NCBI GenBank assembly: GCA_021806135.1
Contig: JAJZYB010000001.1
Coordinates: 62,001-126,000 of the forward strand
Length of the DNA stretch: 64,000 bases
Source of the DNA: Thermoplasmata archaeon
GTDB taxonomy: Archaea > Thermoplasmatota > Thermoplasmata > Lutacidiplasmatales > UBA184
Reading direction: 5' to 3'
Shown: one piece after another, positions 1-64,000 of the stretch
Numbering within the stretch: the stretch's first letter is position 1
Layout: each line of letters opens with the position of its first letter
Program-made: the position numbers and the translations under genes
The notes under the pieces: model-generated
The model's input: the letters and a program-made list of their open reading frames with translations, nothing else
Told to the model about the DNA's origin: nothing
Databases searched by the model: none

Positions 1-355
1 ACTCCATGACCCCGGCCGCTTGGAGCGCCCGGGAGAGCTCCTGCTGCATCGTCTCGTAGCGCTCCTTCAGATGGTTCACCTGTCGCTCGAGGGCCTTCAC
101 CCGGACCTCGAGGGTCTCCTTCTCCTCGGTGAGGATCCCCTCCACCTCGCTGCGCCCCTTGGACTTCACCAAGAGGTTCCCCACGGACCGGTAGATGACG
201 GCATCCTCGGGGAGGGCCTTTAGCTCCTCCAGGGTGTGATTCGTCTCCCGGAGCTTCAGGTCCATCTGCCCGCGCTGCTGGTCGAGCACGTTCAGGTCCT
301 GCTGGAGGCGCTGGAACTGCCTGAGATCGTTCTGGAGCTTCGCGGGAAGAGCCAT
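1..355 (-). CDS. pfdB: Prefoldin beta subunit (partial, runs off the left edge)
   Basis: Minus-strand translation MALPAKLQNDLRQFQRLQQDLNVLDQQRGQMDLKLRETNHTLEELKALPEDAVIYRSVGNLLVKS..., a typical prefoldin beta coiled coil and core; not in the ORF track because it is truncated. Confidence 0.88.
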   Translation of the reverse strand, partial: MALPAKLQNDLRQFQRLQQDLNVLDQQRGQMDLKLRETNHTLEELKALPEDAVIYRSVGNLLVKSKGRSEVEGILTEEKETLEVRVKALERQVNHLKERYETMQQELSRALQAAGVME

Positions 356-473
356 GGGAGGCGGTCCATCAAGGGCCGCTACATAGCGTTTGGCTTCCGC
401 TGGCGCCGGGTCCCCCACGGCCGAGACCAGCGGAACCGGGTAAGGCCCGGTCCGCTCGCCCCACCGGGAGGTC

Positions 474-719
474 TCAGTGCGAACCGGGGGGAGCGAACCT
501 CTTCGACCCCGGGCTCGGGAAGAGGTCGTCCACCGACACGCGCTTCTGCTCCGCGTCGTAGGCGTAGACCACGCCAGGGGACTCGTCCTTCGTCGCGCGG
601 TGGCTCCCGTCGCAGAAGGGCTTGTTCCGGCTCAGGCCGCACTGGCAGACCGCCACCACCTTGTCGCCGATCTCGATGAGGGCAGGCCCGGTGGCGTCAT
701 GACGAATGATCCGACTCAT
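474..719 (-). CDS. CDGSH iron-sulfur domain protein
   Basis: [16 protein letters not shown] motif in an 81-aa ORF. Confidence 0.9.
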
Positions 720-1066
720 GGTTCCTCGCGGGGGGACGAAGCCCTTGGGTTATTTGAACCGATACCGGGGTCGCCTGCCGGCGTTGACCCCGCGCGCTCC
801 CGGCTCCACCGGCCGACCTCCGCCCCCAGGGCGATCCACCGGAGGTGCGCGTTGAGGGTGGCCCGAAGGGCGGATGTGCTCGGGGCCACGATGTGGAGCC
901 GCAGGCCGCCATCCCCGTCGAGGGAGAGGCGGACCTCGCTGCGAGGCACGTCCCGCCCCTCCTCAGGGGCCAGGGAGGCGAAGAGCCGCCGGGAATCCTC
1001 AGGGGGGAGACCGGAGAGCGAGAGTTCGGCCCGCCACGGGCCGCTCCCCTCGGGGACCTCAGTCAA
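716..1066 (-). CDS. pcc1: KEOPS complex subunit Pcc1-like
   Basis: LASLAPEE...[37 protein letters not shown] resembles Pcc1; overlaps the downstream gene by a few nt. Confidence 0.72.
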
Positions 1067-2429
1067 AGCGTCCCCGCAGGCCGGTGAGGATCCGCTCGGT
1101 CTTCACCCGGGAGGCCTCCACGTACCGGGCCGGGTCCAACAGGCTCTTCACCGCGTCCGGGGGAAGGAACCGGCGGACCTGGGCGTCCCGGGCCGCCCGA
1201 CGGGCCAGCGGGACCACCGCGGCGGGCCCCAGTCCCCGGGTCAGGCCCCGGAGCAATTCGTGGGCAGAGGCCCGGGGAAGTCCCCGCTCGGTCAGGGCCA
1301 GCATGAGCGCCTCGGCCATGGTGCTCCCCTGCCCCCGGGCGAGGTTCTCCTGCATCCGGTCCCGGTCCACCTTGAGGCCGCCGATGATCCGGGTCAACCG
1401 GGCGAGCATGTCGTCCAGGAGCAGGACTGCGTGGGGGAGCAGGAAACGCTCATTGGCGGAGTTGGCCAGGTCCCGCTCGTGCCACTGGACCATGTTCTCC
1501 AGGGCCACCCCCGGCAGGCTCCGCAGGTAGCGGGCCAGGGAACTGACGTTCTCGGCGTTGATGGGGTTCCGCTTCTGGGCCATGGTGGAGGAGCCCACCT
1601 GGGCGGACTCGTCGAAGGGCTCCTGAACCTCGGCGAGCTCCGTCCTCTGCAGGTTCCGGACCTCCGTGGCCAGACGGTCACAACTGGAGGCGGCCAGGGC
1701 CGCCCATCCCAGGAACTCCGCCAGACGGTCCCGGCCCACCAGTTGGGTGGGGGCCTCCTCCCGCCCCAGGCCCAAACGGGTGAGGGTGCCGGACTCGATG
1801 GCCTCCGCCCGCTCCCCGAAGCCGGCTCCGGTCCCCACCGCCCCGGAGATCTTCCCCACCGCGAGCCGAGGGGCCATCTCGTCGAGCCGCTCCCGGTGGC
1901 GCAGGAACTCCAACAGGAAGCCGGTGAGCTTGTACCCGAAGGTGAAGGGGACCGCCTGCTGGCCATGCGTCCGGGCGACCATGGCGGTGGCCCGGTGCTC
2001 CCAGGCCTGACGATACAGGGCGGAGAGCAGGCTGTTCAGGTTCGAACGCAACAGTTCGACCGACCCCTTGAGCTCCAGCCCCAGTGCCGTGTCCAAGATG
2101 TCGTTGGAGGTGGCCCCGAAATGGACCCATCGCCCCGCCGGACCGCATCGCTCGGCCAGCGCCCGGGTCAGGGCCATGATGTCGTGCCGGGTCTCCCGCT
2201 CGAGAGCGTCGACCCGGGCCACGGAGACCCGCCGGCTATCGGCTGCCTTGCGGATGGCCCGCGCCTCGGATCCGGGGAAGAGCCCCGCTGCGGCGCTCGC
2301 CTCGGCCAGCGCCGCCTCCACCGAGAGCCACCGGTCCAGTCGGGCCCGGCGGGTGAACAGCCGGCGCGCCTCTGGCCGCCCGTACCGGAAGTCGAGCGGA
2401 CAGACCAGGTCCTCCCCCGGGGCCGGCAC
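1059..2429 (-). CDS. purB: Adenylosuccinate lyase
   Basis: GSSTMAQKRNPINAENV signature, HFGATSNDILDTA, THGQQAVPFTFGYK; GTG start chosen at 2429 (the 908-aa ORF extension is spurious). Confidence 0.92.
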   Translation of the reverse strand: MPAPGEDLVCPLDFRYGRPEARRLFTRRARLDRWLSVEAALAEASAAAGLFPGSEARAIRKAADSRRVSVARVDALERETRHDIMALTRALAERCGPAGRWVHFGATSNDILDTALGLELKGSVELLRSNLNSLLSALYRQAWEHRATAMVARTHGQQAVPFTFGYKLTGFLLEFLRHRERLDEMAPRLAVGKISGAVGTGAGFGERAEAIESGTLTRLGLGREEAPTQLVGRDRLAEFLGWAALAASSCDRLATEVRNLQRTELAEVQEPFDESAQVGSSTMAQKRNPINAENVSSLARYLRSLPGVALENMVQWHERDLANSANERFLLPHAVLLLDDMLARLTRIIGGLKVDRDRMQENLARGQGSTMAEALMLALTERGLPRASAHELLRGLTRGLGPAAVVPLARRAARDAQVRRFLPPDAVKSLLDPARYVEASRVKTERILTGLRGRFD

Positions 2430-2495
2430 AGGGAAGGAGACCCCCGTCGGGTTATAAGAGACGCTCCCGCTGGCGCCCGGGAAGAGGCTTCCCCG

Positions 2496-3569
2496 ATGGG
2501 TCGCGTGGTCGTCGCGCTGGGGGGAAACGCGTTGAACCGCGCGGGGGAGGCCGGGACCTACGAGGGGACCCGCGCCCACGTCCGGGAGACGGTTCGGCCA
2601 CTGCTCTCCCTCCTTCAGGCCGGGCATCAACTCGTGCTGACGCACGGGAACGGCCCCCAGGTGGGCGCCCTGCTGCTCCAGCAGGATGCCACCCGACGCG
2701 AGGTCCCTCCGCTCCCGCTGGACGTGCTGGGGGCCATGAGCCAGGGATGGATCGGCTATCTGATCCAGCAGGAGCTCGCTTCCGGCATCCGTGCCCTGAG
2801 GCTCCCCCACCGGGTGATCGTGCTCTTGACCCGGACCGAGGTCTCCGCCGACGATCCATCCTTCCACCACCCGAGTAAGCCGGTCGGCCACTTCTATCCC
2901 GAGAACGAGGCCCGTCTCCTGGGAAAGCAGAAGGGATGGACCTTCGTGGACGACACGGCGCGGGGGGGATGGCGGCGGGTGGTGGCCTCCCCTCTGCCCC
3001 GGAACGTGCTCGAGGCTCCCTGGCTGAAGGCCCTCCTCGCGGCCCGGGCGGTCCCGCCCTTCGTGGCCATCCTTGCCGGGGGGGGAGGGGTCCCGGTGGT
3101 GCGGGCGGACAAGGGCCAGTGGGCCGGGGTCGAGGCCGTCATCGACAAGGACCGGACCGCGGCACTTCTGGCCCATCTCCTCAAGGCCGAGACGTTGGCG
3201 ATCGTCACGGATGTCCCGGCGGTCCTGGTGGGATTCCGGACCCCCCATCCTCGCCCCCTGGGCAACGTGGGACCCCGGGAACTCCGGCACCACCTGGAGG
3301 ACGGAGAGTTCGGCGAGGGGAGCATGCGCCCGAAGGTGGAGGCCGCGCTGGACTTCATCTCCCGGGGAGGGGCGCGCGCGGTCATCACCGACATCCTCTC
3401 CTTGCCGGAAGCGCTGAAGGGGAGGGCCGGGACGATCCTGACGTCCGGGGGGGGCCGGGGGGGCCTCTCCTCCGCCCGACCGGTCAACCCGGCGCCAGAC
3501 GCCCGTCGGAGAGCTCGAACTCGGCCCCGCAGTCCAGGCACCGCCGGAAGCAGTGGACGTCTCCGCTGA
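2496..3569 (+). CDS. arcC: Carbamate kinase
   Basis: VVALGGNALNRAGEAGTYE..., LTHGNGPQVG, FVDDTARGGWRRVVASPLP, VIDKDRTAALLA; the C-terminal tail after GTILTSGGGRGG looks non-homologous. Confidence 0.88.
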   Translation: MGRVVVALGGNALNRAGEAGTYEGTRAHVRETVRPLLSLLQAGHQLVLTHGNGPQVGALLLQQDATRREVPPLPLDVLGAMSQGWIGYLIQQELASGIRALRLPHRVIVLLTRTEVSADDPSFHHPSKPVGHFYPENEARLLGKQKGWTFVDDTARGGWRRVVASPLPRNVLEAPWLKALLAARAVPPFVAILAGGGGVPVVRADKGQWAGVEAVIDKDRTAALLAHLLKAETLAIVTDVPAVLVGFRTPHPRPLGNVGPRELRHHLEDGEFGEGSMRPKVEAALDFISRGGARAVITDILSLPEALKGRAGTILTSGGGRGGLSSARPVNPAPDARRRARTRPRSPGTAGSSGRLR

Positions 3570-3633
3570 TCGGTCCGGTGAGCGGTCCCCCGCACTCCGG
3601 ACAGCTCCGCCCGCCAGGGGAATCCTGCTCCAC
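3484..3633 (-). CDS. Small zinc-ribbon protein (about 49 aa)
   Basis: Minus-strand VEQDSPGGRSCPECGGPLTGPISGDVHCFRRCLDCGAEFELSDGRLAPG*; CPEC...CLDC knuckles; not in the ORF track; start uncertain. Confidence 0.6.
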   Translation of the reverse strand: MEQDSPGGRSCPECGGPLTGPISGDVHCFRRCLDCGAEFELSDGRLAPG

Positions 3634-3726
3634 CAAGCCCCCCACCTGTGGTGGAGGAGGGCGAGAGGACCTTTGGAGCTTCCGCTCACTACGGAGGGTT
3701 GGGGTCCCCGTTCCGCCGCAATGGTC

Positions 3727-4518
3727 TTACCAAGGACCTCCGAGAGGTCTGTCCGTTCGAAGGAGCCGTTGGATGCCGGACCCATACTGAAAGGCCTTCT
3801 TGGGTCTCCCGGCGAGCGAGGACGGAAGCCCCAGGGCCACCGCCACCTTCCTCAGCAGCGCTTTCGGTTCCCCGGGTCCACGCCGGGCCTCCCAGGGCAC
3901 ATTGGCCAGAGCCTCGATGACCCCGCGGGAAAGATACGGCGCCGAGAGGAGCTTGCCGAGCCGCCGCGCCATGGAGCCGGTGAAAGGGAAGTCCACGTGG
4001 AACAGCTGGAGGAGATCCTCCTGCGCCCGTTTCGCCAGGGCAGCCCCGGTGAGCAGCCGGTAATGGGCGTACCCCAGGAAGAGCTCGTCCGCGCCTTGTC
4101 CGCAGAGGACCCGCTCCCATCGGGAATGGCGGAGGGCGAGCGAGAGCGCGGTCTGGACCGCCAGGGACGTGGGGGTGAGCGCCGGTGCGGTCCGCCCCAG
4201 GTCTCCGGCGGTCTCCCGTACCTCGGAAGGGGATAGGACCGCGGTCGATAGGGGCAGGCCCAGGATGGAGGCTCCCTCAGAGGCGGAGGCAAGGTCCTGG
4301 GACCCCGGAAGTCCGACCACCAAGAGCTCCAACGGGATCCCGGCCTTGGCGAGAAGGTGGGCGAGGAGAGAGGAGTCCAACCCCCCCGAGAAGAGCAAGG
4401 AGACCGGCCCGCCCCTCGCGGCGTCAAGCACGGCATCCTGGAGCGCCTCCCCCAGCGTGCTCACCCAGGCCTCCTCGGCCGCGGCTCCGGAAGGGACGGG
4501 CGGGGACGGAGGCTCCAT
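3727..4518 (-). CDS. Asparagine-synthase-like ATP-pyrophosphatase domain protein (no glutaminase domain)
   Basis: SLLFSGGLDSSLLAHLL PP-loop, LCGQGADELFLGY; standalone synthetase-type domain. Confidence 0.82.
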   Translation of the reverse strand: MEPPSPPVPSGAAAEEAWVSTLGEALQDAVLDAARGGPVSLLFSGGLDSSLLAHLLAKAGIPLELLVVGLPGSQDLASASEGASILGLPLSTAVLSPSEVRETAGDLGRTAPALTPTSLAVQTALSLALRHSRWERVLCGQGADELFLGYAHYRLLTGAALAKRAQEDLLQLFHVDFPFTGSMARRLGKLLSAPYLSRGVIEALANVPWEARRGPGEPKALLRKVAVALGLPSSLAGRPKKAFQYGSGIQRLLRTDRPLGGPW

Positions 4519-4553
4519 GTGGCCGTGCCGGTATCCTCCTCGGGGTTTGACCA

Positions 4554-5138
4554 TTGCCGGAACCGTCGCGATCGGGCCGGTCCCCCCGGGGAGAGGTCTG
4601 GACCAGCCGACGCTATGCCACCCCCATCGTCACTCCGGCGGTGGCCGTGGATGGGGCGGTCTTCTCGGGAAAGAGCGTGCTCCTGGTCCGCCGACGCCAT
4701 GCCCCATTCGCCGGCCGCTGGGTGCTGCCCGGAGGCTTCGTTATGCCCGGGGAGACGCTCGAGCACGCCGTGGTCCGGGAGGTCCGGGAGGAGACCGGGA
4801 TCGCCTTCGTCCCCCGGGGCCTCGTGGGGGCCTACTCGGACCCCCGGCGGGACCCCCGCGGCTGTGTGCTCTCGGTCTCGTACTGGGGGACGGTCCCCTC
4901 CGGGCGGCCCCGGGGGGGAGACGATGCCCGGGAGGCCCGGTTCTGGCCGGTATCCAAGCTCCCGGCGCTCGGTTTTGACCACCGGAAGATCCTAACCGAT
5001 GCGTTGTACTGTGTCCGACGCGCCGCAGGAAACGGACCGGAGGCCCACAGGCCACCGCGGAGGGAGGGGGCTCGCCAGGAGACTCGTTCGACCGGCATCC
5101 GCGCTGGGGGCGAAGCATTTAAGCGCACCCGACAATAG
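4554..5138 (+). CDS. NUDIX hydrolase
   Basis: GGFVMPGETLEHAVVREVREETGI matches the Nudix box; start uncertain (TTG or further downstream). Confidence 0.88.
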   Translation: MPEPSRSGRSPRGEVWTSRRYATPIVTPAVAVDGAVFSGKSVLLVRRRHAPFAGRWVLPGGFVMPGETLEHAVVREVREETGIAFVPRGLVGAYSDPRRDPRGCVLSVSYWGTVPSGRPRGGDDAREARFWPVSKLPALGFDHRKILTDALYCVRRAAGNGPEAHRPPRREGARQETRSTGIRAGGEAFKRTRQ

Positions 5139-5182
5139 TTCCCTTGGTCGAGACCTCCCTCGTGGGAGGGAGACCCTTGTCC

Positions 5183-5911
5183 ATGGCTTCTACCTCCACA
5201 GGTGGGAAGGTTCCCCGGATCCGGACCTATGTGGACGGCCTCGACGAGAAGATCGAGGGGGGCATCCCCCAGGGACAGGTGGTCATGGTGGCCGGGGAAC
5301 CGGGGACCCTCAAGAGCAGCTTCGCCTTCCACGTGGCCTACCACAACGCCCTGAAGGAGGGGCGCAAGGCCCTCTACATCACCATGGAGCAGTCCCGGGA
5401 GAGCCTGCTCCAGAACATGGCCGGCCTCGGGATGGACATCGCGCCGGTGGCCGGGAAGCTTTCCATCGTGGACATCGGGCTCATCCGCAAGAACCTGGAC
5501 GTGCTGGACCGCCGCTCCTGGATCGAGGTCCTGAAGATGTACGCCCGCAACATGCGGGAGAGCCAGGGGTACGAGCTCCTGGTGCTGGATTCCCTGCAGG
5601 TGCTGGAGACCCTCTCCGAGTTCCAGCACCCCCGGGCCGACCTCTTCCAGTTCTTCGAATGGATCCGGGGCCTGGGGGTCACCGGGCTCATCATCCTGGA
5701 GGTCCGCCCTGAGGCCCGGGACTTCGGGAGCTACGGGGAGGACTACCTCTCGGACGGCATCGTCCACCTGATGATGTCCCGGATCAACGAGGAGACGATC
5801 CAGCGCCGGCTCCGGGTGGTGAAGATGCGCTCCACGAACCACTCCACCAACCTGTACAGCCTTCTCCTCGAAAAGGGGAAGTTCCGCATTGCCCGCGTCA
5901 TCTCCACCTGA
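5183..5911 (+). CDS. KaiC-like RecA-superfamily ATPase, single domain
   Basis: GLDEKIEGGIPQGQVVMVAGEPGTLKSSFAFHVAYHNA Walker A, YELLVLDSLQVLE Walker B; TATA-like catttaag about 5116-5123. Confidence 0.85.
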   Translation: MASTSTGGKVPRIRTYVDGLDEKIEGGIPQGQVVMVAGEPGTLKSSFAFHVAYHNALKEGRKALYITMEQSRESLLQNMAGLGMDIAPVAGKLSIVDIGLIRKNLDVLDRRSWIEVLKMYARNMRESQGYELLVLDSLQVLETLSEFQHPRADLFQFFEWIRGLGVTGLIILEVRPEARDFGSYGEDYLSDGIVHLMMSRINEETIQRRLRVVKMRSTNHSTNLYSLLLEKGKFRIARVIST

Positions 5912-6584
5912 CCGTGCCTCCCCCACGCCCCGGCGGGCGGTCTTCCTGGACCGCGACGGGACTCTCAACGTGGACCTCCATTACCTGAAGGATCCCGAAC
6001 GGCTCGAGCTCCACCGGGGCGTGGGGGAGGGACTGCGCCGTCTGAAGGGGGCCGGGTACCTCCTCCTCGTGGTGACCAACCAGTCCGGGGTGGCCCGCGG
6101 GCTCTACACCGTGAAGGATGTTGAGGCCATCCATGCGCGGCTGCTCCAGAGGCTCACCGCCGAGGGGGCAAGCGTCGATGGCTTCTACTACTGCCCCCAC
6201 GCTCCCGAGGAGGGATGCGCCTGCCGCAAGCCGGGGGTGGCGCTCTTCCAACAGGCGGCCCGGGAGTGGAACCTCGACCTTGCCCGGTGCGTCGTGCTGG
6301 GAGACCGCTACCTGGACGTGGAGGCCGGCCGGCGCCTGGGCATGCTCACCGCCTACGTGCCGGAGCCCGGCTCGGAGGGGGAGTATGCGGAGGAACGGCC
6401 TCGGGCGCTGGCCGAGGCCGATCTGGTGGCCGCCTCCTTCCTGGAGGCGGTTGAGGGCATCCTTCAGCGGGTGGGGAAGGATTCGGACCTCCCCGGGGAC
6501 GTGTCGGTCCCCCACGCCGGAAGAGCCGGCTCGATGGACCAGCGGACCGCGGGAGGGACGCGCAAGGACAGCCTTGCCGGCTGA
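5889..6584 (+). CDS. HAD-superfamily HisB-N/GmhB-type phosphatase
   Basis: VFLDRDGTLNVD, VVTNQSGVARG, YYCPHAPEEGCACRKP (Cys/His zinc loop), VLGDRYLDVEAG. Confidence 0.88.
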   Translation: MPASSPPDRASPTPRRAVFLDRDGTLNVDLHYLKDPERLELHRGVGEGLRRLKGAGYLLLVVTNQSGVARGLYTVKDVEAIHARLLQRLTAEGASVDGFYYCPHAPEEGCACRKPGVALFQQAAREWNLDLARCVVLGDRYLDVEAGRRLGMLTAYVPEPGSEGEYAEERPRALAEADLVAASFLEAVEGILQRVGKDSDLPGDVSVPHAGRAGSMDQRTAGGTRKDSLAG

Positions 6585-6892
6585 TGGACGCCCTCCACGA
6601 TCTCGTGGAGCCCGTGCCCCGGAGCGGTAAGCCCGTAGCCCGAGCGCCGCGGTTCTCCCGGGAGGACCACCCGGGTGATGAGCCCGGCCCGGACGAACCC
6701 CGTGAGAAGGCTCTGGAGGCTCTTCGGCGATATCTTCAGTCCACGCTGAAGCTCCGTGAACCGTAGCCGGCCACCACGATGGAGGACGTGGAGCAGTTCC
6801 AAGGCGTGTCGCCGCCCTAAGAGCGCCAGGATGGGACGGAGGTCCGCCCGGTTCCCTGCCGGTTCGGCCTCCTCACCCCCTGCACGGACCAT
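6464..6892 (-). CDS. HxlR-type winged-helix transcriptional regulator
   Basis: ILALLGRRHALELLHVLHRGGRLRFTELQRGLKISPKSLQSLLTGFVRAGLITR. Confidence 0.72.
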   Translation of the reverse strand: MVRAGGEEAEPAGNRADLRPILALLGRRHALELLHVLHRGGRLRFTELQRGLKISPKSLQSLLTGFVRAGLITRVVLPGEPRRSGYGLTAPGHGLHEIVEGVHQPARLSLRVPPAVRWSIEPALPAWGTDTSPGRSESFPTR

Positions 6893-6935
6893 GGGAGCGG
6901 AAAGCCCCTGCGGGCTATCCCTACCGGGACCGGGG

Positions 6936-7775
6936 CTATCCGGTCACGGGGGGGGACGGAGCGGGCGTGGCCCCAGGGATCCCCGCGAACTCCATCACCG
7001 TCATGCCGGCCGCCTCCCAGACCTGTCCCTCCGAGACCACCTTCCCTTTCGGCCGCTCCCCGAGGGCCCCCAAGAGGGTGAACAGGGGTAGGAGGTCGCC
7101 CTCCGGCGCCGCGATCCGCCACCGGTCCCGGGGGAAGGCGAGGAGCTCCTGCACCCGGCCCCCAACCGCCAGTTCCGCGATCTCCGATTCGATCCGGGCC
7201 CCCTCCACCCAGCTCCCGGTGGATCCCATCCGGATCCGGTCCAGCCGGTGGGTGATGGAGCCGGTCGCCACCAAGATCATCCGACGGGGGTCGCCACTGA
7301 GCTCGGTGCCGAGGACCCGGCCCAGTCTCAGGTGGTCCTCGGGCGAGCGCCGGGCGATGGAGAGCGGGAGCACGGGCACACGAGCCCCGGGGAGAAGATT
7401 CATCAACGGTGCCCAGGCGCCATGGTCCAGCCCCCAATCCTCTGTGACCAATACCGGTAGGGCGGCCCTTTCCGCCGACTCGGCCAGCCGCCGGGCCAGT
7501 ACCGGGTCGCCGGGGGGTCGGTACGCCACCTGATGGAGCGCGGGGGGGAACCCGGAGAAGTCGTAGACCTGACGGGGGCGCTCGCTTCCGTCCACCTGCC
7601 AGCCGGGGCCCGTCATCCAGTGAGGGGAGACGACCACCACCCCCTCCGGGCGCGTCCTCTCCTCCAGATGAAGGCCTCGGAGGGTCCGCACCGCCTCCTC
7701 CCCGGCCCCTCCGAACAGCCCGGGATCGATGAGGTTCGGGGCGTTCGGGACGTAAAGGGCGAGGACCAGGGGCAT
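6936..7775 (-). CDS. Class III extradiol dioxygenase (LigB/DODA-like)
   Basis: VVVSPHWMT, LVTEDWGLDHGAWAPLMNLLPGARVPVLPLSI. Confidence 0.82.
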   Translation of the reverse strand: MPLVLALYVPNAPNLIDPGLFGGAGEEAVRTLRGLHLEERTRPEGVVVVSPHWMTGPGWQVDGSERPRQVYDFSGFPPALHQVAYRPPGDPVLARRLAESAERAALPVLVTEDWGLDHGAWAPLMNLLPGARVPVLPLSIARRSPEDHLRLGRVLGTELSGDPRRMILVATGSITHRLDRIRMGSTGSWVEGARIESEIAELAVGGRVQELLAFPRDRWRIAAPEGDLLPLFTLLGALGERPKGKVVSEGQVWEAAGMTVMEFAGIPGATPAPSPPVTG

Positions 7776-7920
7776 GGGACGGACCAGGCCCCGGGCCGAG
7801 AAAACCCTTCAGAACCCGGCGGGGATGCGGGCCACCTTCCGGAGAGCGACCGGCAGGCAGCGGGGGCCTCGTTCCGGCCGGGAGCGCCACCCGACTCGGC
7901 CCGGGGAGGGTTTCCCCCGG

Positions 7921-7930
7921 GTTTTTATAC
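7921..7930 (+). promoter_or_regulatory. TATA-like element upstream of the DUF92 gene
   Basis: gtttttatac about 35 nt upstream of the TTG at 7963; short-leader promoter. Confidence 0.5.
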
Positions 7931-7962
7931 CCGGAGAGAGGCCCACGCCAGGGGCCGCCGCG

Positions 7963-8742
7963 TTGTCCACCCTGGCCTATACGCTGCCCGCCGCGCCGGG
8001 CGGGCTGGAAGGCCTCATCGTCGCGGGAGTGGTCACCACCCTCCTCGCCGGGCTCTCGGTCCGGGCGCGGGCCCTGACCCTTCCCGCAGCCGCGGTGGCC
8101 ATGGCCTTCGGCTGGGCCATCCTCTTCCTGGGGGGGATACCGTATCTCGCCCTGCTCATCCTCTTCGTGCTCGCCGGCACCCTGGCCACCCGCTACGGCT
8201 GGGCGGAGAAGCAGGCCCGGAAGCTCGCCGAAGGGCGGGATGGTCAACGGGGGGTCTCCAACGTGCTGGCCCACATCCTCGTCCCGCTGGGGATCACGGC
8301 CCTTCTACCCTTCAACCCCATCCTCGCCACCAGCGGGCTGGCGCCATTCGTCTACGTGTCCGCCCTCGCCTGCGGCACGGCCGACACCTTCGCATCGGAG
8401 TTCGGGGTGCTATCGGGAAGGGCCTACAGCATCCTCACCCTCCGGCCAGTCCTGGCCGGCACCAACGGAGGCGTCAGCCCGGGGGGGGAGCTCTGGGCCT
8501 TCCTCGGGGCCTTGGTCACCCTGACGGTGGGGTCGGGCTTCTTCTTCCTGTTGGGCTCGGGGCTCGCCACCTCCGCCGCTGTCTGGTTCGTGGGGGGCAC
8601 CCTCCTGGGCTTCCTGGGCTGCCAGATCGACAGCGTCCTGGGCCTCACGCTCGAGAACCGGGGCTATCTCGGGAAGGGATCGGTGAACTTCCTGGCCATG
8701 CTCATCACCGCCCTGGTGGCGGTCGGATGGCTCAAGGCATGA
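7963..8742 (+). CDS. DUF92 family membrane protein (TMEM19/VTE6-like)
   Basis: VRARALTLPAAAVAMAFGWAILF, CGTADTFASEFGVLSG, GTNGGVSPGGELWAFLGA. Confidence 0.85.
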   Translation: MSTLAYTLPAAPGGLEGLIVAGVVTTLLAGLSVRARALTLPAAAVAMAFGWAILFLGGIPYLALLILFVLAGTLATRYGWAEKQARKLAEGRDGQRGVSNVLAHILVPLGITALLPFNPILATSGLAPFVYVSALACGTADTFASEFGVLSGRAYSILTLRPVLAGTNGGVSPGGELWAFLGALVTLTVGSGFFFLLGSGLATSAAVWFVGGTLLGFLGCQIDSVLGLTLENRGYLGKGSVNFLAMLITALVAVGWLKA

Positions 8743-9443
8743 AGGCCCGACGCGTGGACGGCGGGGCGGTGGTCCTCCTTTCGGGAGGGATGGACTCCGC
8801 CACCAGCCTCGCGGTGGCGCGACGGGACGAATCCGGGCCGCTGCGGACCCTCAGCCTCTCTTACGGACAGCGACACCATCGGGAACTGAGGGCGGCGCGG
8901 GCACTGGCCCGATACTTCGCGGTCGACGAACCCATCGAGCTCACGGTCCCCTTCGCCCCCCTCGCGCCTTCGGCCATCACCAGGAGGGGGCTTCTTCCCC
9001 GGGACCGGTCGCTCCAGGAGATCGGGAAGGGCATCCCTGCCACGTACGTCCCTGGGCGGAACACCGTCTTCCTCGCCCTGGCCCTCTCCCTGGCGGAAAG
9101 CCGGCGGGCGGACGCGATCTACCTGGGGATCAACGCCGTGGACTACTCCGGATATCCAGACTGCCGCCCCGAGTACCTGGACGCCTTCCGCCGGCTGGCG
9201 GCCCTGGCCACGGCCCGGGGGGTGGAGGAGCACTGGACCCCCCGGCTGGTCGCCCCTTTGCTCCGTCTCTCGAAGGCCGGGATCGTCCGCCTGGGGGAGC
9301 GCCTGGGCGTCCCCTGGGACCGGACCTGGAGCTGCTACGCCGGCGGGGCCCGCCCCTGCGGACGATGCGACTCCTGCCTGCTCCGGGCCCGGGGGTTCCG
9401 CGAGGCGAGAGTGACGGACCCCCTCCTCAAGGACCCCGCCTGA
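8739..9443 (+). CDS. queC: 7-cyano-7-deazaguanine synthase
   Basis: VVLLSGGMDSATSLAVA, FVPGRN-like YVPGRNTVFLALA, CYAGGARPCGRCDSCLLRARGF; ATGA overlap with the upstream gene. Confidence 0.93.
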   Translation: MKARRVDGGAVVLLSGGMDSATSLAVARRDESGPLRTLSLSYGQRHHRELRAARALARYFAVDEPIELTVPFAPLAPSAITRRGLLPRDRSLQEIGKGIPATYVPGRNTVFLALALSLAESRRADAIYLGINAVDYSGYPDCRPEYLDAFRRLAALATARGVEEHWTPRLVAPLLRLSKAGIVRLGERLGVPWDRTWSCYAGGARPCGRCDSCLLRARGFREARVTDPLLKDPA

Positions 9444-9455
9444 GGACGAACCCCC

Positions 9456-10673
9456 TCACGGGGGCTTCGGCCAGGGCCCGTACGGCGAACTGGCACGTCC
9501 AAGGTACTCCCGGGCGGCGACCAACCGGAGGATCTCCTGCGAACCGTGGGCGACGCGGCCGGACCGGACGTCCCGCCAGCGTTGCTCGTGGGGAAGCCGA
9601 TGCGAATACCCTTCCCCCCCCGTGAGCTGCATCGCATGGTCCAGGATGGCGAGGGCGGTCTCGTTGGAGAGCCACTTCGCCAGGGCGGCGCGGCCATCCA
9701 CCGGTCCTTCCGCGCGCTGCAGGTGCCTCAAGGTCTCCCCCACGTACAGGTGGGCGGCCTCCCAGCGGGCCAGGTCCTCGACCAGGGGGAACGAGACCGC
9801 CTCGAAGCTGCCCAGAGGGCGGCCGAAGGCCAGGCGTTGCATCACCCCTTCGGCCACCTCGTCGAGGGAGGCCCGGGAAAGGGCCAGGTAGATGACGGCC
9901 AGGAGGGCCCGCTCCTGGGTGAGCTCGGTGCGCAGGTAAGTGAAGCCCCTGCCCGGCTCGCCGACCAAGTTCTCCTTCGGGACCCGGACCCGGTCGTAGT
10001 GGACGTCGCCGCGGCGCATCCAGCGTTCTCCCAGGTCCTCGTAGGGTTCCACCCCGATCCCCCGGAGGTCCTGAGGGACCAGGAAGGCGGAGATCCCCCG
10101 CGCTCCCTCACCCTCTCCGGTCCGGGCGTAGACCACCGCCGCCTGCGCATCGGAGGCAAAGGCGATCTGGCTCTTCGTGCCGCTGAGGACGAATCCCCCT
10201 TCCGGTCCGGAGAGGGGCTCGGCGGTGAGCCGGAGGTGGGAGGCATCCGAGCCGGCCCCCGGCTCGGTCACCTGGTTCCCCACGAGGACGGCCCCGGTGA
10301 AGAGGGGACGGAACCAGCGTTCCCGGATCGCAGGGGAGGCGTGGACCAGCACCGAACAGAAGTCCGGCTGCAAGGCGAGCTTCGCCATCACGCTCCCGCC
10401 CCGGTAGGCGAGTTCCTCCAGGAGCGCCGCCTCGCGGAGGAGGGGCCATCCCCCACCCCCCTCCACCGCGGACTGCCGGGGGCCCAGCCAGCCCCGGGCG
10501 CCGAGCGCCCGGTACACGTCCCAGGGGAAGCTGGGGTGCTCGTCGAGCTCCCGTGCCCGCCGGGCGAGGTCCTGCTGCCGGGCGAACTGGCCGAGCTCGG
10601 CCCGGAGCTCCGTCTCGTCCGTGGGAGCAAAGCGGGGCCAGGGGCCGGTTCCGGGCTGGGTCGGAGCGCTCAT
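9456..10673 (-). CDS. Acyl-CoA dehydrogenase family protein
   Basis: TEPGAGSDASHLRLTAEP, GTKSQIAFASDAQ, LTGGEGYSHRLPHEQRWRDVRSGRVAHGSQEILR. Confidence 0.9.
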   Translation of the reverse strand: MSAPTQPGTGPWPRFAPTDETELRAELGQFARQQDLARRARELDEHPSFPWDVYRALGARGWLGPRQSAVEGGGGWPLLREAALLEELAYRGGSVMAKLALQPDFCSVLVHASPAIRERWFRPLFTGAVLVGNQVTEPGAGSDASHLRLTAEPLSGPEGGFVLSGTKSQIAFASDAQAAVVYARTGEGEGARGISAFLVPQDLRGIGVEPYEDLGERWMRRGDVHYDRVRVPKENLVGEPGRGFTYLRTELTQERALLAVIYLALSRASLDEVAEGVMQRLAFGRPLGSFEAVSFPLVEDLARWEAAHLYVGETLRHLQRAEGPVDGRAALAKWLSNETALAILDHAMQLTGGEGYSHRLPHEQRWRDVRSGRVAHGSQEILRLVAAREYLGRASSPYGPWPKPP

Positions 10674-11974
10674 CGGCGCGACCCCCGGATCCTGCGCGGA
10701 GGTGCGGCTCCCACCACGCCGGCCCCCACCAGGGTGTTCACCCGCGCCCGGGAATAGCCGAGGAGACCGGACAGGACGGTGACGTTGTCCTGCCCCAGCC
10801 AGGGAGCGCCCCGCCAGACCCGCCCGGGGGTGCCCAGGAACTTGGGGGCGACTCCGGCCCCCCTGACCGGCCCCAGGACCGGGTCCCTCCAGGAGAGGAG
10901 CATCTCCCGTTGCCGGTAGTGCGGGTTGCGGGCGATCTCCCTCATGGAGGGGATGGGAGCGAAGGCCACGTCATGCCGGAGCCCCAGCCGTTCGAGCTCC
11001 CGGGTGGTACGCCGGGCGATGAACCGCTCGATCGGGGCATTCGCCTGCTTCCGGTGGGCCACCCGCCAGGCCATGTCGTCGAACCTCTTTCCCCGAGGCA
11101 TCGGGATCAAGGTGCGCAACTTCTCCCAGGCTCCCCTGGTCGGCGCGGCCAGGACCACCCAACCGTCCTTCGCCCGGAAGACCTCGTAAGGATGGAGCCG
11201 GGGATGCGCCGAGCCCTGGCGGCGACGCACCACCCCCCGCAGGAAGTAGTCCAGGGCCATGTTCTCCATCATGAGGAAGAACATCTCGTACTGGGCCACA
11301 TCCACCACCTGGCCCCGGCCGCTGCGCCGGGCGGCGGTGACCCCGGCGAGGGAGGCAAAGGCCGCGGCGAGCCCCGTGACCAGGTCATTGATGGCCACGC
11401 TCACCCGCATGGGGGGGGCCGGGTCCGGTTCGCCCTGGACGCCGAGGAAACCGCTGAAGGCTTGGGCCACCAGGTCGTAGGAGGCGCGCTGGACGTACTC
11501 CGGGTGGCCGTCGAGGCCAAAGCCGGTCACATGGGTCACCACCAGTCGTCGATTGAGCCGTAGCACCCGACGGTCCGGGAAGCCGCGGCGGGCGAAGGTA
11601 CCGGGCCGGGAGGCATCCAACCAGACCTCCGCCCATCGCAGCAGGTCCGCGAAGACCCGCCGGCCGGCCTCGGAACCGATGTCCAGCCCAAGGGAGAGCT
11701 TGTTCCGCCCGTACTGCACCCAGGACTCCGAGACCCGTTCGGCCACCGGGACCCCTTCGGGCAGGGTGGGATTGAGCGTCCGTGTCGGATCGGCGTAGGG
11801 GTAGGCGAAGGGAGGGGCCTCCACGTGGACCACTTCGGCCCCGAGGTCCGCGAGGAGCGTGGCCCCCCAGGGTCCCGCGACCACCCGGCCGGTGTCCAGG
11901 ACCTTCAGCCCGGCGAGGGGTCCGAACCGGGGGGGACGGCCTCGCTTCCCGGCCCTGGGGTCGGCCCGTCGCAT
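10670..11974 (-). CDS. CaiB/BaiF-type CoA-transferase
   Basis: LKVLDTGRVVAGPWGATLLADLGAEVVHVE, RASYDLVAQAFSGFLGVQG; start chosen at 11974. Confidence 0.9.
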   Translation of the reverse strand: MRRADPRAGKRGRPPRFGPLAGLKVLDTGRVVAGPWGATLLADLGAEVVHVEAPPFAYPYADPTRTLNPTLPEGVPVAERVSESWVQYGRNKLSLGLDIGSEAGRRVFADLLRWAEVWLDASRPGTFARRGFPDRRVLRLNRRLVVTHVTGFGLDGHPEYVQRASYDLVAQAFSGFLGVQGEPDPAPPMRVSVAINDLVTGLAAAFASLAGVTAARRSGRGQVVDVAQYEMFFLMMENMALDYFLRGVVRRRQGSAHPRLHPYEVFRAKDGWVVLAAPTRGAWEKLRTLIPMPRGKRFDDMAWRVAHRKQANAPIERFIARRTTRELERLGLRHDVAFAPIPSMREIARNPHYRQREMLLSWRDPVLGPVRGAGVAPKFLGTPGRVWRGAPWLGQDNVTVLSGLLGYSRARVNTLVGAGVVGAAPPRRIRGSRR

Positions 11975-12325
11975 GCGTCCGCGGGGGAGAGGGGTCGCAA
12001 AAAGACCGACATTCACCGGTGAACCATGAGCATGAACGTGCCTCCCCGCTGGGGGTCCGGCCGATGGGGCTCCCCAAGGTGCACCCGAGCGTTCCACCAT
12101 GACCCCGTGGACGGGGCGGCCAAGGACCGCCGCGAATGACCACCCCGCCACGCTCCGCCGAGCACCAAGGTCTGACCTCGGCGGCCCCAGGGCGGCCCCG
12201 CCCCCATGGTCCGGGAGCCCCGGGAGATCCCATCGGGACCCGGGCATTAGGCCGGTGCCGGATCCCTGCGCGGAACCGACGGGCCGGACCGGTCCGGTGT
12301 CTTCCCGGACGGGGGGGCCGGCAGC

Positions 12326-12334
12326 TAGATATAG
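12326..12334 (+). promoter_or_regulatory. TATA-like element of the aromatic/Trp supercluster
   Basis: tagatatag centred about 28 nt upstream of the ATG at 12358. Confidence 0.5.
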
Positions 12335-12357
12335 GGCCCCCCCTCCTTGCCTTTCCC

Positions 12358-12423
12358 ATGATGAGCGCTCTCCGGCCCGCCGACCCTGGCCGCCGGGACG
12401 CTCCTCGAACTTGGGCCTGGTGA
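12358..12423 (+). CDS. Putative 21-aa leader peptide MMSALRPADPGRRDAPRTWAW
   Basis: ORF with tandem ATG start at the expected leaderless position and TGG GCC TGG TGA at its end, upstream of the Trp biosynthesis supercluster. Confidence 0.45.
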   Translation: MMSALRPADPGRRDAPRTWAW

Positions 12424-12500
12424 GGGGGAGGTGCCGGGACGGCGCCTTCCCCCGATCCTCTGACCGGGGCCGTCCAGGCCACCTCCCCCTCCCCTTCCCC
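12422..12500 (+). promoter_or_regulatory. Putative RNA switch region with mutually exclusive helices
   Basis: 12422-12433 is perfectly complementary to 12480-12491; 12424-12435 alternatively pairs with 12441-12453; 12437-12446 pairs with 12466-12475 (9/10). Confidence 0.4.
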
Positions 12501-12522
12501 AGATGTGGAAAGAGAGGAAAAC

Positions 12523-13284
12523 ATGAACGGAAAGGACCTGCGGCTCCGGCGGCTGCTCCCCCGAGACGATTCCCGGCTCTTCGCGGTCCCCCTGGACCAT
12601 AGCCTCTCCCTGGGGCCCATCCCCGGGCTCGAGGACCTGGCGCGCCAGGCCGTCGCCCTGCAGGAGGCCGGCGCAGAGTTGCTCATCGTCCACAAAGGAG
12701 CGAGCCGGCAGGTCCTCCCCACGCTTCGTCCCGGGACATTCCTGGGGATCCATCTCTCCGCCTCTACCTCCATGGCGGCGCCGGGGGAAAGGAAGCGGCT
12801 GACCGGTTCGGTCCGGGAGGCCGTCCGCCTGGGGGCCGACCTCGTGAGCGCCCAGGTGAACTTCGGTGAGCCGGGGGAAGGGACGATGCTCGAGGACCTC
12901 GCGCGCCTCACGGGCGAGGCGGAGGAGCTGGGCATCCCGCTGCTGTGCATGGCGTACGTGCGGGAGCGCGGACACGAGAACGACCCGGCCTACCTCGCCC
13001 ATGCCTGCCGGGCTGTCTCCGACCTGGGGGCGGACCTGGTGAAGACGAACTTTCCCGGTCCGGAGGGGTTCCGCCAGATGGTGCGGACCACACCGGTACC
13101 TCTCCTGGTGGGAGGGGGCCCCCGGGCGGACGACCCGGCCCAATTCCTCACCGTGGTCCGCCAGGCCCTCGACGCCGGTGCCCGGGGGATCTGCGTGGGT
13201 CGGAACCTCTTCCAGAGCGGCGACCTGGCCACCCTGGGAGGCGACCTCCGCCGCCTCCTTCGTTCCCCGGGGAGGGAACCCTGA
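12523..13284 (+). CDS. 2-amino-3,7-dideoxy-D-threo-hept-6-ulosonate (ADH) synthase
   Basis: FAVPLDHSLSLGPIPGLED, GADLVKTNFPG, VGGGPRADD, GARGICVGRNLFQ; adjacent to DHQ synthase II. Confidence 0.9.
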   Translation: MNGKDLRLRRLLPRDDSRLFAVPLDHSLSLGPIPGLEDLARQAVALQEAGAELLIVHKGASRQVLPTLRPGTFLGIHLSASTSMAAPGERKRLTGSVREAVRLGADLVSAQVNFGEPGEGTMLEDLARLTGEAEELGIPLLCMAYVRERGHENDPAYLAHACRAVSDLGADLVKTNFPGPEGFRQMVRTTPVPLLVGGGPRADDPAQFLTVVRQALDAGARGICVGRNLFQSGDLATLGGDLRRLLRSPGREP

Positions 13285-13290
13285 CGGACC

Positions 13291-14310
13291 ATGGGACCAG
13301 ATCGGATCATCCTTGAACTCCCTCCCGGCGAGCCGGGAAGGGCCTTGCGCTCCCACGCGCGGCAGCGGGGTTTCCAACGCTTCCTCCTTCCCGAGGAGGA
13401 CCGGTCGGCCGACCGGGGCGAGCCGGGCGTTCACTATCTGGCCGGTGAGCGCCTCCTGGACCCGCAGGGACGCCCGGTGGGCGAGGTCGTGCCCGTGGGC
13501 TCGCCGGAAGAGCTGGAACGCTTCCTGGTGCGGATGCCCCACGACCGCCTCGAGCTCGTCGAGTTCCAGGGGGAGAGGTTGATCCCCCTGGAGAACCTGC
13601 TGAGCCGGCGGAAGGGCACCGGCGAACTGTGGGTACGGGCCCCCACCCCCTCCTCCATCCCTGGGTTGCTCGGCGCCCTCGAGCGTGGCTCGGATGCCGT
13701 GGTCCTCGCCCTCTCGCGCACGGAGGAGCTCATGGACTTGGAGCATCTCCTCGAGCAGGCGGTGAGGGCCCTGATGTGGACCGAGGTGGTCGTCCGGGAG
13801 AGCCGACCCGCCGGGATGGGGGAACGGGTCCTGGTGGACACCACCTCCCGGCTCCGGCCCGACGAGGGACTCCTGGTGGGCAGTCAGGCGGGGCTCCTCC
13901 TGCTCGCCCTCAGCGAGTCGGAGGGGTCGCGGTACACGCGACCCCGGGCATTCCGGGTCAACGCCGGGGCCCTCCATTCGTACACCCTGCTGGCGGAGGG
14001 GGAGACCCGATACCTGGACGAGCTGGCGGCCGGGGACCGGGTGGTCATCTCGCGACCGGACGGGCCAGCCCGGACGGCCCGGGTCGGTCGCCTCAAGGTG
14101 GAGCGCCGCCCGCTTCGGCTGGTGGCGGTGGAGCACGAGCAGCGGACGTACACCCTCTTCGCTCAGGAGGCGGAGACGGTCCGGCTCCGGGGAACCGACG
14201 GCCCGGTCGCCGTCCCGGATCTGGTCGTGGGTCAACGGCTGTGGGCCGTCACCCTTCCGTCAGCCCGCCACTTCGGACATGTGGTGGACGAGTCCGTGGA
14301 GGAGCGTTGA
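13291..14310 (+). CDS. 3-dehydroquinate synthase II
   Basis: RVLVDTTSRLRPDEGLLVGSQAGLLLLALSESEGSRYTRPRAFRVNAGALHSYTL, the archaeal AroB' signature. Confidence 0.92.
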   Translation: MGPDRIILELPPGEPGRALRSHARQRGFQRFLLPEEDRSADRGEPGVHYLAGERLLDPQGRPVGEVVPVGSPEELERFLVRMPHDRLELVEFQGERLIPLENLLSRRKGTGELWVRAPTPSSIPGLLGALERGSDAVVLALSRTEELMDLEHLLEQAVRALMWTEVVVRESRPAGMGERVLVDTTSRLRPDEGLLVGSQAGLLLLALSESEGSRYTRPRAFRVNAGALHSYTLLAEGETRYLDELAAGDRVVISRPDGPARTARVGRLKVERRPLRLVAVEHEQRTYTLFAQEAETVRLRGTDGPVAVPDLVVGQRLWAVTLPSARHFGHVVDESVEER

Positions 14311-15857
14311 CCGAGTCCGTACCCCTGCCCCCTTTGCTGGTGGTCACCCTGCCGGGCCGGACGGCGGAGGAGCTCAGGGCCGACCTCGGGGAGGCCGCTC
14401 GGGCCGGGGCCGACCTGGTGGAGATCCGGCTCGACCGCCTGTCCCCCGGGGAGTTCACCCGGCTGGAGCGGGTCCACGACCTCCCGCTGCTTCACCCCTG
14501 GATCCCCGCCATCGGCACCCTTCGTTCCCGGGCGGAAGGGGGAGAGGGGCCCGATGACCCCGCCACGCGCGCCCGGATCCTCCAGCGTGCCCTGGAGCTC
14601 TTCCCCTTCAGCTTCCTCGACCTGGAGTTCTCCCGGGATGGGGAGCTTAAGGACAACTTCCGGCAGGATGGTGGCCGGCCGCTCTCCTTGATCGGATCGA
14701 CCCACTTCCCCGGGCCGGTACCCGTCGGGTCGGTGCTCTCCCGGCTCGAAGAGACGCTCGGGTCGTTCGATGTGGCGAAGGTGGTCCTACCGGCGGACGG
14801 ACGCTACCTGGTCGAGGAGCTGCTCCCCGCCCTCCAGCCGTTCAAGGACCGGCCGTACGTGGTCCACACGGTGGGAGGACTGGGGTCGGTCCTGCGCGTG
14901 CTGGCCCGGCGCCTGGGCATGGAATGGGTCTTCGGGACATTGCCGGAAGGTCCCCCGGGCCGGGCGACGCACCGAGCTGTGGAACCCGCTCAGATCCCGT
15001 CGGATCGCCTCCGGCGCTACCTGGATGCCCCCGGGGATTGCCCCTGGTACGGCGTGGTCGGCCGCCCGCTCGGGCACACCCTTTCGCCATACTACCAGAA
15101 CCTGTTCTTCGAGGCCACCGAGCTCTGCGGCCTCTACGTCCCCCTCGAACCCTCCGCCTCGGACGACCTGCCTGGACTGCTCCGGGCCCTTCGGCCCTAC
15201 GGGCTCGCGGGGGTCAACGTGACCCGTCCGTTCAAGACCCAGGCCGCCGCACTGGCCGAGAGCGCCGACGAGGACGTGGAGCTCTCCGGGGCGGCCAACA
15301 CGCTCCTGTTGCCCCCGACCGGGCCCATCGAAGGGCTCAACACCGACGTCCAGGCCCTCCGCCGGCGGCTGGAGGAGGGGGAGCAGGAGGGGCTCTGGGA
15401 CGGGGGCCGGATGCTGGTGGTCGGGACCGGAGGCGCCGCCCGGGCGGCCATCCTCGCCGGCCTGGGAGCCAGCGCCCGGGTGCTGGTCCTGAGCCGGAGC
15501 CCGGAGCGGGCCAGCGCCCTCGCGGCGGAGTTCCCGTCCGAAGCGGTCCGTCCGGCAGCTCCGGAGACCCTGACCCCCTTCCCCCTGGTGGTCCATGCCA
15601 CCCCTGCCGGCCAGACCGCCGAACCGGGCACCTTTCCCCCTCTCGCAGCCGCGTTGGGGAAGGGGAGCTGGCTGCTCGACCTCGTGTACCGACCGCTCCG
15701 TACCCAGCTGAAGGACTGGGCCAATGCCGTGGGGGCATGCTACGAGGACGGGACCCGGATCCTCCTCTACCAGGCCCGGGCGAGCTTTGAACGCTTCACC
15801 GGCAGGCCCCTCTCCGACGCGACCTTTGGGGCGCTCCTTCCGGAGGCCTCCCGATGA
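14307..15857 (+). CDS. aroDE: Bifunctional 3-dehydroquinate dehydratase (type I)/shikimate dehydrogenase
   Basis: N-terminal LVEIRLDRL, STHFPGP, VAKVVLP; C-terminal GVVGRPLGHTLSPYYQN, GVNVTRPFKTQ, GAANTLLL, GLNTD, VVGTGGAARAA; TTG start in a 4-bp overlap. Confidence 0.9.
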   Translation: MTESVPLPPLLVVTLPGRTAEELRADLGEAARAGADLVEIRLDRLSPGEFTRLERVHDLPLLHPWIPAIGTLRSRAEGGEGPDDPATRARILQRALELFPFSFLDLEFSRDGELKDNFRQDGGRPLSLIGSTHFPGPVPVGSVLSRLEETLGSFDVAKVVLPADGRYLVEELLPALQPFKDRPYVVHTVGGLGSVLRVLARRLGMEWVFGTLPEGPPGRATHRAVEPAQIPSDRLRRYLDAPGDCPWYGVVGRPLGHTLSPYYQNLFFEATELCGLYVPLEPSASDDLPGLLRALRPYGLAGVNVTRPFKTQAAALAESADEDVELSGAANTLLLPPTGPIEGLNTDVQALRRRLEEGEQEGLWDGGRMLVVGTGGAARAAILAGLGASARVLVLSRSPERASALAAEFPSEAVRPAAPETLTPFPLVVHATPAGQTAEPGTFPPLAAALGKGSWLLDLVYRPLRTQLKDWANAVGACYEDGTRILLYQARASFERFTGRPLSDATFGALLPEASR

Positions 15858-16705
15858 CCCGGGCGGGGCGGGGAACCGCCTGGGGAGGGATCTCCTTCCT
15901 CAACGGCATCCCCACGGGAGTCGGGTCCACGGCCGCCGTCCGGCTACCGGTAGAGGTGACCGTGGAGCCGGGGGTCTCGGAGGAGGCGTTGCCGGAGGGT
16001 CTGGACGGGGTGCTCCGGGAGAGCCTACGAGCCCTGGGCGATGGGCCGGACGGCGAGCGGGACCGCCCCCTGCGGGTGCGGGTGCGATCCGCCGTTCCCC
16101 CGGGTCAAGGTTTGAAAAGCTCCTCCGCGGTCTCGATCGCCCTCCTCCGCGCGCTCCGGGACCGGTGGGGCAGCCCTCCCCTTCCTCCCGAGGACCTGGC
16201 CCGGCTCAGCGCCCGGGTCTGTAGGGCGGCCGGTCTCAGCATCACGGGAGCCTACGACGACGCGCTCGCCTCGGCCGGCGGCGGGATCGTGCTGGGGGAT
16301 GTCCGGGGGGAACAGACCCTCCGCAAGGACGACCCGCCCCCGGGAGTCGCGGTACTCCTGTGGCTGCCGGGAGGCACCCATCCGGAGGTTGCCCTCCTCC
16401 GCCAGCACTGGAACCGGGTGCACTCGCCCGAGGCGAAGGCCGCCGAGGCCGAGGCCCGGGCCGGCCGGTACTTCGAGGCCATGGAGCTGAACACCCTGCT
16501 GGTGGAACGGGTCCTGGGATACCCCTGGGGAGAGCTCCGCCGTCGACTGAAGGCGGCGGGGGCGCTTGCCTCGGGGGTCTCCGGAAACGGTCCGGCCCTG
16601 GCCGTGGTGATCCCCAGCGGAACCGAGCGGCGCTTCGATGGCATCTTCCTCACCGGAGAGCTCCTCCAGACCACGCTAGTCCCGGCCGGCGAGGCGCCCC
16701 CATGA
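15854..16705 (+). CDS. Archaeal (GHMP-type) shikimate kinase
   Basis: PPGQGLKSSSAVSIALLRAL, SITGAYDDALASAGGGIVL, ASGVSGNGPALAVV. Confidence 0.88.
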   Translation: MTRAGRGTAWGGISFLNGIPTGVGSTAAVRLPVEVTVEPGVSEEALPEGLDGVLRESLRALGDGPDGERDRPLRVRVRSAVPPGQGLKSSSAVSIALLRALRDRWGSPPLPPEDLARLSARVCRAAGLSITGAYDDALASAGGGIVLGDVRGEQTLRKDDPPPGVAVLLWLPGGTHPEVALLRQHWNRVHSPEAKAAEAEARAGRYFEAMELNTLLVERVLGYPWGELRRRLKAAGALASGVSGNGPALAVVIPSGTERRFDGIFLTGELLQTTLVPAGEAPP

Positions 16706-18060
16706 CCCCCCCGAGGGCTCTCGCCCCCGGGAGCGAGGCGGGGGAGGTCTGGCGGATCGTGCCGGGGCCCCTTTCCGGCAGGCTCGTCGGGTCGGGGTCC
16801 AAGAGCTACACCCACCGCGCCCTCCTGGCGGGGCTGCTCGGCCGGGGACGGATGACCATCCATCACCCCCTGGTCTCCGACGACACCGCGGCGAGCCTGG
16901 GGGTCTCCAGGGCGCTAGGTGCGACGGTGCACGAGCGCACGGACGGCCCCGGGCTTTCCTGGGACCTGGATGCGAGCGAGGCCCTCCACCCGACCCGCCA
17001 GACCCGGCGGCTCTGGGCCGGGGAGTCCGGGACCACCCTACGCCTCTTCACCCCGGCGAGCACCCTTCCCGGGACACCGGTCCGGTGGGACGGGGAAGCC
17101 TCCCTCGCCCGTCGGCCCATGGATCCGCTCCTTCGAGCCCTATCGGAGCTGGGGGCACGGGTCCGTCCCGCGGCCCCGGGCCGGAGCCTCCCGTTCCGGA
17201 TCGAGGGGCCTCTTTCCGCGGGGACCGTGACGCTCCCGGGCTCCGTGAGCAGCCAGTTCCTGTCCGGACTGCTCTTCGCGCTCGCGGGGCTGCCTTCGCC
17301 CAGCCGGGTCCGGGTTCAGGGCCCCCAGGTCTCCCAGCCGTACGTGGAGGCGAGCCTGCGGGTGCTCGGTGCCTTCGGGGTGCGGATCCAGCGGGGTCGA
17401 GGCTGGTACGGGGTCCCCGGGAACGGCCCGTTCCGGCCCGTCCCGCTGGAGATCCCCGCGGACGCGAGCTCAGCCGCCTACCTCTTCGCCGGAGCAGCGC
17501 TGTCGGGCGGGACGGTCCGTGTCGGGCCCTTTCCGGTCGGATGGCCGCAAGCCGACCTCGCCGTGCTGCCGGTCCTGCGGGCCGTGGGCGCCCGCGTCGT
17601 CCGGCGAGGGACCGACTGGGAGGTCTCCGGCGGCCCGCTCCCTCTCCGTCCGTTCCGGGCGGACCTCGATGCGTCTCCGGACCTCGCCCCCCTGCTCGCG
17701 GTCCTCGCCAGCTTCGGACGGGGGGTGAGCCGACTGACCGGGGGCGCCCAGTTGGTGCACAAGGAGAGCGACCGTCGTCGCGGGACCGAAGCGCTCGTGC
17801 GGTCCTTGGGGGCGAGGCTCCGACGTTCCAGGGAGGAGTGGGCGATCCAGGGACCCCCGTCGGTCCGCAGGCTGAGACGGCTTACGCTCTCGGACCATCG
17901 GCTCCTCTTCTCGGCGGCGGTGGCCGCCCTCGCCTTGCCCGAGCCGTCGACGCTCGGACCGGGGTCCGCCGCCGCCAAGTCCTATCCCCGGTTCTTCCAG
18001 GACCTGGCCGGCCTCGGGGTCGCCGTCCGTCCCACCGGGCGGAAGGGGGTGGGCGGATGA
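16702..18060 (+). CDS. aroA: 3-phosphoshikimate 1-carboxyvinyltransferase
   Basis: GSGSKSYTHRALLAGLLGRG, AGESGTTLRLF, SVSSQFLSGLL, DASSAAYLFAGAAL. Confidence 0.93.
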   Translation: MTPPRALAPGSEAGEVWRIVPGPLSGRLVGSGSKSYTHRALLAGLLGRGRMTIHHPLVSDDTAASLGVSRALGATVHERTDGPGLSWDLDASEALHPTRQTRRLWAGESGTTLRLFTPASTLPGTPVRWDGEASLARRPMDPLLRALSELGARVRPAAPGRSLPFRIEGPLSAGTVTLPGSVSSQFLSGLLFALAGLPSPSRVRVQGPQVSQPYVEASLRVLGAFGVRIQRGRGWYGVPGNGPFRPVPLEIPADASSAAYLFAGAALSGGTVRVGPFPVGWPQADLAVLPVLRAVGARVVRRGTDWEVSGGPLPLRPFRADLDASPDLAPLLAVLASFGRGVSRLTGGAQLVHKESDRRRGTEALVRSLGARLRRSREEWAIQGPPSVRRLRRLTLSDHRLLFSAAVAALALPEPSTLGPGSAAAKSYPRFFQDLAGLGVAVRPTGRKGVGG

Positions 18061-19145
18061 GGATGCGCTTCGGCGAGGCGCTCCAGGTCACGGTCTTTGG
18101 ATCGAGCCATGGGCCGGATGTCGGTTCGGTGGTGGAGGGCCTTCCCGCCGGGCTCCCGGTCGACCTGACGGGGATCCAGGCGGAGCTCGACCGACGTAGC
18201 CCCGTCGGGAGGAAGCTCGCCACCCGCCGGGCGGAGCGGGACCAGCTCATCCTCACCCATGGGGTCTCCGGGGGGAGGACCACGGGGGGACCGGTGGTCG
18301 GGTACGTGAGGAACGAGGACGTTCGCCGGGGACCGTACCGCCCCCTGGAGGACGTTCCCCGCCCGGGACACGCCGATTACCCGGCGCGCGAGCGCTACGG
18401 CGGGTCTTTGGACCTCTCTGGAGGAGGGATCTTCTCCGGCAGAATGACGGTGGGTCTGGTGTTGGCCGGCGCCCTCGTCCGCCCCTTCCTCACGGCCCAA
18501 GGGGTCTCTGTCGTCGCCTTCACACGGTCGATCCACGGGATCTCCGTCCCCGAGACGGCCCTGTCCCTTCCGCTCACGGGACTGGAGGCGGCCTCCCGGG
18601 AGAACGAGCTGGGCGCGCCGGACCCGGACGCCGCCGAGGCCATGACCCGGTCCATCGAGGAGGCCCGCCGCTCCGGCGACAGCGTCGGGGGGATCATCGA
18701 GGCCCGGGCCGAAGGGCTACCTGTGGGCCTCGGAGAACCCTTCTTCGATTCGCTAGAGGGCTCCCTCGCCCACGCGCTCTTCGCGATCCCCGCCGTCAAG
18801 GGCGTGGAGTTCGGCTCCGGCTTTGCCTCGGCCGATCGGCTCGGGAGCGAGAACAACGACCCGTACGAAATGGTCCAGGGAACCGTCCGGACCCGGACCA
18901 ACCACGCCGGCGGGATCCTGGGAGGGCTCTCGACCGGCATGCCTCTCCTCCTCAGGGTGGTGGTGAAGCCCACGAGCTCCATCGCCCGGGAGCAGGAGTC
19001 CATCTCCCTCTCCCGGAGGACCGCGCAACGGTTGGTGGTCACCGGAAGGCACGACCCGTGCATCGTTCCCCGTGCGGTCCCAGTGGTGGAGCACGTCACC
19101 GCCTTCGTCCTCGCCGACTTCCTGCTCCGCCGGGGGCGTTCATGA
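18057..19145 (+). CDS. aroC: Chorismate synthase
   Basis: GSSHGPDVGSVVEGLPAGLPVD, PGHADYPARERYG, SARETA-like GGRMTVGLV, GGSSGGI-like HAGGILGGLSTGMP, TGRHDPCIVPRAVPVVE. Confidence 0.94.
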   Translation: MRMRFGEALQVTVFGSSHGPDVGSVVEGLPAGLPVDLTGIQAELDRRSPVGRKLATRRAERDQLILTHGVSGGRTTGGPVVGYVRNEDVRRGPYRPLEDVPRPGHADYPARERYGGSLDLSGGGIFSGRMTVGLVLAGALVRPFLTAQGVSVVAFTRSIHGISVPETALSLPLTGLEAASRENELGAPDPDAAEAMTRSIEEARRSGDSVGGIIEARAEGLPVGLGEPFFDSLEGSLAHALFAIPAVKGVEFGSGFASADRLGSENNDPYEMVQGTVRTRTNHAGGILGGLSTGMPLLLRVVVKPTSSIAREQESISLSRRTAQRLVVTGRHDPCIVPRAVPVVEHVTAFVLADFLLRRGRS

Positions 19146-20200
19146 GCCGGATCCCCTGCGCCATCCTGGGGGCCGGCGGCTGGATCGGACAACACTTCGC
19201 CCGTCTCCTGAACGACCACCCGGAGTTCCAGGTGGAGGCGCTCACCGGGGGGAAGAGCGCAGGACGGACGCTGGGGGAGCTCTGGCAGCTCGCGGACGTC
19301 CCCGTCCCCAGCGAGCTCGGCCCCCGGCGCCTGGTCCAGCTCGCTCCGCGGGAGCTGGCGGCCCGGGGGGTCCGGGTCGTCTTCTCCGCCCTCCCCGGGT
19401 CGGAGGCCGGGCCTCTCGAGACCGAGCTTGCCCGCCGGGGGATCGCCGTCTTCTCGAACGCCTCCTCGCACCGGATGGACCCCGGGGTCCCGCTCCTGGT
19501 CCCCGAGGTCAATGGTCCTGCCCTTACGTCCCGTCGCTCGGGCCCACTCCTGGTCACCAACCCGAACTGTTCCACGGCCGGGCTGGTCCTTCCCCTGGCC
19601 CCGCTCTGGGACCGGCTCCGGCCGACGGAGGTCTTCGTGGCCACCTACCAGGCGCTCTCAGGAGCAGGTTATCCAGGGGTCCCGGCCCTTTCGGTGGTGG
19701 ACAACGTCCTGCCGTTCATCCCGGAGGAGGAGGAGAAGATGGCGGCGGAAGCGTCCAAGATCCTCGGCTTCCGTCCCGGCAACGGACCGGGACAGAGCCG
19801 GGTCCTCGCCCACTGCGTGCGCGTTCCCTCCCGGGAGGGACACCTCGAGGCGGTGACCTTGAAGGTCCGCCGCCCTCTCCCCGCCCGGGAGATCGTTCAG
19901 GCGTGGGAATCCTTCCACCCCCTCGAGGACGGACGCGCCTCCGGTGGCCTACCCACCGCCCCGGAACAGCCGGTGCTCTACCTTCCTGAAGAGGACCGGC
20001 CGCAGCCGCTCCGGGACCGGTGGGCGGGAGACCCGACGAGGGCCCGCGGGATGACGGTCTGCGTCGGTCGCCTCCGGATCGATGGGCCGTACGTCCGCTT
20101 CATCCTTCTCGCGCACAACGCCGTCCGCGGCGGAGCCGGAGGGTCTGTGCTCAACGCCGAATACGCCCGATACAGGGGGGCCCTTGGACCCGGACGCTGA
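19142..20200 (+). CDS. asd: Aspartate-semialdehyde dehydrogenase
   Basis: ILGAGGWIGQHFARLL, VTNPNCSTAGLVLPLAPL, TYQALSGAGYPGVP. Confidence 0.92.
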   Translation: MSRIPCAILGAGGWIGQHFARLLNDHPEFQVEALTGGKSAGRTLGELWQLADVPVPSELGPRRLVQLAPRELAARGVRVVFSALPGSEAGPLETELARRGIAVFSNASSHRMDPGVPLLVPEVNGPALTSRRSGPLLVTNPNCSTAGLVLPLAPLWDRLRPTEVFVATYQALSGAGYPGVPALSVVDNVLPFIPEEEEKMAAEASKILGFRPGNGPGQSRVLAHCVRVPSREGHLEAVTLKVRRPLPAREIVQAWESFHPLEDGRASGGLPTAPEQPVLYLPEEDRPQPLRDRWAGDPTRARGMTVCVGRLRIDGPYVRFILLAHNAVRGGAGGSVLNAEYARYRGALGPGR

Positions 20201-21515
20201 GCCCCTCCCTACGGTGGTGAAGTACGGCGGGGCCGCCCTTAGCCCCGCGATGGCCCAGCGGGCCGCCGAGGATCTGCTCGGCCGGACGGGGCCGATCGTG
20301 GTGGTGGTCTCCGCCCGGGCCGGGGTGACCGACCAGTTGCTCTCCTGCCTGGAGCCCCCCTTCCGCACCGTGCGGCACGTGGAGACGGTGCAACAGATGC
20401 GGTTAGAGCACCCGGGGCTTACCCCCGCCGGGGAGACCCAGTTCCAGGCCCTGGAGCGGGACCTCAAGCGTCTGCGGTCCGAGGGCCGAGCGACCCCGGA
20501 GCTCTCCGACCGGATCCTGACCTACGGAGAACGGCTGGCCGCCTCCTGGTTCGCCGGTGAGATCCAGCGACGGGGCCGGCCGGCCCAGGCGGTTGAGGCG
20601 GACCGGCTCGGGCTCAAGACCGATGGCTCCCCCGGCGATGCCCGGGTCCTGCTCGCCGCGTCCGCCGCCCGGGTACGTCGTGGGCTGACCGGGCTCCTCG
20701 GGCGGGGGGTCCTTCCCGTGGTCACAGGCTTCCTCGGCGTCTCGAGCGGGGGCCGAGTGACCACCCTTGGCCGGGGGGGCTCCGACTATTCCGCCACCGC
20801 GCTCGCGTACTGCCTCGGCTGGTCCCGGGTCGAACTGGTCAAGCAGAGCGTGAGCCTGCGCTCTGCCGATCCCCGGCTGGTCCCGGGGACCCGGCCGGTC
20901 GAACGCTTGTCCTTCGACGAGGCAGAGGAGCTCGCCCAGTTCGGGGCGAAGGTGCTCCACCCCCGGACCATGGAGCCGGCCCGGGCCCGGGGGATGGAGG
21001 TGACCATCCGCTCCCTGGAGGACCCAACGCAGAGGACGCTGGTGGGCCCGCGTCCCGGCCCGGAGCCCCTACGCGCCATCACCCTGCTGGGCCCGGTGAG
21101 CCTCCTGCTGCTCCGGGTCCCGGGAGGGCGCCAGCGGCGAGGGGTCCTCGCCGAGGTGAGCCTCGCCCTCTCCACCGGGGGGGTCACGGTGGCCACCCTG
21201 TACACCTCCTCTGCCCTCCTGTGCATCGTGGTGGAGTCGGCCCAGGCCTCCCGGGCCCAGAAGCTTCTGAAGCGGTTCTCCCGGGTGGAGGGCGCAACGC
21301 TGGAGGGTCCCCTGCCCGCGGCGCTGGTCACCGCCATCGGGGAGGGGTTGCTCTCCGACCTGGGTCGGTTGCCCGGAGGGCTTCCTCCCCTCGTGCTCGG
21401 CGCCAGCGCCACCAATCGGACCCTTTCCCTGGCCGTCCCGGCGGACCGGGGGTTGGAGGTCCTTCGCGCGCTGCACCGGAACCTGGTGGAACGTCGGGAG
21501 GCGCCGGGCGGATGA
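20184..21515 (+). CDS. lysC: Aspartate kinase
   Basis: VVKYGGAAL, LTYGERLAASWFAG, TTLGRGGSDYSATALAYCLGW, FGAKVLHPRTMEPAR, C-terminal ACT-like region; TTG start at 20184 (alternative GTG at 20213). Confidence 0.9.
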   Translation: MDPDAEPLPTVVKYGGAALSPAMAQRAAEDLLGRTGPIVVVVSARAGVTDQLLSCLEPPFRTVRHVETVQQMRLEHPGLTPAGETQFQALERDLKRLRSEGRATPELSDRILTYGERLAASWFAGEIQRRGRPAQAVEADRLGLKTDGSPGDARVLLAASAARVRRGLTGLLGRGVLPVVTGFLGVSSGGRVTTLGRGGSDYSATALAYCLGWSRVELVKQSVSLRSADPRLVPGTRPVERLSFDEAEELAQFGAKVLHPRTMEPARARGMEVTIRSLEDPTQRTLVGPRPGPEPLRAITLLGPVSLLLLRVPGGRQRRGVLAEVSLALSTGGVTVATLYTSSALLCIVVESAQASRAQKLLKRFSRVEGATLEGPLPAALVTAIGEGLLSDLGRLPGGLPPLVLGASATNRTLSLAVPADRGLEVLRALHRNLVERREAPGG

Positions 21516-22786
21516 GGACGGCAGGGGCGGAGGTACGGGGCGACCCTCTCGAAGGCTTCCTTTCGGAGGCCCGGGAGGTCTCCGGACCGGCCTTCTACTT
21601 CGAACGCGGCCCCTCTCTGGCGGGGGACCGACGCTGGGCGATCTACGGCAGCGCGGGCGAGGAACCCTGCACCCTGCGGTCCCCCCGGGACGTCGGGACT
21701 CTCGCCGAGAAGCTGGGGGGACTCCGGACGAGCGCGGAGAGTCGCTGGTTCGGGTACCTCGGCTTCGATGCCTGCGGGCTTTTCGAACCCCTCCTCCGGG
21801 CGTCGGTCCCCTCCGGCTCCCCGTTCCCCCTTGGCCAGTTCTACCGCTTCTCCCGGATACGCTCCGGCCGACCCCGGCTTCCGGGCGCGGGCGGGCGGAG
21901 GGATCCTGGGGCCTTGACCGTGGGGCCCGTCCGGGACCAGACCAGCGCTGCCCGCTTCGAGGAGTCGGTCCGGAAGCTCCAGAGGTCGATCCTGGACGGG
22001 GAGGCCTTCCAGGTGGTCCTGGCCCACCGGCGCGAACGCTACCGTTCCGGGTCGCTGCTCCGGCTCCTCTGCCGGCTCCGGGACCGGGAACGCTACGCGT
22101 ACCTGTTCTACCTGCGCTTCGGCCCGGGGGACCGGGGCGAGGTCGTGGGGGCGTCCCCGGAGAGCGTGCTCGAGGTCCGGGACGGGCGGGCGACCATCGA
22201 TCCGATCGCCGGCACGCTGCCTCACCCGGGGCCACGACGGGGCCGGAGGGCCCGACTCCCCCTGCGCTCGGACCCCAAGGAGCTCGCCGAGCACCGGATG
22301 CTCGTGGACCTGGCCCGGAACGACCTCGGGAAGGTCTGCCAGCCAGGCTCCGTGAGGGTGCTCCGCCAGGAAGTACGGGTCCGGTATGCGCATCTGGAGC
22401 ACCTGGTGAGCCGGGTGGGGGGGGACCTCCGGCCCGAAGAGACCGCGGTCTCCGCCCTCGCGTCGGCCTTCCCGGCCGGGACCGTCAGCGGGGCGCCGAA
22501 GATCCGGGCCATCCAACTGCTTCGGCGCGAGGAGCAGACCTGGAGAGGCCCCTACGCCGGGGCCGTGGGGCTCTTCGGCCCGGGCCGGCAGGCGGATTTC
22601 GCCCTGGCGATCCGCACCGCCTTTGCGTTCGGTCCCCGGCTCTTCACCGCGGCCGGCGCGGGGATCGTCCAGGCCTCCCGCCCGAAGCAGGAATGGGAGG
22701 AGACCCACCACAAGCTCTCCACGCTGGAGGCGATCCTCGCCGAGAGCTCCCACGGCGGCGCCGACGCCGGGGAGGGGCGGTCATGA
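21512..22786 (+). CDS. trpE: Anthranilate synthase component I
   Basis: GASPESVLEV, IDPIAGTLP, DPKELAEHRMLVDLARNDLGKV, FPAGTVSGAPKIRA. Confidence 0.93.
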   Translation: MRTAGAEVRGDPLEGFLSEAREVSGPAFYFERGPSLAGDRRWAIYGSAGEEPCTLRSPRDVGTLAEKLGGLRTSAESRWFGYLGFDACGLFEPLLRASVPSGSPFPLGQFYRFSRIRSGRPRLPGAGGRRDPGALTVGPVRDQTSAARFEESVRKLQRSILDGEAFQVVLAHRRERYRSGSLLRLLCRLRDRERYAYLFYLRFGPGDRGEVVGASPESVLEVRDGRATIDPIAGTLPHPGPRRGRRARLPLRSDPKELAEHRMLVDLARNDLGKVCQPGSVRVLRQEVRVRYAHLEHLVSRVGGDLRPEETAVSALASAFPAGTVSGAPKIRAIQLLRREEQTWRGPYAGAVGLFGPGRQADFALAIRTAFAFGPRLFTAAGAGIVQASRPKQEWEETHHKLSTLEAILAESSHGGADAGEGRS

Positions 22787-23373
22787 AGGTCCTCCTGGTG
22801 GACCATCAGGACTCCTTCGTCCACAACCTCGCCCAGGCCCTGGCCACCCTCGGGGCGGAGGTCTACACCCGGCGGTCCTCCTTCCCGTTCTCCCAGGTGA
22901 AGCGGCTGGACCCGGACGCCGTGGTCCTCTCCCCCGGCCCCGGGCACCCCTCCGACCGCGCCACGCTGGGGGTCACCTTCCGTATCCTCGAGGAGCTCTC
23001 ACCCGCCCTCCCCACGTTGGGGGTCTGCCTCGGGCATCAGGCCATCGGCTACCACTTCGGGGCGCGGGTGATCCGGGCCCCTCGTCCCTGCCACGGCGAG
23101 ACCTCGCGGGTCGAGCACGACCGGGACCCGATCTACGAAGGGCTCCCGGACCCGTTGGTGGCGGCGCGTTATCATTCGCTCGTCGTCTCGCCCCGCGGCC
23201 TTCCCGCGGACCTTAGGGTGAACGCCTGGGAACGGGAAGGGAAGACCCGGGTGATCATGGGCCTACGTCACCGTCACTTTCCCGTGGTCTCCGTGCAATT
23301 CCACCCGGAGTCCTACCTGACCCCCCAAGGACCCCGTATCCTCAAGAACTTCCTCGGGGAGGCCCGGCGGTGA
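22783..23373 (+). CDS. trpG: Anthranilate synthase component II (glutamine amidotransferase)
   Basis: LLVDHQDSFVHNLAQ, VLSPGPGHPS, LGVCLGHQAIGYHFGA, SVQFHPESYLTPQG. Confidence 0.94.
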   Translation: MKVLLVDHQDSFVHNLAQALATLGAEVYTRRSSFPFSQVKRLDPDAVVLSPGPGHPSDRATLGVTFRILEELSPALPTLGVCLGHQAIGYHFGARVIRAPRPCHGETSRVEHDRDPIYEGLPDPLVAARYHSLVVSPRGLPADLRVNAWEREGKTRVIMGLRHRHFPVVSVQFHPESYLTPQGPRILKNFLGEARR

Positions 23374-24419
23374 CCGCGAAGGATCCGGTGCGGGAGGGCC
23401 GGGAATGGCTCCTTAGCCTGCAGCACCACGAGGACCTTTCCCGATCGGAGGCCTACCGCCTGGCGGAGCGGCTCGCCTCCGGCACGTTTCCCGAGGCGTT
23501 GGCGGGAGCTCTCCTGGTGGCATTGGCCGCGAAGGGGGAGAGCCCGGAGGAGATCTTCGCCTTCGCCACCTTCCTGCGTCGCCACGCCCGTGCTTTCCTC
23601 CCGGGAGAGGTCGACGGCGCGGTGGACCTCTGCGGAACCGGGGGAGCCGCTCACCCCACCTTCAACGTCTCCACGGTGAGCGCCTTCGTGGTCGCGGCCG
23701 GGGGACTGCCGGTCGTGAAGCACGGGAACTCCTCCGCCCGAGGACCCTGTGGGTCGAGCGATCTCCTGGAGGCTCTGGGCCTCCCCGTGAAGGTCTCCCC
23801 GGGCTACGCCGAGGCCTCCTTCCGGCGCGAACGGCTCGCCTTCCTCCACGCCCCCCTCTACCACCCGGCCACCGCCTCCATCGCCGGGATCCGTCGAGCC
23901 CTCGGGACGAGGACCGTCTTCAACCTGCTCGGCCCGCTGAGCAACCCCGCTCCGGTGCGGATCCAGCTCCTCGGCTGCTTCGACCGGGCCTACGCCAGGA
24001 CCGCGAGCGGACTGCTCCCGCGTCTAGGGGTCCCCCGGAGCCTCACCTTCACCGGGGAAGAGGGGACGGACGAGTTCGTCCCCGGGGGGAGGACTTTCGG
24101 CTTCGTCCGGCAGGGGGAGCGCAGCGCGAGATGCCGGTTCGAGGGACGGCGGTATCTGACTCCCCGGGAACGGAGAGGGTCCATCGGTCCCCTTCCCCCG
24201 ACCGGGGCGGCCAGGGAAGCGGAACGGCTGCTCGCCGGGGGATCGGGAGCGCGACGGGGCTCGGTCCTCCTGACTGCGGGGGCCGCGTTCTGGGTCTCCG
24301 GCCAGGACCGGACGATGAACGAGGGGATCGAGCGGGCTCGCCGGCTCCTGGACGAGGGCAAGGCACTCGAGAAGCTGCGGGCTCTCCAGGAGTTGGCGGA
24401 GGGACGGACGTGGTCGTGA
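23370..24419 (+). CDS. trpD: Anthranilate phosphoribosyltransferase
   Basis: DLCGTGGAAHPTFNVSTVSAFVVAAGG, VKHGNSSARGPCGSSDLLEALG, RTVFNLLGPLSNP. Confidence 0.93.
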   Translation: MTAKDPVREGREWLLSLQHHEDLSRSEAYRLAERLASGTFPEALAGALLVALAAKGESPEEIFAFATFLRRHARAFLPGEVDGAVDLCGTGGAAHPTFNVSTVSAFVVAAGGLPVVKHGNSSARGPCGSSDLLEALGLPVKVSPGYAEASFRRERLAFLHAPLYHPATASIAGIRRALGTRTVFNLLGPLSNPAPVRIQLLGCFDRAYARTASGLLPRLGVPRSLTFTGEEGTDEFVPGGRTFGFVRQGERSARCRFEGRRYLTPRERRGSIGPLPPTGAAREAERLLAGGSGARRGSVLLTAGAAFWVSGQDRTMNEGIERARRLLDEGKALEKLRALQELAEGRTWS

Positions 24420-25225
24420 ACCCCGTCGAGCCCGGGTTCCTGCGGCGGATGGTCCAGGAGGTCCGTCGCCAGCTGGAGGAAGGCGTCTACGACCAGGTCG
24501 GCGAGCCGGGGGAGCCACCGCCCGCCTCGGAGCGCTTCTCCTCGGCGATCGCCTCTGGCCAACGCCCGGGCCTCATCGCGGAGCTCAAGCACGCCTCCCC
24601 CGGATACCAGGAGGGGGAACTCCGGGCGCCTGGCCCCGAACGGTTCCTCCAGTGGGCCCGGGCCGGGGGGGCCCAGGCCATCTCGGTGGTTCCCCAGGCC
24701 TTCCGCTTCGGTGGCTCGCTGGAGGAGTTCGGGAGGGTCGCCGGGAAGAGCTCCCTCCCCGTCCTCTTCAAGGACTTCGTCCTCGACCCCCGTCAGATCC
24801 GGGCCGCTCGCCGTTGCGGGGCCCGTGCGGTGCTCCTGCTCGCGCGCCTGGAGTACGAGGGAGGGCTTTCCGGCCCGCTCGCGAGCCTGGTGGAAGAGGC
24901 GCACCGGGCCGGCCTGGAGGCGGTGGTGGAGGTCCACCGGGAAGAGGACCTCCCCAGGGCCCTGGCCTCCCGGCCGGATCTCCTCGGGGTGAACGCCCGG
25001 GACCTGGAGACCCTTGAACTGGACCGGGCCCGGGCCCTTCGCACGCTCGCCAGCGCCCGGGGACACGGGATCCCGTTGGTGGGAATGAGCGGCATCGCCG
25101 GTCCGGAAGAGGTCCGAGCCTACCAGAGGGCCGGCGCCGACGCGGTCCTGGTGGGAACCCGATTCATCGAGGCGGAGGACCCCGGGGCCTTCCTCCGTTC
25201 CTTGCGACCCGGGGAACACCGGTGA
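24416..25225 (+). CDS. trpC: Indole-3-glycerol-phosphate synthase
   Basis: LIAELKHASPGYQEGE, VLFKDFVLDPRQI, LLGVNARDLETLELD, GMSGIAGPEEV; GTG start. Confidence 0.92.
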   Translation: MNPVEPGFLRRMVQEVRRQLEEGVYDQVGEPGEPPPASERFSSAIASGQRPGLIAELKHASPGYQEGELRAPGPERFLQWARAGGAQAISVVPQAFRFGGSLEEFGRVAGKSSLPVLFKDFVLDPRQIRAARRCGARAVLLLARLEYEGGLSGPLASLVEEAHRAGLEAVVEVHREEDLPRALASRPDLLGVNARDLETLELDRARALRTLASARGHGIPLVGMSGIAGPEEVRAYQRAGADAVLVGTRFIEAEDPGAFLRSLRPGEHR

Positions 25226-25238
25226 GGCGGAAGGGACC

Positions 25239-25880
25239 TTGAAGGTGAAGATCTGCGGGCTGACCCGCCGGGAGGACCTCGAAGCCTGCCAAGGCGCGGA
25301 CCTCGTGGGGGTGGTGGTGGGAGTTCCCCGTTCCCCCCGCAACCTCACCTGGACGGAGGCCGAGGGCCTCCTGGCCGCGGCCCGGGGCCGGTTCCTTCGG
25401 GTGGTGGTCCTGGCCTCCCCGGCCCCCTCGGAGGTGGCCCGGGCATTCCGGGCCGGGGCGGACCGGGTCCAGCTCCACGGCCCGGTCCCCTCCGGGCTAC
25501 CCTTCGGGAGCGAAACCACGCTCATCCCTTCGCTGGCCCTGCCCAAGAGCCCCGGCGAACAGCTTCCGCCCTCCCTGGAGCGGATCTGGCACGGCCCCTA
25601 TCCGTTGGTCCACCTGGATACGGGGGGGGAGGACCGGCCGGGGGGAACCGGCAGGGCCTGGGACTGGGCCGGCTGGTCGGGGCTGATCCGTCGTGACCGC
25701 CGGCCTTTCCTCCTGGCAGGGGGGCTGACCTCGGAAAACGTCACCCGGGCCATGACGGAGCTCACCCCGTGGGGGGTGGACGTGTCCAGCGGGGTGGAGT
25801 CCCGTCCCGGACAGAAGGACCCCGTCCGCATCCAAGAGTTCATTCGGACGATCCGTGCTTGGGAGGACGCCCATGCCTGA
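25239..25880 (+). CDS. trpF: Phosphoribosylanthranilate isomerase
   Basis: [55 protein letters not shown] start. Confidence 0.93.
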
Positions 25881-27042
25881 GTGGTACGGCCCCTACGGAG
25901 GTTCCTACGTCCCCGAGACCTTGGTCCCGGCGTTGAAGGAGCTCGAACTGGTCTGGAAGAGTGCCCGCAGGGACCCGGAATTCCGCTCCCGGTTCCAGGA
26001 TCTGGCTCGGGACTGGGGAGGGAGGCCCACTCCCCTCTACTTCGCCGAACGGCTCACCCGGGAGGTGGGCGGGGCCGAGATCTACCTCAAGCGGGAGGAC
26101 CTGGTGCACGGGGGCGCCCACAAGCTGAACAATGCGCTCGGGCAGGGACTGTTGGCCCTGCGGCTCGGGAAGCGTCGGCTCATCGCCGAGACCGGGGCCG
26201 GACAGCACGGCGTGGCCACCGCGATGATCGGGGCGAAGCTCGGGCTGTCCACCGAGGTGTACATGGGAGCGGCGGACATGGAACGCCAGAAGCCCAACGT
26301 GCTGCGGATGCGGCTTCTCGGCGCCACCGTCCGGCCCGTGACCCAGGGGCAGCAGACCCTGAAGGAGGCGATCAACGAGGCGCTCCGGGACTGGATCGCC
26401 AACGTACAGGACACCCACTACCTCCTGGGCAGCGCCGTGGGGCCCCACCCCTTCCCTTCTCTGGTGGCGGACTTCCAATCGGTGATCGGACGGGAACTAC
26501 GAAGGCAGAGCCGGGCCCGGTGGGGACGGGACCCGGACCTGGTCCTCGCCTGCGTGGGTGGGGGATCGAACGCCATCGGGACGTTCCACCCTCTTCTCCG
26601 GGGGCCGGCCCGGCTGGTCGGGGTGGAGGCCCGGGGCTCGGGAGAGCCCTCGGGCTGGGGGGCCGCCTCCCTGGTCCGCGGTTCGGTAGGGGTACTGCAC
26701 GGGATGCGCACGTATCTCCTGCAGGACGAGGAAGGGCAGATCCTTCCCACCCAATCCGTCTCAGCGGGCCTGGACTACGCGGGGGTGGGACCGGAGCACG
26801 CCTGGTTGAAGGACTCCGGGAGGGTGGAGTACACCTCGGCCACCGACCGGGAGGCCCTCGAGGCCTTCCACCGGTTGGCGCGGACGGAGGGGATCCTGCC
26901 GGCGCTGGAGCCCTCGCACGCGCTGGCCGTGGCCCTTCAACGGGCGACGACGTTGCCCCGGGACCAGCACGTGGTGGTGACCCTATCCGGACGGGGGGAC
27001 AAGGACCTCGCGGAGGTGGAGCGGTTTGGGCCGCCTCGGTGA
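25873..27042 (+). CDS. trpB: Tryptophan synthase beta chain
   Basis: [57 protein letters not shown]. Confidence 0.94.
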
Positions 27043-27847
27043 GGTCCTCCGCCAGCGCCGCGAGCGCGGAGAGGGAAGCCTTCTCACCTACCTGATGGCC
27101 GGTTCGGTCCCCCCCGAGAAGTTCCTGTCGTGTGTCCGGGCCTTCCGCGCCGCCGGGGTGACCGGGCTGGAGGTGGGCTTTCCCTTCAGTGACCCCATGG
27201 CCGAGGGCCCGGTGATCCAGCGCGCGGCGACCCTGGCCCTGGCCCGGGGCACCCGGTGGTCGGACCTCCTGGAGTTGTTGCCCCAGGTGGCCGAGGAGCT
27301 TCCCGTGGCGGTGATGACCTACCTCAACGTCATTCTGCGTCACGGCGGGGGAAAGGCGCTCGAGGAGCTCCGGTCCCACGGGGCCGACGCGGTGATCTTG
27401 CCGGACCTTCCCCTGGAGGGCCTCCGGGACCTGGGAGCTCACCGGGCCGTGAAGGGCCTGGACATCGTGCTGCTCGCTTCCCCGGCGACCGGCGCCGAGC
27501 GGCTCCGTCGGCTCGCCCGCCACACCGAGGGCTTCCTCTATCTGGTCTCCCGCTACGGAACGACCGGGCTGGGGGGAGGCACGACGCCTTCCACCAAGAC
27601 CCACGCACTGGACCTGACCGAGGAGATCCGGCAGGTCCATGCCGAACGGCCGAAGTTGCCCATCCTGGCCGGCTTCGGAGTGCGTCACGCGCAGGACATC
27701 CGTTCCTTCCTTCAACAAGGGGCGGACGGGGCCATCGTGGGCAGCCTGCTGCAGGATCGGCTCAACGAGGAAGCGCAAGTCTCTGAACTGGACGCACTGG
27801 TCCGGGCGCTCGTTCAGGGTCTGGCGAAAACGAGCACCGGGCCTTGA
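27026..27847 (+). CDS. trpA: Tryptophan synthase alpha chain
   Basis: [56 protein letters not shown] start. Confidence 0.92.
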
Positions 27848-27961
27848 CCCGGGAAGGCTCAACTGCGGGCCGTCCCGGGGACCGGGAGTCCCTACCCCAC
27901 CGTGGGGCGGGGGGGCTCGCGCGACGACGGGCCCCCCAACGGGCGAACGGCCGGGGAAGGC

Positions 27962-28132
27962 TCAGTGGATGGCGGCCGAGACCTTTGCCGCCACGTCGGG
28001 CGGGATCGTCGACATTCCATGCGCCAAACGCGCGTGGACCTGGGCTTCCTGGAGGACCTCCTCCTGGGACAGGGCGTTGTTGATCGCGAAGCCACATTTC
28101 ATCCCGATGTCCGCGCACTTGAAGTTCGGCAT
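27962..28132 (-). CDS. DUF1059 family small protein (56 aa)
   Basis: MPNFKCADIGMKCGFAINNALSQEEVLQEAQVHARLAHGMSTIPPDVAAKVSAAIH*; matches the remembered DUF1059 pattern; absent from the ORF track. Confidence 0.82.
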   Translation of the reverse strand: MPNFKCADIGMKCGFAINNALSQEEVLQEAQVHARLAHGMSTIPPDVAAKVSAAIH

Positions 28133-28294
28133 GTTCTAGGACCTCAGGGACGCGAATCCCACCCGTGTAGAAATACCTTCGGCCTCGTCTCAAGAAAGGA
28201 CGCGTTTCGGACGGGCGGTTTCCGGGCCAGGTCCTTTTCTGGCGCCGGGACTTCCAGACCCGAGCGACCGTACCCCACCGCCGAGGACGAGCCC

Positions 28295-29527
28295 TCAGGC
28301 CGAACAGCCCGAGACGGCGTAATCGTCGCCGTTGAACTCGGCGTACCCGAAGTCCTCGTACAGGTCGACCTCGGTGACGGTGATCTGATGGACAGGGTCG
28401 TAAAAGACCACGGTCCCCGTGGAGGAATCGTACGACAGGATCACCGATGGGCCAAGCCGCTGGTGGAGGGAGGAGACCACCGAAGGGGAGATCGCCGGGT
28501 TGTCCACCTGGCAGTTGGTGTAGCTCGACCCGCCACCACCGGTGGGGTTGGAGACCAGGGGGGAGGCGCCCAGCCCCCCATTGCTCGTGCCCAGCGCGGA
28601 AGTTCCCACGGCGAGGAGCAGCAGTACGAAGAGGCCTGCAGCGACCCGTTGCGAGACCGGCCAGCGGCGCGGTGCACGCCCACGGACCCGCTCCCGCCGG
28701 GGAGGGGGAAGGTAGGCGCGTTCAGTGGCCCGGCTTTCCAGGGGGGCGCCGGTCCTCCGGGCGAGGAACAGGGTCAGTGTGTTGCCCAACAGCAGGGCCA
28801 CGATCACCCCCAGGGTGGGGAGCACCGCGGAGAGGAGAACGCTCCCCAGCGCGACCACCGTGGCGTAGAGCGGCTGCAGGTGGGGGTCCCGGGGGGCGGT
28901 CCTCGGCTCGGGGACCATGAACAGGCCGAAGAAGACCAGGGCCGGGTCCACCGCGCCGAGGAGGAGGAGCACCGGGCTCGACGCCTCTCCCAGGAGGAAG
29001 TGGGGAAGGAGGCTCAAGAGCGCGAAACTGCCCAGGAAGTAGGCCGGAAGTCGCCAGCCGTTACGGGTACGGAGGGCGACCAGGACACCTCCCACGACCA
29101 CCGCCAGCTCCTCCAAGGGGGTGACGGCCATCCACCAGGCGGGGGCGAGACCGAAGAGGAGAGCCCCCAGCAGGACGCCGAGGGCGGCGGGGTTGAGCCA
29201 GGGGTGGCCGGCGAGCCGGAGGATGTGGCGAAGGGAGATCGCCGCCAGGACCACCAGGACCCCGGCGGCCACCGGAACGGTGGGCGGCAGCAGCAGGACC
29301 AGGAAGAGGGAGGTGGCGACGGCGGCGTCCGGGAAGCGGACGGACGGGAAGCGCACCCGCTGGAAGACGAGGTCCAGGGCCACCCCGAGCACCGGGAAGG
29401 CGACCAGGGAGGAGAGTCCCAGCCCGTTGAGGGTGGCCACTCCGTAGAGCGCGAGCCCGAGCAGGACCAACCAGACCAGCCGGACCGCGGGAAGGGCACG
29501 GAGGAGACGGGAAAACTTCGCCAACAA
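28295..29527 (-). CDS. NqrB/RnfD-like integral membrane protein with a C-terminal extra domain
   Basis: Many TM helices, RLAGHPWLNPAALGVLLGALLFG and MVPEPRTAPRDP resemble RnfD/NqrB; C-terminal about 75-aa two-Cys domain. Confidence 0.65.
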   Translation of the reverse strand: MLAKFSRLLRALPAVRLVWLVLLGLALYGVATLNGLGLSSLVAFPVLGVALDLVFQRVRFPSVRFPDAAVATSLFLVLLLPPTVPVAAGVLVVLAAISLRHILRLAGHPWLNPAALGVLLGALLFGLAPAWWMAVTPLEELAVVVGGVLVALRTRNGWRLPAYFLGSFALLSLLPHFLLGEASSPVLLLLGAVDPALVFFGLFMVPEPRTAPRDPHLQPLYATVVALGSVLLSAVLPTLGVIVALLLGNTLTLFLARRTGAPLESRATERAYLPPPRRERVRGRAPRRWPVSQRVAAGLFVLLLLAVGTSALGTSNGGLGASPLVSNPTGGGGSSYTNCQVDNPAISPSVVSSLHQRLGPSVILSYDSSTGTVVFYDPVHQITVTEVDLYEDFGYAEFNGDDYAVSGCSA

Positions 29528-29598
29528 GGTCCTTGGAGGGAAGGGGCCAGGGACGCCCCCCCTTGAAGCTTTGCCGCCGGCGAACCCTGGCCGGATGA

Positions 29599-29639
29599 TT
29601 CACAGTGCGAATCGTCCTGTCGCCGGTTCACATACAGAA
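29599..29639. promoter_or_regulatory. Two tandem TTC-N7-GAA dyads
   Basis: TTCACAGTGCGAA (29599-29611) and TTCACATACAGAA (29627-29639), centres 28 bp apart, in a divergent intergenic region. Confidence 0.4.
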
Positions 29640-29745
29640 CGATTAAGAGGGCCTCCCCGTGGACCCTTCCCATGGTCGAAGAGCCGGGACCCCGGGGCCC
29701 CTCCCCCCTCCCGGTACGCCCATGAACGGGTAAGGTTGGGACCTC

Positions 29746-30531
29746 ATGGCCGACCTTCCCACCCTGGTGGTGCTCTCGGCGGTGATGGGGCTGTCCATCT
29801 TCCTCTCCCTCCCCCTCGTCTTCAACGACCGACTGGGCCGTAGCAGCCTCGTGTTCCTCAACGCCGGGGCCATCGGGCTCCTCGTCTTCCTGGTGGCGGA
29901 CATCTTCTCCAACGTTTCCCCCCTTCTGTTCAACCCCGCCTCCCCCGGAGGCTACCTGACCTACCCGCTGTACGATGCCATCTTCCTCGCCGGTCTCCTC
30001 GTCGCCTTCCTTCTGCTCTTCTCCTGGGAGCACCGTCCCGGCCAGGTGGGGACCTCCGCCCCCGCGAGGATGGGCCTCATCCTCGCCGCCGCCATCGGTT
30101 TCCAGAACCTGACCGAGGGACTGGTCTTCGGCTCCCTCTGGGCGACCTCGGCGCACGTGGGACTCCTCGCGGTGATCTTCGCCGGGTTCCTCCTCCAGAA
30201 CATCACCGAGGGATTCCCCATCGCCTCCCCCTTCCTGCGCACCCGGGGCAGCACCCCCACCATCAGCCTGCGGGCGATGAGCCTCCTCTTCCTGGTGGGG
30301 GGACTCCCCACCCTGGCCGGCGGCGTGCTCGGGTACTTCTTCAACTCCCCTTCGCTGGACATCCTCTTCGACGCCGTGGCCGTGGGGGCGATCCTCTACA
30401 GCCTCCTCCCCATGCTCCGGGCGGCCTTCCGCAGCGCCCAGGGGCCCGAGGGTTCCGCGCGCCGGGTCCGTCTCCTCTATCTGGGTTACCTGGTGGGGTT
30501 CGCGGTCGGCTTCCTGGTCAACGCGTTCTGA
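29746..30531 (+). CDS. ZIP-like membrane transporter family protein
   Basis: Eight-TM-like hydrophobicity; AAIGFQNLTEGLVFG and FAGFLLQNITEGFPIASPF resemble ZIP TM4/TM5 with Gln in place of His. Confidence 0.65.
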   Translation: MADLPTLVVLSAVMGLSIFLSLPLVFNDRLGRSSLVFLNAGAIGLLVFLVADIFSNVSPLLFNPASPGGYLTYPLYDAIFLAGLLVAFLLLFSWEHRPGQVGTSAPARMGLILAAAIGFQNLTEGLVFGSLWATSAHVGLLAVIFAGFLLQNITEGFPIASPFLRTRGSTPTISLRAMSLLFLVGGLPTLAGGVLGYFFNSPSLDILFDAVAVGAILYSLLPMLRAAFRSAQGPEGSARRVRLLYLGYLVGFAVGFLVNAF

Positions 30532-30538
30532 GGAATCG

Positions 30539-31372
30539 GTGGCGAGAAGGACCATCAACGGAGCTGGAGAGCCATCACCCCCGGGAACACCCCGGGCGGT
30601 CCCCTCGGGCGTCTGGCTGCAAAGGTTGCTCGCCCTCACGGTCCGGGAGCTTGTGGAGGACCTGGGCATGCCCGGCCGGGAGGCGGCCCGGCGTCTGGGG
30701 ATCTCTCCGGCAGCGGTCTCCCAATACCTGTCCGGCAAGCGCCTCACCCGGGCCCTGGAGGGCTACACTCCTTCGTCCGGAGCGCTCCGGCTCGCCCATG
30801 CCCTCGCCCGGGAGGCCTTAGGGACACCGGCTCCCGGGGCCCTGGCGGCGGAACGGCTCCTGCGGGCCGCCTCAACCCTTGCCGCCGGGAGCCTTCCCGC
30901 TGATGCGTCGGTCCTCCCCGTCGAGGCCGTCGTCCCCGGCGCCGGCCAGGCCGACCGGCGCCGGCTCCGTGAGCTCCACCGCCGCATCGCCGCGGAGCAG
31001 TCGGCCGTGGCCGACTGCATGAGGCTGGCCCAGAGGGCGCGCGACGAGCTCACCCGGGCCATTTTCCGCCAGATCGCCTCGGACTCCCTCCGGCACGCCG
31101 AGATCGTGGCCTCCCTCGCCTCCTACCTGGAACGGGGGGTCCGGGAGGCCCTGCCCTCCGGTGTCACCCGGGCCGACGTGGAGCGCCTGCGGGCCCGGGA
31201 AGCCAAGGCGGAGGCCGGATCCTCCCGGCAACTGAGCCAGGAGCTCGGCGGGGTCCTGAGCCTTCTCGCCGCCAGCATGGAGGCGGACGAGCGCAAGCAC
31301 GAGGCTCTCCTCGAGGGGCTCCTGCGGGGCGAGCTCTCGCCCGGGTCCCGCCGGAGCCAGCGCTCGCGCTAG
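30539..31372 (+). CDS. HTH regulator fused to a ferritin-like helical domain
   Basis: HTH REAARRLGISPAAVSQYLSGKR; C-terminal four-helix pattern with AEQ, SDSLRHAE, QELGG, EADERKHEALL. Confidence 0.6.
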   Translation: MARRTINGAGEPSPPGTPRAVPSGVWLQRLLALTVRELVEDLGMPGREAARRLGISPAAVSQYLSGKRLTRALEGYTPSSGALRLAHALAREALGTPAPGALAAERLLRAASTLAAGSLPADASVLPVEAVVPGAGQADRRRLRELHRRIAAEQSAVADCMRLAQRARDELTRAIFRQIASDSLRHAEIVASLASYLERGVREALPSGVTRADVERLRAREAKAEAGSSRQLSQELGGVLSLLAASMEADERKHEALLEGLLRGELSPGSRRSQRSR

Positions 31373-32433
31373 GGACGGGTCCGCTCGAGGTGGACATACC
31401 GGGGGGCCCCCGGCCCCGGGCAGTCCGCCAGCAGGAACTGCTTGCGCACGCCCTGGGCCAACCGGATCGCCCGGGCCACCTCCGGCCACGGCGCGGTCCA
31501 GTCCGGCGGGACCACGTGGACCAGGAAGCGGGCGTGGGAGCTCTCCGGTTCCCGTTCGTAGGCCCGGAAGTGCGCCCCGTACTTGAACCCCGTCTTCGGG
31601 AGCAGCCCCACGTAGCGGAGGTGCCGGTAGACAGGGAGCCGCAGCGGGAGGTCCGGCTCGATGGCCAGCGCCCGTCGCTGGAACCCCGAGAGCGTCAGCG
31701 GCGCCCCGTCGGGGTCCCGGAACATCAGGCGGCCCTCCTCGGCCAGGTACCAGGCCTCCAGCAGGGAGAGTTCCAACCGTTGCCCCACCCGGCTGCCGTA
31801 GCCCTCCCCGGCCGGGAGTCCCGGAGGCTCCGACGGGGACAGGAGGCTGACCCGGTCCCCGAAGAGCCAGGCCTCGACCGGGGAGGAGAGCAGAGCGGCC
31901 ACGTGGCTTCCCCGGGGCTCCACCTCGCGCGCCCGGTAGAAGGTCAGGTCGCTCTCCTCGTCGACCACCCCGAGGAGCAGCCCTCGCTTCGCTCCCCGGC
32001 AGGCGTCGAGCCTATCCCGAAGGCCCGGCAGGGAGAACGGCGTCCGCTCCGAGAACGCGGAGACCCAGAAACGCGAGGGGGTCTTCCCCAGGGTCCCTCC
32101 CCGGGGAAGCAAGGCGAAGGGGAAGGGGGGGGGACCCGACCGGACCACGTAGCCCCGCTGTCTCAGGTCCCGGTAGACCAGGTAGAGGATATCGAAACCG
32201 GGGTCCAGCTGTTGTGCCCGCTTCACCAGGTCCGGGAATCCCAGGTCGAGCCCATCCTGCCCCCCGAGCGAGATCCGATCCATCTCCCGGAGGTAGGCCG
32301 TCTCCCGGGGGTCGAGCTTGAGCATGCCGCCTTCCCCGATCTCACCGTAATACCCCCGCCCGTAGAGCAGGGAGGCCTCGGTGGGGTCCCGGACCCAGGC
32401 CGACAGGTCGGGGTTGAGCTCCGCGTGAGGCAT
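31369..32433 (-). CDS. endA: tRNA-intron (splicing) endonuclease, tandem-domain type
   Basis: GFKYGAHFRAYE...SHARFLVHVV...RLAQGVRKQFLLA carries the Tyr/His/Lys catalytic set in the C-terminal repeat. Confidence 0.88.
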   Translation of the reverse strand: MPHAELNPDLSAWVRDPTEASLLYGRGYYGEIGEGGMLKLDPRETAYLREMDRISLGGQDGLDLGFPDLVKRAQQLDPGFDILYLVYRDLRQRGYVVRSGPPPFPFALLPRGGTLGKTPSRFWVSAFSERTPFSLPGLRDRLDACRGAKRGLLLGVVDEESDLTFYRAREVEPRGSHVAALLSSPVEAWLFGDRVSLLSPSEPPGLPAGEGYGSRVGQRLELSLLEAWYLAEEGRLMFRDPDGAPLTLSGFQRRALAIEPDLPLRLPVYRHLRYVGLLPKTGFKYGAHFRAYEREPESSHARFLVHVVPPDWTAPWPEVARAIRLAQGVRKQFLLADCPGPGAPRYVHLERTRP

Positions 32434-32486
32434 GCGGCCCGACCCCGGACGGGGGGCCTCGGGACCAAGGGCGGGGGCCGGACCGC

Positions 32487-33137
32487 TCACGGGGTTCCCC
32501 GCTCGGAGGCCTCGAGCTGGGCGTTCACGGACACGATCCCCCGCTCCACCAGCGCGAGTTCCTCCTCCGAGAGAGCTCCCAGCGCCCGGGCCCCTTCCTT
32601 GACCGCGGCCAGGTTGGTCAGGGTGAACGAGGGGAGTTCCGCATCCTCGAACCGCTTCCTCTGGACCGGAAGGTCGTAGGTCATGATGGCGGTGGCCGCC
32701 AGGACCCGGGCCTTCGCTTTGCGGAGCTCCTCCGCCGCGGCCAGGGCACTTCCCCCGGTGGAGAAGAGGTCCTCCACCACCACCACGGCGGCGCCTGGGG
32801 TCAGCATCCCCTCCACCGCCCGGCCGAGGCCATGGTCCTTCGCGGACGAGCGGACGTAGACCAGCGGTAGGGCCAAGCGTTCTGCGAGGAGGGCAGCGTG
32901 GGGGACCCCGGCCGTGGCCACTCCGGCCACGGCCTCCGCGCCGGGGTACTGGGTGAGGAGGAGCTGGGCCCAGAGGTCTTCCACCCGGCTCCGGAGGGCC
33001 GGGAAGCTCAGCAGCCGGCGATTGTCGCAGTAAATGGGGGACCGCACTCCGGAGGCCCAGGTGTAGAGCTCCCGGGGAGAGAGCGTCACGGCCCCGATCT
33101 GGAGGAGGATCTGGGCTACCTCGAGGGCGGGGGCCAT
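32487..33137 (-). CDS. pyrE: Orotate phosphoribosyltransferase
   Basis: SGVRSPIYCDNRRLLSFP, GVATAGVPHAALLAERL, VVVVEDLFSTGGSAL PRPP motif. Confidence 0.92.
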   Translation of the reverse strand: MAPALEVAQILLQIGAVTLSPRELYTWASGVRSPIYCDNRRLLSFPALRSRVEDLWAQLLLTQYPGAEAVAGVATAGVPHAALLAERLALPLVYVRSSAKDHGLGRAVEGMLTPGAAVVVVEDLFSTGGSALAAAEELRKAKARVLAATAIMTYDLPVQRKRFEDAELPSFTLTNLAAVKEGARALGALSEEELALVERGIVSVNAQLEASERGTP

Positions 33138-33166
33138 GGGCTCGCGGGGGGAGGGCGTCAACGGTC

Positions 33167-33754
33167 TCACCACGGTACGTCCTTCAGCCGCATAAGATAC
33201 CCCAGCCAGTTGAAGGCCGTATGCAGGAAGAGGGTCACCACCAGCACCCACCCGAGGGTGAGCAGGCCTGGGGCGAGGGCCGGCCAGAAAGCGGAGTAGA
33301 ACAGCCCGGGGAAGAGGACCGCGAGCAGTGCGATGGGAACGAGGAGGAGCGGCCATTGGTCGAGCAGGGGGGCGGGAGCGCTGCTGCTAAGACCCTGTCT
33401 CCGCTTGAGGAACGAGCCGACGGCATCCCCGACCATGGCTCCGAAGGTGAGCGTCAGGACCGGGGCCACGGACGCGAGGAGCGTGGGGCCGAAGCGGGGC
33501 ACCACCTGGAGGTCCGGGGGGGCAAGAAGGATGAGCCAGGCCTGCAGGAGCCCCACGCAGCCCCCCAGGGCCCCCCCCAGGAGGAACCCCAGCCAGGTCT
33601 TCGACCTCCCCAAAATAGCTCGCCCATCCCAGGGCCAGGTGCGGCCGAGATCCATCCGGGGGCCTTTGCGCCGGGAGAAAGTGGCCAGCGCGTTGGCGGC
33701 GAAGGCCGGGATGAGGACCCAGAGGGCGGCCGCGAAGAGCAGGAAGAGCCGCAC
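33167..33754 (-). CDS. carS: CDP-archaeol synthase
   Basis: IPAFAANALATF, MDLGRTWPWDGRAILGRSKTWLGFLLG, GDAVGSFLKRRQG..APAPLLDQ; GTG start at 33754. Confidence 0.88.
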   Translation of the reverse strand: MRLFLLFAAALWVLIPAFAANALATFSRRKGPRMDLGRTWPWDGRAILGRSKTWLGFLLGGALGGCVGLLQAWLILLAPPDLQVVPRFGPTLLASVAPVLTLTFGAMVGDAVGSFLKRRQGLSSSAPAPLLDQWPLLLVPIALLAVLFPGLFYSAFWPALAPGLLTLGWVLVVTLFLHTAFNWLGYLMRLKDVPW

Positions 33755-33849
33755 CCTGGCCGGTGGGGCCCATGGTCTCTTAAGCTTCCCGCTGAGCGCC
33801 CGGTCAGCTCCCCGAAAGGGCTTAGAGCCTGGCGGGGTCCAGAATCCCC

Positions 33850-34059
33850 ATGGCATCCGGCGGGGTGGAGAACTTCCGGGACCTTCAGTACTACCAGTTG
33901 CTGAAGGAGATGTACGGGCGCCAGCACAAGGCCTCGGCCACGGCCTACGCCTCCTACTGCAGCTGCAAGGAGTGCGCCCACACCTTCCGGGGCGATTGCC
34001 TCAAGGACCGCTGCGAGTGCTGCACCTCACAGGCGGCGGCCCTTGGTGTCAAGAGTTGA
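33850..34059 (+). CDS. Small Cys-rich protein of unknown function
   Basis: 69 aa with CSCKECAHTFRGDCLKDRCECC; ATG about 26 nt after the weak TATA-like ggcttagag. Confidence 0.65.
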   Translation: MASGGVENFRDLQYYQLLKEMYGRQHKASATAYASYCSCKECAHTFRGDCLKDRCECCTSQAAALGVKS

Positions 34060-34102
34060 TCGGGCAGGCGCGGACCCGGGGACCCACCACGTGGGGAGGA
34101 CC

Positions 34103-35740
34103 CTACCCTTCAGGCCTCGCTCCGGGTCGCTGGGAAGGCCATTCGGAGACCAGCCGGAAGAGTAACTCCTCCACTTCGGCCAAGCGGCGAGGGTCCACGC
34201 TCTCCTCGGCGTCGTGGATGTGGGCCTCCTCGTCCATGGAGCCGAAGACCACGGCGGGGAGAGGCTCGCCCGAGGGAGTCTTCAAACGCCTCAGCGCGCT
34301 GGCATCCGTGCCGCCGTACTCCCCGAAGATCCCCACGGGATGCCCGGTGACGGCCTCGTACGTCCTCTGGACCCGGACCACGACCGGGTGATCCGGGGAG
34401 AGGGAGTATCCCGCCCGCTGCCGGTCCGCGGGGGCCACAAACCGGGCTCCCGGGCAGGCCGAGCGCAGCGGCTCGAAGAAGCTGCGGAACCTCTCTAACG
34501 AGGGCCCCACTTCCATCTCCGGCGGGGAGCGCAGGTCCACCGTGAACGTCCCCTCGGCCACCGAGGACCCATCCACGAGCCCGTCCACCAATGCCGACTC
34601 CAGCAGACGAAGCGCCTCGCTCACCGGGTTCGCCGCCCGGTGCGGGTATCCCCCGTGTCCAGCCCGCCCGACTATCTGAGTCCACAGTTCCCCCTCCTTC
34701 CCGCCGGTAAGCTCCCGGACCGAGAACGGCTCCCTCGCCCCCTCCTTCAGGGACCGCCCCAGCGCCTCCAGGGCCTCGGGGGATCCCGCGAACTGCAGCG
34801 TCACCGCCCCCGCGATCTGGTTCGCGGCCTCGGACTCGGCCCGGGCCGTCACCAGGCTGGGAAGGGGTCCCGGGCGCCTCGCGCCCGCCAATTCCATCCG
34901 GGTCACCGTGGCCCGACCGGGAATGGTCGGATTCCTCCCGCCCCCGCCAGGGAAGTCCGGAGTCGGCAAGGAGGACCTCCACTCCTGCGCCACCTGGTGG
35001 AAGGTCTCCACCCGGCGGGCCAGAGCGACGAACTGCGCGAAGGGACCGGGCCGGTCCCGGTCCACGTCGAGGAAGCAGACCCCGCTGGAACCGGCGGCCA
35101 CATACGGCGAGCCGTCGGGCAGGAAGGCCGCCTCCCCCAGGAGGAACCGCTCGGGGCTCCCCACGGGAAGGGCCTGGTCATGGGCCACCAGGGCCTCGAT
35201 GCCTCCGGCTCCCCCGGTCTCCTCGTCGGGAGAGAGGAGAAGACGCACCCCCACCGGCAGCGAACCCCGTTGGGACAGGTGGTGAAGCGCACGGAGGGAG
35301 GCGACCACGCCGCTTCCCAGGTCGTCGTTGCTCCCCCGCCCGTACCACCGGCCGTTCTCGCGCGCGGTCAGGGTGTGCGGGGGAGAAAGCCATCGTTCCC
35401 GCTGTTCCTCCGGTACGGGGACCACATCAAAGTGGGCCAGGACCAGAAGGGTCCGGGGGGCCGACAGGTTCAGCTCCACGATCACATTGGGACGGGCGGA
35501 GGAGAACCGGTCCCGGCCCCCCTCCAATCCCTCCCGTGCATCCCAGAGCCGGGCCGGAAGACCCAGACGCCGGGCGGTGGCCAAGAGGAAGTCCGCGGTC
35601 TCCTGGTAGTGGTGCTTCTCCTCGCGCCGGTGGGCAGGGTCCTCCAGGTTCGTCGGCGCAAGCGCCACCAGGTCCGCCAGGAGCGGGAAGGGCCCGAAGG
35701 GGTCCGCCCCTGCGCGTCCTTCGTGGGACATGGCGGACAT
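34103..35740 (-). CDS. M20 family metallopeptidase
   Basis: LVLAHFDVVPVP, RGSNDDLGSGVVASLRAL, LLSPDEETGGAGGIEAL, EYGGTDASAL. Confidence 0.88.
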   Translation of the reverse strand: MSAMSHEGRAGADPFGPFPLLADLVALAPTNLEDPAHRREEKHHYQETADFLLATARRLGLPARLWDAREGLEGGRDRFSSARPNVIVELNLSAPRTLLVLAHFDVVPVPEEQRERWLSPPHTLTARENGRWYGRGSNDDLGSGVVASLRALHHLSQRGSLPVGVRLLLSPDEETGGAGGIEALVAHDQALPVGSPERFLLGEAAFLPDGSPYVAAGSSGVCFLDVDRDRPGPFAQFVALARRVETFHQVAQEWRSSLPTPDFPGGGGRNPTIPGRATVTRMELAGARRPGPLPSLVTARAESEAANQIAGAVTLQFAGSPEALEALGRSLKEGAREPFSVRELTGGKEGELWTQIVGRAGHGGYPHRAANPVSEALRLLESALVDGLVDGSSVAEGTFTVDLRSPPEMEVGPSLERFRSFFEPLRSACPGARFVAPADRQRAGYSLSPDHPVVVRVQRTYEAVTGHPVGIFGEYGGTDASALRRLKTPSGEPLPAVVFGSMDEEAHIHDAEESVDPRRLAEVEELLFRLVSEWPSQRPGARPEG

Positions 35741-36437
35741 GTCAGCCTCCCTGACCCATCACCGCAGATAACTTGAGGGGGCCAGACTCCGGGCCGGGAA
35801 TCGAAGGGAAGTAGTCGGGTGGGTCTTCCAGGCCGTTGGCGAAGAGCGCTCCAGGCGCCAGCGCTCTCCCCAGCGTGGTCCCTGGAAGAGCACGGGAGGA
35901 CAGGCTGCCGGGGACCCCCTGGGCATTTCACCAGGCGCCGCGACCGGAAAGGGAGAAGGAGGGATCAAATCGCGCCGGGCGCGGCCATGTTCAGCGCCAC
36001 CTTCCGCCCGGCATAAGCCAGGAGGGTGCTGCTGAACGACACGACGATTTCGCCGGTCCCGTTCACGGTCAAGAGCCTCCAGAGCCCGGCTGTCCGTAGA
36101 GGGTGGCGGACTCACTCCGCGCAGGATCGGTCCGTCGGTGGTGGAACCCTTGGGCCAACCTTGCGCCGGGCAAGGCGGGCGAGGTCACCAGCCGGCGAAG
36201 GATCCCGGGACTCCCCCGGTCGTGCATGCCGTTGGCCAAGGTCCCGCCACGCACGTCCGTTCCCACGAAGGGGGGTCGGGCAAGGGTCACGAAGAACCCA
36301 TGCCGCCCGCAGAGGGTGGGAGGGATGGCCTAGCGCACGGTGGACCGTTCCCGGGAAGGGGGACGGGGTGACGACAGCCCGCCACGCTGGTGGGAGCCCA
36401 AGGTCGGCCAGGACCACGTCACCGAGCTTCCGCCAAT

Positions 36438-36447
36438 CCATAAATAT
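36438..36447 (+). promoter_or_regulatory. TATA element of the ABC transporter operon
   Basis: ccataaatat about 26 nt upstream of the ATG at 36470 (leaderless geometry). Confidence 0.6.
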
Positions 36448-36469
36448 CCCCTGGACGGACCGGACGGCC

Positions 36470-37429
36470 ATGCCCACGGAGAACGTGGTCGAGGTACGGG
36501 GACTCGTCAAGTCGTACGGCCCCCTCCGGGCCGTGGACGGGATCGACCTGACGGTACGACGGGGAGAGGTCTTCTCGTTCTTGGGCCCCAACGGGGCGGG
36601 GAAGACCACGACCGTGGAGATCCTCGAGGGGCTCCGCGAGCCCACCGAGGGCTCGGCCCGGGTCCTGGGCCTCGACCCCCGCGCGGACAGTGCGCGGCTC
36701 ATCCGTCGCACCGGGGTGATCCCCCAGGATTTCCGGTTCTTCGAGAAGATCACCCCCCGGGAGGCGATCGCGTTCTATGCCGGGCTCTTCGGACATCCCA
36801 AGGACCCGGACGTGCTCCTCCGGCAGGTCGGCCTCGAAGAGAAGGCCAACGACCGCTTCGAGAACCTCTCTGGCGGGCAGAAGCAGAAGCTCGGGCTGGC
36901 CCTGGCCCTGGTGAACGACCCGGAGGTGATCTTCCTGGACGAGCCCACCACCGGGCTCGACCCCCAGGCTCGGCGGGCCATCTGGGAGGTCATCCGCACG
37001 CTCCGTGCCCGGGGCACCACGGTCTTCCTCACGACCCACTACTTGGAGGAGGCCCAGGTGCTCTCCGACCGGGTGGCCATCATCCAGCACGGCCGCATCA
37101 TCGCGCTGGGCACCCCCGAAGAGATCATCCACCGGTACGGCCGCCCCGAGGTCCTCCAGCTCGAGGCCCCCCCGGCGTTGGCCACCCTCCTGCGCAAGTC
37201 CCTCGCGCTACCGGTCCGGGTGGAAGGAGACCAGGTGGAGGTGGAGATCTCCCGGAAGGAGGACGTACTGACGGTGCTCACCGCCGTCCAGGCCAGTGGG
37301 GTCCCCTGGCAACGGGTGACCACCACCCGGGACACGCTGGAAGACGTCTTCATCCGGCTGGTGGGGAAGATGGATGAGGCAGGAGCGAGGGCAGAGGCGG
37401 GGACGGCCCCTGAAGGGAGGGACCCATGA
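36470..37429 (+). CDS. ABC transporter ATP-binding protein
   Basis: FLGPNGAGKTTTVEIL, LSGGQKQKLGLALALV, VIFLDEPTTGLDPQARR. Confidence 0.95.
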   Translation: MPTENVVEVRGLVKSYGPLRAVDGIDLTVRRGEVFSFLGPNGAGKTTTVEILEGLREPTEGSARVLGLDPRADSARLIRRTGVIPQDFRFFEKITPREAIAFYAGLFGHPKDPDVLLRQVGLEEKANDRFENLSGGQKQKLGLALALVNDPEVIFLDEPTTGLDPQARRAIWEVIRTLRARGTTVFLTTHYLEEAQVLSDRVAIIQHGRIIALGTPEEIIHRYGRPEVLQLEAPPALATLLRKSLALPVRVEGDQVEVEISRKEDVLTVLTAVQASGVPWQRVTTTRDTLEDVFIRLVGKMDEAGARAEAGTAPEGRDP

Positions 37430-38526
37430 ACCTACGGCGGGTCTATCTGAGCTTCCAGACGCTGGCCCGGACCTATCTCCGCAACCGGGTGGGGCTCTTC
37501 TTCGCCCTGGTCTTCCCGGTGATCCTCATCCTGCTCTTCGGAGCCATCTTCTCGAACAGCGGCCCCACGACCACCGCCTTGGACGTCCAGAACCTGGACC
37601 ATCAGTCGCCCGACAGCCGGAACTTCACCGCCCTGTTGAACCAGACCGGGGTCCTCTCCCTGACCTTCGTCAGCCCGGGGGTGGGGAACCTCTCCGCCTA
37701 CCTGGCCGGTCAAGGGGGCACGCCGGGGATCGTCATCCCGGCTGGATTCCAGGCGAACCTGAGCCGGGACCAGCCCGTCCGCGTCCTGGTCTACACCAAC
37801 CCCACCGACGGCTCCCAGAGCGGGATCGTGGAAGGAGCGGTCCAGGGCGCCATCAACGGGATGAACCTGGAGAAGGCGGGCGGGAGGCCTTACGTCTTCC
37901 TGGTGGGGTTGAACGTGGGAAGCACCGTCTACACCTACATCGATTATCTGATCCCGGGGCTCATCGGGTTCTCCATCCTCACCAGCCCGATGTTCTCGGT
38001 GGTGAACATCGCCTCCGAGTACAAGAAGGAAAAGATCTTCCGGCAGCTCTCCCTCACCCCGTTGACCCGCGGGGAATGGCTGGTCTCCGCCATCCTCTGG
38101 TTCATCGTCCTCACGGCCATCTCCGCCTTCCTCATGATCGGCATCGGTCAGGGGCTCTTCCACGCCCACGTGGGGTTCACCCTGCTCCTCCTCCCCTTCC
38201 TGGTCATCGGTCCCGCGCTCTTCGTTTCCCTGGGGCTCCTCGCCGGTTCCAGCGCGAAGGACCCGGAGAGTGCCGCCGTGGTCGGGAACCTCATCACCTT
38301 CCCGATGATGTTCCTCGCCGGGACCTTCTTCCCGGTCTCCGAGTTCCCCCCGTGGCTCGCAGCGGTGGCGCACGTCCTCCCGCTCTACTACGTCATCGAG
38401 GGAATGAACAACGCCCTCCTCTACGGGAACGTCGTCGCCTCCCTGGAAGACCTCCTGGTGGTGACCGTGCTCACCGCCATCTTCTTCACGGCCGCCATCC
38501 GGGCGTTCCGCTGGCGCGAGAAATGA
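37426..38526 (+). CDS. ABC-2 type permease
   Basis: N-terminal LARTYLRNRVGLFFALVFPVILILLFGAIF, C-terminal hydrophobic block; ATGA overlap with the ATPase gene. Confidence 0.92.
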   Translation: MNLRRVYLSFQTLARTYLRNRVGLFFALVFPVILILLFGAIFSNSGPTTTALDVQNLDHQSPDSRNFTALLNQTGVLSLTFVSPGVGNLSAYLAGQGGTPGIVIPAGFQANLSRDQPVRVLVYTNPTDGSQSGIVEGAVQGAINGMNLEKAGGRPYVFLVGLNVGSTVYTYIDYLIPGLIGFSILTSPMFSVVNIASEYKKEKIFRQLSLTPLTRGEWLVSAILWFIVLTAISAFLMIGIGQGLFHAHVGFTLLLLPFLVIGPALFVSLGLLAGSSAKDPESAAVVGNLITFPMMFLAGTFFPVSEFPPWLAAVAHVLPLYYVIEGMNNALLYGNVVASLEDLLVVTVLTAIFFTAAIRAFRWREK

Positions 38527-38530
38527 CCGT

Positions 38531-40381
38531 TCAGCGGACCCCGGCAAGAACGAGGGTCCCCGCCAGCAGGAGCAGCAACAGGCTCGTGGGGAAGTAGACC
38601 CCGAAGAGGAGGAAGCTGTCGGCGAGCGAGGTCATGATCCGTTCGGTGGTCCCGGGCCCGAGGACCTTCACATGGGGGACCCGGGCCCCCCCCGTGGCCG
38701 CCCGGGCGGGCATGAGGTCGCCGATGGCCCGGGGGACCGTCTCGGCCAGGTCCCCGAGCAGAGCGGCGAGACCCCGACGCTCCCCCAGGGTGTTGAGCCC
38801 TCCCCGGACCTCGTGTACCACGTGGTTGTCCGTGGTGAGGACCTCCGCCTCGTCCACCAGGCCCTTCAACGAGGCGAGGAGCGGCGCCCGGAGGCCTTTC
38901 AACAGGTTGTTCGCGTCGAACAGGCAATACGCGGTCCGTTGCCCGGCGGCCTCCACCACCAACACCTGGAGCCCCGCTCCGGCGATCCCATCCTCCTCCG
39001 GGGTGAAGTTCCCCTTCCGGGCGTACCCGATACGGAGGAGACCCTCCCGGGTCTCCGCCCGGGCCCGGCGCAGGCTCTCCCGTGCATCCTCCAGCAGTTG
39101 GAACCCCCGGGGAGACCCGAAGGGGATGTCCCCCTGGCGTTCCACGAAGGAGTTGTGAGCGTCCAGGACCAGGGCATCCCTGAACCCCGCCCGAACGGCC
39201 TCCTCCCTAAGCATCTCGGCGAGCGCGTAGTCGATGTCGTCGGTGGGCTCGGGAGCCTGGGTGATCAGCAGGACGACCCCTTCGCCCAGACACTGAGCAC
39301 GGACGAGGGAGCCCGTACGGCCGGAGACGAGAGGGGAGGCCCGATCCGCTCCGGCGCTCAGGCGGGAAAGGAGCTCTGCGCTGGCGCGGAACACCTTCCC
39401 CAACTCCGCCGAGCTGGGCACATCCTGGTCGTGGTTGGAGGGAGAGTGGGGGACCATGAGGTCAAGCTCGGCCGGGGCGTGGAGGGCCACCGCGAGCTTC
39501 GAGGGCAGGTCGCTGGAGCCCAAGGCCGCGAACGGACCGGGGTGGACCGAGGGAGCGAGCACCACCAGGGGGGTTCGTGACTCCCGGAAGAAGGCCAGCA
39601 TCCCGAGGGTGAGGCTCTCCTCCGTGGAGATGTTCTCGAAGAACCGCTCCAGGGTCTCCTGTCCCTCCGCCTCCCGGCGGTTCATGTGCGCCATCAACGG
39701 CCGGAGGAGGCTCACGCCCCCCTGCCCGAATTCCCGGGCCATGGGTCGGTTGGTGACCCACAGTACGCTCTGGGCGGCAGCAAGGGCAAGGAGGAGGAGG
39801 AGGAGTGCCACCAGGAGCTCCTTAAGGGAGGTCCCCAGGAGGGCAAAGGTCCCCAGGAAGCCGAGCAACGGGGTCACGAGAGCGACCCCCAGCGCGTAGC
39901 TCTCCCGTCGGTCCAGGAGGGGATCCAGGACGATCAGGCGGAACCAGAAACCCACCGAAAACGTCAGGAGCAAGGTCCCCTCGAGGGGTAGCGCGGTGGT
40001 GAGGAGGGATCCCAGCCTCCAGAGCAGGAGGACCCCCACCAGAAGGGCCGCGCTGGTCAGCGAGAGGAAGAGCGAACGGCGGAGGGTGACCCCAGCTCTG
40101 GCCCCTCTCGAGAGCCCGACCGAGAGCAGAGCTCCCACCCCGAGCGGGACCAGGAAAAGGGACCAGCCGGCCAGGAACCCCTCCACCCAGCCACCGGGGA
40201 GCGTGGGCCAGTGCTGGGGAGGAGCGAAGGCGAGCCCGGCCAGGAGCGCGGAGAGCCCGGCCACGGCCAGGGCACTGAGCGGAGCGGAAGGAGCATGGAA
40301 CCGGATCCGGCTGGTGCGCCGGTGCGGATTGTACACCTTCCGTCCGGGATCCGCGGGACGGTCACCGGGAGGGCCGGACAC
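38531..40381 (-). CDS. DUF2070 family membrane protein
   Basis: N-terminal TM array, then VVLAPSVHPGPFAALGSSDLPSKLA and VLDAHNS, as remembered for archaeal DUF2070; true start may be downstream. Confidence 0.78.
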   Translation of the reverse strand: MSGPPGDRPADPGRKVYNPHRRTSRIRFHAPSAPLSALAVAGLSALLAGLAFAPPQHWPTLPGGWVEGFLAGWSLFLVPLGVGALLSVGLSRGARAGVTLRRSLFLSLTSAALLVGVLLLWRLGSLLTTALPLEGTLLLTFSVGFWFRLIVLDPLLDRRESYALGVALVTPLLGFLGTFALLGTSLKELLVALLLLLLALAAAQSVLWVTNRPMAREFGQGGVSLLRPLMAHMNRREAEGQETLERFFENISTEESLTLGMLAFFRESRTPLVVLAPSVHPGPFAALGSSDLPSKLAVALHAPAELDLMVPHSPSNHDQDVPSSAELGKVFRASAELLSRLSAGADRASPLVSGRTGSLVRAQCLGEGVVLLITQAPEPTDDIDYALAEMLREEAVRAGFRDALVLDAHNSFVERQGDIPFGSPRGFQLLEDARESLRRARAETREGLLRIGYARKGNFTPEEDGIAGAGLQVLVVEAAGQRTAYCLFDANNLLKGLRAPLLASLKGLVDEAEVLTTDNHVVHEVRGGLNTLGERRGLAALLGDLAETVPRAIGDLMPARAATGGARVPHVKVLGPGTTERIMTSLADSFLLFGVYFPTSLLLLLLAGTLVLAGVR

Positions 40382-41159
40382 GGTGGCGGTTCACCTCCTC
40401 GATGATGGGCCTGAGCGCATCCTCGCCCCCTTCCTCCACCACGGTCCCCGTCACCAGGACCTGGGCCCCGGCCCCCAAGAGCGCGCGGGCCTGATCGGCC
40501 CGACGGATCCCTCCTCCCACCAGGAGGGGGACCTGAAGGACCTGGTGGACGGCCTGGACGAGGGATGGGGGCACCGGCTCGGCGGCTCCTGAACCGGCCT
40601 CCAGGTAGACCAACTGCATCCCCAGGTACTCCGCGGCGAGCGCCCATCCCGCCGCCACCTCCGGCGCCTCGCGGGACAGCACGTCCGCCTCGCCCACCTC
40701 CCCCACCTTCATCCCGGGGGCCACCACGAGGTAGCCAAGGGAGATGGGCTCGAGGGCAAGACGCCGGATGGCCAGCGAGGTCGCCGCATGGGTCCGTACG
40801 ACCCAGCGCAGGTTACGGGAATTCAGCAGGCTCATCCAGAGGATGGCGTCCGCTTCCGGGGTCACTGACTCTGCCCCCTGGGGGAAGATCACCACCGGGA
40901 CCCGCGTGGACGCATGGATGGAGCGGGCCGCCTCCGACATCCCTTCCGGCCGGATCCCCGTCGAACCCCCGAGCAGGATGAGGTGGGTCCCCAACTCCTC
41001 GGCGCGCCGGGCCAGCTCTCCCGCTCGGCTCCCGGGGGTCTTGTCGGGGTCGAGGAGGGTGAAATGGAGCGGGCCCCCCTCCAGCTGGCGTTTGAGCCAG
41101 GGCAGGAGAGGCCGGAAGGGAGAGGGCCTCGCGCTCCTCTGGGGCCGGGGCTCGCTCAT
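40362..41159 (-). CDS. Geranylgeranylglyceryl phosphate synthase
   Basis: LLDPDKTPG, LILLGGSTGI, YLEAGSGAAEPVP, VGGGIRRADQARALLGAGAQVLVTGT. Confidence 0.92.
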   Translation of the reverse strand: MSEPRPQRSARPSPFRPLLPWLKRQLEGGPLHFTLLDPDKTPGSRAGELARRAEELGTHLILLGGSTGIRPEGMSEAARSIHASTRVPVVIFPQGAESVTPEADAILWMSLLNSRNLRWVVRTHAATSLAIRRLALEPISLGYLVVAPGMKVGEVGEADVLSREAPEVAAGWALAAEYLGMQLVYLEAGSGAAEPVPPSLVQAVHQVLQVPLLVGGGIRRADQARALLGAGAQVLVTGTVVEEGGEDALRPIIEEVNRHRVRPSR

Positions 41160-42031
41160 CGAAGCGCGGCCCCCAGGAAGGCGGCCAGGGCCAGGACCAT
41201 GGCGAGCTTGGAGCGGGTCTGCCCTGCATGGAGCTTTTGAGGGAGGTCGAGAACGGACCAGACGAACACGGCGTCGCTGGCCGCCACGAAGAGCAGATAG
41301 ATAACAAAGGCGGGCGTTCCCCGCGGTAGGAAGGTCACGAGGGGGAGCGGGCTCAGCAGCAAGGCGATGCCCACCGCCGCCCGGGCGGCGGCGCTCGCCG
41401 CGGCCATGCCCCTGCGCTGGGGGAGGGTTCGCCGGCTGAGGTCGCCTCCGGCGTCCTCCATGTCCTTGATGATCTCCCGCGAGAGCGTCGCGAACATGGC
41501 CATGCCCAGGAGAGGAAGGGCCAGGATCGGACGACCCACGACCGCCCCCCCGAAGAGGAAGACCAACCCGGTGAGAAAAGCCACGGTGAGGTTCCCCGAC
41601 AGGCCCCGTGCCTTGGTGAGACCCTCGTAGGAGAGCAGGAGCCCAACGGCGAGCGCCCAAAGACCCAGGGGAAGGAAACCTCCCACCAGGAGAGGGGTCC
41701 CGGGGGAGAAGACCCCGGCGCTGAGCAAGGGGAGGGGGGAGAGCACGAAGAGGAAAAGGAGCGTCCGGAGCCCTCCCGCCGGGGAGATCGCGCCCGAGGC
41801 CAGCGGACGGTCGGGGTGGTTGATCCGGTCCTCTTCCCGGTCACGGTAGTCGTTCAGCACGTTGCCGGCGGAGGTGACCAGGAACGTGGTCAGCCCGGCC
41901 AGGACCAGGACGAGCAGGGGCCCCGGTCCGGCCAGCCCGCTCACCCCGGTGACGGCGTACCCCCCGATCACCGTCCCCACCCACCCGATTAGGGCGTTGC
42001 CCGGCCGCAGCAGGCGGAGGTAGGGGTTCAC
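41156..42031 (-). CDS. Digeranylgeranylglyceryl phosphate synthase (UbiA family)
   Basis: RPGNALIGWVGTVIGG, NVLNDYRDREEDRINHPDRPLASG. Confidence 0.92.
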   Translation of the reverse strand: MNPYLRLLRPGNALIGWVGTVIGGYAVTGVSGLAGPGPLLVLVLAGLTTFLVTSAGNVLNDYRDREEDRINHPDRPLASGAISPAGGLRTLLFLFVLSPLPLLSAGVFSPGTPLLVGGFLPLGLWALAVGLLLSYEGLTKARGLSGNLTVAFLTGLVFLFGGAVVGRPILALPLLGMAMFATLSREIIKDMEDAGGDLSRRTLPQRRGMAAASAAARAAVGIALLLSPLPLVTFLPRGTPAFVIYLLFVAASDAVFVWSVLDLPQKLHAGQTRSKLAMVLALAAFLGAALR

Positions 42032-42130
42032 GGTGGGTTCCGGACCTTAGGCCCGGGGCATAATCCTTTACCTGCTTAACCGACAAACAGCTTCCGGGGA
42101 GGCTTATCTGCCCGGCCCCGTCCGAGCGGC

Positions 42131-43459
42131 GTGGCGGCCCTCCCTCCCGTCTCCCGGCGACGGTTGGACAATGGGTTGACGGTCCTGCTCTACCCCCGTC
42201 CGGCCTCCCCGGTGGTCTCGGTCTGGATGTGGCACCGGGTCGGCTCCAAGAACGAGCCCCGGGGAAGCACCGGCGCGGCCCACTGGCTCGAGCACATGCT
42301 GTTCAAAGGGTCCACCCACTACCCGCGGGGGGCCGTGGACCGGGCCATCCTCGGCGTGGGAGGGATCCTCAACGCCTTCACGGATAGCGACTTCACCGCC
42401 TACTTCTCCACGGTCCCCCGCGAATACGTGGACCTTACCCTCGCCATCGAGGGCGACCGGTTCCTGGGGGCCACGCTGCCCGAACCGGAGATCGACCGCG
42501 AGCGTTCGGTGGTCCTCTCCGAGCGGGAGGGGAACGAGAACCACCCGGAGTTCCGCACCGAGGAGGAGCTCTACGCAGTGGCCTTCCGCCGTCATCCATA
42601 CCGATGGGACGCGTTGGGATACCTCGAGGACATCCAGGGGATGCACCGGGAGAACCTCCGGTCCTTCTACGAACGATTCTACGGGCCCCGGAACGCCTGC
42701 CTGGTCGTCAGCGGAGGGTTCGAGCCCCGCGCGCTCCTTCCGACCATCGCCCGACGCTTCGGTCGGCTCCGGCGCGAGGTCGAAGGTACGACGATCCTGG
42801 AACACGAGCCCCCGCAACGCGGGCGCCGCGAGTCCACGATCCAGGGGCCCGGTTCCACCCCCCTCGTCCGTCTTGGCTGGCGTGCTCCCGACGCCAGGGG
42901 CTCCGAAGTGCCGGCCCTCCTTCTGCTGGACCTCCTGCTCGGCGGGGAGACCGCCTTCTACCCGACCGGTGGTTCCCGGTTCGAGGAACGGGAGCATCCC
43001 ACCTCCCTCCTCTACCAGGGGCTCGTGGACGAGGGCCTCGCCACCCGGGCGGGATCGAGCTACAGTCCCCGGGTGGACCCTGGGCTGTTCACCATCTCCG
43101 CCCAGGCAGCGCCCGGGCGCAGTTCGGAGGAACTGGTGGCCGCCGTCGAGCGCATCACCCGTTCCCTCGGGACCACGCTCGTCTCCGCCGACGAGATCCG
43201 GCGTCTCCGCCGGCGGTTGCTTCGAGGAAAGACCCTCTCGTGGGAAGGCGCGACCGGAAGCGCCTTCCGGCTGGGCTTCTTCTGGGCCCTGGGAGACCTG
43301 ACCCTCGAACCCCGGCTCTTCTCGGAGGCCCTTCGGGTGACCCCCCAGCGCCTTAAGGAGGCGGCGTCCGGGCTCTTCCAGGACCGGGCGCTGAGCGTGG
43401 TCCGCTTCGAAGTGGACCCGGTGGACCGGCCCGGCCGGGGCGGACCGGAGGGACCATGA
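42131..43459 (+). CDS. M16 zinc peptidase, catalytic subunit
   Basis: HWLEHMLFKG (HxxEH), LSEREGNENHPE; GTG start. Confidence 0.92.
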   Translation: MAALPPVSRRRLDNGLTVLLYPRPASPVVSVWMWHRVGSKNEPRGSTGAAHWLEHMLFKGSTHYPRGAVDRAILGVGGILNAFTDSDFTAYFSTVPREYVDLTLAIEGDRFLGATLPEPEIDRERSVVLSEREGNENHPEFRTEEELYAVAFRRHPYRWDALGYLEDIQGMHRENLRSFYERFYGPRNACLVVSGGFEPRALLPTIARRFGRLRREVEGTTILEHEPPQRGRRESTIQGPGSTPLVRLGWRAPDARGSEVPALLLLDLLLGGETAFYPTGGSRFEEREHPTSLLYQGLVDEGLATRAGSSYSPRVDPGLFTISAQAAPGRSSEELVAAVERITRSLGTTLVSADEIRRLRRRLLRGKTLSWEGATGSAFRLGFFWALGDLTLEPRLFSEALRVTPQRLKEAASGLFQDRALSVVRFEVDPVDRPGRGGPEGP

Positions 43460-44784
43460 GGAGGACCGTTCCCTCTCCCCCGCACGACCCGCGGACCTTG
43501 AGCCGGCGAACGCTCCGAAACGGGCTGCCCGTGGTCCTGCAGCCAGCTCCTCCTGGCTCCGTCACCATGGCCGCCACCTGGATCACGGAAGGAGGGACGG
43601 CCCGCGACCCTCCGGGGGGGGAGGGGATGTCGATGGCCCTCGCCCAGCTCCTCTTGGCCGGCACGCGGAGCTTGGACAAGCGTGCCTTCGCGCGCGCCCT
43701 GGACGAGTGCGCGGGCAGCCTGGGGTGCGAGCCGAGCTGGGAGGCCCTCGAGGTCCACGCGAGTGGGCCGGCGGGTTCTGAGGCCCGGCTGCTCGGACTC
43801 ATGGCCGAGGTGGTCTCCTCTCCCCGGTTGGACGCCGGGGAATTGGCCCGCGTGATCCGGCAGCAGGAGGAAGCGCTCCTGAGGCAACGCTCCCAACCGG
43901 AAGAGCGCGCCGAACGCGCCCTTCTGGAGGCCGTGTTCCCCCGGGGCCACCCCTACCGCCGGAACCCCCTGGGGAAGGCCCCTCTCCTCCCCACCCTGAC
44001 CCGCGACGCCCTCGAGCAGTTCCATCAGCACTACCTCCCCACCCGGGGCGGACGGCTGGTCATCACCTCTCCCCGTCCCCTCCGAGCGCTCTGGCCACTG
44101 CTGGAGAGGACCTTCGGGGGATTGGAGCTGCGCTCCGGGCCTTCCCCTCCCCCTTCCGTCCCCCCAGTCCCGGGAGCGACCACGGGACCGGTCTACGTCC
44201 CCTTGGCGGGGACCGTCCAGGTGGAGGTCCTGGTCGGGCGGGCGGTGCCCCCGCGCGACCATCCGGACTTCCCGGCTCTTTACCTCGCGAACGAGATCCT
44301 CGGGGCCCGGCCCACCATCTCCCGGCTCTTCCAGGTGGTCCGGGAGCGTCGGGGATTCACCTATGGGGTGGGAAGCGAGCTGGAGTGCCTGAGATGGGGC
44401 GGGCTCTTCACCGCCCAAGCAGGAACGGATCTCAAGCACCGCAAGGTGGTGGAGGATCTGCTTTGCCGTGAGCTGCGGAGGCTCGCGGAGGGCTCGCTCC
44501 GGACCCGGGAGCTCGATGCCATCCGGGAGAGCCTCCTCGGGAGCCTCCCCTTGCTCTGGGAGTCTGCGCGCCAGGCACATGGAATGGCCCTGACGGTGGC
44601 CTACTTCGACCTCCCGACCGACCACTACTGGCGCTGGCCGGAGACCCTGAGGGCCATCTCCCCGGAGGAGGTGACCCGGGTGGCGAGGCGGCGGCTGGTC
44701 GGCCCCGGGCCACCCTTCGTGGTGGCGAGCGGGCCGCCCCTCCCTCCTCCCCCCGGATCGGGGCGTGCCCCCCGGTCCGGGTGA
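43456..44784 (+). CDS. M16 family peptidase, non-catalytic partner
   Basis: M16-like fold sequence but HxxEH replaced by GMSMALAQLLLAG; 4-bp overlap with the upstream gene. Confidence 0.88.
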   Translation: MRRTVPSPPHDPRTLSRRTLRNGLPVVLQPAPPGSVTMAATWITEGGTARDPPGGEGMSMALAQLLLAGTRSLDKRAFARALDECAGSLGCEPSWEALEVHASGPAGSEARLLGLMAEVVSSPRLDAGELARVIRQQEEALLRQRSQPEERAERALLEAVFPRGHPYRRNPLGKAPLLPTLTRDALEQFHQHYLPTRGGRLVITSPRPLRALWPLLERTFGGLELRSGPSPPPSVPPVPGATTGPVYVPLAGTVQVEVLVGRAVPPRDHPDFPALYLANEILGARPTISRLFQVVRERRGFTYGVGSELECLRWGGLFTAQAGTDLKHRKVVEDLLCRELRRLAEGSLRTRELDAIRESLLGSLPLLWESARQAHGMALTVAYFDLPTDHYWRWPETLRAISPEEVTRVARRRLVGPGPPFVVASGPPLPPPPGSGRAPRSG

Positions 44785-44912
44785 GCACCGGGGCGAGCCG
44801 ACCGGGGATTACCCCCCCTCGGGCCGGACGGTGGATCGGGGAAGATCCCAGGGTCTAGGCGGCGCCCCTCGGCGGGGCAACGCCTAAATAGCACACACCC
44901 ATGCGCATCCAT

Positions 44913-45179
44913 ATGCCGGGAAGGGGAAATCGTGGCCTGAGCGAGGAAGCGATGCTGCGCAAGAACATCACCATCACACGGGAGGAGAACGAGTTTCTGG
45001 AACGGCACCCCGAGATCAATCAGAGCGCCCTGTTCCGGCAGGTGGTGGACACCCTCATGACCACGGAGAAGGCCCCGCGCTACTCCGCCGTCCGGGACCT
45101 CCGCCTGGGAAAGACGGTCTACAAGAGCGGCGCGTTCCTCTACCGTCCCAAGTCCGCGGAGCGGAAGGCCCGGGACTGA
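44913..45179 (+). CDS. Small RHH-like protein
   Basis: MLRKNITITREENEFLERHPEINQSALFRQVVDTLM resembles ribbon-helix-helix; TATA ctaaatag gives a leaderless ATG at 44913. Confidence 0.6.
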   Translation: MPGRGNRGLSEEAMLRKNITITREENEFLERHPEINQSALFRQVVDTLMTTEKAPRYSAVRDLRLGKTVYKSGAFLYRPKSAERKARD

Positions 45180-45216
45180 AGGGACCGCGGCAGCCCTGGC
45201 CGGGCCCCCACCGGTC

Positions 45217-46044
45217 CTAGGACCGGGGGGGACGCGTCCCCAACCCCGGGTCGCGCCTCGATAAGGAAGCCTCCGACCACACAGGGACCGTCAACCGACC
45301 CGGGGGGGAGGAAGGGGAACGAGCATACAGGATCCCTTGGACCCCGGGGGTCTGTCGAAGGAGCTCCTCCCACATTCCGGCGTCCAGCCCGGCAACGTGA
45401 TGATCCGGGACCAGGTGGCCCACCGCGACCTTCCGGTGGCGTACCACCTCCCGGAAACGGGGCACGTAGTGTCCCCCTCCCACCCCCACCACGATCGGAC
45501 CCTCTCGTGCCGGTTCCCCGTCCAGCTCACGGAGCGTCGTCGCGAGGGCCCGGTGCACCCGGGGATCCTCCCAGACGGTCGGTGAGCTTCCCGCCTCCAG
45601 GAAGAAGGAAGGGACCGACAGGAGCGGGCCGTGGTGGGTGGACTCAAAGGTCCCCGGGATCCCGAGGTCGTGGCCGTGCTCGTGGAGCCGCAGGAACGCC
45701 TCGGTCAGCAGGCGGGCCGGCACCGGAGTGAGGTGCCGGGGCAGACCCCCCAACCGCGCCTCGGACCCCAGGTTGCCGATCGGATGGACGGTGAGCGCCG
45801 GAAGCCCGCGCTCACTGCGGTGCACGGACGGGAAGATCACGCCCTCGAGCCGCGGGCCCAACGTGCCGGTGAGGTCGGCGGACAAGGAGAGGTCCTCCAG
45901 ATGGAGTCCCGGCCGACGGAGAAGGTACAAGCCCTTCCCGAGGTCCCGGACCGTCGTGCCGGCCACATGGTCCCCGGAAGGTTCCCCGTGTCCAAGGCAC
46001 CCGGCCACTCCGCGGGCCACCGGATCGCTCTCGGATATGACCAC
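45217..46044 (-). CDS. dtdA: D-aminoacyl-tRNA deacylase, archaeal DTD2 type
   Basis: VVISESDPVA, LTVHPIGNLG, FESTHHGPLLSVPSFFLEAGSS, VGVGGGHYVPRF; start uncertain. Confidence 0.88.
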   Translation of the reverse strand: MVISESDPVARGVAGCLGHGEPSGDHVAGTTVRDLGKGLYLLRRPGLHLEDLSLSADLTGTLGPRLEGVIFPSVHRSERGLPALTVHPIGNLGSEARLGGLPRHLTPVPARLLTEAFLRLHEHGHDLGIPGTFESTHHGPLLSVPSFFLEAGSSPTVWEDPRVHRALATTLRELDGEPAREGPIVVGVGGGHYVPRFREVVRHRKVAVGHLVPDHHVAGLDAGMWEELLRQTPGVQGILYARSPSSPPGRLTVPVWSEASLSRRDPGLGTRPPRS

Positions 46045-46290
46045 CAGCTTCAGGTCCGCACCTTCCCTGGGGTCCCCGAAGCTCGCAGGGGAACGACGGG
46101 ACCTCCTTCCCGCTGGAGGTTTCCCGGCGGATGAGCCTTCGTCGCGAAAGGGAGGGAAGGGCCCGGGCCGGTTAGACGACAGGAGGATCCCCTTCCACGG
46201 TCCGGGTCCGTGAGAGAACCGGCAATCTGACTGGCCCATTATGTAGCCAGTCGGCTCCCCGGGCCAGACCCGGGGAGGAGGGGGAGGCGT

Positions 46291-46593
46291 ATGCAAAGCA
46301 AGGATGCCTATACTGCACTGGCGATCGCCGCCATGGCGGGCGCCCTCGTGTCAGGGATCCTACCCGATCCCTGGGGCACGGTGCTGCCTTTAGTGTTCGT
46401 AGGTGCGCTGATCCTTGCGCTCTACCTCAGGTTCCAGACCCAGACCCGAGCGGGGGGGAACCCTCTGCCCCGTTCGTCCCTCAGGGACGGACCGCCAGCC
46501 GTGGTCGCTGGGGCGAACGACCCCAGCCATCCGGCCGATCCCGCACGAGGGGCGGCCGGGGCCACTCAGTCCGCAGGCGACCGGGAAGTATAA
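46291..46593 (+). CDS. Small membrane protein, two predicted TM segments
   Basis: AYTALAIAAMAGALVSGIL and TVLPLVFVGALILALYL, followed by a disordered tail. Confidence 0.55.
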   Translation: MQSKDAYTALAIAAMAGALVSGILPDPWGTVLPLVFVGALILALYLRFQTQTRAGGNPLPRSSLRDGPPAVVAGANDPSHPADPARGAAGATQSAGDREV

Positions 46594-46680
46594 GACACGG
46601 GCTCGCCTCCCTCAGGACGGGTCTTCCGGCGTCGGCAGAGGGAGACGCTCTACGGCGTCTGGGGGCCCGAGAGGCGGACG

Positions 46681-46911
46681 ATGAAGTGTGACGGATGTGG
46701 AGCGGACCTGGCGGAAGGCTCGAAGCGGTGCCCCTCGTGTGGGCACGAGGTGGGGCTCGGTCACCGGGTCGGGGAGACCTCGGAGCGGGTCGCCAAGGAG
46801 ACCGGCGAGGTCATCGGAAAGGTGGGGAAAGGGGTCTGGTCCGGCGCCAAAGGCTTCGGGAAGGGCCTCAAGAAGGGATTCAGCGGCTCCGACGACGAAA
46901 AGAAGGATTAG
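46681..46911 (+). CDS. Zinc-ribbon protein with Gly/Lys-rich amphipathic tail
   Basis: MKCDGCGADLAEGSKRCPSCGHEV, then VGKGVWSGAKGFGKGLKKGFSGSDDEKKD. Confidence 0.7.
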   Translation: MKCDGCGADLAEGSKRCPSCGHEVGLGHRVGETSERVAKETGEVIGKVGKGVWSGAKGFGKGLKKGFSGSDDEKKD

Positions 46912-46975
46912 GGGAGGGTCAAGGGCCCGCACCCGGGGAAAGGGGCGAACCTGCCCGTCCACATGCGATCCTGGC

Positions 46976-47785
46976 CTAGGGGCACGCGCCCTCCGTTATC
47001 CGGTCGGCCACAAGGACGGGGATCTGCTTGGCCGTGGAGAAGAGCAGGCTTTGGATCGTCCACGGGTTGGGAGGACAGGGCAGGGCGCTCCCCGCCTGCT
47101 GGTTGTACCCCTGGCACTGTTCCGGTCGCCAGGCGTAGCAGAAGGTCTGGGGGAAGGGGCTCGAGACGTTCACGGGGACCAGCACCGGTGAGACTGGTCG
47201 GAGCCCGTTGGAGAAGCCGCCCTCCCGCATCGACCAGGTCTGGCCCGGACCCAGCGTGAAGATGAAGCAGATGGAACGGCCCGCGGGGGACGCCACGACG
47301 CCCATGGGGGCGGTGTTGTTGTCTGTTCCGCGCTCGGGAAGGGGCTCGGGGATCGAGCGGAGCAGGGCGGTCCCGAACTGGGCGGGATTGAACAGGTAGA
47401 CGGCGTTGAAGGACTGTCCGAAGACGTAGTCCTCGAACGGGGTGCCGTTCTTGGTGGCCCCCCTTTGCAGCACCCAAGAACCCACCCTAAGCGCCGGGTT
47501 CTTGAAGGTCCACGTCACCGTCCCGGAGGTGTCTGGCCCGCTCACCGTGACCTCTCCGGCGGGTTGGGCGTCGGCGAGGGGGCGCAGCAGGTCACCAAAG
47601 CGCGGCATGGCGGAGGGAGGAGGCGCTCCCCCAAAACCCTGCCGCTGCGACTCGGCGACCCGGGCCGGCGCCGCGGCCCCCAACCGGCCGAGGGCAGGAA
47701 ACGCATTGGGGCGGGTGACCGAGCGCTCCCAGCGCGTCTTGAACAAAGGCAGGTTCAAGTCCCACGCTTGCCGTCGTGCCTTCAC
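46976..47785 (-). CDS. Hypothetical protein, no recognised family
   Basis: 269-aa ORF with a balanced beta-rich, Cys-containing composition (TFCYAWRPEQCQGYNQQ); start may be 47608. Confidence 0.55.
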   Translation of the reverse strand: MKARRQAWDLNLPLFKTRWERSVTRPNAFPALGRLGAAAPARVAESQRQGFGGAPPPSAMPRFGDLLRPLADAQPAGEVTVSGPDTSGTVTWTFKNPALRVGSWVLQRGATKNGTPFEDYVFGQSFNAVYLFNPAQFGTALLRSIPEPLPERGTDNNTAPMGVVASPAGRSICFIFTLGPGQTWSMREGGFSNGLRPVSPVLVPVNVSSPFPQTFCYAWRPEQCQGYNQQAGSALPCPPNPWTIQSLLFSTAKQIPVLVADRITEGACP

Positions 47786-48162
47786 CGGTGGATCAGGCCG
47801 CGGTCCTGGTCACCAAGAGGTCTCGCCTCAGTTCGTGGAAGCACGCCACCACCGGGGCCCTGACAAGGTCGTAGCGGGCGGGTCCTGCCTTTCGCAGAAC
47901 CTGCAGCTTCACATCGCCCCGCCCATCGACGGGCGCCGAGTACCGAAGCGGTAAACCCGGGGACCTTTACCGGTACGCCCGAGAGCGATGGGCGGTTCAG
48001 CGTGAGTCCGGCCCCTCACCCCCGAGGAAGAGGAGGAGAGGGTCATCGTCTCGAAGAGGGAGCGGAAGGAGTTCCAGAGGGAACGCTATCAGGTCTGACA
48101 GAGGACCAAGAAGCAGGCGAAGGAGGTCGTGGTGGTCCGAAAGCGCACGCCGACTCTTGGGA

Positions 48163-48235
48163 TGCTCCCGGCGGGATTTGAACCCGCGTCAGAGGCTCGA
48201 GAGGCCTCTATCCTTGACCACTAGACTACGGGAGC
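48163..48235 (-). tRNA. tRNA-Glu (anticodon CTC)
   Basis: Cloverleaf GCTCCCG TA GTCTAGTGGTCAAGGAT A GAGGC CTCTCGA GCCTC TGAC GCGGG TTCAAAT CCCGC CGGGAGC A; no intron or CCA encoded. Confidence 0.95.
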
Positions 48236-48260
48236 CCGCCGGGTCCGGTACCCCGGGTCC

Positions 48261-48269
48261 TATTTAACG
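48261..48269 (-). promoter_or_regulatory. TATA element of tRNA-Glu
   Basis: tatttaacg (reverse strand gttaaata), centre about 28 nt upstream of the tRNA 5' end. Confidence 0.55.
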
Positions 48270-48377
48270 CTCGGCGGACATCGCTCCCCGCCACCAAGCG
48301 ACGGACGCCCGCGCCGCGCCCGTGGTACGGGCTCTCGCGCCAAGGCCATATAGCCCAGGGGTCGTATGTACATCAGA

Positions 48378-48839
48378 ATGGTCGCACCCGTGAAGGCCAG
48401 GACGGGCCATTTGGTGATCGAGGGGCGGAAGGACTTCCGCGAGTTCGCTCGGGTCTACCCGGAGATCCACCGCCGCGTCCTCGAGGCGAACCGGCCCTTC
48501 GCCAAGGAGATGGACCCGATCCTCCCCGAGGTCCTCCTGGACGAGAACCTCCGGGACCTCAAAGGCGGCCGGAAACCCTCCGGGTTCAACCGCCAGGAGG
48601 TGGCCGGCCTACGGCTGGTCTTCCCCATCCGCGAGGACCACAAGTTGGAGTTCTACGTGAGCCGCTCCGGCCGGTGCAGCGAGGTGGTGAGCCTCACCGA
48701 GACCCTCTCCGGGGTCCTCGCCAAGGCCGGGTTCCGTCATCAGGTGGAGTACGACCGCACGCTCACCGTCCCGGCCCACCCGGGCATCTCCGGCGGATAC
48801 CGCCGAGAACCCGCTGCGACGGACGCGTCCGGGGCCTGA
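48378..48839 (+). CDS. Hypothetical protein (about 153 aa), no recognised family
   Basis: MVAPVKARTGHLVIEGRKDFREFARVYPEIHRRVLEANRPF...; TATA catatag about 48347-48353 places the leaderless start at 48378 rather than 48366. Confidence 0.65.
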   Translation: MVAPVKARTGHLVIEGRKDFREFARVYPEIHRRVLEANRPFAKEMDPILPEVLLDENLRDLKGGRKPSGFNRQEVAGLRLVFPIREDHKLEFYVSRSGRCSEVVSLTETLSGVLAKAGFRHQVEYDRTLTVPAHPGISGGYRREPAATDASGA

Positions 48840-48851
48840 CCCCCCTGCCGG

Positions 48852-51800
48852 TCAAGCTCCCGTCGACCCCTTGGACCGGGCCTCCTCCAAGACCTCCTGG
48901 GAGGCCTTCAGCGCACGCTCGTAGTCCTCGGAACGCAGGGCCATCGCCTCCTTCAAGCGCTCCCGGAGCGCCCCCACGTCCTGATGGCCCTCCTCCGCCT
49001 GCGCCAGGACCGCCTCCACCATGTACTGGAGGTTCGTGAGCCGGTGATGGAGGCCGCGTCTCCGGTTCAGCTCCCCCTCGGCCTCCACCAACCCAAGGGC
49101 GGCGGGATACACCTCCCCGGCGCTCTGCTGGGACTCCACCCGGCGGAGCAGCACCTCCACCGGGCCCACCTCCACCCCCAGGCCCTCCTTGGCGAAGGCG
49201 GTCTCGCTGTTCAGCGCCTGCGAGCGCTCCGGGAGACGTTGCCGGAGCAGCCCCAGCAAGGTCTCCTCGGTCCGGGCCCGCAGGGCAGCCGAAGTCTCCA
49301 GGTTCCCGGCGGTGAGTTCCATCTTCGCCTCGCTGAAGACCTCCATCACGGGGGTCATGTCCACCCCGAGACGTTCCCCAAGAAGGACACGCTCCTCGAG
49401 GGCGGAGATCTCCCCCTCCAAGGTCCGGCGACGCAGCGCGAGCGCCTCCTGCCGGCCCTTCTCAAGCGCCGGGCGCACCTCCGCATAGCGAAGCTCGGTC
49501 ACGGCCTCCCGGGCCGACCGGAGCGTCTCCTGCCGGATCCGGGTCTCCTCGGGGTCCCCCACCGGCTCCCGCTCCCACTGCGCCTCCAGGGCGTGGATCT
49601 CCTCCTCAGCCAGCGAAGTGGTCTTCGCCCTCGCCTGGGCCTCCGCCTCCTCCAGAGCCCTCAACACCCCGGCCCAGTCCTGCTGGGCCAGCGCCTCCTG
49701 GGCGGGGGTGAGCGGATCGGGCCCGGTCCCGAACTCATCCGGATAGAGGCTCCGGGCCTCCGCGTAGATCCCCTCCACCTCCCGCCTCCGGCGGTCCAAG
49801 AGCGCCTCCAGCGCCGTCCGGCCCTGCTCGTAGGCCGATTCGGCCGCCTCCTTCGCTTCCCGGTACCTGCCCTGGTCGAAGTGCCGCCTCCCCTCCTCCA
49901 CCAGGGCCCGGGAAACCTGGACCTCCTCACCCAGCACCTCCAGGGTACCGAGGTACTGGGCCGTCCGGTCCAGGGCGGAGAGCGACTCCCGCCTCCCCTG
50001 CTGCGCACCGAGGAGCCGGTCGCCCCCTTCCATGGTCCGTTCCAAGACCCCCGCGTAGTCCCCCCGGGCGAGCAGATCCTTCGCCTGCTCCAGGTCCTCC
50101 CGGCTCTGGGGGGACGAGACATGGTTGCGCTCGGCGTCGTCCAGCTTGGCCTCCAGCGTGATGAGGGCGTTCGAGGCCAGCGCGTGCTGGAGCTCCACCC
50201 GTTCGAGCTCCGCTTCGGAGCGGGTGGCCAGCTGGAGGGATTCCAGGGGCTTCCCGCTTCCCAAGAGGCTGCGGGCCTGGACCAGGAGGTTCTCGGCCAC
50301 CACCGTCAGCGCACCCTCCATCTTCGCCCGGTTGATCATCGTCTGGAAGTTGTTGAGCGTCTTCGCCACCTGGGACTGGGTGAGCTCCAGCGCCTCCTGG
50401 GTCAGCTGCCGGGCCTCCTCGAGCCGATCGGAGAGGTCCGTTCCCTCTGACGGGGTGTCCAGGGCCTCCAGACGCGCCTTGAGATTGCCCACGGGAGCCC
50501 GGACCATCTCCGCCTGGCTCACCGCCTCCCGCGCCTTCTTCAGGGTGGCCACGCCCTGCTCCCGGAACCCCCGGCTCTGGAAGAACTCCCGCCGGGAACG
50601 GTCGATGATCTCCGCCACCCCGAGGGGGAGCGGTTCGCTGAGCCGACGATGGGCCTCCCGCAACGCGGACTCCTCCCCGCGGGTGTCCATTCCCAGGGCC
50701 CGGGCGGAACGGAGATCGGCCTCGATCCCCTGAAGCTGCTCCTCCAGGGTGCCGCGGAGCGTCTCCCGCATCGCCTCCCGGAGCTCCTTGAGCCGGTCCA
50801 GGGCTTCCGGCGCCTGGGCCGTGGCCAGCATCTCCCGGATCTCCGTGAGGCTCCCCTCCCAGACCGGGTCGTCGACCCCCAGCAGACGTGCCCCCTCGAG
50901 CAGGCGCGTCAGGTCCTCGCCCTCATGGAGCCCCTCCTGGCGCGCGGAGATCCGCTCGAGCTCCCCCCGGACCTCATCGGAGATGGCCCGGGCCTGGTCG
51001 AAGTCCAGCCGCTGGTAGGCCGCCCGGGCCTGGTCCAGGCGGGGCGCGAACTCCCGGAAGGACTCCGGGTCCACCCCGGCCTTGCGGAGCGCCACCATGA
51101 GGTCCGCCACCCGGACCGTCGCGTCGAGCACATCCTGGGCGGTCCCCTTCAACCGGATGGCCTCCTCCCGCACCGTGAGCGCGTGGCGGAAGGCCTCCGG
51201 ATACTGCCCGGCCCGGATCCGGTCGGAGGCCTCCCCCAAGGCGGCCTTCAGCGCCGACGGCTCCAGGCCCATCTTGCCGAGCTCCACCAAGGCGAACTTG
51301 GCCCGGGAGATCGCCTCCTCCGCCCGGACCAACTGCTGCTGGAGGATCCGGCTGCGGACCTCCTGGCTCGCCTGCGAGCCCTTGAGGAAATCGCCCAGGC
51401 TGAAGATCTGCCGGACCAGGGCGATCTCGCGCTGGGCCTCCTCGGTCTCCACGCCCAGCGCCTCCAGGTCGCGACGCGCACTCTCGAGCTCCCCCACCAG
51501 GTGGTCGCTCTCCCGGGCGAAGGCCTCCCCGAGCCCCTTCTCGGCGGTTTCGAGGTTCTCCAGGGCCAACTCGAGGTCCTCCTTGATCTTCAACCCCAGA
51601 TCCGATTCCGCGAGGGAGCGGTGGAGTTCCATCCGGGCCGGGCCCTCCGGGAGCTTTTCCAGCGCCTGGCGCAGCTCCTCCAGACGGGAGGAGAGCAGGG
51701 GTGTGGCCGTGGAACGGACCTCCACGGAGAGCTGCGCGATCCCCTCGGCGGCCTCCGGGAAGAGCCCTTCCTCGAAGCTCCGCCGGATCTCCTCGAGCTT

Positions 51801-53264
51801 GAGGAAGAACGGCTGGACCGGCCAACCCCGGCGCTCCAGGCGGCTCAGGAGGGTCCCGGTCGACGAGAGACGGCCCCGTAGATAGGGCAGGGCTTCGCGT
51901 CCGACCATTCGGATCCCCTCGTCCAGGGCATCCCGGACCTTGTCGAGCAGGTTCTGGCTGAGCGCCTCCTCGGCCCGGCGGCCATACTCCTCCAGATCCG
52001 TGGTCCGCAGTCCGCTCCTCGAGAGCCTCGCCAGCAGCTCGCGGAAGGAGTCCAGCTCCTCCCGGGCGGCCTCCACGTCGGCCACGAGCTCGGTGGCGGA
52101 GTCGAGCACATGGCGGGCCGCCTTGATCGCGGGACGGAACTCCAATGTCCGCAGCCCCTCCCGGGCCCGGTTCATCTCCTGCACCAGCGGGATGGTGTTC
52201 CGACCCAGCCGTCGCGCCTCCGCCAAGAGCGGCCGGGCCTCGTCGAAGCAAGAGGCCACCAGGGTCACCACGGGGGCCTGGACCGACTGCAACCCTTCCA
52301 AGAGAAGGGCGCCCAGCTCCCGCCCGCGGGCGCTGGGGATACGGTCGATCACCGAGGAGAGGGCCTTCAGGTACTCCTCCTGCCCGTTCCCCTCGGTCTG
52401 GAGCTCCTCGAGCACGTGACGGTAATCCTCGAACTTCACCTCCAGGATCTGCCGGATGGAGGCCTCCACCCGGGCGCGCTCCTCGGCCAGGCGCTCTGCG
52501 TAGGTCTCCAGCCCCAGCGGCCGGGCATTGGCGGTCGCCTGCAACTGCTGCTCGAGGCCCCCGCTGGCCACCCCCTGGTCCCGGGCCAGCCTCACCAGTT
52601 CTTCGCATTCCGCGCGGAGCGCCTTCCAGCGTCCCAGCGCTTCGGGCAGCTTCTCTTCGAGCTGGACCTCCAGCGAGCTCTCCGCGCCGAGCAAGTCCCC
52701 CTCGGTGGCCCTGGCCAGGCTGCCCTGGACCGCCTCGAGGATCGCGGGGGTCCGCTCCTCCACCCCCGCCCATTGGATGAGCTGCCGGAGCCGACGTTCG
52801 AGGTCCCCCCGCTGGCGGACCTGGGTCTGGGTCATGAGGCGACCGAGCAGGTCGAGGTACTCCAGCGCCTCCCCGAAGGCCTTCCGGCCCATGGCGTCGT
52901 CAGCCTTTTCGTATAGTCCGATCCCTTCGGCGTCCAGGGGGAAGCCCGCCTGGAAGAGCTGGTCCCCTCGGGTGCCGAGCTCCGCTCGTCGGCTCTCGGC
53001 GGCCCGACCGATCGCCTCCTGGGACTCGCGTCCCAGGGTCTGGGCCCCCTGGATCGCCTCCTCCCAGTTCAGCCGCTTGACCGCCTCCTTGATCCGCTCG
53101 TCGAGCTCCGCTCCGGCGGGATAGTCGATCTGGTATTGGGCGAGGAGCGCGAGCTGGCTCCGAGCCTGCCCATAGACCTCCTCGAAGACGGCCTTTTTCC
53201 GCTTGACCTCCTCCGCCTTCTGGGCGATCTGCTTGAGGCGGGCCGCCCCGGAGCCCCCCCCGAT
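48852..53264 (-). CDS. Giant alpha-helical coiled-coil repeat protein
   Basis: 1346-aa ORF plus about 124 in-frame helical codons upstream (AIGGGSGAARLKQIAQKAEEVKRKK...), Glu/Arg/Leu/Ala-rich with recurring G-[DQK]-Y-x-EA-like units; no canonical start for the upstream part. Confidence 0.75.
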   Translation of the reverse strand: MGGGSGAARLKQIAQKAEEVKRKKAVFEEVYGQARSQLALLAQYQIDYPAGAELDERIKEAVKRLNWEEAIQGAQTLGRESQEAIGRAAESRRAELGTRGDQLFQAGFPLDAEGIGLYEKADDAMGRKAFGEALEYLDLLGRLMTQTQVRQRGDLERRLRQLIQWAGVEERTPAILEAVQGSLARATEGDLLGAESSLEVQLEEKLPEALGRWKALRAECEELVRLARDQGVASGGLEQQLQATANARPLGLETYAERLAEERARVEASIRQILEVKFEDYRHVLEELQTEGNGQEEYLKALSSVIDRIPSARGRELGALLLEGLQSVQAPVVTLVASCFDEARPLLAEARRLGRNTIPLVQEMNRAREGLRTLEFRPAIKAARHVLDSATELVADVEAAREELDSFRELLARLSRSGLRTTDLEEYGRRAEEALSQNLLDKVRDALDEGIRMVGREALPYLRGRLSSTGTLLSRLERRGWPVQPFFLKLEEIRRSFEEGLFPEAAEGIAQLSVEVRSTATPLLSSRLEELRQALEKLPEGPARMELHRSLAESDLGLKIKEDLELALENLETAEKGLGEAFARESDHLVGELESARRDLEALGVETEEAQREIALVRQIFSLGDFLKGSQASQEVRSRILQQQLVRAEEAISRAKFALVELGKMGLEPSALKAALGEASDRIRAGQYPEAFRHALTVREEAIRLKGTAQDVLDATVRVADLMVALRKAGVDPESFREFAPRLDQARAAYQRLDFDQARAISDEVRGELERISARQEGLHEGEDLTRLLEGARLLGVDDPVWEGSLTEIREMLATAQAPEALDRLKELREAMRETLRGTLEEQLQGIEADLRSARALGMDTRGEESALREAHRRLSEPLPLGVAEIIDRSRREFFQSRGFREQGVATLKKAREAVSQAEMVRAPVGNLKARLEALDTPSEGTDLSDRLEEARQLTQEALELTQSQVAKTLNNFQTMINRAKMEGALTVVAENLLVQARSLLGSGKPLESLQLATRSEAELERVELQHALASNALITLEAKLDDAERNHVSSPQSREDLEQAKDLLARGDYAGVLERTMEGGDRLLGAQQGRRESLSALDRTAQYLGTLEVLGEEVQVSRALVEEGRRHFDQGRYREAKEAAESAYEQGRTALEALLDRRRREVEGIYAEARSLYPDEFGTGPDPLTPAQEALAQQDWAGVLRALEEAEAQARAKTTSLAEEEIHALEAQWEREPVGDPEETRIRQETLRSAREAVTELRYAEVRPALEKGRQEALALRRRTLEGEISALEERVLLGERLGVDMTPVMEVFSEAKMELTAGNLETSAALRARTEETLLGLLRQRLPERSQALNSETAFAKEGLGVEVGPVEVLLRRVESQQSAGEVYPAALGLVEAEGELNRRRGLHHRLTNLQYMVEAVLAQAEEGHQDVGALRERLKEAMALRSEDYERALKASQEVLEEARSKGSTGA

Positions 53265-53398
53265 GGCCGTGCTACGACCTCCCCGGCCGTGCCGTGTTGC
53301 GCATCATGAGGTGAGCGTCTCATACCGTCCCCGGTAATAAACGGTGACGGCAACGGGAGGGTACCGGGTGCCGGGGGGGGAGCAGACGGAGCAGCGGC

Positions 53399-53782
53399 TC
53401 AGCCGCTGCCCTGCAGCTGGCGCTTCCCCATGGCCGAGAGGTACGGGACCTCCTGGCCGGGGGTGAGGGTCACCCCCTCCTGCCGGGGGAGGTTGAACGT
53501 CTCGTAAGTCTCCATGTCCATCAACTGGACCTCGTCCCCGGCCAGGGCCAACACCTGGGCGGTCCGCTTGCTGATGAGCGGGACCTGGACCTTGTGCTTG
53601 ACGGGGAAGACCACGGAGCGTTTGGCCCCGTCGAAGATCCCCATCACGTCCAGCCGGGCCTTCGCTTCCCCGTGCTTCCCGGGTTTGGAGGTCTGGATGG
53701 AGAGGATCCGACAGGGCTCGTCGTCCACGAGCATGTAGCGGCCCTCCTTGAGCTCCCGCACTTCCGCCTGGGTCCAGGCCAT
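53399..53782 (-). CDS. Translation initiation factor aIF5A
   Basis: ILSIQTSKPGKHGEAKARLDVMGIFDGAKR, the hypusine-loop context; TATA ggtttaaaaag upstream. Confidence 0.93.
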   Translation of the reverse strand: MAWTQAEVRELKEGRYMLVDDEPCRILSIQTSKPGKHGEAKARLDVMGIFDGAKRSVVFPVKHKVQVPLISKRTAQVLALAGDEVQLMDMETYETFNLPRQEGVTLTPGQEVPYLSAMGKRQLQGSG

Positions 53783-53916
53783 GATCGTAGGTCCTCTCGC
53801 GGGGCACCTCTACCGGTTTAAAAAGCCCTCCCTCCGGCGCAGGGGGCGCTGAGCGCACGCACCGAGCGGAGCGGCCCCGCAGGCCATTCCGCAGTGGAGG
53901 GGGCCTGTGTTTGACA

Positions 53917-53930
53917 AGTATTCAAATACT
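53917..53930. promoter_or_regulatory. AGTATT-CA-AATACT palindrome
   Basis: 6-bp perfect inverted arms with a 2-nt spacer, at the TATA position of the RHH gene starting at 53951. Confidence 0.55.
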
Positions 53931-53950
53931 CGTAAAATTGTGTAAAACGC

Positions 53951-54364
53951 GTGCCTGCCCCCCCTCGCACCCCGGGATACCTCGGAGTCCGGCTCTCCGA
54001 CGAGGAGCTCCGGATCCTCGATGACCTCGTGTCCCGGCGGGGCTTCGCCCACCGGTCCGATGGCATCCGACGTCTCCTCCGCGAGGCGGCGGAGCTGCCC
54101 GCCCCCAGCCCCCTCCCCAGCCGCGGGACCTCCCTTCCCGTGCCGGTCTCCCTGGCCCGGGAGCTGGAGCGGGAGGTCGACGACGGCTGGGCGCTGAGCC
54201 CGGAAGAGGCGCTTGCCAAGGCGCTGGAGCTCGGGCTCGGAGAGCTCGCCCGGCAGCGGGACGAACGACGGACCCGGAGCCGCGAGAACGCCCGCAAGCT
54301 GCAGCGGGAGGAGACGGACCGCAAGGAAGCCACGCGGGCGGGCCGACGCTACACCGGGGCCTGA
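53951..54364 (+). CDS. RHH (CopG-like) DNA-binding protein
   Basis: YLGVRLSDEELRILDDLVSRRGFAHRSDGIRRLLREAAE; GTG start. Confidence 0.7.
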   Translation: MPAPPRTPGYLGVRLSDEELRILDDLVSRRGFAHRSDGIRRLLREAAELPAPSPLPSRGTSLPVPVSLARELEREVDDGWALSPEEALAKALELGLGELARQRDERRTRSRENARKLQREETDRKEATRAGRRYTGA

Positions 54365-54388
54365 GCCCCCAAAGACGGAGAAAGAACC

Positions 54389-54634
54389 ATGCTGGAGAAA
54401 GCCACCTTGGAAGCCCTTGCCGCCAACCACGTGCCGACCATGGTCTGCCGCTGGTGCAGGCTCGATGCCGTTCACAACCCCCGCCTGAGGATCACCTACT
54501 GCCCCGTCCACGGGCTCGAGAGCCCGCTCGATGGCCGGAACGCCCCGAACTCCCGGTGGGTGCGCGACCACAACATCGTCCGCGGGGAGTCCCCTCTCCT
54601 CTCCGGAGGCTCCTGGGCCATCCCCGCCGGGTGA
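54389..54634 (+). CDS. Small protein with a CxxC/CxxH motif
   Basis: 81 aa, MVCRWCRLDAVHNPRLRITYCPVHG; 24 nt downstream of the RHH gene. Confidence 0.6.
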   Translation: MLEKATLEALAANHVPTMVCRWCRLDAVHNPRLRITYCPVHGLESPLDGRNAPNSRWVRDHNIVRGESPLLSGGSWAIPAG

Positions 54635-54711
54635 GCCCGGGGACCCCCGAACCCTTTCCTGCCCACCCCGGGGACCTTAAAGCACCCGGCCAGGTGGCCC
54701 GCGGGACGGCC

Positions 54712-55266
54712 ATGGTCCGCTTCTACACCCGCCAGGGGGACCAGGGAGAGACCGGGCTCCTCGGCGGAGCACGGGTCGGGAAGGACGCCCTCCGGGTGGA
54801 GGTCTACGGGAACGTCGATGAGCTCGCCTCGCATCTCGGCCTCGTGGAATCCCGTCTGGACCGGTCGCTCAAGGACGTCACGGAGATCCTGGTGCGGCTC
54901 CAGGACGAGCTGTTCATGCTCGGCGCCGAGCTGGCCACGCCGAAGGGGGCCAAGCTCCCCGCCCGGCGGATCGAGGAACGCCATGTCCAGCGTCTGGAGG
55001 AGGAGCTCGACCGGCTCTCCGCCCCCATCGGAGCGCTCGGGAGCTTCGTCCTCCCCCGGGGGACCGAGGCCGCCGCCGAGCTCCACGTGGCGAGGACCGT
55101 GGCCCGTCGCGCCGAGCGTAGCCTCGTCCGACTGGCCCGGGAGGAGACCTTGCGGGAGGTGCTCCTCTGCTACCTGAACCGGCTCTCCGACCTGCTCTTC
55201 GCCCTCGCCCTGACCGTGAACCGAGCCGCCGGGTTCGTGGAACGCCCCCCGGACTACAGCCGCTGA
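54712..55266 (+). CDS. Cob(I)alamin adenosyltransferase, PduO type
   Basis: FYTRQGDQGETGLLGGARVGKDALRVEVYGNVDELASHLGL, NRLSDLLFALA. Confidence 0.92.
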   Translation: MVRFYTRQGDQGETGLLGGARVGKDALRVEVYGNVDELASHLGLVESRLDRSLKDVTEILVRLQDELFMLGAELATPKGAKLPARRIEERHVQRLEEELDRLSAPIGALGSFVLPRGTEAAAELHVARTVARRAERSLVRLAREETLREVLLCYLNRLSDLLFALALTVNRAAGFVERPPDYSR

Positions 55267-55279
55267 CCGGAGGACGCCG

Positions 55280-56476
55280 ATGGACGTGGGCCTGGTCGGA
55301 CAACCCAACGTGGGCAAATCCACCCTGTTCAACGCCCTCACCCTCCTTCACGTCCCCATGGCCCCGTACCCGTTCACCACCGTGGAACCCAACCGGGGGG
55401 TGAGCCATGTGCGCGTCCCCTGCCCCCACACGGAGCTCGGGCGCCCCTGCCAACCCGGGAACGCTCCGTGCGAGGAGGGGGTCCGATGGATCCCGGTCCA
55501 GCTCGTCGATGTGGCCGGCCTCGTTCCGGGGGCCCACCAGGGCCGGGGCCTCGGGAACCGCTTCCTGGACGACCTGCGCCAGGCCGAGGGGTTCCTCCAG
55601 GTGGTGGACCTGACCGGCGCCACCGGTCCGGAGGGGAACCGCTCGGCCCCCCACACGTTCGACCCCACGGAGGCCGTCCGCTTCCTGGAGGAGGAGCTCG
55701 TCCTCTGGCTCTCGGAGGTCCTTGGCCGCCAGTGGGACAAGCTCGCCCGCTCGGCCGAGCTCACGGGAGGGAAGCCGGACGAGCTCCTCGCCGGCCGGCT
55801 CGCCGGGCTGGGCTTCACCCTCCCCCAGGTCCAGGCCGCGCTCCGGCAGACCGCCTTGGACCAGGCCCACCCCTCCCGGTGGGAGGGGGATGCGCTGACC
55901 GGGTTGGCCCGTACGCTCATCACGACCCACCGGCCCCGTTGGGTGGTGGCCAACAAGGCGGACGAGTCCACCCCTCCGGCAGCGGAGCAGCTCCGGCAGG
56001 CCCTCGCCCCGTTGGCCTCCTCTCCGGCCTCTGCCGAGGTCGAGCTCACCCTCCGGCGGGCTGACCAGGCGGGGCTCATCCGCTACCGGCCGGGGGACAG
56101 CGGCTTCACCCGGGTCCGGCCGGACGCCCTCACGGCCGGGCAGGCCCGGGCCCTAGAAGGGATCGACCGGTTCCTTTCCCTCTGGCGGACCACCGGGGTC
56201 CAGGAGGCCCTGGAAGGGCTCGTCTTCACCGGCCTCCAACGCATGGTGGTCTTCCCGGTCGAGGACGAGAGCCGCTGGACCGATTCCAAGGGGCGGGTCC
56301 TCCCCGATGCCTTCCTGGTCCCCCGGGGGACCACGGCCCGGCAGCTCGCCTACCGGGTCCACACGGACCTCGGCGAAGGGTTCCTCAAGGCCGTGGACGC
56401 CCGACGGAAGCGTACCCTCGGCGCCGACCACCCGCTAGAACCCGGCGACGTGATCCGGGTGGTCTCCCACCGGTAG
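55280..56476 (+). CDS. OBG/YchF-type GTPase with TGS domain
   Basis: GLVGQPNVGKSTLFNALT, QLVDVAGLVPGAHQGRGLGNRFLDDLRQA, C-terminal TGS region. Confidence 0.92.
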   Translation: MDVGLVGQPNVGKSTLFNALTLLHVPMAPYPFTTVEPNRGVSHVRVPCPHTELGRPCQPGNAPCEEGVRWIPVQLVDVAGLVPGAHQGRGLGNRFLDDLRQAEGFLQVVDLTGATGPEGNRSAPHTFDPTEAVRFLEEELVLWLSEVLGRQWDKLARSAELTGGKPDELLAGRLAGLGFTLPQVQAALRQTALDQAHPSRWEGDALTGLARTLITTHRPRWVVANKADESTPPAAEQLRQALAPLASSPASAEVELTLRRADQAGLIRYRPGDSGFTRVRPDALTAGQARALEGIDRFLSLWRTTGVQEALEGLVFTGLQRMVVFPVEDESRWTDSKGRVLPDAFLVPRGTTARQLAYRVHTDLGEGFLKAVDARRKRTLGADHPLEPGDVIRVVSHR

Positions 56477-57463
56477 AGGCCCGTCCAGGGGTCGGGCGCC
56501 TCCGGGGGAGACCGCGAGGCGGTACGGGACCCCGCCGGCCCGGGCCCAGGCCTTCAGCAGGCCGGCCTCCTGGCCCTCGCGCGGCAAGGCGAGCACCGAG
56601 CCCCCCCCGCCCGCTCCCGTGAGCTTCGCGCCCTCCACAAAGGGCTCGGCTGCCCGCAGGAGCATCTCCAGCCGCGGATGGCTCGCCCCGAGCTCGGAGA
56701 GGAGACGATGGTTCTCCGCGAGGAGGTGCCCCACGTCGGCCCGGTCCTCCCTCCCGAGCGCCCGCTCTCCGTCCCGGGTCACCCGGGCGATACCGGCAAG
56801 GATCTCCTGGCCCCTGGCCGTATCGAAGACCTCCCCCACGCGTCGCACCACCGGGCCGGTGGCCTTGGCGACCCCGGAGTAGGAGGCGGCCCAGCTCCAG
56901 CCCGGATCCTTCACCCGGGAGACATGGAAGGCCGGGGAGCTTCCCTCCGAAGGGAGGTCCCAGAGCTCTCCTTCCCGGGGCTCCGCGCCCACGGCGAGGA
57001 TGCCCCCGGCGGCGGAGGCCGAGGTGTCCACGGGGCTTCCGACGCCCTGGGCCGCCCGCTCGATCCGGTAGCTCTCCTGCGCCAGCCGGGCCCGGTCGAG
57101 CCTACCCTCGGGCAGGAGGAAGCCGGCCACCAACCCCACGGTGAAGGCCGCTGAGGAACCCAGCCCCGACGCCCGGGGGAGCCCCGAGCGCACGGTCAGG
57201 GAGACGTCCTGCTCTCCCCACCCGGGGAAGCGCCGGATCGCCTCCGCGAGGTACGGGTTCCCCAGCTCCCGCCAGGGAAGCCCATTGACCTGAAGCCCTC
57301 CGTGAGACCGGCGGGGTTCGAAGCGCACCTCGGTGCCCCGGTCGAGGGCCATCACCAAGGCGGTCTTTCCCCGGACCACCGCGTGCTCTCCGAAGAGGAT
57401 CGCCTTTCCCGGGGCATGGAGGAGGAGGGGCCATCGCCGGGCCGGGAGCGGTTCCTCCGTCAC
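56435..57463 (-). CDS. Mevalonate kinase (GHMP)
   Basis: APGKAILFGEHAVVRGKTALV, GLPRASGLGSSAAFTVG, VGSPVDTSASAAGG, KLTGAGGGGSVLAL. Confidence 0.92.
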   Translation of the reverse strand: MTEEPLPARRWPLLLHAPGKAILFGEHAVVRGKTALVMALDRGTEVRFEPRRSHGGLQVNGLPWRELGNPYLAEAIRRFPGWGEQDVSLTVRSGLPRASGLGSSAAFTVGLVAGFLLPEGRLDRARLAQESYRIERAAQGVGSPVDTSASAAGGILAVGAEPREGELWDLPSEGSSPAFHVSRVKDPGWSWAASYSGVAKATGPVVRRVGEVFDTARGQEILAGIARVTRDGERALGREDRADVGHLLAENHRLLSELGASHPRLEMLLRAAEPFVEGAKLTGAGGGGSVLALPREGQEAGLLKAWARAGGVPYRLAVSPGGARPLDGPLPVGDHPDHVAGF

Positions 57464-58041
57464 CGGGCCGCTCCCGGGGCTGGGGGACCCGCCCCGGGAG
57501 GGGCGCGTTCCTCCACGCGCTTCCCCCGGGGGGAGGCGAGGATCCTCAGCCGGGCCCCGGAGCGCTCCTCCTCGGCGGGCGTCCCGAGCAGCCGGTCCAA
57601 CACCAACGCCAGGGCCGCCACCTCGCTATGGGGCTGGTGGGTGACGGCCACGTTGTGGTGGGCGAGGCTGTAGATCTCCGGGGGGACCTTGGCCCCCCCC
57701 ACCACCAGGAGGAATGGGCCCGGCCCCGTCCAGCGGTGCTTCACGCTGTCCAAGTCCTCCCCGTAGACCGTGAGATGGACGATGGTCCCCGGGTACTGGC
57801 GCAGGAAGGAGCGGGGGTTCGTGAGACCCTTGACCTCGAACGACCCCCCGAACCGGTCCCCCACCTCGGAGAGGCCCTTCGCCAACCGGGGGTCCGGAGG
57901 CTCCAGATAGAGCCTCCGGGCGCCCCAGGCCCGGGCGGTGAGCGCCACATGGGTGCTCAGCCGGGGGTCGCGGCCCGGCCGGTGCCCAAGCCGGAGGACC
58001 TCGACCACCCGGTCCCGGGGGCCGTCAGCTCCGGTGGCCAT
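57460..58041 (-). CDS. tRNA (cytidine(56)-2'-O)-methyltransferase, Trm56
   Basis: VEVLRLGHRPGRDPRLSTHVALTARAWGA, IVHLTVYGEDL, LLVVGGAKVPPEIYSLAHHNVAVTHQPHSEVAALA. Confidence 0.92.
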   Translation of the reverse strand: MATGADGPRDRVVEVLRLGHRPGRDPRLSTHVALTARAWGARRLYLEPPDPRLAKGLSEVGDRFGGSFEVKGLTNPRSFLRQYPGTIVHLTVYGEDLDSVKHRWTGPGPFLLVVGGAKVPPEIYSLAHHNVAVTHQPHSEVAALALVLDRLLGTPAEEERSGARLRILASPRGKRVEERAPPGAGPPAPGAAR

Positions 58042-58537
58042 TGAGCCGCTCGACGCGGTGGCCCCGGAACTCGAGCTTCTCGGAGCGCTTGATGAGCCCC
58101 TTGAGCCGGGTGGTGCTCATCTTCAGCTCCTCGGCCACGTCGGAGAAGAAGCGGCCCTGCTCCCCCACCAGGTCGTAGATCTCCTTCTCGAACCGGGCAT
58201 AGTCCTTGTCCGCCAGGGAGGCCACCGAGAGGATCTCCGAGACCTCTGTCAAGGGGGCGGTGGTGTTGATGTTCACCGTGGAATAGTAGGTGTGGAAGCT
58301 CTTCTCGGGGGACCGCTTCCCCTCCCGGGAGACCCAGCGGCTGTCCACCAGCTTCAGCTTCTCGAAGAAGCCCAGGACCTTCTCCCCCTCCTTGCCGAAC
58401 TCCTGCTCCACGTCCTCGGCCGTGACCCAGGACTCGGAGAGCTTCTTGAAGAGCGCGAGCTTGAGCGGGGAATCCACGGCCCGGAGCACGGGAACGAGGT
58501 CGGAGACTTCGTTGACCACCTTGATTCGCTGTTGCAT
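58025..58537 (-). CDS. Winged-helix ArsR-like regulator upstream of Trm56
   Basis: VLRAVDSPLKLALFKKLSESWVTAEDVEQEFGKEG...; position conserved next to trm56 (COG4738-like, from memory). Confidence 0.7.
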   Translation of the reverse strand: MQQRIKVVNEVSDLVPVLRAVDSPLKLALFKKLSESWVTAEDVEQEFGKEGEKVLGFFEKLKLVDSRWVSREGKRSPEKSFHTYYSTVNINTTAPLTEVSEILSVASLADKDYARFEKEIYDLVGEQGRFFSDVAEELKMSTTRLKGLIKRSEKLEFRGHRVERLNGHRS

Positions 58538-58580
58538 GGAGCTTCCTCGAGGGCCCCCGGCAAGATAACGGTACCACCCC

Positions 58581-58787
58581 TCAGGGAGGACCCGGCCGTG
58601 GCGGTGGGACCGCCGGGACGGGCTCCTCCAGCAGGGCCCGGCGGTACTTCTGGTAGCGGTCCTCAGGGGACCAGCGCACGGGGTGCGGGGAGCCCGCCGG
58701 GCCACCGCAGCGGGAGCAGACCTCCTTCAGGGTGTAGACGGCGCACCGGGAGCAGCGGTGGAGCAGGGCCGGCGGCATGGGTCTCAC
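58581..58787 (-). CDS. nop10: H/ACA RNP protein Nop10
   Basis: RCSRCAVYTLKEVCSRCGGPAGSPHPVRWSPEDRYQKYRR. Confidence 0.93.
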   Translation of the reverse strand: MRPMPPALLHRCSRCAVYTLKEVCSRCGGPAGSPHPVRWSPEDRYQKYRRALLEEPVPAVPPPRPGPP

Positions 58788-59563
58788 AGGTGGGTGAACG
58801 TGCCCTTACCGCCCAGGGCCTTGATCTTCCCCAGGGCGAGGTCCGAAGCGCGTTTGAGCAGCTCTTCGGTGGGCTTGTACTGGGAGCCGGTCACCACCAC
58901 CCGGTACCGGGGGGCGCCCACATACTGGATCTCGATGGCCTTCGGCGAGGCCCCCTCCGCCGCCAGGAGAGCCTCCCGGACGGCCTCCACCCCCGTCGGG
59001 CCGGGGTGGGAGACCTCGAGCACGCCGGAGATCTCCACGTGCGGAGGGGAGATGTTCTCCTGGGCGACCTTGAGGAAGGCCTCCACCCAGGGTCCCTTGA
59101 GCCCGTCCGCGGCGAAGCGTCCGGGGTCGGAGGAGGCGGTCTCGAAGGCGTTGAAGAGGCTCCCGTAGCGCTCCAGCAGGGGTCCGCCGAACGTGGCCAT
59201 GGCCTGGGGGACCTCCATCTTGAGGGCCTTGGCCACGACCCCCACGAGCTTCTGCGCCCGTTGCTCGTTCTTGAAGGCCTGGAGCTTTTCCCGACGCTGG
59301 TGCTCGTTGATCCGCTTTAAGGACAGGTCCACCTGGCCCTTGTCGTGGTCCAGATGGATCACCCGGCCGACGATCTTCTGCCCTTCCCGGATGTAGTCCC
59401 GGATGTACTTCACCCAGCCGGTCGCCACCTCGGAGAGGTGGATGAACGCCTCCCGGCCGCCGTACTCGTCCAGGGTCACCACGGCACCGAAGTTCCGGAT
59501 GGACCGGACGGTCGCCACCACGAACTCCCCCTCCTCGGGGAGCTTCTGCCGGAAATCCGCCAT
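58784..59563 (-). CDS. Translation initiation factor aIF2 alpha
   Basis: S1 domain EGEFVVATVRSIRNFGAVVTLDEYGGREAFIHLSEVATGWVKYIRDYIREGQ. Confidence 0.94.
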   Translation of the reverse strand: MADFRQKLPEEGEFVVATVRSIRNFGAVVTLDEYGGREAFIHLSEVATGWVKYIRDYIREGQKIVGRVIHLDHDKGQVDLSLKRINEHQRREKLQAFKNEQRAQKLVGVVAKALKMEVPQAMATFGGPLLERYGSLFNAFETASSDPGRFAADGLKGPWVEAFLKVAQENISPPHVEISGVLEVSHPGPTGVEAVREALLAAEGASPKAIEIQYVGAPRYRVVVTGSQYKPTEELLKRASDLALGKIKALGGKGTFTHL

Positions 59564-59585
59564 GCGCGCCTCCCTGGACGAGGGG

Positions 59586-59774
59586 TCAGGCCAGGGCCCG
59601 CAACACTTCGCCCCGGAAGTTGCCGAGGCCCCCCGTGGGGGTGGCCAGGAGGGCCCCACAGATGGTGCAGTTCACCGTCGTGGCGGGGCGGCGGAAGACC
59701 ACCTGCTCCTTGGAGCAGTCGCGGCAGCGTACCAGGACGAACCGGGAGGCGGCCGGGGCAGGCTCCTCGGTCAT
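59586..59774 (-). CDS. rps27e: Ribosomal protein S27e
   Basis: FVLVRCRDCSKEQVVFRRPATTVNCTICGALLATPTGG. Confidence 0.94.
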   Translation of the reverse strand: MTEEPAPAASRFVLVRCRDCSKEQVVFRRPATTVNCTICGALLATPTGGLGNFRGEVLRALA

Positions 59775-60058
59775 CCTTTGTGCTCCCGGAGCTCCAACTG
59801 GCTCGCCCGGAAGCTCTTCGGCTGGACGGTGTACTTGCAAGTCTTGCATCGGTAGCGAAGGTAGACCCTCCGGACGGCCTTGGCCCGTCCCTCGGGCTTG
59901 GGCCGGGGAAAGCCGCCGTATCCGCGCTGGGCCCGGCGGAACCGTCGTTGCCCCCACTTGAGCTCGCTCGCCGCCCGCTTGCGGCCCCGGTCCACGTCGT
60001 GGGCCGTGTGATGGTGGCATTTCGGACAGTAGGCCGAGATCTCCTTCGGGAAGTGCAT
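59771..60058 (-). CDS. rpl44e: Ribosomal protein L44e
   Basis: CPKCHHHTAHDVDRGRKR...GYGGFPRPKPEGRAKAVRRVYLRYRCKTC; TATA gctaaataac gives leaderless geometry. Confidence 0.94.
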   Translation of the reverse strand: MHFPKEISAYCPKCHHHTAHDVDRGRKRAASELKWGQRRFRRAQRGYGGFPRPKPEGRAKAVRRVYLRYRCKTCKYTVQPKSFRASQLELREHKG

Positions 60059-60083
60059 AGGGAGGGCCCGCGAGGGAACCGTG

Positions 60084-61157
60084 TTATTTAGCCTTGCGGA
60101 CGGATCGAGAGGCCTTCTGCGGGGGGCTGGGCCCCTTCCGGCGCGCAGGCACGACGACCGAGCCGGAGAGGAAGGCGTCCACCTCCGCATCCGAGACCTC
60201 CTCCGGTGAGCCCGAGGCGGCCGGGGGACCCGGGAGCCTCTGGGGTGCCTTTAGGGGTGCCGTCCCCTTCCTGGCCGAGGAGGGGATGGGACGAGGAGGA
60301 GCGGGTCTCGCTGGCTCGGAAGAGGGAGAGACCACCGGCGGTGTCCTCAGCGGTCCGACCTCCCCCTGGAGGAAGTTCCGGATCTCCCGGAGGGCATGGG
60401 CAGCCAGATCCGGGCGGTGGGCGGAGACGTCGCCGGGGTTGAGGAAGCCGTGCTCGGCCTCCGCATAGACCACACTCTTGAACGAGAGGCCGCGCTTCCG
60501 CATCTCCGACTCCCAGGTCTTGAGCTGAGAGGTCAGACGAAGGTCCTTCCCGGCATAGATGCCCAGAACAGGGGCGGAAAGACGGGCAAGGTCCTCCCAG
60601 GGAAGGAGGGGGCGCCCGTAGCAGACCACCACGGCGCGGACCCGGGGGTCGAGGGTCCCGAGGGTCCAGGCGTACCCGCCTCCCATGCTGAGGCCCAGGC
60701 AAGCGAGGCGGTTCCCGTCGACGCCCGGGGTCCGGCGGAGCGCAGTCACGCACTCCTTCAAGGCCGCCACGGCCCGAGGGTCCGGCGCGTAGAGGGGGAT
60801 CCGTGCCCCCCGTCGAAGGCGCTCCTGGTCGGGCCGGGGGAGCTCCGCCACCACCGCCTCGAAGGGCGGGACGTAGCTCCCGTGGAAGGGGAGGTCCTTC
60901 AGGATCCGGAGCACCTCGCGGATGTCTTCGGGGGTGGGTGGGTCCGGGCCCAAGGAGTAGAGGTCCGGGGCCACCACTTCGAATCCCCAGGAGGCGAAGG
61001 TCCCCGCGAGATCGTGCTCCTGCGACGTGAGGCCCAGCGCGGTGTGGAGGAGCACCAGGCCCGGGTGGTTCGATGCCGGTCCCGCCGGCGAGGCCCGAAG
61101 GGCCTGGAACCGGGCATGGGCCGGGCCGAGTTCCACCATGGTCCCCTCGGTCTCCAC
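60084..61157 (-). CDS. Dienelactone-hydrolase-family protein with low-complexity basic C-terminal tail
   Basis: GLVLLHTALGLTSQEHDLAGTFASWGFEVVAPDLYS, CLGLSMGGGYAW, AEHGFLNPG. Confidence 0.82.
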   Translation of the reverse strand: METEGTMVELGPAHARFQALRASPAGPASNHPGLVLLHTALGLTSQEHDLAGTFASWGFEVVAPDLYSLGPDPPTPEDIREVLRILKDLPFHGSYVPPFEAVVAELPRPDQERLRRGARIPLYAPDPRAVAALKECVTALRRTPGVDGNRLACLGLSMGGGYAWTLGTLDPRVRAVVVCYGRPLLPWEDLARLSAPVLGIYAGKDLRLTSQLKTWESEMRKRGLSFKSVVYAEAEHGFLNPGDVSAHRPDLAAHALREIRNFLQGEVGPLRTPPVVSPSSEPARPAPPRPIPSSARKGTAPLKAPQRLPGPPAASGSPEEVSDAEVDAFLSGSVVVPARRKGPSPPQKASRSVRKAK

Positions 61158-61328
61158 GTTGGATCAGCTCCGTCCGCCCGGGAGGGGGCAGGGCATTCTA
61201 GCCCGCTTCCTCTACTTGAAGCTCGTTCGGGCCTCCCCGGAGGATCGCCTCCCTCCCTGGAAGGGCTTCCCCTGACGGAAGAGGGCCCAACCTTTATACG
61301 GAGAAACTCTCTCGGCCGCCGTCACCCC

Positions 61329-61967
61329 ATGCCCGAGCTGAGCCCTCTTGAGGCGATCCAGAAGGTCCTCGCGGACTCCCCTCCACGGAAGTTCAAGGAG
61401 TCCCTGGAGGTGGCGATCAACCTGAAGGAGCTCGACCTCACGCTCCCGAAGAACCGGATCGAGGAGGAGGTCGCGCTCCCCAAGGGCCGGGGGAAGCCGG
61501 TGAAGGTGGGCGTCTTCGCCACCGTGGAGATGGCCCCCAAGGTCCGCTCCACCGCCGACCTGGTGATCACCCCGGAGACGCTGGACGACCTGTTCAAGAC
61601 CAAGCGGCAGAGCCGCAAGCAGGTGAACCAGGTGGACTTCTTCCTTGCCGAGGCGCCCCTGATGCCCACCATCGGGAAGCGTCTGGGGACCGTCATGGGG
61701 CCTCGGGGGAAGGTGCCGCGTCCCATGGCTCCCGGGTCGGACCCCACGCCCGTCATCAACACGCTTCATCGGGCCGTCCGCCTCAGGAACCGGGGAAAGC
61801 GCACTTTCCACGCCCCGCTGGGGACCCGGGACATGCCCCCCGAGGACCTCGCCGAGAACCTCCAGGCGCTCCTCAACCGGGTGGTGGGCAAGCTTGAGCG
61901 GGGCCGCAACAACATCGAGAGCGTGTACGTGAAGACCAGCCAGGGACCTTCGGTCCGGGTCTGGTAG
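61329..61967 (+). CDS. rpl1: Ribosomal protein L1
   Basis: LPTIGKRLGTVMGPRGKVPRP-like MPTIGKRLGTVMGPRGKVPRPM; TATA ctttatac about 61290. Confidence 0.94.
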   Translation: MPELSPLEAIQKVLADSPPRKFKESLEVAINLKELDLTLPKNRIEEEVALPKGRGKPVKVGVFATVEMAPKVRSTADLVITPETLDDLFKTKRQSRKQVNQVDFFLAEAPLMPTIGKRLGTVMGPRGKVPRPMAPGSDPTPVINTLHRAVRLRNRGKRTFHAPLGTRDMPPEDLAENLQALLNRVVGKLERGRNNIESVYVKTSQGPSVRVW

Positions 61968-61976
61968 GAGACGAGC

Positions 61977-62861
61977 ATGGCTACTGCGGCTACCGAACTC
62001 CCGATCGCCGAACCCTCCACCCTGGAGAGGAAGCGTGCCCGGGTCCGGTTGCTCTCCGAGGAGCTGCTCTCGCACCGGGTGGTGGGTGTGGTGGCGTTCC
62101 GGGGCGTCCCGGCCTCCGCCCTCCAGAGCATGCGCCGGGAGCTCCGGTCCCGGGGGAGCCGGCTACGGGTCGCCCCGAACACCCTGCTGACCCACGCGCT
62201 CACCGAAGCGGCGGCCGAGCGGCCCGCCCTCAAGGAGCTCATTCCGCTCATCCGGGACCAGAGCGGCATCCTCTTCTCCGGGCTCAACCCGTTCATGGTC
62301 TACCAGGAACTGGAACAGACCCGGCAACCCACCTACGCCCACGGTGGAGAGGTCGCCCCGGAGGACGTGAAGGTGCCGGCCGGCGAGACCTCCTTCAAGC
62401 CGGGCCCCATCGTCGGGGAACTCCAGCATGCCGGGCTCCCCGCGGCCATCGAGAAGGGAAAGGTGGTCCTGAAGAAGGACACGGTGCTCGTCGCCCAGGG
62501 CCAGGTCATCTCCCGGGAAGTGGCCCAGATCCTCACCCGGCTCGAAGTGAAACCGCTGGAGGTGGGCCTCATCCTCCAAGGAGCCACCGAGGAATCGTTC
62601 TTCTACCCGCGTGAGACGCTGGCCGTCGACCTGGTCTCCCGGCGGGACGACCTCGCCCGGGCCCATGTCCGGGCCCTGGCGTTGGCCGTCCGCGTGGGGT
62701 GGGCCACCCCCGAGACGGCTCCGCGCCTCGTGACCCGCGCCCACCGGGAGGCGCTCGCCCTGGCGGTAGCCGGGGCCTATCCCACCCCCGAGAGCGTCTC
62801 GCCGCTGCTGCGGAAGGCGTACCGGGAAGCCCTCGCCATCGAAGGACTCAAGAAGGATTGA
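61977..62861 (+). CDS. rpl10: Ribosomal protein L10 (P0)
   Basis: [36 protein letters not shown]...; between L1 and P1. Confidence 0.93.
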
Positions 62862-62883
62862 GAACCCCAAGGAGGAGAAGACC

Positions 62884-63201
62884 ATGCAGTACGTCTACGG
62901 AGCCCTGTTGCTCCACACCGCCGGCAAGCCCATCGACGAAAAGGGGATCACCAGTGTGCTCACCGCCGCGGGCACCGCTCCCGACCCCGCCCAGGTGAAG
63001 GTCCTGCTGGCCTCCCTGGAAGGGGTGAACATCCCCGAGGTCCTCGCCAAGGCGGAGACCGTGAGCGTGGCGGCCGCCCCCGCCGCGCCGGCCTCCGGCG
63101 AGAAGAAGGACGACAAGACCGAAGGGAAGAAAGAGGAGAAGGAAGAGAAGGGGGTCACCGAGGAGGAGGCCGCCGAGGGACTCTCCGCCCTCTTCGGCTA
63201 G
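62884..63201 (+). CDS. Acidic ribosomal protein P1 (L12)
   Basis: [30 protein letters not shown]..., acidic C-terminus ...EGLSALFG. Confidence 0.95.
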
Positions 63202-63327
63202 ACCCGAGGTCCGTCCCCGAGCACCGGGGAGGCCTTTCGGCCACCCCGGAAAACCCCTTCCCTCCTTGAGGTCCCTACCCCCCGGGGGAGCGAACACCTA
63301 AAGACCCCGGGACTCTCAATCGCAGCG

Positions 63328-64000
63328 TTGCCGCTCAAGGAGGCCTGTGGCGTGGTGGGGATCTCCCTTCCGCACCGGGGCGTGGCCCCGTACCTCTACC
63401 TGGGGCTCCGGGCCCTTCAGCACCGCGGCCAGGAATCCGCGGGCATCTCCACGAGCTCCCACGGCCAGCTCTACCACCGGCGGGGGATGGGGCTCGTCCA
63501 CGAGGTCTTCGACCAGGACGCCCTCACCACCCTTCGAGGGAGCACCGGGATTGGACACGTCCGCTACTCCACCACGGGGACCTCGAGCCTGGAGAACGCG
63601 CAACCGGTCAGCGTGAACGTGGGAGAAGGGGAGCTCGCCCTGGGCCACAACGGGGACCTGGTGAACTTCTCCCGCCTGAAGCGGCGGCTCCTGGGCCTGG
63701 GAGTGGAGTTCCTCGGGAGCTCGGACACAGAGGCCATGGGGCAGCTCATCGCCGTGGAGTTCTCCCGGACCCGGGACATGTCCACGGCCATCCGGCGGGC
63801 CATGGGGGAGATGTCCGGAGGATATGCCGTGACCCTGGTGCACGGGAACCGGGTCTACGGGTTCCGGGACCCCCAGGGGATCCGGCCGCTCTCCCTGGGC
63901 ACGCTCAAGGACGGGCACGCGCTGGCGAGCGAGTCCGTGGCGCTCGAGCTCATGGGCGGCGAGATGATCCGGGACGTGAAGCCCGGGGAGGTGGTGACCT
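63328..64000 (+). CDS. purF: Amidophosphoribosyltransferase (partial, runs off the right edge)
   Basis: LPLKEACGVVGISLPHRGVAPYLYLGLRALQHRGQESAGISTS, GHVRYSTTG, DTEAMGQLIA; TTG start. Confidence 0.92.
   Translation, partial: MPLKEACGVVGISLPHRGVAPYLYLGLRALQHRGQESAGISTSSHGQLYHRRGMGLVHEVFDQDALTTLRGSTGIGHVRYSTTGTSSLENAQPVSVNVGEGELALGHNGDLVNFSRLKRRLLGLGVEFLGSSDTEAMGQLIAVEFSRTRDMSTAIRRAMGEMSGGYAVTLVHGNRVYGFRDPQGIRPLSLGTLKDGHALASESVALELMGGEMIRDVKPGEVVT

Follow-up and report, generated by a model that had tools for sequence, protein, structure and literature searches.

The leader and the gene cluster behind it

The window, a continuous stretch of 64,000 nt from a Thermoplasmata archaeon, carries a short open reading frame on its forward strand that encodes MMSALRPADPGRRDAPRTWAW*, i.e., 21 codons and a stop (Table 1). 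The start codon (ATG, 12358–12360) is directly followed by a second ATG (12361–12363), and the frame closes with TGG (12412–12414), GCC (12415–12417), TGG (12418–12420), and TGA (12421–12423). The distance from the first base of the first Trp codon (Trp1) to the end of the stop is 12 nt, approximately one ribosome half-footprint. A preliminary description of this DNA had placed a mini-ORF ending in Trp-Ala-Trp-stop at this site and the first structural gene at 12523, behind a leader of roughly 165 nt. The codon positions match the sequence exactly, and the 165 nt between the leader ATG (12358) and the ATG of the 2-amino-3,7-dideoxy-D-threo-hept-6-ulosonate (ADH) synthase gene (12523) bear out the remainder of that claim.

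The ADH synthase gene is followed by shikimate pathway genes, asd, an aspartate kinase gene, and a complete set of trp genes. Several NCBIfam matches within the cluster do not reach the curated cut-offs, which is unsurprising in a divergent lineage. The presence of asd and aspartate kinase is in keeping with the archaeal ADH route, which draws on aspartate semialdehyde.

Table 1. Coordinates of the leader, its promoter, the RNA strands behind it, and the downstream genes (positions in the window).
Feature	Position	Strand	Basis
TATA-like box TAGATATA of the leader promoter	12326..12333	+	Sequence; spacing kept in homologous leaders
Leader ORF	12358..12423	+	66 homologous leaders share the UGG and UGA end
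Sensor codons UGG-GCC-UGG (Trp1, x, Trp2)	12412..12420	+	Trp-x-Trp-stop in 63/66 leaders
Strand 1 GGGGGAGGTGCC, SD-like; partner strand 2 or strand 3	12424..12435	+	Conserved; alternative pairings
Strand 2 GGCGCC; hairpin 1:2 with 12430–12435, 5-nt loop	12441..12446	+	Core pairs kept
Strand 3 CCGTCC....CACCTCCCCCTC	12470..12491	+	1:3 duplex energy and compensatory pairs
Strand 4, Shine-Dalgarno region GGAAAGAGAGGAAAAC, 5' of the first structural gene	12507..12522	+	3:4 pairing energy
ADH synthase, first structural gene	12523..13284	+	NF005556, E 2.7e-67, slightly below curated cut-off
3-Dehydroquinate synthase II, aroD/aroE fusion, archaeal shikimate kinase, aroA, aroC, asd, aspartate kinase	13291..21515	+	NCBIfam
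trpE, trpG, trpD, trpC, trpF, trpB, trpA	21515..27847	+	NCBIfam

With regard to the promoter, the GATATA core of TAGATATA begins 30 nt 5' of the leader AUG. The block GCAGCTAGATATAGGG is kept between both species of the window's genus, while the DNA upstream of it is not, and among the homologous leaders described below, the TATA-like box starts approximately 28–31 nt upstream of the AUG in 62 of 66. The TATA-like element previously noted is therefore present, at a spacing close to but not identical with the 28 nt given for it, and the leaderless start that was proposed on these grounds gains support from the spacing in nearly all leaders. Transcription probably begins at or beside the AUG, and the leader would be translated from a leaderless start.

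Conservation and the link with tryptophan genes

A covariance model built on 22 leaders was run against 103 genomes of the archaeal family and found the leader in 66 of them, covering six of the seven genera. All 66 share UGG as the last sense codon and UGA as the stop; the three that deviate from Trp-x-Trp-stop end in PWW, SWW, and GSW. For a single sequence at 70% GC, a Trp-x-Trp end is only mildly unusual, and it is the retention of the Trp-codon end in 66 genomes that takes the ORF beyond chance. Since the model extends only 21 nt upstream from the end of the stop and ORF length is not part of it, the constancy in length comes from the genomes themselves: 56 of the 66 leaders have exactly 23 codons and the others 21, 22, or 24 (the window's has 21), with a bias in a few cases that offer several in-frame AUGs, of which the one nearest 23 codons was chosen. 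In 65 of 66 leaders, the Trp codons share their reading frame with the first AUG close to the predicted transcription start.

Conservation is distributed very unevenly. The body of the leader shows 17% amino-acid and 40% nucleotide identity, the last four codons reach 87% amino-acid identity, and the first 22 nt 3' of the stop have a mean nucleotide identity of 82%; judged by these alignments, the RNA behind the stop is the most conserved part. The residue between the two Trp codons varies (L, S, A, P, W, G), and UGG and UGA are invariant; all 48 leaders ending in WLW use CTC as the middle codon. The same pattern is found at short distance: a second species of the genus (G001; leader MMSPPSSGSLGCRGALRTWAW*), whose ADH synthase is 90% identical to that of the window, differs at a single position over the 77 nt that run from the stop to about 12500, while divergence is seen in the ORF body and 5' of the TATA box. 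An alignment across related genomes had been suggested as a check on the leader, with homologous loci lacking conserved Trp codons as a ground for rejection. In this comparison, the UGG-UGA end is kept in all 66 leaders and an in-frame start in 65, with an almost unconserved body, which is the opposite of the refuting outcome.

Several smaller features accompany this pattern. Despite the random-like body, the distance from AUG to Trp1 is 60 nt in the 23-codon leaders, which perhaps leaves room for a fixed ribosome queue. At 12403–12415 and in homologues, codon 18 seemingly pairs with Trp1 plus the base that follows; positions −21 and −9 (counted from the end of the stop) covary and are paired in 59 of 66 leaders, and this small hairpin appears to be conserved. 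As the genomes are metagenome assemblies, errors are possible, and in G016 (leader L026), the aligned start of ADH synthase reads ACG TAC GGA where relatives have ATG TAC GGA, i.e., either a non-standard start or an assembly error. Outside the family, the covariance model matched no leader in 400 genomes of the class and 395 of the phylum, a search that divergent leaders could escape, and no Trp mini-ORF was found 5' of trpE or ADH synthase in the loci examined.

The leader follows the tryptophan genes. Both leader and trpE occur in 58 of the 103 genomes, the leader alone in 8, trpE alone in 7, and neither in 30 (Fisher p = 2.7e-12). All eight genomes with the leader only are less than 85% complete, and among the 36 genomes that are at least 90% complete, the counts are 23, 0, 3, and 10 in the same order (p = 1.1e-6); both tests ignore shared ancestry, and these p-values overstate independence. 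Several genomes without trpE and without the leader still possess ADH synthase. A natural experiment is provided by G010, where the trpEGDCFBA genes form an operon of their own with the leader MAAGPCHVSYDARPAMSSCAWGW* directly 5' of it, and ADH synthase is encoded on another contig, without a leader. In three genomes of genus g4 (G005, G015, G020), trpE has no Trp leader upstream; it stands there 3' of a zinc-ribbon-like coding sequence. In-frame TGA codons were noticed in some TrpE matches, and the one checked (G092) is an ordinary stop with an overrunning match.

Matches to prephenate dehydratase were found in none of 13 genomes of the family (f1), compared with 14 of 14 control genomes, and prephenate dehydrogenase gave only weak partial matches in 5 of the 13. 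The shikimate genes may thus serve mainly tryptophan in this family, and the placing of the entire cluster under a Trp sensor would then make sense; phenylalanine may come from uptake or from an enzyme not yet recognised.

Competing helices behind the stop codon

Directly 3' of the stop lies an RNA segment whose strands have alternative partners, a feature that the preliminary description did not include. Strand 1 reads GGGAGGCGCC in most leaders and GGGGGAGGTGCC in the window. Its hairpin with strand 2 has a core of six pairs that are paired in 79–100% of 62 leaders (five of them in 98–100%), and a few leaders carry compensatory or wobble changes. Strand 3 lies approximately 60 nt downstream of strand 1; in the window, 12480–12491 is exactly complementary to 12422–12433, and 12470–12475 pairs within 12436–12442. 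The 1:3 duplex has a mean energy of −34.1 kcal/mol compared with −23.9 kcal/mol after shuffling of strand 3 and is stronger in 66 of 66 leaders; it also beats most strand swaps between dissimilar genomes in 56 of 66, and compensatory changes are present, e.g., GC/AU at one pair and GC/CG at another. For the pairing of strand 3 with the Shine-Dalgarno (SD) region, −15.8 kcal/mol was obtained against −12.4 kcal/mol with shuffled strand 3, with better values in 83% of leaders. Neither of these shuffle controls corrects for relatedness. The flanks of the 3:4 helix vary together with matching complements (CTCCCTTTCGA/TCGAGAGGGAG, TCCCTCGC/GCGAGGA, TCCCTTCG/CGAAGGA), and the pairing is weak in the window's own genus (−12.1 kcal/mol). 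On this comparative evidence, the 3:4 helix is less well supported than 1:2 and 1:3.

Through their common strands 1 and 3, the helices 1:2, 1:3, and 3:4 are mutually exclusive. The fold of the window from 12350 to 12540 has a z-score of −4.26, and this post-stop RNA probably carries the output of the leader.

A ribosome covers about 12 nt counted from the first base of its A-site codon. Its front edge would therefore come to lie at the end of the stop when Trp1 occupies the A site and approximately 9 nt further, over strand 1, when the stop codon does; the constant 12-nt gap from the start of Trp1 to strand 1 fits such a ribosome ruler. The 66 leaders were folded with a mask for the front edge that was moved along the RNA. 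Predicted openness of the SD stayed at approximately 0.41–0.45 until the edge reached +3 (0.42 at the stop) and fell to 0.32 at +9. The mean drop was 0.102 compared with 0.010 in interior-shuffled controls (largest set mean 0.032), and 21 of the first 22 leaders showed a drop of this sign. The effect is modest and heterogeneous, and about one leader in three shows little or none of it. Such leaders include those of the window's own genus, where hairpin 1:2 has 12 bp; in G000, the SD is open only with the ribosome edge before the end of the stop, because this hairpin is unusually long there. Without any ribosome, the folded leader tends to the open state, and repression would hence call for a ribosome that stays at the stop or for kinetic trapping.

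A probable ribosome-read tryptophan sensor and its alternatives

Leader conservation, co-occurrence with trpE, and the natural experiment in G010 together make a Trp-sensing, ribosome-read leader in an archaeon a well-supported reading at the level of comparative genomics. We assign a probability of about two in three to the view that this sensor acts through translational attenuation. A shortage of charged tRNA-Trp would hold the ribosome with Trp1 in the A site and its front edge near the stop codon; strand 1 would then be free to pair with strand 3, and the SD in strand 4 would be open (on). With ample Trp, the ribosome would reach UGA and cover the first 9 nt or so of strand 1, leaving strand 3 free to pair with the SD (off). 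After its departure, hairpin 1:2 could catch strand 1 and preserve the off state. Somewhat less firmly, we favour the fuller picture of an archaeal, leaderless, 23-codon Trp leader with a 20-codon AUG-to-Trp1 ruler, on which a stalled or terminating ribosome would switch SD access of the shikimate-to-tryptophan operon, and which has a probable origin independent of the bacterial trp attenuator.

In bacteria, ribosome-mediated attenuation is a textbook mechanism, and the archaeal leader may work in a similar manner. With the E. coli trpL type, it shares a short leader peptide, clustered, nearly adjacent Trp codons in front of trp genes, and mutually exclusive downstream helices. In contrast to that type, its start is apparently leaderless and not SD-led, the Trp codons come last in the ORF, the conserved alternative pairing aims at the ribosome binding site of the first gene, and shikimate genes, asd, and aspartate kinase appear to be governed as well. 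As the defining intrinsic terminator (GC hairpin and U-tract) was looked for before the first gene and not found, the archaeal leader falls outside the terminator-based trpL class. The Trp-sensing leader of the preliminary description is retained as a sensor, while its likeness to bacterial transcription attenuation fails in this detail. Bacterial translational attenuators (ermC and cat leaders) are comparable in that ribosome position on a leader ORF decides SD access, and here too, a helix in competition with one further upstream can close off the SD, if weakly in the window's genus. The signal there is an antibiotic, whereas here it would be a scarce amino acid read through Trp codons, with the stalled ribosome leaving the switching strand free just ahead.

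Retention of such a leader in 66 archaeal genomes would mean that the attenuation principle arose, or survives, in the other prokaryotic domain, in a version that apparently acts on translation initiation instead of a terminator and from a seemingly leaderless transcript. It would offer a ready system for the interplay of archaeal ribosomes, leaderless initiation, and mRNA folding and also bears on the regulatory use of archaeal transcription–translation coupling. No report of an archaeal ribosome-mediated attenuator was found in the open-access full texts searched. A screen of 1.54 Mb of one genome (G025) for leaderless mini-ORFs with other repeated amino acids at the end yielded nothing convincing; a His-rich candidate proved to be antisense to a ferredoxin-like coding sequence.

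Among the alternatives, the strongest is that the same stall decides the release of RNA polymerase in the leader, by intrinsic termination or through a factor with untranslated RNA as its target, such as FttA/aCPSF1. Sensor codons and exclusive helices are indeed those of bacterial trp attenuators, and strand 3 of G010 contains TTTTT, with TTTT in a few other leaders. Archaeal termination depends on U-rich stretches, however, and a run of at least five T occurs in only 1 of 66 leaders, with no recurring site (mean longest run 2.4 compared with 2.0 in shuffles). The translational reading is preferred because neither U-tract nor terminator is present, and the conserved competition targets the SD, which makes control by polymerase release or polarity unlikely.

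It is less probable still that the locus is a riboswitch or protein-bound RNA whose mini-ORF goes untranslated, the Trp codons being a by-product. The high conservation behind the stop would agree with this, and the invariant CTC and the codon 18:Trp1 hairpin indicate that RNA constraint reaches into the ORF. Against it stand a promoter-set AUG that keeps its frame with Trp-x-Trp-stop across a random-like body and a middle residue that varies between invariant codons; furthermore, an Rfam search (T-box, riboswitch, Trp_leader) returned only microRNA-type chance matches far below gathering scores.

Termination–reinitiation or ribosome shunting, with the long 1:3 hairpin bringing the leader stop beside the SD, is very improbable: the hairpin does start directly 3' of the stop and end just 5' of the ribosome binding site, but expression would rise with plentiful Trp, the wrong sign for a biosynthetic operon, and about 91–121 nt separate the leader stop from a gene start that has a good SD of its own.

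A functionless chance mini-ORF, with the operon uncontrolled or under a DNA-binding repressor, would suit what is known of archaeal trp control, i.e., the TrpY repressor of Methanothermobacter, beyond which, according to a 2019 paper (PMC6737238), little has been described, and the Tar activator of Thermococcus, yet it is hardly credible given the leader conservation and the co-occurrence with trpE. TrpY and Tar likewise tie trp/aro control to the supply of Trp or aromatic amino acids, but they are DNA-binding proteins acting at promoters (PMC6737238), and the leader promoter has no corresponding site: there is no TRP box (TGTACA) near 12300 and no Tar-type TGGACA-N8-TGTCCA, the nearest Tar-like match upstream (12123–12142) having three mismatches and the total count in the window being at chance level. 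Elsewhere in the window, TGTACA occurs at 5853, 21199, 26258, 40330, and 48367, five copies compared with 0.9 expected in shuffles, an excess that may be fortuitous or mark sites of a further regulator.

Follow-up and report, generated by a model that had tools for sequence, protein, structure and literature searches.

A tryptophan leader ORF and a predicted Shine-Dalgarno switch form a probable translational attenuator before an archaeal aspartate-to-tryptophan operon

In an uncultivated acid-soil Thermoplasmata archaeon of the Lutacidiplasmatales, a short open reading frame (ORF) ending in two tryptophan codons precedes a large biosynthetic operon, and the RNA between the two is predicted to hide or release the Shine-Dalgarno (SD) sequence of the first operon gene. 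We consider it probable that this leader is a ribosome-mediated translational attenuator, sensing charged tRNA-Trp and controlling the whole aspartate-to-tryptophan operon. The window analysed here, a stretch of 64,000 nucleotides to which all positions refer, has a GC content of 71% and derives from a genome of 1.85 Mb. The family of this genome has been placed in the Lutacidiplasmatales (PMC9287336), and the first operon gene has its named relatives in Thermoplasmata MAGs.

The operon lies directly downstream of the leader and comprises 15 genes, all on the + strand (12523-27847). The first encodes 2-amino-3,7-dideoxy-D-threo-hept-6-ulosonate (ADH) synthase, the archaeal AroA' (12523-13284; NCBIfam NF005556, E 1.8e-67), and is followed by 3-dehydroquinate (DHQ) synthase II (13291-14310; NF002627, E 9.8e-64), by an AroD-AroE fusion, archaeal shikimate kinase (15854-16705), EPSP synthase and chorismate synthase (together 14310-19145), by aspartate-semialdehyde dehydrogenase and aspartate kinase (19139-21515), and by TrpE, TrpG, TrpD, TrpC, TrpF, TrpB and TrpA (21500-27847), the boundaries in the last three groups being approximate. 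We take this set to cover all steps by which tryptophan is made from aspartate and sugar phosphates and, judging from strand and spacing, a single transcript would carry all 15 genes. In 30 genomes of the family, aroA' and the IGPS gene (trpC) are likewise 11-13 kb apart on one contig. The AroA' gene of one relative (G083:C166:6495-7238, L240) contains one in-frame TAG, and the genome concerned is flagged as 8% contaminated; recoding, gene decay or a sequencing error could account for it. HisG and prephenate dehydratase (PDT) were undetected in the window's genome (G000) and in most members of its family, f1; with both absent, Trp may be the chief aromatic amino acid drawn from the pathway, and several amino acids may be imported.

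A TATA-like element, GATATA (12328-12333, +), the putative promoter of a leaderless mRNA, has its centre 27.5 nt ahead of the leader's start codon. Of 59 relatives, 55 have such an element with its centre 25.5-28.5 nt ahead of the ATG and four have no clear match, and a TATA-ATG spacing of this size is typical of leaderless archaeal mRNA. The leader mRNA is probably leaderless, because its ORF starts about 27 nt past the TATA-like element. This ORF (12358-12423, +; MMSALRPADPGRRDAPRTWAW) extends from an ATG at 12358 to a UGA at 12421-12423, and its last sense codons are UGG GCC UGG (12412-12420, +), referred to here as W1, x and W2, with the UGG codons at 12412 and 12418. An earlier note on this DNA had assumed a Trp leader peptide, and the assumption was borne out by the ATG, the two UGG codons, the UGA, the TATA-like element and the homologues, since 53 of 80 named relatives have, at the corresponding place, an ORF of 22-24 aa ending in W-x-W-UGA. 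The arrangement is that expected of an attenuator: a short ORF, upstream of a biosynthetic operon, with codons for the amino acid that the operon makes. Leader length is exactly 23 aa in 49 of 59 leaders; within these 49, W2 is kept in all and W1 in 47, and the codon between them varies (Leu, Ser, Trp, Pro or Ala). The near-constant length of 23 codons is found although the sequence between the start and W-x-W is free, and ribosome loading on leaderless mRNA, tunnel length or the timing of RNA polymerase may be the reason.

Downstream of the control codons, five RNA segments on the + strand could form several folds. Segment A (12422-12435), whose part A1 (12424-12429) would act as the anti-sequestor strand, can pair with either D or B. 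Segment B (12437-12453) pairs through 12437-12446 with segment C (12466-12475) inside the A:D hairpin, or through 12441-12453 with A. Segment D (12480-12491) is a perfect 12-bp complement of A, as had been noted before: the sequence of 12422-12433 (GAGGGGGAGGTG), read as its reverse complement, is identical to that of 12480-12491. The 3′ end of D (12488-12491) also belongs to the sequestor helix, in which the anti-SD strand D2 (12488-12498) is predicted to pair with segment E (12507-12517) once A is covered, both in folds of the RNA free from 12430 or 12433 and in homologues. Segment E includes the SD-like GAGAGG (12512-12517) of the first operon gene, as identified from the sequence and the predicted folds. 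The other helices described earlier were also reproduced. The inner B:C helix starts at 12437/12475 and forms, together with A:D, the minimum-free-energy fold, and for the alternative hairpin A:B, in which 12424-12435 pairs with 12441-12453, local folding gives -26.5 kcal/mol. The comparison with shuffled sequence that the same note had proposed came out in favour of an exceptional structure, with 12421-12495 folding at -50.8 kcal/mol (z -4.8) and none of 200 dinucleotide shuffles as good; the longer stretch 12360-12520 folds at -87.7 kcal/mol (z -3.8). The perfect 12-bp inverted repeat is the sole one in the window within that distance, but first-order Markov sequences yield 0-5 such repeats, so the repeat alone is not significant, and the significance lies in the energies and the homologues. 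Searches with Rfam covariance models, those of bacterial trp leaders and the T-box included, returned no match over threshold and only three sub-threshold miRNA-type matches.

The helices were counted in a sequence-only alignment of 56 leaders. The A:D helix was paired in 86.4% of cells, compared with 55-67% for slid versions, and showed 24 two-sided changes against 10.1 in shuffles, whereas the A:B helix was paired in 89.1% of cells, compared with 43-52% when slid. Pair variation is mostly C/U in D opposite a fixed G in A, and two-sided covariation is concentrated in a few columns (18-88, 19-87, 22-84, 28-78 and 29-77). The covariation that the earlier note had asked for in homologous leaders is hence present above the shuffled expectation, if in few columns, and from the alignment we would call it good, not overwhelming. 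Swapping the partner strands between species weakened the pairing of A:D (z -7.8), A:B (z -4.2) and D:E (z -3.0) but not that of the control A:E (z -0.9), all these z values including the relatedness of the sequences. When RNAalifold was run on the whole alignment, it preferred A:B with a small stem, owing to the poor alignment of the long A:D helix and of the variable C region, and A:D was consequently counted as a named structure. Mutually exclusive folds that adjoin the control codons are thus conserved in the homologues. The very stable A:B hairpin (12424-12453), conserved with some two-sided changes, has no clear part in the predicted switch and might serve as a pausing signal or arise as a kinetic intermediate.

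Two complementary partners are available to the 3′ end of D, namely A1, just past the stop codon, and the SD region of the first gene. Since 12488-12498 would be paired to A in one fold and to the SD in the other, control is most likely exerted on translation, with A:D most likely the ON fold and D:SD the OFF fold. The cover of a ribosome was mimicked by trimming the RNA from its 5′ side, and the energy needed to open the SD was then computed for 59 homologues. With the RNA free from just after the UGA, as when the first UGG occupies the A site, opening the SD costs 2.63 kcal/mol; with the next 9 nt covered, as when the UGA occupies the A site, it costs 6.60 kcal/mol. The difference of 3.97 kcal/mol compares with -0.02 +/- 0.16 in dinucleotide-shuffled sets, and the transition falls 3-6 nt past the stop codon, where A1:D2 yields to D2:SD. 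A shift of more than 1 kcal is predicted in 78% of the 59 sequences and none in about a fifth of the homologues; for the window's own RNA the prediction is a modest 0.3 to 2.9 kcal/mol, below the family mean. There, the ON fold has A1 (12424-12429) paired with D, and the OFF fold consists of 12488-12491:12514-12517, 12493:12512 and 12495-12498:12507-12510. In the absence of any ribosome, the SD is predicted to be half accessible. By thermodynamic prediction, then, the fold that would control the operon depends on ribosome position, and in the predicted structures the SD of the first gene lies in a helix that excludes the alternative fold, as in translational attenuators.

A ribosome with the usual footprint has its 3′ edge about 15 nt beyond the first base of the P site. 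It had been proposed that a ribosome paused on the Trp codons would cover A; with this footprint, a ribosome at the first Trp codon reaches only the UGA and leaves A free, and it is the ribosome at the stop codon that would cover A. The two-state switch suggested at the same time finds support in the homologues as far as its tie to a ribosome on the Trp codons is concerned, but the folds then seen as competing, A:D and A:B, do not carry the predicted switch. We therefore propose the following sequence of events, which takes for granted that the ORF is translated and that archaeal ribosomes have the usual footprint. The probably leaderless mRNA would open with the leader ORF of about 23 codons, whose last sense codons are UGG-x-UGG. 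When Trp is sufficient, ribosomes would reach the UGA, where their 3′ edge covers A1; A1 could then no longer hold D2, which would pair with the SD of the first gene and keep its translation low (OFF). When Trp is scarce, a ribosome would stall at the first Trp codon with its edge at the UGA, following ribosomes would be blocked, and A1 would be free to pair with D2 atop the long A:D/B:C hairpin, releasing the SD (ON). Starvation would accordingly be the inducing condition, acting at a translational rather than a transcriptional step and presumably extending to the distal genes. Besides the modest shift in the window, the homologues lacking a shift, the half-accessible SD of ribosome-free RNA and an A:B hairpin that the scheme does not use, one further point sits badly with it: a ribosome stalled at W2 would, with the full 15-nt footprint, also cover A1, so that the conservation of W2 calls for a shorter effective footprint or another reason.

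A Trp-induced arrest at the stop codon, similar to that of TnaC, would have the same sign, with free Trp rather than charged tRNA as the sensed molecule: the nascent W-x-W peptide and abundant Trp would stall the ribosome at the UGA, A1 would be covered and the SD hidden. The strict placement of the W codons at -1 and -3 before the stop, the UGA found in every leader even when the stop type was not prescribed in the search, and the need for a ribosome resting on the UGA in the OFF state all fit such an arrest. However, the footprint geometry alone explains the position of the codons, and known arrest peptides rely on several residues, whereas the rest of this peptide is unconserved. Conserved residues beyond the Trp codons, as expected of the TnaC type, were not found in the freely variable leader body, whose codons show no purifying selection (entropy at positions 1/2/3 of 1.55/1.52/1.34) and, 3-6 residues before W2, no more than a weak bias towards small residues (A, T, V). 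With a varied body and fixed W codons, what matters would be the control codons, start, stop and length and not the peptide, and we regard a TnaC-like arrest as unlikely.

A transcriptional attenuator is a somewhat more doubtful explanation. The position of the ribosome would here select the fold that lets RNA polymerase continue or exposes the RNA to archaeal termination, either by FttA/aCPSF1-type polarity or at a U-poor terminator, and the exclusive helices A:B versus A:D/B:C do resemble the 1:2, 2:3 and 3:4 helices of bacterial trp attenuators. It is made less likely by the absence of a terminator: an intrinsic one (GC hairpin plus U-run) before the first gene is absent in the window, where the lack of a U-tract had already been remarked on, and none is conserved in the leader alignment. 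Moreover, the conserved, switchable partner of D is the SD, for which a terminator would have no need. The translational attenuator remains the preferred reading.

The distribution of the leader follows that of the tryptophan genes. A strict DNA pattern of the leader was found in 57 of 103 family genomes and the reversed pattern in none, and a covariance model located the leader in family f1 and nowhere else convincingly among 390 genomes of the phylum. Outside the family, matches to the model in 2 of the 390 genomes (E 0.06) were weak and taken as chance, as was a weak second match in G003 inside a coding-looking stretch. A crude scan upstream of aroA' or trpE in other Thermoplasmata families recovered no comparable W-x-W leader. 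Among family genomes at least 85% complete, 33 have both trpC and the leader, five trpC only, none the leader only and 18 neither (Fisher p 1.6e-10, a value not corrected for relatedness). On the gene tree, trpC changes state 10 times and the leader 8 times, and independent pairs of changes never go in opposite directions; the association is clade-structured, with too few well-supported independent changes for significance. G063 lacks both the trp genes and the leader, and its sister G062 has both. In G010, a leader (MAAGPCHVSYDARPAMSSCAWGW) with the RNA switch precedes trpE (L114 / L223, G010:C4), and aroA' is on another contig with no leader before it; the element thus either travelled with the trp genes or remained beside them. 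The trp operons of G005, G015 and G020 have trp genes and no leader. It is very improbable that all this reflects a constitutively structured 5′ region, with hairpins that serve only for mRNA stability or as insulation of the SD and a W-rich ORF present by coincidence: at a GC content of about 70%, strong folding would be no surprise, and the predicted switch is missing in some homologues, but the UGG codons are fixed around a variable codon, ORF length and promoter spacing are near constant, and the leader is absent where trp genes are absent.

Regulation of archaeal trp genes has been described for TrpY in Methanothermobacter and Tar/TK0271 in Thermococcus, which respond to Trp or aromatic amino acids (PMC6737238). 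Just two regulated archaeal trp operons were listed in 2007 (PMC1854888), and by 2019 little beyond TrpY was known in Archaea (PMC6737238). Upstream ORFs in long archaeal 5′ UTRs were catalogued in Haloferax with no mechanism (PMC4983044). Both TrpY and Tar are DNA-binding transcription regulators without a leader peptide, unlike the archaeal leader described here. Leader-peptide attenuation is a textbook bacterial mechanism, and to our knowledge the sensing of Trp shortage by a stalled ribosome has so far been known only from bacteria. No case of archaeal attenuation or of an archaeal leader peptide was found in the open-access papers searched, a set that misses most subscription papers and does not prove priority; ribosome-mediated translational attenuation that is ON in Trp starvation has apparently not been described before in Archaea. 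It seems rather likely that the Lutacidiplasmatales evolved leader-peptide attenuation independently, with a stop-codon ribosome repressing a 15-gene operon through SD sequestration, and that this is the first archaeal ribosome-mediated amino-acid attenuator. In that case, Archaea too would have evolved ribosome sensing of aminoacyl-tRNA, in a form suited to leaderless translation, and the leader would lend itself readily to measurements of ribosome footprints and of stalling in starvation on leaderless archaeal mRNA. A lineage-specific Trp leader with a predicted SD-switching RNA is in any event conserved in dozens of archaeal species. Other archaeal biosynthetic operons may merit a search for leaderless leader ORFs, which annotation pipelines drop for their size.

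Among known systems, the leader resembles Escherichia coli trpL in that a biosynthetic operon is preceded by a short leader ORF whose UGG codons are close together, and in exclusive helices that would be set by ribosome position, with derepression in Trp starvation. It differs in its archaeal host, its probably leaderless leader mRNA, its UGG codons directly before the stop, its lack of a terminator, its predicted target, the SD of the first gene, and an operon whose content extends to shikimate and aspartate genes. Neither in sequence nor in structure was homology to E. coli trpL found, and there was no credible Rfam match. In logic, with a terminating ribosome as the repressor, it is closest to rtpLP of Bacillus subtilis, the leader of anti-TRAP (rtpA), which has three Trp codons near its stop and in which the terminating ribosome blocks initiation at the downstream gene until stalling on the Trp codons relieves the block. 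In rtpLP, however, the ribosome blocks the SD directly by overlap, whereas in the archaeal leader the SD lies at a distance of about 90 nt and an RNA helix would mask it. In its SD-sequestering RNA it is closest to the ermC/ermB leaders, whose SD is held in a hairpin and freed by strand exchange according to the position of the leader ribosome. There the signal is an antibiotic and the stalled ribosome opens the sequestor directly, whereas in the archaeal leader it is the ribosome beyond the stall site that is predicted to close the sequestor.
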